Shown: positions 1 to 26,036 of the stretch, piece by piece
How positions within the stretch are numbered: position 1 is the first letter of the stretch
Layout of the letters: every line of letters begins with the position of its first letter
IMG/VR virus record: IMGVR_UViG_3300009132_000309
Coordinates: 1-26,036 of that record
Direction: 5' to 3' (one strand)
DNA: 26,036 bases
From: a virus
Notes under the pieces: generated by a model
The model's input: the letters and a program-made list of their open reading frames with translations, nothing else
Database searches by the model: none
What the model was told of the DNA's origin: nothing
Translations under genes and position numbers: made by a program

Positions 1-162
1 GTTTGCATTACGACTATATTTTTAATTCAATTAGTTGGTTCAACATTACATATCATTAATGCGTATTTGAGAGATAGTGTTAATTTGATTTTGTTGAATA
101 GTATTGTTATTATAATTGCGTTGTTTGGTCTTGCAAAGATGCATTTGTTTAATGTTGTATAA
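1..162 (+). CDS. C-terminal end of a membrane protein (partial)
   Basis: The window opens inside an open frame (first codon at base 1) that runs 53 codons to a TAA at 160-162. The visible residues are mostly Ile, Leu, Val and Phe, with a strongly hydrophobic stretch around residues 33-45, which suggests a membrane-spanning C-terminus. The start lies outside the window, so the family cannot be named. The next gene begins 19 bases downstream on the same strand, consistent with one transcript. Confidence rests only on frame continuity, composition and spacing. Confidence 0.5.
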   Translation, partial: VCITTIFLIQLVGSTLHIINAYLRDSVNLILLNSIVIIIALFGLAKMHLFNVV

Positions 163-181
163 TGATAGAGGACATTACATT

Positions 182-1039
182 ATGAAAAAAGTATATGATT
201 TAATGATTTGTGATGATGGTACTACTCGAGCAGTTGAGGTAGTCAATGGTGTTATGGTTGACCCAACTAAGGGTAAACCGAAAGTAGAAGAAAAAGAAGA
301 AAAGAAAGAAAAACCAAAGGTAAATATTCAACAAAGAATCAGGGAACAAGTTGAAGATTTTGTATCTGGTATTGAAGGTAAGATTGACGATTTTATCAAT
401 AGTGATTTTAAAATGAAATACGATTGTTATACCCATTTACAGGATATGGGTTGTAAATCAGTCCATGCAAGGAAAATGCGTGAACTGTATATGACATTGT
501 ACAATGAAAGTGTAGATGTTTTCAATGGTGAGGATGATTACTTAAATGAAGCATTTGGTCATCTTAAACCAAAGTATCAAGAAAAGATGATGCACTTCTT
601 TGGAATTATTATTGATGATATTGATCGTCTTATTAAGAACGCAACTGCACAGAGAAAACCTAGAAAGAAAAAGGAACAATCTGCAACTCGACTTATTAAG
701 AATTTGAAGTATCAACTGGAACATCCAGACCTTAAACTTGTTAGTATCAATGCAGAAAAGATTGTTGGTGCAAGTGAGTTATGGGTGTATAATACAAAGT
801 ATAACCGTTTAGGTGTCTATTATGCACAGAATACGGTTAGAGGTCTTAGTGTTAAAGGTTGTACGATATTACACTTTGACGAAGAAACCTCAATGCAAAA
901 AACGGCGAGGAAACCAGATGAAGCATTGAGTAGTCTTAACAAACGATCTTTGCGGAAATCATTGAAAGAGATGAAAACGAAAGATCAATCTATGACAGGG
1001 AGAATTAACTCTCAAACTATATTATTAGGAGCTTTTTAA
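182..1039 (+). CDS. Conserved phage hypothetical protein, Lys/Glu-rich N-terminal linker
   Basis: A 285-residue protein. I choose ATG 182 (MKKVYDL...) because a GAGG sits about 10 bases upstream; an in-frame ATG at 116 would add 22 residues that overlap the previous gene. After about 35 residues there is a charged Lys/Glu stretch (about residues 35-48), then a predicted mainly helical region with many acidic and basic residues and a run of Arg/Lys near residues 160-168. The C-terminal part (VSINAEKIVGASELWVYNTK) looks like a compact folded domain. I do not recognise a catalytic motif. It resembles the conserved hypothetical proteins of T4-like marine phages, but no function can be assigned. 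It ends directly against the next gene, whose ATG follows the stop codon. Confidence 0.75.
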   Translation: MKKVYDLMICDDGTTRAVEVVNGVMVDPTKGKPKVEEKEEKKEKPKVNIQQRIREQVEDFVSGIEGKIDDFINSDFKMKYDCYTHLQDMGCKSVHARKMRELYMTLYNESVDVFNGEDDYLNEAFGHLKPKYQEKMMHFFGIIIDDIDRLIKNATAQRKPRKKKEQSATRLIKNLKYQLEHPDLKLVSINAEKIVGASELWVYNTKYNRLGVYYAQNTVRGLSVKGCTILHFDEETSMQKTARKPDEALSSLNKRSLRKSLKEMKTKDQSMTGRINSQTILLGAF

Positions 1040-1306
1040 ATGAATATGATTAAGAATTTTATTATTATTGTACAGTTTTTTATTATCTTTTCTTTGATGG
1101 TACAGAAACCAGAGAACTTAAATGTTCTTGTACATGATGCTGCTACTGCGAAGAACATGGTTATAGATGGTGCAGAGTATTTGCATGAAACTTTTGATCG
1201 TGAATTCGAGGTACATACGGACGAAGAATTCAAAAAGGAACATGGAGATCAAGTTTCTATGTTAGATGACAATACTATTCAAGAATGGACATTCTATGAA
1301 AAGTAA
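1040..1306 (+). CDS. Small protein with N-terminal membrane anchor or signal sequence
   Basis: An 88-residue protein whose first 20 or so residues (NMIKNFIIIVQFFIIFSLMV) form a strongly hydrophobic segment after a Lys. This fits an uncleaved anchor or signal sequence followed by an acidic soluble domain. The ATG directly follows the stop of the upstream gene, with a GGAG about 12 bases before it. Its last codons overlap the start of the dCMP deaminase gene. No family is recognised. It is probably exported or membrane-bound with its C-terminal domain in the periplasm. Confidence 0.65.
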   Translation: MNMIKNFIIIVQFFIIFSLMVQKPENLNVLVHDAATAKNMVIDGAEYLHETFDREFEVHTDEEFKKEHGDQVSMLDDNTIQEWTFYEK

Positions 1307-1757
1307 GTTTATTCGGGCGCATTTGGAAGTTGCGAGAATATACGGTGAATTATCTACCGCAGACAGACTCAAGGTAGGTTGTATCATTGTAAAGGATGAT
1401 AGGATTATTTCTATCGGATATAATGGTATGCCTTCTGGTGGTTCAAATGTTTGCGAAGAAAACAATGTTACAAAACCAGAGGTACTCCATGCGGAGGCCA
1501 ATGCAATTACTAAACTTGCAAAGTCAACAGAGTCGGGTGATGATTCTTATATGTTTTGTACATATGCACCTTGCGTTGATTGTGCAAAGTTAATAATGCA
1601 ATCTGGTATTAAAGAATTTCATTATGAACATAGGTATAAGAATAGTGATGGTTTGGACTTGTTACAAGAATATACCGATATTAAAATAGTGAAATACACA
1701 GATTATGAATCTAAAGTGGGGTATAGTTATGACGAAGAAGCGGGAGATATTGGTTGA
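1296..1757 (+). CDS. cd: dCMP deaminase (zinc-dependent cytidine/deoxycytidylate deaminase family)
   Basis: Deaminates dCMP to dUMP, feeding dTTP synthesis during phage DNA replication. The cytidine-deaminase zinc site is visible: HAE at residues 65-67 (His ligand and catalytic Glu), and PCVDC at 92-96 supplies the two Cys ligands. The N-terminal FIRAHLEVARIYGELSTADR and the GYNGMPSG motif are typical of dCMP deaminases. I use ATG 1296, giving 153 residues starting MKSKFIRAHLEVA. The alternative ATG 1266 adds ten residues with no family match and lies deeper in the upstream gene. The start overlaps the stop of the preceding gene, and the 3' end overlaps the next gene, suggesting coupled translation. 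T4 has an equivalent (gene cd). Confidence 0.93.
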   Translation: MKSKFIRAHLEVARIYGELSTADRLKVGCIIVKDDRIISIGYNGMPSGGSNVCEENNVTKPEVLHAEANAITKLAKSTESGDDSYMFCTYAPCVDCAKLIMQSGIKEFHYEHRYKNSDGLDLLQEYTDIKIVKYTDYESKVGYSYDEEAGDIG

Positions 1758-1995
1758 GGGTTTGAAACGTAATGTTATTAAAGTAACATTTACGAAGGTA
1801 AACGGTGAAGAACGTGTTATGAATTGTACTTTGCATCAATCGGTTTTACCAGAAAAATACATTAGTGAAGATATTATTAAGAAAAAAGAAAATCCTGATG
1901 TTTTATCAGTATGGGATATTGATAAAAATGGATGGAGAAGTTTTCGTTTAGATTCTGTTAAAGAGATAAAAGTTCTTGAGGGTGTATTGACATGA
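1729..1995 (+). CDS. Small Sm/SH3-like beta-barrel phage protein (WYL_2/DUF2693-like)
   Basis: An 88-residue protein with the pattern of the short beta-barrel proteins common in T4-like marine phages: a strand-rich N-terminus (VIKVTFTKVNGEERVMNCTL), then VLSVWDIDKNGWRSFRLDSV near the end. ATG 1729 has a GTGGGG about 8 bases upstream and is preferred over 1705. The gene overlaps the end of the dCMP deaminase gene and its last bases overlap the start of the RNase H gene. The function in phages is unknown; the family assignment is from memory of the sequence pattern and was not searched. Confidence 0.7.
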   Translation: MTKKREILVEGLKRNVIKVTFTKVNGEERVMNCTLHQSVLPEKYISEDIIKKKENPDVLSVWDIDKNGWRSFRLDSVKEIKVLEGVLT

Positions 1996-2849
1996 TTTTG
2001 CTTGATTTTTCAAATATAATAATCGGTAGTATTATGATTGCACATAAAACTAGCGATCAAGATACGGTGTCCGAAGATTTCATTCGACATTTGGTATTGA
2101 ATAGTATCAGAAATTATCGTGTGAAGTATCGTGCAAAATATGGAGAAATTGTCATTTGTACCGATTTCTTATCAAGCTGGAGAAAAGATGAATTTCCGTA
2201 TTATAAAGCAAATCGGAAGAAAGTGCGTGAAAAACAGCAAACTCAAGATGGTATGGATTGGAAGGAACTATTTTCCATCATTAATCAGATCATTGAGGAA
2301 ATAGATGAGTATTTTCCATATAAGGTGATTTCTGTACCTCATGCTGAGGGAGATGATATTATCGCTGTTTTGAGTAAATATATTGATGAAAAGAGTATAA
2401 TTATCAGTTCTGATAAGGATTTTTCGCAATTACAGAAGTTTAAAACGATAAAACAATACTCTCCTATACAAAAAAAGATGATTACTACGTCTGACCCTTA
2501 TAAATACCTCAAAGAACATATTATTAGAGGTGATAAAGGAGATGGTATTCCGAACATTCTTTCAGAGGATGCTTGCATAGTTGAGGGTGTTAGACAGAAA
2601 CCAATATCTAAGAAAAAGGTAGCAGTTTGGATGAATGAACCTGATATGATAAATACTGATCCTAAGTGGAAAAGGAATCAAAAGTTGATTGATTTTGAGT
2701 ATATTCCCAAAGATATTGTTGATGCGATTATGAGAGAATACACTAAGACTAAAGATAAAGGGAATGGATTACCTGGCCGATTTACCTCATACTTTGTTAA
2801 GAACAAATTGAATTATTTAATGGAACATAAGGGGGATTTTATTCTATGA
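1992..2849 (+). CDS. rnh: T4-type RNase H (5'-3' exo/flap nuclease)
   Basis: A 285-residue FEN-superfamily nuclease that would remove RNA primers from lagging-strand fragments. Acidic metal-binding positions are in the expected order: Asp5 in the N-terminal LLDFSN, an EGDD at residues 119-122, SSDKDF at 139-144, and GDKGDGIPN at 180-188, which is the characteristic helix-hairpin-helix-proximal motif of this family. The length is close to T4 RNase H (about 305). The start overlaps the previous gene by four bases, and the stop (TGA at 2847-2849) overlaps the next ATG. The position beside nucleotide-metabolism genes fits a replication operon. Confidence 0.92.
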   Translation: MILLDFSNIIIGSIMIAHKTSDQDTVSEDFIRHLVLNSIRNYRVKYRAKYGEIVICTDFLSSWRKDEFPYYKANRKKVREKQQTQDGMDWKELFSIINQIIEEIDEYFPYKVISVPHAEGDDIIAVLSKYIDEKSIIISSDKDFSQLQKFKTIKQYSPIQKKMITTSDPYKYLKEHIIRGDKGDGIPNILSEDACIVEGVRQKPISKKKVAVWMNEPDMINTDPKWKRNQKLIDFEYIPKDIVDAIMREYTKTKDKGNGLPGRFTSYFVKNKLNYLMEHKGDFIL

Positions 2850-3280
2850 CTGAATACATGAGTGAGATATTTGCGAGAATTAATAATGCAAAGAGTCGAA
2901 AACAGAAAAAAGAAATATTGGAATCGGTTGCGGATAATAATATTTTCAGATTTATATTACAAGGTACATTTGACCCTAGTATAGAATGGAATATTACAAA
3001 GTTACCGAAGTACACACCTAGTAATGATAAACCGATTGATCTACATGAGTTGAATTTGAATGAGTCTGTTCCTAAATGTTCTATATTTGTTAAAGGACAT
3101 AAACGGTCAGAAAATATAAGTGAGTCAAAAACTAAAGAATTAGTAATACAGATATTAGAGACAATGCATGAGGACGAATCACTAATTTTTAGTGGTATGT
3201 TAAAAAAGAAAATCAAATGTAAAGGATTAACGGAAAAACTAGTTCTAGAGGTTTTCCCTGACTTATATAGAAAGGTATGA
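2846..3280 (+). CDS. Conserved T4-like phage protein (DUF6433-like)
   Basis: A 144-residue protein with a pattern I recognise from cyanophages and pelagiphages: the N-terminal SEIFARINNAKSRKQKKEIL, the central FRFILQGTFDPSIEWNI, and a C-terminal half with HEDESLIFSGMLKKKIKCKG and a closing EVFPDLYRKV. It is usually annotated as DUF6433 with no known function. The ATG overlaps the RNase H stop (ATGA), so translation is probably coupled. The position in a replication operon suggests a role in DNA metabolism, but nothing in the sequence proves it. Confidence 0.8.
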   Translation: MTEYMSEIFARINNAKSRKQKKEILESVADNNIFRFILQGTFDPSIEWNITKLPKYTPSNDKPIDLHELNLNESVPKCSIFVKGHKRSENISESKTKELVIQILETMHEDESLIFSGMLKKKIKCKGLTEKLVLEVFPDLYRKV

Positions 3281-3283
3281 GTA

Positions 3284-3586
3284 ATGGACATTCAAACTGT
3301 ATTGAACATTCAAATTTCTAAAAGAAAGAAAACAAAGAAAAATGCAAATGTTCTTGAAGGTTTCAAACAGAAATATATAAAAGTCGAGCTTGAAGATAAT
3401 GGTGTAGATCATGTCTTTGATTTAAAATGGAATGGTTTTATGTATGAAGGACAATTCCTTGATATGGTTATGACTTGTGATTATAAAGTTGAAAGAGACT
3501 TTTCCGCAGTTAAGACTAAACAAGGTAGAATTGAATCGGGTGTTCCAGTAGTTCTGGAAAGAAAGAAATCGGGATACCCTAAATAA
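3284..3586 (+). CDS. Small hypothetical phage protein, Lys-rich N-terminus
   Basis: A 100-residue basic protein beginning MDIQTVLNIQISKRKKTKK, with a beta-rich core (YIKVELEDNGVDHVFDLKWN) and a Lys-rich tail. It starts three bases after the preceding gene's stop, with an AAGG nearby, and is followed by a G-rich Shine-Dalgarno for the SprT-like gene. No recognisable domain or catalytic motif. Confidence 0.65.
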   Translation: MDIQTVLNIQISKRKKTKKNANVLEGFKQKYIKVELEDNGVDHVFDLKWNGFMYEGQFLDMVMTCDYKVERDFSAVKTKQGRIESGVPVVLERKKSGYPK

Positions 3587-3602
3587 CTCTATAGGGGGGG
3601 AT

Positions 3603-4001
3603 ATGACAAAAGATAATATTGTAATTCGTACCCTGAGAGAAAACCTACATAAAAAAGAATATATAGAAACTACTAAACATCTTGTTACAAGATGGCATAA
3701 CATTTTAAATCGGGAAGTATTTAATCACAGAATACATCCTTTTAAACATATAGAGATTAAAAGAAAACAAGGTTGTCATGCAGAACATATCGGGGAAACA
3801 GATGACCGTGATTATCTTTTCGGAACATTATCTATCGCAGACCGATTTGAAAACAAATCTTACTTTATCTACACACTTGCACATGAAATGGTGCATCAAT
3901 GGCAATGGATGCATTTATACAAAACAGATCATGGGAGTACGTTTATGAAGTGGAAAAGTAAGTTAGAGAAATTCGAGATACCATTGGGGGTAAGTATATA
4001 A
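3603..4001 (+). CDS. SprT-like zinc metallopeptidase domain protein
   Basis: A 132-residue protein with the zincin motif HEMVH at residues 94-98 and a third ligand His110 in the HGSTF motif. This is the SprT/Spartan arrangement; cellular Spartan proteins cut DNA-protein crosslinks. A seven-G tract (3594-3600) lies just upstream of ATG 3603 and probably serves as a Shine-Dalgarno. SprT-like proteins are common in T4-like marine phages, but their substrate there is unknown. The C-terminus overlaps the start of the FmdB-like gene by one base. Confidence 0.87.
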   Translation: MTKDNIVIRTLRENLHKKEYIETTKHLVTRWHNILNREVFNHRIHPFKHIEIKRKQGCHAEHIGETDDRDYLFGTLSIADRFENKSYFIYTLAHEMVHQWQWMHLYKTDHGSTFMKWKSKLEKFEIPLGVSI

Positions 4002-4264
4002 TGCCTTTATACGATTATGAGTGTCAACTATGTGAACATTCTTTTGAAGAATTCCGAACTATTGCAGAGATGGATATTCCTTTGGAGAATCCTTGTCCTG
4101 ATTGTAAAAAGGGAGAAGTTAAAAGAATTATAGGTTCTACCCGATTATCCGATCCTACATTATTAGAATCGTCTAAGGGTAGGGTTAAACCAACTTCCGA
4201 ATTTAGGGAAGTGATGACTAGGATAAAGAAAAATCATCCTTCATCAAACTTTGAGGTAAGATAA
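4001..4264 (+). CDS. FmdB-like zinc-ribbon protein
   Basis: An 87-residue protein starting MPLYDYECQLCEHSFEEF, the hallmark N-terminus of FmdB-type putative regulatory proteins. Zinc-ribbon Cys pairs are CQLC at residues 8-11 and CPDC at 32-35. The C-terminal region is charged and probably unstructured. FmdB-like proteins are frequent in cyanophages and pelagiphages; their role is not established. The gene overlaps the SprT-like stop codon by one base and is followed two bases later by a secreted small protein. Confidence 0.87.
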   Translation: MPLYDYECQLCEHSFEEFRTIAEMDIPLENPCPDCKKGEVKRIIGSTRLSDPTLLESSKGRVKPTSEFREVMTRIKKNHPSSNFEVR

Positions 4265-4266
4265 AG

Positions 4267-4602
4267 ATGAAAAAACTGATATTTATCGGCTTGTGTTTAT
4301 TATTTTTACTAGGTAATAAACCAACTACAGCCAAGCAACATGAGACAACAGTTCCATTATCCGAGATTTTGTTATATTGTAACACACCTGATTTTATCAA
4401 GGAAATGGCGGAAAACGATTATATGTTGGGATTAGCTGCAAGTGGTGTCGTTAATGACGACAGACATAGAACTTTACTATCTATGGAAATCCTAATGAAT
4501 CCTAATAATAAACAATGGGCTATTATTTTTAATTACGCAAAGGGTAATTTATCTTGCATAATCGGGGGTAATAATATAAAGTTGTTCAAGCCCAAAACCT
4601 AA
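4267..4602 (+). CDS. Small exported protein of unknown function
   Basis: A 111-residue protein with a clear N-terminal signal sequence: two Lys, a long hydrophobic core (residues 4-15) and a plausible cleavage site after TTAKQ near residues 20-23. Two Cys remain in the mature part (CNTPDF and LSCIIG), which could form a periplasmic disulfide. No family is recognised. It lies immediately upstream of the exported HtrA-type protease, so the two may act in the same compartment, but this is only positional inference. Confidence 0.68.
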   Translation: MKKLIFIGLCLLFLLGNKPTTAKQHETTVPLSEILLYCNTPDFIKEMAENDYMLGLAASGVVNDDRHRTLLSMEILMNPNNKQWAIIFNYAKGNLSCIIGGNNIKLFKPKT

Positions 4603-4670
4603 AACATAAAGAAGCCTCGTTTGCAAAGTACGATCAAGGAAATGCAAGCTGAGATTTAAAGGAGCTTAGA

Positions 4671-5780
4671 ATGTTAAACTTAAAAAGAAATATATTATGT
4701 GTATTTTTATTTCTTTACTTGGGTGTAACTAATATTTATGCAGAACATACTCATAAAACAAGTATCGTTAAGAAAATCCTTCCATCTGTAGTAGAAGTAA
4801 TTGCGGAAAAGGATATGGAAAAACTTGATAAGGTTTTTACAACGAAACCGAATCAACGTCAAGGGGGATTCAAATTTAGGAATCAACCTCAACAACAACC
4901 TAATCCTAGACAACAACCGCAAAGGAGAGATGGTGATCCTAAAAAAGAACCAACACATCTTGGTTCGGGATTTGTCGTTAGTCCAACAGGTCATGTTATA
5001 ACTAACGCACACGTTATAAGTAATTGTATTGATCTTTGTTTAAAGATTACAGTTGTTTTTCATAATGAGGAATCACATGAAGCAAAATTAATAAATTATG
5101 ATGAAGATTCCGATATTGCACTATTAAAGATTATTGATACTACAAAGAACTTTGACTATTTAAAGTGGGGAAAGAAACCAGAATTAGGTGGTGATGTAAT
5201 TGCGATTGGTTCACCTATGAATCAATCTTTTACAGTTACTACAGGAATCGTATCTTCTCTTGATCGGTTCGTTCCGATGGCCGCATCATTTGTTCCGTTC
5301 ATTCAGACAGATACTGCTATAAATCCTGGCAATTCTGGTGGGCCATTATTTAATGAAAATGGAGAAGTTATTGGTATTAATACTATGATTATAACAGGTA
5401 GTGGTGGTGCAGGAGCAGGTAGTATTGGTATTGGATTTGCGATTGATGGAACGTATGCACAGTCAGTAATTGAAAAATTATATCTAGGTCATAAGATAGA
5501 AAGACCTTTTCTTGGAATCATGTATCGTCCAGTTGAAACTAAGGATTATAGAGATTCCAAACACGGTTACGGTGCATATGTACAAGAGATCGTAAAAGAT
5601 AGTCCTGCTTTTGGTGTTATCAAAGTAGGTGATATTATTTTAAAAGTTGATGGTGAGGAAGTTAAATGGAAAATGCTCGCATCAATCGTTAAAATGAAAA
5701 CTATCGGTGATACTTTAAAATTAGAAATCTTGAGAGATGGTATGCATATACCATTGGAAATGATATTAAAAGGTAAATAA
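4671..5780 (+). CDS. HtrA/DegP-like periplasmic serine protease with one PDZ domain
   Basis: A 369-residue trypsin-like protease. An N-terminal signal sequence ends near residue 24 (TNIYA/EHTH). The catalytic triad is visible: His114 in TNAHVIS, Asp148 in DEDSDIALLKI, and Ser222 in INPGNSGGPLF. A single PDZ domain occupies about residues 275-365 (LGIMYRP... VGDIILKVDGEEV). A Gln/Pro/Arg-rich stretch at about 61-92, longer than usual, separates the N-terminus from the protease fold. HtrA proteins degrade or refold misfolded periplasmic proteins. Start ATG 4671 has an AAGGAG about 8 bases upstream. An exported HtrA is unusual in a tailed phage; it could clear or mature envelope proteins during infection. 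One PDZ makes it DegS/short-HtrA-like in size. Confidence 0.92.
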   Translation: MLNLKRNILCVFLFLYLGVTNIYAEHTHKTSIVKKILPSVVEVIAEKDMEKLDKVFTTKPNQRQGGFKFRNQPQQQPNPRQQPQRRDGDPKKEPTHLGSGFVVSPTGHVITNAHVISNCIDLCLKITVVFHNEESHEAKLINYDEDSDIALLKIIDTTKNFDYLKWGKKPELGGDVIAIGSPMNQSFTVTTGIVSSLDRFVPMAASFVPFIQTDTAINPGNSGGPLFNENGEVIGINTMIITGSGGAGAGSIGIGFAIDGTYAQSVIEKLYLGHKIERPFLGIMYRPVETKDYRDSKHGYGAYVQEIVKDSPAFGVIKVGDIILKVDGEEVKWKMLASIVKMKTIGDTLKLEILRDGMHIPLEMILKGK

Positions 5781-6487
5781 TGAATAAAAAAGTGAAGAAG
5801 AAATTTCATCATTTAAACGATATTAATGAAAATGGATATGAACCATCTATCAGAGATGAGATAGATGGAAAGAGGGTGTATATCACACCAGCTGGTGATA
5901 CATACCCATCTATAACCTCAATCCTCGGCAGTCAGTCAAAGCCGGGGATTGGGGAATGGAGAAAAAGAGTTGGTGCAATAGAAGCAAATAGAATTATACA
6001 AGATTCCAGTAAATTAGGAACTGCGGTACATGATCTTTGCGAGAGGTACTTATATAATAATCTCCAACCTACCTTCCAACCAGACCATCCCGAAGCGATT
6101 GAGGTGTTTAATCGTCTTAGGTTCAAATTATCAAATATTCAAAACATATATGGGTTAGAACTTCCTTTGCATAGTGATATGTTAAAAGTTGCTGGAACTG
6201 CGGATTGCGTTGCAGAATATAACGGTGTTCTTTCAGTCATTGATTTCAAAACTTCACGCAAGTCCAAGAGAGAAGATTGGATTGAAGATTATTATATACA
6301 AACCATGTTTTATGCAGCTGCATTTTTTGAAATGACAGGTGCATTACCAGAACAAGTTGTAATATTAATTGCGGTTCGGGACTCAACTGAAGTTCAAGTT
6401 TTTACTAAACCAATTCGAGAAATTGATACTTATATGGACAAGCTTTTAACTATTATGAAAGCAAATCCACAAGTTTTACAGCAATAG
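5780..6487 (+). CDS. PD-(D/E)XK nuclease (RecB/MGME1-like exonuclease fold)
   Basis: A 235-residue protein with the RecB-type nuclease motifs in order: GTAVHDLCERYL (His84), GTADCVAEY (Asp142), VIDFKTS (Asp155 and Lys157 of the catalytic core), and a Tyr/Gln motif YYIQTMFYAAAF at about 171-182. It is typical of the standalone phage exonucleases of T4-like marine phages and probably acts on DNA during recombination or host-DNA breakdown. Its ATG overlaps the HtrA stop codon (TAATG), so translation is likely coupled. It is the last gene before a new promoter. Confidence 0.88.
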   Translation: MNKKVKKKFHHLNDINENGYEPSIRDEIDGKRVYITPAGDTYPSITSILGSQSKPGIGEWRKRVGAIEANRIIQDSSKLGTAVHDLCERYLYNNLQPTFQPDHPEAIEVFNRLRFKLSNIQNIYGLELPLHSDMLKVAGTADCVAEYNGVLSVIDFKTSRKSKREDWIEDYYIQTMFYAAAFFEMTGALPEQVVILIAVRDSTEVQVFTKPIREIDTYMDKLLTIMKANPQVLQQ

Positions 6488-6520
6488 TTCCTTACATTTT
6501 AGTAGTTTTTTTGGTATTCT
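6488..6520 (+). promoter_or_regulatory. Sigma70-type promoter, near-identical to 15902-15934
   Basis: TTCC precedes a -35-like TTACAT at 6492-6497, then 17 bases containing seven T and GG, then a -10-like TATTCT at 6515-6520. The 33-base block matches 15902-15934 at 25 positions, including the first 11 bases and the TTTTTTTGGTAT block. The expected start of transcription is about 6527, which falls at the first ATG of the next gene. No terminator-like hairpin is visible between the upstream stop and this promoter. Confidence 0.6.
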
Positions 6521-6526
6521 ATATTG

Positions 6527-7645
6527 ATGATGATACTTGACAAAAAAGATTCTATTGATGTTGCGTTGAAAATAATTGATTATTTCAAGGACTTCAAACG
6601 TATTGATGATTATTTTCGTGAACGGAAAATAGAGAGAGTTAAAGACATTCCTCTACCTCTGCCTGGTATGGGTAGTATTGAGGATGAAATGTTTCAAGAT
6701 TATACAATGCATCCAATGGAGATGAACTTCCAAGTATGTCAAATTCCTTTAATCAATTTCGATACCATGTTGGAAAAGACCGCATCTTTTTCACCAGACG
6801 AAAATCCTGGCAAAACATTAAAACTAGTAGTAAAGGAAACCAACACTAATACAGTCGTTGGTTTTATTCGTTTTGGTTCACCTTTAATTAATTCTAAACC
6901 TAGAAACGATTATCTTGGGGGTGTACCTGATCTGGATATATTTAACAAACGTGCGATAATGGGATTTAATATTGTTCCAGTACAACCATTTGGATTTAAT
7001 TATCTAGGGGGTAAGTTACTTGCATCTATTTGTTGTTCCCATGCATCTAGAAAAATGTTAAATAAGAAATACGATACAGAGTTTTGTTTGTTTGAAACTA
7101 CATCTTTATATGGAAACATAAAGGGTGGAAGTATGTATGATGGTATGAAACCTTATTTAAGATACAAGGGTGATACTGAATCAAAATTCCTATTGACTTT
7201 AGGTGAGGGAATATACAAAGAGTTGAAGGATTGGTTTACTGATAGGAATGATGGAGAGGAATTAATACATAAGGGAGCATCTAGTAGAAAATTGAAGATG
7301 CAAACTAAAATGGTTGGTATTGTGAAATCTTCACTAAAGAAACACGATACTAAAGCATATGATATGTTTGTTAAATGCATGGAAGATGCAACTGGTGTTA
7401 CTACACAAAAAAGATTTTATATGAGTGAGTATGGTTATCGTAATGTAAAGGATGTTTTGTTAGGTAAGACAGATAAGTTAGAGGTATCTGATAATTTTGA
7501 GAAGTATGAATTCGAGAATGTGATTAAGTGGTGGAAGAAATATGCAACTAAAAGATATGATAAGTTAGTTAAAGAGAATAGGTTGCGTACTAAGTTAGAA
7601 GTTTGGAATTCAAAAACCATGAAGGAGATTGATATAATAAGATGA
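6527..7645 (+). CDS. DUF4338/DruA-like protein
   Basis: A 372-residue protein if started at ATG 6527; a TTG at 6524 and ATG at 6530 are alternatives. The central part carries the pattern of the DUF4338 (DruA) family: TVVGFIRFGSPLINSKPR, then MGFNIVPVQPFGFNYLGGKL, an ICCSHASRK segment, then FCLFETTSLYGN. DruA is a component of the Druantia anti-phage system, but phage homologues with this domain exist and their role is not known. No nuclease or helicase domain is visible. The gene has no clear Shine-Dalgarno and lies exactly where the promoter would begin transcription, so it may be leaderless. It overlaps the next gene by four bases (ATGA). Confidence 0.72.
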   Translation: MMILDKKDSIDVALKIIDYFKDFKRIDDYFRERKIERVKDIPLPLPGMGSIEDEMFQDYTMHPMEMNFQVCQIPLINFDTMLEKTASFSPDENPGKTLKLVVKETNTNTVVGFIRFGSPLINSKPRNDYLGGVPDLDIFNKRAIMGFNIVPVQPFGFNYLGGKLLASICCSHASRKMLNKKYDTEFCLFETTSLYGNIKGGSMYDGMKPYLRYKGDTESKFLLTLGEGIYKELKDWFTDRNDGEELIHKGASSRKLKMQTKMVGIVKSSLKKHDTKAYDMFVKCMEDATGVTTQKRFYMSEYGYRNVKDVLLGKTDKLEVSDNFEKYEFENVIKWWKKYATKRYDKLVKENRLRTKLEVWNSKTMKEIDIIR

Positions 7646-8187
7646 AACAAGTAAATAAAAAACAAATTAATGAGTGGGGTGGTGATTTTTCTGATAGAAA
7701 GAATAACTTTGATGATAGTCCTGATGTTAGGGCATTTATTAAACATACTCTAAATGATACGAAATTGCAACAATATCTATTAAATTACATACCAGATGGT
7801 ATAGCTTGTAAATGGCAATATCATCCAGACGATAAATATGGAATTGATGTTGCGTTGGTAGATGAAACAGGTAAAAAACATTTACTTATTGATTTAGAAA
7901 GATGGAAACAATGGGATGATGAATGGCCTGATAAGTATAAGTATATCTCTTTTCTTGCAAGAAAAAGTCATTTCTTAGAAGAAACTGTACCATTCCTTAT
8001 GGTATTCATGTCGAATAGACTTAATAAACTTCTCATAGTGGATAAAGAATCAATAAAAAAATATGAGATAGTTGATAAGGATTTTGTGAAATGGGGTAAA
8101 AAGGATAAGGTAAGAAAGTTGGAATTTAATGAAGGTAATTTATTTGGAACTAATACTACTGATCTAGAAAGAAATCTTTTCGGATGA
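7642..8187 (+). CDS. Hypothetical protein, possible nuclease-like fold
   Basis: A 181-residue acidic/basic protein coupled on both sides by ATGA overlaps. I do not recognise the family. The middle has a strand-like segment with acidic residues, GIDVALVDETGKKHLLIDLE (Asp69, Asp84, Glu86), loosely reminiscent of a PD-(D/E)XK core, but the Lys is not where it should be, so this is only a hint. Its position between the DruA-like protein and two glycosyltransferase-like proteins suggests a shared function with them. Confidence 0.65.
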   Translation: MKQVNKKQINEWGGDFSDRKNNFDDSPDVRAFIKHTLNDTKLQQYLLNYIPDGIACKWQYHPDDKYGIDVALVDETGKKHLLIDLERWKQWDDEWPDKYKYISFLARKSHFLEETVPFLMVFMSNRLNKLLIVDKESIKKYEIVDKDFVKWGKKDKVRKLEFNEGNLFGTNTTDLERNLFG

Positions 8188-9167
8188 AAATTACTATTGC
8201 AAGATTACGTTCAAACGTAAAATATAATGGGCCATTAGAAACCGTATTGGATAGTTTTTTTGAGAACTATGTAAGATGGATGAATAACAATCCACAATAT
8301 GAATATGATACTTATAATGTTTCCTTTTATAGTGATGATAGACCCAAGAGAACTCCCGAATCAATTAAAGATGCAGATGTAATAGTAATCCCTAGTGATT
8401 CAGAATTTCGTTATCATGGGGAATTGCAAATGAATCCAAAAGACCTTGCGAAGTCTGAATCTCATATAGATAATATAAGACCATATTTTGAAGGTAAGAA
8501 GGTTATTATGTGGAGATCGGATAGAGGTGATACCGAAGAATTATATAGGACAGAAACTTTAAAGGGTGTTGATTTAGATTCATTTCATACTATTGATGAA
8601 ATAGATTTCTCAGGAAATATTCATGGTATGAAATATCATTTTATACAGACCCTAACAAACCCTCTTGCAGATATGATGGGTAATGAAAAAACTATTGATT
8701 TTGCGTATTGGGGTAGAATGAAACACGGACACGATAGAGAAAAAACTATTCGTAAAATTTATAGGGATAAAGATATTTCCACAGTATTAGTTGGTGGATT
8801 TCCTTCTGGTGTAAAGAGACAGTCTGCATGGATTAAAGATTGGAAACAATTATATCCAATGTTGAAACCTGCTAGATGTACTTTGTGTTTTAATTGGTTA
8901 GACCCAAAAGCTACTACCTCTAGGTATCCCGAAGCTTTATCTATTGGTATGGTGCCGTTTGTTTGGAGAGATTATGATAGCAATAATACATATAACATTG
9001 ATTCATGGCAAAGAGTAAATACCTTTGAGGAATTTAAGGATAAGGTCATGTCTTTGGATGATTCAAAGGTTGACGAGTATAGAGAGAATTATAAGAAAGT
9101 TTTACTTTCAGAGGATCAATATTATGAAAAGTTTAGTGAAATGATGGATGGATTTTTAAATGATTGA
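8184..9167 (+). CDS. Glycosyltransferase-like protein (possible GT-B fold)
   Basis: A 327-residue protein. The N-terminal half alternates strands and helices in a Rossmann-like manner (ADVIVIPSDSE, KVIMWRSDRG). The C-terminal half contains LCFNWLDPKATTSRYPEALS followed by IGMVPFVWRDYD. A conserved Glu (Glu250) in a YPEALSIG setting before a hydrophobic strand is typical of the nucleotide-sugar-binding half of GT-B enzymes. Candidate acceptors are modified DNA bases or phage or host surface proteins; no acceptor can be read from the sequence. It overlaps both neighbours, including 8 bases with the next glycosyltransferase-like gene. Confidence 0.62.
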   Translation: MKITIARLRSNVKYNGPLETVLDSFFENYVRWMNNNPQYEYDTYNVSFYSDDRPKRTPESIKDADVIVIPSDSEFRYHGELQMNPKDLAKSESHIDNIRPYFEGKKVIMWRSDRGDTEELYRTETLKGVDLDSFHTIDEIDFSGNIHGMKYHFIQTLTNPLADMMGNEKTIDFAYWGRMKHGHDREKTIRKIYRDKDISTVLVGGFPSGVKRQSAWIKDWKQLYPMLKPARCTLCFNWLDPKATTSRYPEALSIGMVPFVWRDYDSNNTYNIDSWQRVNTFEEFKDKVMSLDDSKVDEYRENYKKVLLSEDQYYEKFSEMMDGFLND

Positions 9168-9939
9168 TAGAATTTATATTCCAACTTTAGGTAGAAGTCA
9201 TAATCAAATTACATTTGACAATATGACAAAGAACGCACAAGAAATAACTCGACTTGTGGTACAACCTAAAGAACAAGATTTATATCCAAATTATCCAATA
9301 ATTGTTTTACCTGACAATGATATTGGAATTACTGCAACTAGACGTTGGATATATAATTACGCAAGATGTCAAAAATATGGTGTTTTTGATGATGATCTTA
9401 AATTTATTGAAAGAACACCTAATGGGGAGAAATCTAAGAAACCAGTAGATTCGGATGGTTGGGATTACCTTATAAATACTACAAGTGATTGGTTAGATGA
9501 TTTCCCTTTTTCTGGATTTCGTCAAGGAAATTTGCCACCTACAGGAGTTGAGTATATAGATTCTGCTGCTGTTAATTGTGGTTTCTTTTTCAATGATAAT
9601 TTATTACCAAGTGATGAAGAACTTGATTGGTCATTACCTGTATGTGAAGATATACATATGGTTTTACAGTTCTTTAAAATGGGTTTCAATAATCGTGTAT
9701 GGGATCGGTTTGGGTATATAAGTAAAATATTAGTAGAGGGTGGATGTAATGAATGGAGAACTTTAGAACTTATTAATGATACACACGCAAAACTTATTGA
9801 GATGTACCCTAATTATGTTTCATGGAATGGGATTAGAGAAAACGTAATGGGTGGTGATTTTAAAAAGATTAAGATAAAATGGAAAAAGATGTTTACTGAT
9901 AATCAAGGTTCTACATTAGAGAATTTTATAGGGGAATAG
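9160..9939 (+). CDS. GT-A-type glycosyltransferase, TET-associated-like
   Basis: A 259-residue protein with the start IDRIYIPTLGRSHNQITFDN, then TATRRWIYNYA, then a DXD-type metal/sugar-nucleotide motif FDDDL at residues 76-80. This order resembles the TET-associated glycosyltransferase (TAGT) family described in phages that glycosylate modified pyrimidines. A later acidic segment CEDIHMVLQFF may be the catalytic-base region. The start overlaps the previous gene, so the two are probably co-translated. No hydroxymethylase or TET-like gene is visible nearby, so a DNA acceptor is an inference. Confidence 0.68.
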   Translation: MIDRIYIPTLGRSHNQITFDNMTKNAQEITRLVVQPKEQDLYPNYPIIVLPDNDIGITATRRWIYNYARCQKYGVFDDDLKFIERTPNGEKSKKPVDSDGWDYLINTTSDWLDDFPFSGFRQGNLPPTGVEYIDSAAVNCGFFFNDNLLPSDEELDWSLPVCEDIHMVLQFFKMGFNNRVWDRFGYISKILVEGGCNEWRTLELINDTHAKLIEMYPNYVSWNGIRENVMGGDFKKIKIKWKKMFTDNQGSTLENFIGE

Positions 9940-9941
9940 AT

Positions 9942-10313
9942 ATGGCAGATAAACAAGAAGTAAATATTTCAGATTATGATGAATTTGATTTTGGATTTTC
10001 AACTGTTGATGAAGCAGAGGTTGAAGAATTTGAATCAAAAGTTCGATCAAAAGTTGCGGAAGAAAGTGCAAGTATCTCAAATGATCTTGAACAAAAGATT
10101 AATAAACTTTTAGAAATAAGAAGTGGTGATACTTCTAAAGTGCAAGAATTGGAAAAGAAACGTAAGGATGACTTAATAAATGTAGAAAAGATCATTATGC
10201 CATTATTGAGGAATCTACAAAAGAATCCTGACGACATCTATATAAAATGGCCAAATAGGAAGGATGTAATCGAAAAACAAATAAAAAAGATTGTCGCAAT
10301 TACTAGGAGTTAA
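9942..10313 (+). CDS. Conserved T4-like marine phage protein of unknown function
   Basis: A 123-residue protein. The N-terminal 30 residues are acidic with DFGFSTVDEAEVEEFE; the middle is predicted coiled coil (about residues 40-85); the C-terminus reads LLRNLQKNPDDIYIKWPNRK, then KQIKKIVAITRS. This pattern recurs in cyanophage and pelagiphage genomes as a hypothetical protein. It starts two bases after the upstream stop. Function unknown. Confidence 0.75.
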   Translation: MADKQEVNISDYDEFDFGFSTVDEAEVEEFESKVRSKVAEESASISNDLEQKINKLLEIRSGDTSKVQELEKKRKDDLINVEKIIMPLLRNLQKNPDDIYIKWPNRKDVIEKQIKKIVAITRS

Positions 10314-10317
10314 TCTT

Positions 10318-10644
10318 ATGGACTTTGTAACTATTACTAATGATGCAGATTTACAAGTGAAAACTTTGTTAAATTCGTTACCTGATGATGTTGGGTTACG
10401 ACTCGCAGTAAAAGGTGGTGGTTGTTCGGGTTTGTCTTATGATTTACAATTTGGTAATGAAGAAGAAAATGATACTATCTTGGAAAAGGATGGTTATAGT
10501 GTTTACATAGATCAAAAGAGTATGATCTATCTTAAAGGAATGTCCTTAGACTTTGATTCAAGTTTACAAGGAAAGGGTTTTGTTTTTGTTAATCCCAATG
10601 CAACTCAAACTTGTGGTTGTGGGGAGAGTTTTTCAATGACTTAA
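10318..10644 (+). CDS. A-type iron-sulfur carrier protein (IscA/ErpA/HesB family)
   Basis: A 108-residue protein with the three conserved Cys of A-type carriers: Cys36 in GGGCSGLSY and Cys99/Cys101 in QTCGCGESF near the C-terminus. These proteins deliver Fe-S clusters to apo-proteins. ATG 10318 with an AGGAG about 7 bases upstream is chosen over 10291. Such carriers occur in T4-like cyanophages. Here it lies about 1.7 kb before a 2[4Fe-4S] ferredoxin and next to redox genes, which could be its clients (inference). Confidence 0.92.
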   Translation: MDFVTITNDADLQVKTLLNSLPDDVGLRLAVKGGGCSGLSYDLQFGNEEENDTILEKDGYSVYIDQKSMIYLKGMSLDFDSSLQGKGFVFVNPNATQTCGCGESFSMT

Positions 10645-10658
10645 ATAAGGAGTTTATT

Positions 10659-10843
10659 ATGTCTATTTTATTAATGATTGTTGGATTGACGTTTGGTTCT
10701 TATTTAATCGAACCAGACTTGTTTAAAGAAGAAACCTATGTTGCAATATCTAAACATGAAACATTAAAACAATGTAAAGTAGTACAAAAAGAAAAACAAA
10801 TATGTGTTGGTGATGAACCATCCTTTTTATATGTAAGGAGTGA

Positions 10844-10847
<4 letters not shown>
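10659..10847 (+). CDS. Small protein with N-terminal hydrophobic segment
   Basis: A 62-residue protein starting at ATG 10659, with an AAGGAG about 5 bases upstream; the ATG in the same frame at 10611 lies inside the previous gene. Residues 2-14 are hydrophobic (SILLMIVGLTFGS), followed by a charged region with two Cys (QCKVVQKEKQIC) that could form a disulfide after export. Its stop overlaps the start of the aldehyde dehydrogenase gene. No family is recognised. Confidence 0.6.
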
Positions 10848-12664
<1,817 letters not shown>

Positions 12665-12665
<1 letters not shown>

Positions 12666-12856
12666 TGTTCTTTAAAACTATTATAATTGTATTGATGTTG
12701 TCGGGTGGCAAAGCTTATGTTGATGTTCCATACAAGGGTTATCCTGATATTAAAGCTTTATTTTTGAACGAATATCATTGTGAAGAAGTTAAAACTAACA
12801 ACGAACAATGTGTTCGTATCAATAAAGAATATGTAGGTTTAATAGAAAGGAAATAA
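12665..12856 (+). CDS. Small exported protein of unknown function
   Basis: A 63-residue protein with a hydrophobic N-terminus (FFKTIIIVLMLSGGKAYVD) that looks like a short signal sequence with cleavage near residues 17-18. The mature part has two Cys. The ATG overlaps the last base of the ferredoxin stop. It precedes the first 2OG oxygenase by one base. No family is recognised. Confidence 0.6.
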
Positions 12857-12857
12857 A

Positions 12858-13682
12858 ATGACTGATTATTATTTAGATAATCCTGACCATCCTTTGAATG
12901 GAAAGTTCCGTTCTGAAAAGGATTGGGGAACTGATATTTTTGCAATTAATTTTAATTTACCAGAAGAAACTAGGTATAGTTTAATTAAAACTATTGCGAA
13001 ACACGCATATCAGGAATATGATGATTATAGACCTGATGGTAGGAATAGTGGATATTCCAGTAGACATCATTATAATATGTTTGGAACGCCTGAATGGAAA
13101 AGTGATGTTAACGATTATAAAGAAATTGCGAATGAGTTAATTCGTTATTATGTTGCAAATGCTTGGGATGTTGAAGATGTTGAGAATATGGTTATAAAAG
13201 CTAAATGTTTTGGTAATATTCAAACATACGGTCAACGTACTTATCCACACTATCATCATGGTTTTGATGGTGTTTTGATAACTTATCTTACAGTTGGTGA
13301 AGAATTTACAATTAGTAAGGAATGTATGGATAATGGTGATTGGGATAATTTTGTAGGTGTTTTAGAAAAACCCGAAATAAAAGAAGGTTATGCAAGTATT
13401 AATGTGAATGATATGATGAACGCACAAACATTTAGACCCCCAAGTACACATCCTAAAGAATTTGAAAAAGGTGGAAATATGTTGTTACTAGACCCACTAT
13501 CTAGGTCATATCCCTATAATAGAAAAGCAAGAGCAATTACACCAGAAAACGGATTGAGTGTATTACATCCAGGCTATTTGTACCATGAATCGAATACTTA
13601 TACTGGTGCTGGGATTCGTGTAGCAATTATTATTAATTTTAATGTACACAATAGTTCCGCAGACTCATTGACTGACTTATGA
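12858..13682 (+). CDS. 2-oxoglutarate/Fe(II)-dependent oxygenase-like protein
   Basis: A 274-residue protein with a double-stranded beta-helix signature: a putative Fe-ligand pair HGFD (His134, Asp137) in YPHYHHGFDGVLITY, and a distal His243 followed by Arg254 in GIRVAIIINF, where Arg would bind 2-oxoglutarate. Such oxygenases hydroxylate proteins, nucleic acids or small molecules; the substrate is unknown. It overlaps the next oxygenase gene by four bases (ATGA), so the two probably act together. T4-like marine phages often carry several of these enzymes. Confidence 0.75.
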   Translation: MTDYYLDNPDHPLNGKFRSEKDWGTDIFAINFNLPEETRYSLIKTIAKHAYQEYDDYRPDGRNSGYSSRHHYNMFGTPEWKSDVNDYKEIANELIRYYVANAWDVEDVENMVIKAKCFGNIQTYGQRTYPHYHHGFDGVLITYLTVGEEFTISKECMDNGDWDNFVGVLEKPEIKEGYASINVNDMMNAQTFRPPSTHPKEFEKGGNMLLLDPLSRSYPYNRKARAITPENGLSVLHPGYLYHESNTYTGAGIRVAIIINFNVHNSSADSLTDL

Positions 13683-14308
13683 ACACAAATTTGATTAAAC
13701 TTTTTCCTACAACGATTTCGATAACAGAAAACTTTTTAACGAATGATGAGTTAGAATTTCTTTTGAAAGTGGTGAGAGATTTAGAGACTGATAAACATGA
13801 GGTAATATTAGGAAAAGGTGTTTCAAGTAATACTGTTAAGGATTACTTTCCATTTGGTCGTGGGGTGAAAGATAAGTTAGTAGAAAAAATAAATGAGTAT
13901 ACAGATACTATGGGTTTGTATAGAGTGTCGATAGATAATTCTTGGTTTAATATACAATACCCTGATAGTCATTTAGAGATTCACAATCATCCAAATTCAA
14001 AAGTTTCTGGTGCATTGTACTTGAAGATTGATGAAAAAAGTAGTGAACTTGTTTTCCATGATGCACATCCATATCATACTTGGAGAGAACATACTACCAA
14101 TAATAATTATAATGGTGATAAGTGTTCAATAAAACCAAGTGTCGGTATGTTAGTTTTATTTCCATCTTGGTTAAAACATTCGAGTAATATTAATAAATCT
14201 AGTGAAAGAATTGTTATTAGTTTTAATACAAATGATTTGGACTTGCCATTAGTTCAATATAGAACTTTACCTGGCGAAAGAATGAAAACTAAGAATTTTC
14301 AAAAATGA
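13679..14308 (+). CDS. 2OG-Fe(II) oxygenase family protein (2OG-FeII_Oxy_5-like)
   Basis: A 209-residue protein with the pattern of the short 2OG oxygenases of marine phages: SWFNIQYPDSHLEIHNHP (His102/His104), SGALYLK, a distal His167 in FPSWLKHSSN, and Arg177 in ERIVISFN. The His/His and Arg spacing fits an Fe(II)/2OG site. The N-terminus LIKLFPTTISI is typical of this group. It overlaps the preceding oxygenase and ends three bases before tRNA-Thr. The substrate is unknown. Confidence 0.85.
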   Translation: MNTNLIKLFPTTISITENFLTNDELEFLLKVVRDLETDKHEVILGKGVSSNTVKDYFPFGRGVKDKLVEKINEYTDTMGLYRVSIDNSWFNIQYPDSHLEIHNHPNSKVSGALYLKIDEKSSELVFHDAHPYHTWREHTTNNNYNGDKCSIKPSVGMLVLFPSWLKHSSNINKSSERIVISFNTNDLDLPLVQYRTLPGERMKTKNFQK

Positions 14309-14311
14309 TTT

Positions 14312-14387
14312 GCCCTCGTAGCTCAGTTGATAGAGCACCTGATTTGTAATCAGGATGTCGGGAGTTTGAACCTCTCCGAGGGCTCCA
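14312..14387 (+). tRNA. tRNA-Thr (anticodon TGT)
   Basis: The cloverleaf reads directly: acceptor GCCCTCG (14312-14318) pairs with CGAGGGC (14377-14383); D stem GCTC/GAGC; anticodon stem CCTGA/TCAGG with loop TTTGTAA, giving anticodon TGT for ACA codons; T stem GGGAG/CTCTC. CCA is encoded. The T loop reads TTTGAAC, with T where C56 is almost invariant. It sits three bases after an oxygenase gene, inside the + strand operon. Confidence 0.93.
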
Positions 14388-14400
14388 AAAAGGAGAAAAA

Positions 14401-14772
14401 ATGAAAGTTAATCATGTAACCCATACACCACAGTCTTTTAATTCTCTACACGGTAAACAATATCCTAGACCATACGATAATGTAATGTTATATTGTCGTT
14501 ATTGTCAAACAAGGATAGAGATTAAAGTTTATCACCCTACCGCACAACTGGAACATTACCAGTTAATCAACCTACCAGAAAGAATTGCAAAACATATGGA
14601 AGATCGTAAGGTACATTGTAAAACTTGTGATAAGGATTTTCTTCTTGAGAAACAACATAAGGAAGAAAAGTTTGACTTTCATTTAAAATTAGACTGTTCT
14701 AATATGTCGGGTGGAATGGAAGAATGGTACGAAGATTCTATTCCAAAATACTCTAATGATACTTACGCATGA
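14401..14772 (+). CDS. Zinc-ribbon-like protein of unknown function
   Basis: A 123-residue protein with two CxxC pairs, CRYC at residues 32-35 and CKTC at about 78-81, spaced as in a zinc ribbon. The region between has several aromatic residues. The rest is not recognised. An AAGGAG precedes the ATG, 13 bases after the tRNA. Its stop overlaps the next gene (ATGA), coupling it to the SbmA-like transporter. Confidence 0.68.
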   Translation: MKVNHVTHTPQSFNSLHGKQYPRPYDNVMLYCRYCQTRIEIKVYHPTAQLEHYQLINLPERIAKHMEDRKVHCKTCDKDFLLEKQHKEEKFDFHLKLDCSNMSGGMEEWYEDSIPKYSNDTYA

Positions 14773-15782
14773 TAAAATCTTTCTTTGCAAGTAAAAAATG
14801 GGCATTATGGGCATATGGTGGTTTATTGTTCATATTGGTATCTATGTGGGCACAAGTATCACTTACTGTTGCAATCAATGAATGGTATGGTGGGTTCTAT
14901 GATCTCATGCAAAAGTCAGGTGAGTATGTTAATAACCCACAAGTCGGGATAGATTTATTTTATGAAAGGTTAATATCATTTGACCTAGAGGATAAGTCAT
15001 TCTTTATGCTTGCAATGCCATTCATGCTTATTCAAACTTTTACTGATTATTTTATAAGATGGTATGGTTTACGCTGGAGAGAATCTTTGACATTTTACTA
15101 TATGCCACAATGGATGAATGTTGAGGAAGAAATTGAAGGTGCATCACAGAGAATACAAGAAGATATAAAACGATTCATAATGATACTAGAAAATCTTGGT
15201 GTCAACCTTATTCGTACTGTAATGGTTTTGATTGCATTTATTCCTTTGTTGCATGGATTAAGTGAAAAAGTAATTATTCCTTATTATGGGAGATTTGACG
15301 GAAGTTTGGTTTGGATTGCATTTGGAATATCCATTGGTGGATTGATTATTACATGGATTGTGGGTTCAAAACTCCCAGGCCTTGAATATAACAATCAGAA
15401 GGTTGAAGCTGCATTTCGTAAAGAATTGGTATTTGCAGAGGATGATAAAAAGAATTACGCAAAACCTGATACGATACTGGAATTGTTTACTGGTATCAGA
15501 ATTAATTATCAGAGACTATTTAATCATTATGGATATACCGAAGGATGGATAAATGCATATAATCAATTTATGGTTATAGTTCCTTACCTATTAGTTGGTT
15601 CGGGATTGTTTACAAAATTAATTACACTTGGGGTTGTAGTTCAAGTTTCTAATGCGTTTGGTAAAGTACATGAAGGACTCGCATTTTTCCTGTTTCGTTG
15701 GGTTTTGATAACTGAATTCCGATCCATATATAAGAGATTATCCGAATTTGAGGGGAATTTAAGACGATTTAAGACCAAATAA
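14769..15782 (+). CDS. SbmA/BacA-like inner-membrane peptide transporter
   Basis: A 337-residue membrane protein. Signature segments match SbmA/BacA proteins: KKWALWAYGG at residues 10-18, VAINEWYGGFYDLMQ at 34-48, YGLRWRESLTFYYMPQW at 99-115, and EGASQRIQEDIKRF at 123-136. Several transmembrane helices are visible (about 13-35, 78-98, 140-162, 178-199). SbmA/BacA import antimicrobial peptides and other peptides using the proton gradient and lack an ATPase domain. E. coli SbmA is about 400 residues, so this copy is shorter. It is very unusual in a phage. Its stop is followed by a hairpin that ends the transcript. Confidence 0.9.
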   Translation: MIKSFFASKKWALWAYGGLLFILVSMWAQVSLTVAINEWYGGFYDLMQKSGEYVNNPQVGIDLFYERLISFDLEDKSFFMLAMPFMLIQTFTDYFIRWYGLRWRESLTFYYMPQWMNVEEEIEGASQRIQEDIKRFIMILENLGVNLIRTVMVLIAFIPLLHGLSEKVIIPYYGRFDGSLVWIAFGISIGGLIITWIVGSKLPGLEYNNQKVEAAFRKELVFAEDDKKNYAKPDTILELFTGIRINYQRLFNHYGYTEGWINAYNQFMVIVPYLLVGSGLFTKLITLGVVVQVSNAFGKVHEGLAFFLFRWVLITEFRSIYKRLSEFEGNLRRFKTK

Positions 15783-15848
15783 TGGCGTGGCGAATACCCT
15801 AGTAAGGCATTAATAATTTAACCTCAAATCGACTCTGAGAGAGTCAAA

Positions 15849-15896
15849 AAGTCCTTTAGAATCAATAACTTATAACCCATTGATTTTAAAGGATTT
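15849..15896 (+). terminator. Strong hairpin, probable terminator after the transporter gene
   Basis: An 18-base-pair stem joins 15849-15866 to 15879-15896, with G-U wobbles at two positions and a 12-base loop. It is flanked by an A run upstream and a T-rich stretch (ATTTAACTTTT) downstream. A second short hairpin GACTC/GAGTC lies at 15831-15845. It separates the transporter from the promoter 5 bases further on. Confidence 0.6.
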
Positions 15897-15901
15897 AACT
15901 T

Positions 15902-15934
15902 TTCCTTACATTCCTGACCTTTTTTTGGTATATT
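15902..15934 (+). promoter_or_regulatory. Sigma70-type promoter, second copy
   Basis: TTACAT (15906-15911), 17 bases with seven T and GG, then TATATT (15929-15934). It is the near-twin of 6488-6520. The start of transcription is expected near 15941, about 24 bases before the first gene, which has a TTGGAGC ribosome site. Confidence 0.62.
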
Positions 15935-15964
15935 ATTAACAGAATATTAAAATTGGAGCAAATT

Positions 15965-16081
15965 ATGGAATCTATTTTTAAGATGATTACTGGAATATTC
16001 TTTGTAACATTTGTACTTTGTTATTTCCTTGCGGCTGTATTTGCACCATTTGGTATTGTTTGGTTAGTCCTTGCACATTAA
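15965..16081 (+). CDS. Tiny membrane protein (38 residues)
   Basis: ATG 15965 with a GGAG about 7 bases upstream opens a 38-codon frame (MESIFKMITGIFFVTF...) ending at TAA 16079-16081. Nearly the whole peptide is a hydrophobic helix with a Cys, consistent with a single-pass membrane peptide. It is the first gene after the promoter. No family is recognised. Confidence 0.5.
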   Translation: MESIFKMITGIFFVTFVLCYFLAAVFAPFGIVWLVLAH

Positions 16082-16097
16082 TAAGTGGAGTTGAAAA

Positions 16098-16277
16098 ATG
16101 AAGAAACTTTTTAAAGTTGGGAAGGAATACTTTGAAAAAAAGTCTGATGCAAAATTATATCGGAATAAGTTAGAGGGTTATACTCCTACTCCCGATAAAG
16201 ACGGAAAGTACCCTGACCACAAATGGAAGTATGAGATTAAACGTGGCCCAGACCATTGGAAAGGGGAATCAAAATGA
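16098..16277 (+). CDS. Small basic hypothetical protein (59 residues)
   Basis: ATG 16098 follows a GTGGAG ribosome site and opens a 59-codon frame (MKKLFKVGKEYFEKKSDAKL...) that ends in a TGA overlapping the start of the dNMP kinase gene (ATGA). It is rich in Lys and aromatic residues with a repeated KYPDHKWKYE-like segment near the end. No family is recognised. Confidence 0.55.
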   Translation: MKKLFKVGKEYFEKKSDAKLYRNKLEGYTPTPDKDGKYPDHKWKYEIKRGPDHWKGESK

Positions 16278-16855
16278 AACCATTTCCTATTTGCGGTTGG
16301 GTAAATCAAAATGGTGATCCTGCTATTATTGGGTTTGCAGGAAAAGCAAGAAGTGGTAAAGATACTGCTGGAAAATATCTAGTAGATACTTATCAGTTTC
16401 AACATTATTATTTCGCAAAACCTCTTAAAGAGGGTGTGAATAAAATGTTCAATCTTACCGAAGAACAGATAAAGAACAAAGAGAAGGTTGTAGAGCCTTG
16501 GGGTAAGTCTCCAAGAGAACTTTATCAGTTATTGGGTACAGACGTTGCAAGAAAGATTGACCCGAATGTTTGGATAAAAAATGCAGAAATGTTTCTAAAG
16601 AGATGTTCTGGATTTTCTGTTGCGATTACTGACGTTAGGTTCGCAAACGAAGCAAAATGGATTCGGGATAAAGGTGGTGTCGTTGTATTTCTTACAAGTG
16701 AGACAAGAGGTATAACAGACCATACAAGTCATGCATCTGAAAACGGTTTAACTGGTGATGATGTTGATGTTGTTATTCAGAATGATGGTACAATCGCTGG
16801 TCTTTATGCACAATTAGAAGGTTTAAGGAGTGAACAAAATGAAGTCATGCAGTAA
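16274..16855 (+). CDS. Deoxynucleoside monophosphate kinase (T4 gene 1 type)
   Basis: A 193-residue P-loop kinase that would phosphorylate dNMPs for DNA synthesis. The Walker A motif GFAGKARSGKDT is at residues 20-31; FAKPLKEGVNKMF and YQLLGTDVARKIDP are typical substrate-binding segments; TDVRFANEAKWI at 119-130 matches the conserved DVRF motif of phage dNMP kinases. I start at ATG 16274 because it has AAGGGG about 8 bases upstream and overlaps the previous stop. The start at 16256 would add six residues. Confidence 0.9.
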   Translation: MKPFPICGWVNQNGDPAIIGFAGKARSGKDTAGKYLVDTYQFQHYYFAKPLKEGVNKMFNLTEEQIKNKEKVVEPWGKSPRELYQLLGTDVARKIDPNVWIKNAEMFLKRCSGFSVAITDVRFANEAKWIRDKGGVVVFLTSETRGITDHTSHASENGLTGDDVDVVIQNDGTIAGLYAQLEGLRSEQNEVMQ

Positions 16856-16946
16856 ATTTGAAACAGTTTGTTGGTTTGCACTAGGAGTTGTTTGTGCAAT
16901 ATGTTTGATATTCGCATTTCAAGGAGTTGCGGATTTACTTTATTAA
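16839..16946 (+). CDS. Tiny membrane protein (35 residues)
   Basis: ATG 16839 has AAGGAG (16825-16830) 8 bases upstream and opens a 35-codon frame overlapping the end of the dNMP kinase gene, ending at 16944-16946. MKSCSKFETVCWFALGVVCA then a hydrophobic stretch suggests a single membrane helix. It is followed by a GGAG and the outer-membrane protein gene. No family is recognised. Confidence 0.5.
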   Translation: MKSCSKFETVCWFALGVVCAICLIFAFQGVADLLY

Positions 16947-16962
16947 TTAGGAGTGTTTTACA

Positions 16963-18156
16963 ATGAAACATCTTGCGTTGATCGCATCCTTCTGGATGTG
17001 GAGCATATCGGTTGCATTTGCGACTGATACATTTGAAGATCGTTTTTTAAATCTTGGTGTTGATGAAGATTTCACAAAGTTAGAACGTGGAATGATTAAA
17101 GACCAAGTTAAAAACTTTATTCCCCCTTTACTAGTTCCTGCCGTTACTGGACACGCATACGTCCTACCGCCAGGTCTATTCAATTTTTCTACAAGTTTTA
17201 AATTTGTTAATGTTGATGAAGATGATTGGTATAAAGATGGTGTTAGTAGTGATCCTATTCATAGAGAGAATCAGGTTCAACGCCGTTTTTTAACGTCATC
17301 CTTAAAATATGGTTTTGATCTTAACCGAAAATACTTTCACAGTTTTACTGCGGTTGTTAACTTAACATACGAAAGTTCTGTTAATAGAGGCCCAGTACGT
17401 TTACCTGACATTGGAAACAATGCAAAGTCTGTTTTTAATACAGGAACATCCGAAGGGTTGCAAGACCTCAATATTATGATTAAGAAGAAAATTTGGGATC
17501 AAGGTAATAAACCTCTAGGATGGGCGATTGCGTTTGGAGTGTACTTACCTACTGGTGATAACAATTCTAAAGCGGGTGATAATGGTGTCATCTCTGTTAA
17601 GGATGATACAACTGGAACGGTTACTAAACCTACATTCAAAAGATTTACTGATACTGGTGAATTACCAGCAGGGAGACAATTAGGACAGGGTAACATTTCT
17701 TATAAATTTGCATCTTTTTGGACTAGACAAATGTTGCCTGGCGATATGCCCAGTTTCCTAGAAGGTACAGTATTCGATAGAATGGCCGTACATTGGGGAT
17801 TTGCGTATCGTTGGAATTCTGAACATGAAGGAGTAGATGCTGGTGATACTGCAACAATCTTTGCATCAACAGTTGTTCCAGTATATAAAGATTATTTGTC
17901 TTTACAGATGTCTCAAGTGCATAAATGGCAAGAGAACGATAGTTATGATGGAGACTTTAAATTTCCCAATGCGAGTACCGCAAAACCTAGACCCGATTTT
18001 CGAGGGGGTTGGTTGAGTTTGGTAGGGCCCAGTATAATATACAGTCCTGACCCATTGGTTCGATTTACTGCATCATACTTACATAGACTACGTGCTCCTG
18101 ATTTGGGGCCAAGTCCAAGTTATGTTGTAAACTTTAGTGCTGCTGTAACTTTCTAG
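16963..18156 (+). CDS. Outer-membrane beta-barrel protein
   Basis: A 397-residue exported protein. A signal sequence ends near residue 20 (SISVAFA/TD). The mature part has alternating hydrophobic strands ending in a C-terminal VVNFSAAVTF with terminal Phe, which is the outer-membrane insertion signal. It resembles the Phenol_MetA_deg-type transporter barrels (AFGVYLPTGDN, LGQGNISYKF). It is the first of three exported genes, with 11 bases to the next. It could be a channel for solutes or a partner of the cytochrome fusion; no substrate can be read. A barrel with a signal sequence is rare in a tailed phage. Confidence 0.85.
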   Translation: MKHLALIASFWMWSISVAFATDTFEDRFLNLGVDEDFTKLERGMIKDQVKNFIPPLLVPAVTGHAYVLPPGLFNFSTSFKFVNVDEDDWYKDGVSSDPIHRENQVQRRFLTSSLKYGFDLNRKYFHSFTAVVNLTYESSVNRGPVRLPDIGNNAKSVFNTGTSEGLQDLNIMIKKKIWDQGNKPLGWAIAFGVYLPTGDNNSKAGDNGVISVKDDTTGTVTKPTFKRFTDTGELPAGRQLGQGNISYKFASFWTRQMLPGDMPSFLEGTVFDRMAVHWGFAYRWNSEHEGVDAGDTATIFASTVVPVYKDYLSLQMSQVHKWQENDSYDGDFKFPNASTAKPRPDFRGGWLSLVGPSIIYSPDPLVRFTASYLHRLRAPDLGPSPSYVVNFSAAVTF

Positions 18157-18167
18157 GAGATTATATA

Positions 18168-20993
18168 ATGTTTAAATTGATTTTCACAATCCTGTTTTTG
18201 ATACCATCTTTAGTGAGTGCGGAATATATTATGAACGCACCAGATGGTAGGAGATTACATCTTAAAGAGGGAACTTTTCAACCTGATCTAAGTCCGTACC
18301 GAAGTAAACTTCCAGAGGTAAAAATTCTGGATAGAACTTTTAAACCAAAATACCAACAATGGGCGGCAAATGAGGAATTCGAGATTTCTCAAACTGGTTT
18401 GAATAACATGGTTCGTGCATCATTACCCCTTGCACATAACTCTGCATTTATTTGGATGACAAACCAACAAATGTATTGGAACGCAAGGAATAATTTGGGA
18501 TTTGGGTTTGCTGCTAGTCATGCTGGAATTAATTTTGTAAACGGCCCTTATTTCACTTTAAAAGCAATAGAGTTGTCAAAGTATAATCGACTCTATCGGG
18601 ATAGAGGGGAACGTACTTTGTCTAATAAAGATGTATTGTTACAATGGTACTTACCTCTAGTTTGGAAACGTGTTGGTATTCCAAGATTCCCTGATGATGG
18701 TTCTCCATCCTATTTGGAATTTGAAAGTGGTGATCCTCATTTCGTTGCACCTACTCCGATTGAAGATACGTTTAATGATCCTCAATCTGGAAAGAATGGT
18801 AAGTGGGGTGTACCAGAATATTTCCTACAAAATCGACAATGGAGATGGGATAGGGATGGAATGTCAAAATATCTTGACATGGGTAGTATTGGTATTATGT
18901 TGAAACGTGCTAGTATGTGGGTTGATTATATGTGGAAGTCAACCCATAGTGGAAAATCACCTACAACTCAAGATGCACGAATTACTCTAGCGGGTAATGA
19001 TGCGGAAGAAGGGTTTAGAGGAATGGCACTTGCAACAACTAGGGTGAATCAGGTACTTGCATTGAAATCACAGTTAGTTGCAGATGAACATGGAAAACTT
19101 GGTGGGGTTAATCCTAAGACGTATGACCCAAGAAACGGACTGAAATATTTTCCTCATAGAATATGGCCCAATTTACTACTTGCTGGAGATTTACCAGAAA
19201 GACAATGGGATTTTGAAATTGATGACCCTCGAAGTCTTTTGTTCGATCAGTCTGCATTACTTTGGGGTAATGCACATTTCTTTCAATCAACATATCGAAT
19301 GACTGAAATGTTTACAGACAATCCCCCTGTAGATGGTGGAATTCTTGAAAAGAATCTTGGTGCAGTACCACACTATCTTGCAAATATGCAGATAAAGAAT
19401 ATTGTGCAGATGCATACAAGGGATGATCTTTTAGTTTCAGAATGGGATAAGGGTACAAAATGGGAGATGAAACTCATTGATGTCGGATTGACGTTTATTG
19501 CTATGAAAGAGTATGTTGACCGTATGCGTGATCCTCAAGCATTATTGGGAAAAGATGTAGATGACCTTGAACCTGTACTAACTAAAACTGCAACAAGAAT
19601 CGTTACAAGAAATGCAGATTATCTATTAAAGTTACAGGGTGAGGATGGATCGTTTTGTCAGTCTTATGATGTTATGACCAATGATCCTATTGGTGCGTGT
19701 AACAAGTCAAGACCGAACTTTGTCGGTATCTTTGCGTTACTTGAATCGCATAAACTTACACAAGAAACCAAGTACATTGAAGGTGCAAGAAAGACTTGGA
19801 ACTATGTATGGGAAAACTATTGGGATGAACCATCAGGATTATTCCGTAGTACATTAGGTGATGATACAGTTATCATTCATGCATTGGATGTTACTGCACA
19901 ATTACGAGCATATAGAGAGATGTTGTTCGCAACACCTATCCATATGTCAAAACCATTTATTACTAAATTTTCTCGGTGGGCAGTACAAACTTTGATGATG
20001 TCGGGAATGATTCAATCTGAGGAAAATCGTAGTGGTGAACTCGGATTAGGTATAGGCACAGCAGATTGGGATAATGATGGTGTGCCGTGGTTAGGTAAGG
20101 GTGATGGTGAATTCGGTATTGCACCAACACTTGCGTTAAAAGTTGCAGTTAACATTGGTAGGGTTGGAAATAATAAATCCTTCAATGCATTGAATGGACA
20201 GAAACATTATGCAGAGATGTATGGTGGTAAGATTAAATATGCATATCAAACATCTTCCATTGATGGAATGAAATTACCAGTTAAAATGGATATGGAAGAT
20301 TGGGTAGAACGTGATGAGTTTTTAAGATGGGATGGTACAGTTATGATGTTACCCCCATCTAAAAAGTTTGAACGTGGTAGTGATTTGTCAGGGAGACAAA
20401 TATTCGAGATGAATTGTGCTCATTGCCATGGATATACTGGTGAGGGAATTACTGGAATATCTTATGCTTCGGACTCTTTGGTGAGAACTAGAGATGATAT
20501 GTTTGAAGTTCCTAACAATGGAAGATTTACTCGACTGATGCCAGAGTGGGGTATTGGTAACAGGGATGAACATGGTGGGGTATTAACCAAAGATGAAATC
20601 TATAAAATAGTTGATTACATTCAGAGTGATGGATTTAAGAAAGTATTTAAGGATGTTCAAAAGGGTTATGCATTACCTAATTATCCCCCTAAAGACCCTT
20701 ACTTCTTTATCTCTAGGTCTTATGATATGGGTAAGAAGAAACCAGCAACAAAAGAGGATATTGCATTAATTATGAATTTGCAAAGAGATGTCTCTAAAAC
20801 TGGTAAACCTGTTAATATCATTAAACGACTTATTGATGCAGAACATAATGGGGGTGCAAAAGGTCAGGTAAAAACTGCGACAGGATGGAATGATGAAAGT
20901 TATGGTGCAATTCTATCCTACGACAATAAGTTACAAATGCATTATGCAACAAAACCATTAATTATTATTGAGGAGACAGAAGAAGATGAATAA
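18168..20993 (+). CDS. Exported 941-residue protein: alpha-helical barrel-like region fused to a cytochrome c domain
   Basis: A 941-residue exported protein, signal sequence ending near residue 18 (IPSLVSA/EY). The long middle part (about 60-700) is helix-rich with repeated Trp/Leu-rich segments, suggestive of a six-hairpin (alpha/alpha) toroid, but no catalytic residue is clear. At residues 739-830 lies a single-haem cytochrome c domain: SGRQIFEMNCAHCHGYTGEG with CAHCH at 750-754, then an RLMPEWG where Met791 is the likely sixth haem ligand. A C-terminal region of about 100 residues follows. It would act in the periplasm; the host cytochrome maturation system would be needed. An AGGAG precedes ATG 18168. 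Its stop overlaps the next gene. The family of the long domain is not recognised. Confidence 0.85.
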   Translation: MFKLIFTILFLIPSLVSAEYIMNAPDGRRLHLKEGTFQPDLSPYRSKLPEVKILDRTFKPKYQQWAANEEFEISQTGLNNMVRASLPLAHNSAFIWMTNQQMYWNARNNLGFGFAASHAGINFVNGPYFTLKAIELSKYNRLYRDRGERTLSNKDVLLQWYLPLVWKRVGIPRFPDDGSPSYLEFESGDPHFVAPTPIEDTFNDPQSGKNGKWGVPEYFLQNRQWRWDRDGMSKYLDMGSIGIMLKRASMWVDYMWKSTHSGKSPTTQDARITLAGNDAEEGFRGMALATTRVNQVLALKSQLVADEHGKLGGVNPKTYDPRNGLKYFPHRIWPNLLLAGDLPERQWDFEIDDPRSLLFDQSALLWGNAHFFQSTYRMTEMFTDNPPVDGGILEKNLGAVPHYLANMQIKNIVQMHTRDDLLVSEWDKGTKWEMKLIDVGLTFIAMKEYVDRMRDPQALLGKDVDDLEPVLTKTATRIVTRNADYLLKLQGEDGSFCQSYDVMTNDPIGACNKSRPNFVGIFALLESHKLTQETKYIEGARKTWNYVWENYWDEPSGLFRSTLGDDTVIIHALDVTAQLRAYREMLFATPIHMSKPFITKFSRWAVQTLMMSGMIQSEENRSGELGLGIGTADWDNDGVPWLGKGDGEFGIAPTLALKVAVNIGRVGNNKSFNALNGQKHYAEMYGGKIKYAYQTSSIDGMKLPVKMDMEDWVERDEFLRWDGTVMMLPPSKKFERGSDLSGRQIFEMNCAHCHGYTGEGITGISYASDSLVRTRDDMFEVPNNGRFTRLMPEWGIGNRDEHGGVLTKDEIYKIVDYIQSDGFKKVFKDVQKGYALPNYPPKDPYFFISRSYDMGKKKPATKEDIALIMNLQRDVSKTGKPVNIIKRLIDAEHNGGAKGQVKTATGWNDESYGAILSYDNKLQMHYATKPLIIIEETEEDE

Positions 20994-21873
20994 CATTTTG
21001 AAGATTTTACTACAATCTATTGCTATCATTGGACTCATTTTTGTAGCATTTAGTATATCGGATGCAAAACCGAAATACAAAGAAATTGAGATAAAAAACG
21101 GTACTACTCTAAAAGGTAAAGTAACTTGGATGGGTAAGATTCCAACACTACCGAAGATCACCGTATTCAAACATATGGATAAGTGTGGTCAAGAGGTTGT
21201 AAATCCAGCACTACAAGTCAATCCTTCTAACAAGGGAGTAAAGTTTACCGTTGTCTATCTTGAGAAAGTTAAAGAGGGTAAACCACTAAATCAGGATAAA
21301 CTCAAGGTTGGGAGACAAGGGGTACTTCATGCTGGATTGGACAAAAAACAGCAACCTGATAGTCAGTTGTGTAATTTCCAAGAACACGTTTTTGCATTTG
21401 TAAGAACAAAAAGAATTGGAATGTATAACATGGAAGATTTACTACATAATCCTCATGCATTTGGTTCTAATGGTGCAACACTTTTTAATGTTCCATTACC
21501 TGATAGGAATAGAATGACTAAGAAGAAATTTAAACGTGTTAAAGGTGTCAACCGATACCAATGTGATACTCATATTCATATGAACGGTTGGATGCATGGA
21601 TTCGATCATCCTTACTTTGCGGTTACTGATGCGAATGGGAACTATGAAATCACAGATGTTCCGAATGGTGAGTATAACCTAATTACATGGCATGAAGGAT
21701 ATAACATTGAATCTTTTGCAGAGGACAAAAGACCTGTATATGATGCACCTCATGTTATAAATACAAAAATAAATGTTAAGGATGGGGAAGTATTGAAATT
21801 GGATTTTCAACTACCAGTTCGAGAGGTAGAGGTTAATCAAAAGAAAATGTCCAGACAAGTTTCTGGACATTGA
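20986..21873 (+). CDS. Exported Cys/His/Met-rich protein, methylamine-utilization/carboxypeptidase-regulatory-like
   Basis: A 295-residue exported protein (signal sequence ending near residue 27, SISDA/KP). The start at 20986 has GAGGAG about 10 bases upstream and overlaps the cytochrome-fusion stop. The N-terminal region GTTLKGKVTWMGKIP and a Cys67 in DKCGQE resemble the beta-sandwich at the head of this family. A cluster YQCDTHIHMNGWMHGFDHPY (Cys193, His196, His198, Met199, Met203, His204, His208) looks metal-binding, followed by FAVTDANGNYEITDVPNGEY, a carboxypeptidase-regulatory-like repeat. Related proteins sit beside cytochromes in bacteria. I infer a copper- or haem-linked electron-transfer partner of the upstream cytochrome fusion. 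Confidence 0.78.
   Translation: MNNILKILLQSIAIIGLIFVAFSISDAKPKYKEIEIKNGTTLKGKVTWMGKIPTLPKITVFKHMDKCGQEVVNPALQVNPSNKGVKFTVVYLEKVKEGKPLNQDKLKVGRQGVLHAGLDKKQQPDSQLCNFQEHVFAFVRTKRIGMYNMEDLLHNPHAFGSNGATLFNVPLPDRNRMTKKKFKRVKGVNRYQCDTHIHMNGWMHGFDHPYFAVTDANGNYEITDVPNGEYNLITWHEGYNIESFAEDKRPVYDAPHVINTKINVKDGEVLKLDFQLPVREVEVNQKKMSRQVSGH
21848..21869 (+). other. Hairpin at the end of the coding region, before the tmRNA
   Basis: TGTCCAG (21848-21854) pairs with CTGGACA (21863-21869) around an 8-base loop. It is inside the last codons of the upstream gene and has no T tract after it. It may mark processing of the tmRNA precursor or be a coding coincidence. A weak -35/-10 pair (TGGACA at 21864, TATATT at 21889, 19-base spacing) overlaps it. 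Confidence 0.35.
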
Positions 21874-21889
21874 TTGTCGTATATCTGTT

Positions 21890-22115
21890 ATATTTGAAAC
21901 ATATTGGACAGGGGTTCGATTCCCCTCTCCTACACCAAAACCTACAATATGTGGGAGAATTGGTTTCGACAGTATGAGGGAGAATATCACGGCGACAGGA
22001 TGTGAGTGTGGCATCCTAAAAACACTCAACAACTAAACGCAAACTCTAACGAGTATGCATTGGCTGCGTAAGTAGTCGGAGTCCGAGGGTACTTGGCAAC
22101 AGAAACCCTCACAGC
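21890..22115 (+). ncRNA. ssrA: Circularly permuted two-piece tmRNA (ssrA), with tag ANSNEYALAA
   Basis: tmRNA rescues stalled ribosomes by acting as tRNA-Ala and then as an mRNA for a degradation tag. The acceptor half comes first: T arm AGGGG-TTCGATT-CCCCT (21910-21926), acceptor strand CTCCTAC, discriminator A and CCA (to 21937). A 13-base intervening segment follows. The coding half starts GTGGGAG (21951-21957), pairing with the acceptor strand as 7 bp including G3-U70, the alanine identity pair. The D-like TTTCGAC follows. P2 pairs CAGTATG (21970-21976) with CATATTG (21900-21906). Pseudoknot PK1 pairs 21997-22002 with 22012-22017 and 22004-22009 with 22022-22027. The tag frame GCA...TAA is 22039-22071. 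A hairpin GAGGGT/ACCCTC (22085-22110) closes it. The outer ends are approximate. Confidence 0.93.
22039..22071 (+). other. tmRNA tag reading frame (ANSNEYALAA, stop)
   Basis: Eleven codons from the resume codon GCA to TAA give ANSNEYALAA. The C-terminal ALAA is the classical ClpXP/ClpAP recognition end, and AN plus YALAA match the E. coli tag ANDENYALAA. It lies just after PK1, where the tag is expected. Confidence 0.92.
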
Positions 22116-22125
22116 TATAGAATTA

Positions 22126-22200
22126 GCGGGTGTAGCTCAGAGGCAGAGCAGTACGTTGCCAACGTACAGGTCAGGATTTCAAAATTCCTCACCCGCTCCA
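22126..22200 (+). tRNA. tRNA-Gly (anticodon GCC)
   Basis: Acceptor GCGGGTG (22126-22132) pairs with CACCCGC before T and an encoded CCA; D stem GCTC/GAGC; anticodon stem GTACG/CGTAC with loop TTGCCAA, anticodon GCC for GGC/GGT codons; T arm AGGAT-TTCAAAA-TTCCT, where the usual G53-C61 pair is a T-T mismatch. It begins about 15 bases after the tmRNA closing hairpin, so both probably come from one precursor. Confidence 0.9.
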
Positions 22201-22203
22201 GAT

Positions 22204-22225
22204 TACAGGGAAAAAGTTCCTTGTA
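22204..22225 (+). terminator. Hairpin after tRNA-Gly, weak terminator or processing site
   Basis: TACAGGGAA (22204-22212) pairs with TTCCTTGTA (22217-22225), nine pairs including one G-U, around AAAG. Only a few T follow, so termination is uncertain. It sits three bases after the tRNA. The rest of 22226-22294 is AT-rich leader to the next gene, with no clear promoter. Confidence 0.45.
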
Positions 22226-22294
22226 TTTACAATCAGTTTATGATAAGCTGGTTATGTTGTTAAATTGAATTTTTAATTTTGAGAAGGAGATTGT

Positions 22295-22507
22295 ATGTCA
22301 AAGACAATGGGAAAACCGAAAGTCGGTATGAAGAAGGCTCGTAAAATTACTCGAGCGGAAGCGGATGCTACAGGATTGCCACGTTGGGTGGAAATCTATA
22401 CTTCACCAGCAACTGGTGAAACTGCGTTCAAAAATTGTCAACTACAGGGTGGTGCAAAAACTGTATTTGCTTGTCGTAGGGCGTTGAATAAATATTGGGG
22501 TGTGTAA
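22295..22507 (+). CDS. Small basic conserved-looking phage protein
   Basis: A 70-residue, Lys/Arg-rich protein with GAAGGAG about 6 bases before ATG 22295. The N-terminus MSKTMGKPKVGMKKARKITR is basic, the middle has LPRWVEIYTSPATGETAFKN, and the end is ACRRALNKYWGV with two Cys overall. It could bind nucleic acid by charge, but no family is recognised. It stands alone between the tRNA-Gly hairpin and a strong terminator. Confidence 0.65.
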   Translation: MSKTMGKPKVGMKKARKITRAEADATGLPRWVEIYTSPATGETAFKNCQLQGGAKTVFACRRALNKYWGV

Positions 22508-22524
22508 ACTCTAATAAAACTTTT

Positions 22525-22553
22525 AGGGGTATGGGAAACCATACCCCTTTTTT
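22525..22553 (+). terminator. Rho-independent terminator
   Basis: AGGGGTATGG (22525-22534) pairs perfectly with CCATACCCCT (22539-22548) around a GAAA tetraloop, then a T run to 22553. It is a textbook terminator for the small basic protein gene and lies five bases before the next start codon. Confidence 0.9.
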
Positions 22554-22557
22554 AATT

Positions 22558-23058
22558 ATGAAATACTTATTGATTGTTATTTCCTTTTTGTTCTTGACAG
22601 GATTTTCTAAACAAGAAACTACTTGTCTTGCACAAAACATCTATTTTGAAGCAAGAGATCAAAATATTAAAGGACAAATTGCAGTTGCATTAGTTACTAT
22701 AAATAGAGTAAAGAGTAAAAGATTTCCAAATACGTTTTGTAAAGTAGTAAAACAAGCAAGATATAGGAATGGTAGGTTAGTTAAACATAAGTGTCATTTC
22801 AGTTGGTTTTGTGATGGTTTATCTGATATACCTAAAGATAGGATTGCATGGAAAGTCTCTTTAACTATTGCAAATGCTATGTTAGAACATTCTGGTTCTC
22901 ATATATCAAAGAACGGTACAAAATGGAAGGTCAATGATTTTTTGAATGGTGCAACACACTATCATAGATCAGACGTTAATCCATATTGGAATCGTAATAT
23001 GTTAAAAGTTGCAGAGATTGGGAATCACATATTTTACATTGATCCATATAGATTTTAA
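22558..23058 (+). CDS. SleB-like cell-wall hydrolase (Hydrolase_2 family), exported
   Basis: A 166-residue protein from ATG 22558, with a signal sequence (KYLLIVISFLFLTGFS). The catalytic-domain start is typical of SleB/CwlJ: CLAQNIYFEARDQ, with Glu31 as the candidate catalytic residue, then KGQIAVALVTINRVKSKRFP, CHFSWFCDG and the C-terminal GATHYHRSDVNPYW. These enzymes cut peptidoglycan, here probably for lysis. There is no Shine-Dalgarno and the ATG lies five bases after the terminator T run. An in-frame ATG at 22531 would start within the terminator stem. Start chosen for the signal sequence. Confidence 0.88.
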   Translation: MKYLLIVISFLFLTGFSKQETTCLAQNIYFEARDQNIKGQIAVALVTINRVKSKRFPNTFCKVVKQARYRNGRLVKHKCHFSWFCDGLSDIPKDRIAWKVSLTIANAMLEHSGSHISKNGTKWKVNDFLNGATHYHRSDVNPYWNRNMLKVAEIGNHIFYIDPYRF

Positions 23059-23075
23059 CTGTCGAGGAATGAAAT

Positions 23076-23630
23076 ATGTCAGAGAAAAAAGAAAAACAAT
23101 CATTAACTCCCGAAGAAAAGGGTGTTTACCTTTTCATGGAAGAAGTAAATACAGAAACGTGCAAAGAACTTATTTCGTTTATTCTTACTAAAAGTTTTCA
23201 AAGACCAAGACCTAAGAGTTTACAGATTATTATTAATTCGCCTGGTGGTGATTTGAATGCTGCTTTTGCAGTTATAGATATTATGAGGGGTTGTCCTATA
23301 CCAGTTCATACAGTTGGTTTAGGACAAATTGCATCTGCTGGGTTTATGATTTTTATTGCTGGGAAAAAGGGTGAAAGGATTTTAACTCCTAATACTTCTA
23401 TTATGTCTCATCAATGGAGTTGGGGTTCATGGGGTAAAGAACATGAATTGGTTGCAGTAAGTAAAGAACATGACTTAACATCTCAAAGGATGGTCAATCA
23501 TTATAAAAAATGTACTGGTATGACTGAACAGAAAATACGAAAATATCTATTACCCGCTACAGATGTTTGGATGTCTGCGAAAGAAGCATTAAAACTAAAA
23601 TGTTGCGACAAAATAAAGGATTTTAAATGA
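23076..23630 (+). CDS. ClpP-like serine protease (phage ClpP/Clp-protease-like)
   Basis: A 184-residue protein with the ClpP fold: INSPGGDLNAAFAVIDIM for the oxyanion region, nucleophile Ser87 in GQIASAGFMI, His112 in IMSHQWSWG, and Asp163 in ATDVWMSAKEAL, the full triad. GAGGA lies about 8 bases before the ATG. ClpP-like proteins are common in T4-like marine phages, either as a prohead-type protease or to use the host Clp unfoldases. It is about 10 residues shorter than bacterial ClpP and is followed directly by the gp33 gene with a four-base overlap. Confidence 0.9.
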   Translation: MSEKKEKQSLTPEEKGVYLFMEEVNTETCKELISFILTKSFQRPRPKSLQIIINSPGGDLNAAFAVIDIMRGCPIPVHTVGLGQIASAGFMIFIAGKKGERILTPNTSIMSHQWSWGSWGKEHELVAVSKEHDLTSQRMVNHYKKCTGMTEQKIRKYLLPATDVWMSAKEALKLKCCDKIKDFK

Positions 23631-23836
23631 GTATAGATGTTAATGCGACTATTGAGAAATTAGTTATTGAAAAGAAAATATCATATATGGATGCGGTTGT
23701 TCATTATACAGATGATGTTGATTGTGAGATTGAAATGGTTGCAAAAATGTTGAATAGGTCTATTAAGGATAAACTGGAAGCAGAAGCACAAGACTTGAAT
23801 ATGATGAAAAAGAAATGTTCAAGACTTCCTTTGTAA
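23627..23836 (+). CDS. 33: Late-transcription co-activator gp33
   Basis: A 69-residue protein with the gp33 pattern of T4-like marine phages: SIDVNATIEKLVIEKKISYM, AVVHYTDDVDCEIEMVAKML, then RSIKDKLEAEAQDLNM and the ending SRLPL. gp33 bridges the sliding clamp and the host RNA polymerase to activate late promoters. The ATG overlaps the ClpP-like stop. It lies immediately upstream of gp32, as in T4, which supports the call. Confidence 0.88.
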   Translation: MSIDVNATIEKLVIEKKISYMDAVVHYTDDVDCEIEMVAKMLNRSIKDKLEAEAQDLNMMKKKCSRLPL

Positions 23837-23867
23837 TGTATTGTGATGACCGTTTGTAATTATACAA

Positions 23868-23887
23868 CGTAATATAACGTAATATAA
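23868..23887 (+). repeat. Tandem 10-base repeat in the gp32 leader
   Basis: Two adjacent copies of CGTAATATAA lie at 23868-23877 and 23878-23887, in the AT-rich leader between gp33 and gp32. The gp32 ribosome site (GAAGGAG) follows. In T4 the gp32 leader binds gp32 and represses its own translation, so a repeat in an unpaired leader may have the same role (inference). Confidence 0.6.
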
Positions 23888-23907
23888 CTATCTAGAAGGA
23901 GTAAAAT

Positions 23908-24807
23908 ATGGCTACAAATTTTGCAGATTTAAAGAAGAACAAAGCAAATAAGTTTGAATCTTTGGTTCAACAATCAGAGAAGTTGAACGAAAAAGTATCA
24001 TACGTTGATGAACGTATCTGGAAATGTGAACGTGATAAGAACGGTAATGGATATGCAGTTATTCGTTTTCTTCCCGAATGTAAGGGTGAGACAAATGATT
24101 TTGTTACAATGTTCACTCATGGGTTTAAAGGGCCTGGTGGGTGGTATATTGAGAATTGTCTAACGACACCAGTTAAAGGGGCACCAAAAGGATTTGATGA
24201 TCCTGTTGCACAATCTAATAGTAAGTTGTGGAATTCTGGTATTGAGTCAGATAAAAATATTGCGAGAGATCGTAAACGTAAACAGAATTTCTATTCTAAT
24301 ATTCTGGTTATCGAAGATTCCGCAAATAAAGAGAATGAAGGTAAAGTCTTTTTGTTTAGGTATGGTAAGAAGATTTTCGATAAGACACAACAAGTATTAA
24401 AACCCGAATTTGCAGATGAAGTTGGTTTTAATCCATTCGACTTTTGGGATGGTGCAAACTTCAAGATCAAAATCCGTCAGGTAGATGGATATGCGAATTA
24501 TGATAAGTCTGAATTCTGCGAACCATCTGCATTGTTTGATGGGGATGAAGAAAAGATTAAGAAGGTTTGGGAATCACAATATTCTTTGGAAGAACTGTTG
24601 AGTCCTGATAAGTTTAAATCTTATGCAGAATTAAATGCAAGGTTTAAAACTGTTACTGGTGGTCATAGTGCGGATTATGCTGAGACTATTGAGGAAAGTG
24701 CAGAACCAGTTGCAGTATCTTCAAACTCTGCACCGTCAGAGAATTCTGAAAGTGAACCGAATAATGATGAAACAATGGATTACTTTAAGAAACTAGCAGA
24801 TCAGTAA
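23908..24807 (+). CDS. 32: Single-stranded DNA-binding protein gp32
   Basis: A 299-residue SSB of the T4 gp32 type. The basic N-terminal LKKNKANKFESL is the cooperativity region; the core contains YAVIRFLPECKGETNDFVTM, THGFKGPGGWYIENCLTT and RKRKQNFYSNILVIEDSANK; the C-terminus is acidic and Ser/Glu-rich (about 255-299) for partner binding. The complete T4 zinc Cys/His set is not seen; one His and one Cys remain in that region, as in marine relatives. An AAGGAG precedes ATG 23908. Neighbour of gp33 as in T4. Confidence 0.95.
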   Translation: MATNFADLKKNKANKFESLVQQSEKLNEKVSYVDERIWKCERDKNGNGYAVIRFLPECKGETNDFVTMFTHGFKGPGGWYIENCLTTPVKGAPKGFDDPVAQSNSKLWNSGIESDKNIARDRKRKQNFYSNILVIEDSANKENEGKVFLFRYGKKIFDKTQQVLKPEFADEVGFNPFDFWDGANFKIKIRQVDGYANYDKSEFCEPSALFDGDEEKIKKVWESQYSLEELLSPDKFKSYAELNARFKTVTGGHSADYAETIEESAEPVAVSSNSAPSENSESEPNNDETMDYFKKLADQ

Positions 24808-24813
24808 ATAATG

Positions 24814-24914
24814 AGGGGGAGTGTCTATTACAATATTGGTGTATCACCAATAGTATGAATGAATGACCTAGGCATCGCTGTGAAATCCGTTAGACGGTGA
24901 TACTCCCCCTTTTT
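24814..24914 (+). terminator. Large structured terminator after gp32, shared with the opposing gene
   Basis: AGGGGGAGTGTC (24814-24825) pairs with GATACTCCCCCT (24899-24910), 12 pairs with one G-U, then a T run. Within it, TATTGGTG (24834-24841) pairs with CACCAATA (24845-24852) around TAT, and ATCGCTGT/ACGGTGAT can form an alternative stem. It ends the + strand unit where the - strand gene also ends. Confidence 0.82.
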
Positions 24915-26036
24915 ATCTTTGTTGTGGTGATAATCCCTTAAACTCGTTATTGTCTGCACTTTTTATTCCCGAATCAATTTTTACATCACTTGTACTGAAG
25001 GAGTAACTATCTTGCGAACCATTATTATTCATATAAACATTACCCCCTTGTTTGCCCGCAAATTGATAATCAGGTAGTACAGGGGCGATATTCATCCCTC
25101 TTTGTTTTGAGTATGCACCTTGTAATAATGTAAGATTTTCAACAGCTCTTTTTCCAACATCCATAAAATAATCACTAGGCCCATCACCTTTAGTATTCCA
25201 TAAAACACCCATATTAAGATTATACCCCGGCCCACTATCATTTCCATCTAAGATTGCTTTCTTTAAACCTGGCCAGTTGCCTTGTGTATAAAAGCTAGAA
25301 CCCATATTGTATGCCATATCTGTTAATGCAACTTTCGCAGAACCAGTTAAACCTCTCCAATTATCTTCACCTATCCACTTCTTGGCCATTGCTTGAAAGA
25401 ATGGCCATTCAAGTCTCATTAATGCTCGACCTTCTGTTTCGCTTATTCCTCTTTTACCGTCATATAATTCTTTTAAGGTTCTATCGGTGATTCCAACAAA
25501 TTTTAATTGGTCTGCGGCACTTTCTTTATCTAAATTGAAACCATAACCAATACTCTTACCTATTGATCCATCTTGTCGTTTATCGTCATAAGAGAATGTT
25601 CTAAATTGTTCATAACCCATAGTATTTTTAATACCACGAAATATATCATCACCTACGACTGTTTTAAAATCATCTTTGAGTGCTTTACCAATCGATCCTT
25701 CACCTAAAACATTAGCAACTTTTCTAGTGGATTCCCCTAGTGCAGCCTTGATGTCAAGAAAATCTTCTCCGATTTTTGGTTGATCTGTTTTACTAATAAA
25801 TGCTACATTCTTTTTTAAGATTTCTAGATTTTTCTTTGCTTTCTGTAAATCCTTTTCTGCTTTATTTAATGTTGATTGATCTTCATCAGGATCAAACAAT
25901 TTTCCTTTACCTAATTTCTTCCCTTCAAATTGGTTGCCTCCTGGGCCAGACATTTGTTTCCATAGTTTTAAATCTTTTACTCGTTTTTCTAAATTAATTG
26001 CCTTCTCCTCTGCCTCTTGAATCATTTTTTGATTAC
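24913..26036 (-). CDS. Virion protein with lysozyme-like domain (partial, C-terminal part)
   Basis: At least 370 residues, open to the right edge, so the true start lies outside. The visible N-terminus is a long coiled-coil-like helix (EEKAINLEKRVKDL... KAEKDLQKAKKNLEILKKN). A T4-lysozyme/GH24-like domain spans about residues 140-290: GYEQFRTFSYDD with a candidate catalytic Glu, KSIGYGFNLD, and GSAKVALTDMAYNMGSSFY. The C-terminus is Asn/Ser-rich. This suits a tail lysozyme or a structural protein that cuts peptidoglycan during injection. It is the only - strand gene here, converging on gp32. Confidence 0.8.
   Translation of the reverse strand, partial: NQKMIQEAEEKAINLEKRVKDLKLWKQMSGPGGNQFEGKKLGKGKLFDPDEDQSTLNKAEKDLQKAKKNLEILKKNVAFISKTDQPKIGEDFLDIKAALGESTRKVANVLGEGSIGKALKDDFKTVVGDDIFRGIKNTMGYEQFRTFSYDDKRQDGSIGKSIGYGFNLDKESAADQLKFVGITDRTLKELYDGKRGISETEGRALMRLEWPFFQAMAKKWIGEDNWRGLTGSAKVALTDMAYNMGSSFYTQGNWPGLKKAILDGNDSGPGYNLNMGVLWNTKGDGPSDYFMDVGKRAVENLTLLQGAYSKQRGMNIAPVLPDYQFAGKQGGNVYMNNNGSQDSYSFSTSDVKIDSGIKSADNNEFKGLSPQQR

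Follow-up and report, generated by a model that had tools for sequence, protein, structure and literature searches.

We identified a complete and intact gene for a circularly permuted (two-piece) transfer-messenger RNA, ssrA, in a 26,036-nt stretch of DNA, hereafter the window, which is a 26-kb fragment of a marine T4-like (Kyanoviridae-related) bacteriophage. tmRNA releases stalled ribosomes and marks incomplete proteins for degradation. The gene occupies 21875..22112 on the plus strand, as do all of its parts described below. ARAGORN calls a permuted tmRNA with the tag ANSNEYALAA, and the Rfam model RF04321 (tmRNA_permuted) matches full-length at 21875-22071 with 115.6 bits (E 3e-22), against a gathering threshold of 47; RF01850 (beta_tmRNA) scores 89.2 bits on the same locus. 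An earlier note, made from the sequence alone, had proposed a complete permuted tmRNA with the alanine pair G3-U70 and suggested a covariance-model search as a check, and both the ARAGORN call and the RF04321 score bear the proposal out. The note had the locus right, but starting it at 21890 leaves off the 5' strand of distal P2, whose first base is 21875.

The acceptor half (21875..21937), recognized by reading the sequence and by pairing in relatives, precedes the coding half (21951..22112), for which sequence, Rfam and pairing agree; a 13-nt intervening spacer (21938..21950) lies between them. The acceptor half opens with TGTCG (21875-21879), one strand of distal P2, its partner being CGACA at 21993-21997. 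It continues with the proximal P2 strand CATATTG (21900-21906, pairing with CAGTATG at 21970-21976), the T arm (21910-21926, with the T stem at 21910-21914/21922-21926), the 3' strand of the acceptor stem, CTCCTAC (21927-21933), A73 (21934) and an encoded CCA (21935-21937). The coding half starts at G1 with the acceptor 5' strand GTGGGAG (21951-21957) and contains the D-loop motif TGGTTTCGAC. Across the permutation the acceptor stem closes with seven of seven pairs (G1-C72, U2-A71, G3-U70, G4-C69, G5-C68, A6-U67 and G7-C66), among which U2-A71 is rare, most phage copies having G2-C71. Further into the coding half lie an H-type pseudoknot (21998..22027; stems GGATG/CATCC and GAGTGT/ACACTC), the tag reading frame (22039..22071) and a 3' hairpin, GAGGGT/ACCCTC, enclosing a conserved AACAGAA (22085..22110). 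The tag frame has its resume codon, a TAA stop and a hydrophobic end, the latter a putative protease-recognized signal. The locus folds with z = -3.6, and the score of the pseudoknot region was reached by none of 40 mononucleotide shuffles of that region of the window. Every part that the earlier note had listed (7-bp acceptor stem, 13-nt spacer, P2, H-type pseudoknot, ANSNEYALAA and closing hairpin) could be located.

Every helix examined covaries among relatives. Sister loci (numbered here with the prefix L) were gathered via gp32, ClpP and tmRNA patterns. The acceptor stem forms 7/7 pairs across the permutation in 31 sister or related phage genes, including those of phages Melnitz and Mosig, a count that leans slightly towards pairing because the script picking G1 tolerated a few offsets; these stems span several different sequences. 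Of 32 sequences, 30 keep six or seven of the seven proximal P2 pairs, and this helix shows compensatory changes such as CAGTATG/CATATTG versus TTTCAGG/CTTGAAA. A pseudoknot of the same layout is found in most clade members, both of its stems varying on both sides, and the 3' hairpin, present in all of them, likewise varies on both sides. Among 20 unique ten-codon tag DNAs, Ala7, Ala9 and Ala10 are invariant while using four, three and three codons, respectively, and only Leu, Ile, Met or Val is found at position 8. Tyr4 occurs in 19 of the 20, encoded by both TAT and TAC; the window tag, with Asn at position 4, is the sole exception. This comparison shows, at the level of sequence, a tag peptide under purifying selection, and because the peptide is kept while its codons drift, selection acts on the gene as a tmRNA.

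The sister genes also differ from one another in several respects. In some, the T loop is not TTCGATT although the tmRNA is otherwise conserved: GGCAGTA is found in L299, L304, L305, L309, L313, L291, L300 and L262, TGCAATT in L006, L316 and L320-L322, and a TATCGTAT-type loop in L302 and L310. Such variant genes often combine AG in place of the D-loop GG with a G at position 55; this may be a tertiary covariation. ARAGORN misses the sister genes in L291, L300, L302, L310, L311, L312 and L315; counts of phage tmRNAs that are based on ARAGORN are therefore too low. Spacers among relatives range from 1 to about 140 nt, the window having 13. In L320 (about 2470-2778) a single nucleotide separates CCA from G1, and L314 and L315 encode no CCA, their A73 being followed by a 5-nt gap, CTTAC. 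About 70 nt (GATGCTGACTA...GGATCAGCGACTCCTCAAGTTA) are conserved among the longer spacers of L006, L010, L012, L289, L293 and L333; no Rfam family or known riboswitch was found for this stretch when the L289 spacer was searched.

The T4-like setting that the earlier note described was recovered, with T4 RNase H, exonuclease phrog_298, dNMP kinase, gp33 (phrog_254) and gp32 as markers. Directly 3' of the tmRNA, on the same strand, ARAGORN places a tRNA-Gly (GCC) at 22126..22200, found in the same place in many sisters. It is followed, also on the plus strand, by a cell-wall hydrolase or endolysin (22549..23058; Pfam PF07486, phrog_938), a ClpP-family serine protease (23076..23630), a gp33-type late transcription regulator (23627..23836; phrog_254) and a T4-like gp32 single-stranded DNA-binding protein (23908..24807; PF08804). 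The order tmRNA - (tRNA-Gly) - small ORF - endolysin - ClpP - gp33 - gp32 recurs in sister phages, and the slot is kept across a diverse T4-like clade with gp32 identities down to about 61% (about 47% for Melnitz and Mosig). Only weak sites were obtained in a search for a sigma-70 promoter before the tmRNA gene. A 10-bp hairpin sits just 5' of the gene at 21846-21871, and its T-run falls on the minus strand. It recurs in L289, where a compensatory change has turned TGTCCAG/CTGGACA into TGCCCAG/CTGGGCA. Elsewhere the window encodes an HtrA-type protease with a PDZ domain, an aldehyde dehydrogenase, an SbmA/BacA-like transporter and a TET-associated glycosyltransferase (4671-5780, 10844-12328, 14769-15782 and 9160-9939, respectively).

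How might the phage use this RNA? Very probably, the gene is a working phage ssrA of the permuted form, charged by host enzymes and dependent on host SmpB, that rescues ribosomes during infection. By analogy with established tmRNA biology, host RNase P and trimming enzymes would process the precursor into two RNAs, acceptor and coding, that stay joined via the acceptor stem and P2. Host AlaRS would charge the tmRNA through G3-U70 and A73, and with the help of host SmpB it would reach ribosomes stuck on broken mRNA. Translation would then resume at 22039, appending AANSNEYALAA, the ALAA end of which would suit recognition by ClpX or ClpA for proteolysis. The likely benefit is that ribosome recycling is maintained while transcripts degrade during infection. 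SmpB was not found in Melnitz, Mosig, a near-identical contig of 56.9 kb or the other large records of phages, so it would come from the host, although the window is a fragment and an SmpB gene may lie elsewhere in the genome of its phage. The weakest step of the scheme is the last: the protease may be provided, or altered, by the ClpP that the phage encodes about 1 kb downstream.

The ClpP-like gene had been noticed by the earlier note as well, and its product belongs to the S14 family: it matches PF00574 (1.1e-30) and ClpP entries of the PDB, and motif alignment recovers the catalytic Ser, His and Asp. The protein can be regarded as a ClpP-family protease with a predicted active-site triad. 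A profile built from the phage ClpPs found in this analysis detected a ClpP-like ORF in 20 of 168 ARAGORN-confirmed loci; 16 of these ORFs follow the tmRNA on its own strand, 14 of them within about 1.6 kb. For comparison, counting both strands, the downstream same-strand 250 bp account for about 1.4% of the sequence searched, and the 1.6-kb stretch for about 7.6%. The distance is 0.9-1.6 kb in the window clade (up to 2 kb in L010) and about 1-3.7 kb, downstream and on the same strand, in a second T4-like set, while clpP starts within about 165 bp of the tmRNA in the L179/L186-type group, L142 and the L085/L096 group. The linked sets are the window-type and the related T4-like phages, L179/L186/L247/L250/L254, L142 (a 316-kb phage) and L085/L094/L096. 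Their proteases are 21-42% identical between sets; those of L142 and L096 are 48% identical, and for this reason L142 and L085/L094/L096 may form one group. The linkage is suggestive only, because the distance thresholds were picked after the data had been seen and the lineages are few.

It is conceivable, though doubtful, that the phage tmRNA and the phage ClpP act as a pair which, together with a host Clp ATPase, tags and destroys truncated host or phage proteins. This would be an extension of the host-assisted rescue proposed above and not its opposite. The same-strand clpP downstream of a permuted tmRNA in the phage sets above argues for such a pair. So do Synechococcus phage BUCT-ZZ01 and Sinorhizobium phage Phosso, the two isolates whose ClpP is most similar: both carry a permuted tmRNA, but in these two phages it lies far from clpP. 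A tmRNA of either form was present in just four of ten ClpP-bearing isolates and in none of six ClpP-less cyanophages, a small and non-random sample, and the PHROG that best matches the window ClpP is named head maturation protease. Moreover, clpP was looked for in Melnitz and Mosig and is absent from both; since these phages have a tmRNA, ClpP is not required. No link between phage tmRNA and ClpP was found in the open-licence papers searched. That unrelated phage groups independently paired a permuted tmRNA with a ClpP of their own, the host lending only SmpB and the Clp ATPase, seems rather unlikely. The more general suggestion of the earlier note, that tagged proteins could be fed to Clp, is plausible, with the clpP linkage as circumstantial support.

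Alternatively, the phage RNA could be a decoy that titrates host SmpB or blocks host tmRNA instead of tagging. A decoy role has been proposed for the RNA of mycobacteriophage DS6A, which consists of a tRNA-like domain only (PMC4131195), and the failure to find SmpB in the phage records tested would fit it. Nonetheless, we consider this improbable: a decoy would need only the tRNA-like domain, yet the tag frame, resume region, stop and pseudoknot are all kept while synonymous codons drift. Integration at bacterial ssrA is common and ssrA fragments occur in prophages (PMC9004378), but a recently captured host gene or functionless excision scar is scarcely credible here, given the same slot throughout a diverse T4-like clade and in Melnitz and Mosig, the compensatory changes in all helices examined, and a U2-A71 pattern unmatched in bacterial genomes.

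As for the origin of the gene, the earlier note had called the permuted form the alphaproteobacterial arrangement. This is too narrow, as betaproteobacteria and cyanobacteria share the form (PMC11915505) and the best clade-specific Rfam model for the window is beta. The best model is also beta for L012 and alpha for L006 and L007, and the Melnitz gene was grouped with SAR11 and other alphaproteobacteria (PMC9004378); no single bacterial clade appears clearly to be the source of the window tmRNA. Searching for a bacterial source with the U2-A71 pattern turned up nothing across 84,980 species of bacteria and archaea. Beside the tmRNA, at 16963-21873, lies a module of porin-like outer-membrane, 941-aa cytochrome-c-containing and 301-aa carboxypeptidase-regulatory-like genes. 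The latter two have adjacent homologues, 57-71% identical, on the Nitrospinota MAG contigs L261 and L276, small contigs that may themselves be viral. The 941-aa protein had one Nitrospinota MAG match among the genome contigs searched, and strong matches, on small contigs, in two of 77 Nitrospinota genomes. No permuted tmRNA scored above the cut-off in Nitrospinota genomes, which have a standard one-piece tmRNA instead. Nitrospinota as the host is no more than a weak hint.

Permuted tmRNA in phages is of a kind already known and common, and phage tmRNAs cannot be called few, as the earlier note had it. The two-piece tmRNA of the marine myophage Melnitz was reported in 2022 together with a survey in which 53 of 133 unique phage tmRNA structures were two-piece (PMC9004378), and 79 phage tmRNA sequences are listed in the study that built RF04321 (PMC11915505). 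Our two pattern scans of IMG/VR gave 64 + 115 = 179 stretches, some of which may be host sequence within viral contigs; of the 177 loci that these scans newly brought in, 168 were confirmed by ARAGORN as permuted tmRNA genes. Acceptor pairing was full in 171 of 176 parsed rows (the fetched loci plus the window, some being repeat copies of one contig); since the pattern fixed G1, G3, U70 and C72, invariance there is no evidence and only the other positions are informative. The window had no direct nucleotide match in the phage collection. What is new is the large marine T4-like clade that keeps the tmRNA with endolysin, ClpP, gp33 and gp32, as many as three further phage groups with clpP just downstream of a permuted tmRNA, the lack of SmpB in any phage record tested, and the odd T loops and spacers of the sisters. 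Phage control of ribosome rescue is a barely tested field. A clade with many natural variants of tag, T loop and spacer and a linked protease gene offers a concrete system for asking whether ribosome rescue serves the phage itself and whether tagged proteins are steered to the phage's own ClpP.

Several known systems can be set beside this gene. In huge phages, tmRNA and SmpB are phage-encoded parts of ribosome rescue, as is the tmRNA of the window; some of these phages encode SmpB too (PMC7162821), in contrast to the phage records tested here. The one-piece tmRNAs of mycobacteriophages Bxz1 and Wildcat and of Bacillus phage G (PMC4131195) are likewise complete and carry a degradation tag, but they are not permuted and their phages are unrelated to that of the window. 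Among the Rfam families RF04321, RF01849, RF01850 and RF01851, the window matches RF04321 over its full length, differing in its short 13-nt spacer and in U2-A71. The closest parallels are the Methylophilales phage Melnitz (MZ577097) and the Pelagibacter phage Mosig (MT647606), T4-like marine Kyanoviridae that also have a permuted ssrA (PMC9004378). Melnitz, for which a glutamine riboswitch has been published (PMC9004378), differs in its tag (ANDNYVPVDYALAA), its GGCAGTA T loop and its long spacer, and both phages lack the clpP that the window has. Nevertheless, in both of them ssrA lies upstream of gp33 and gp32, syntenic with the window.
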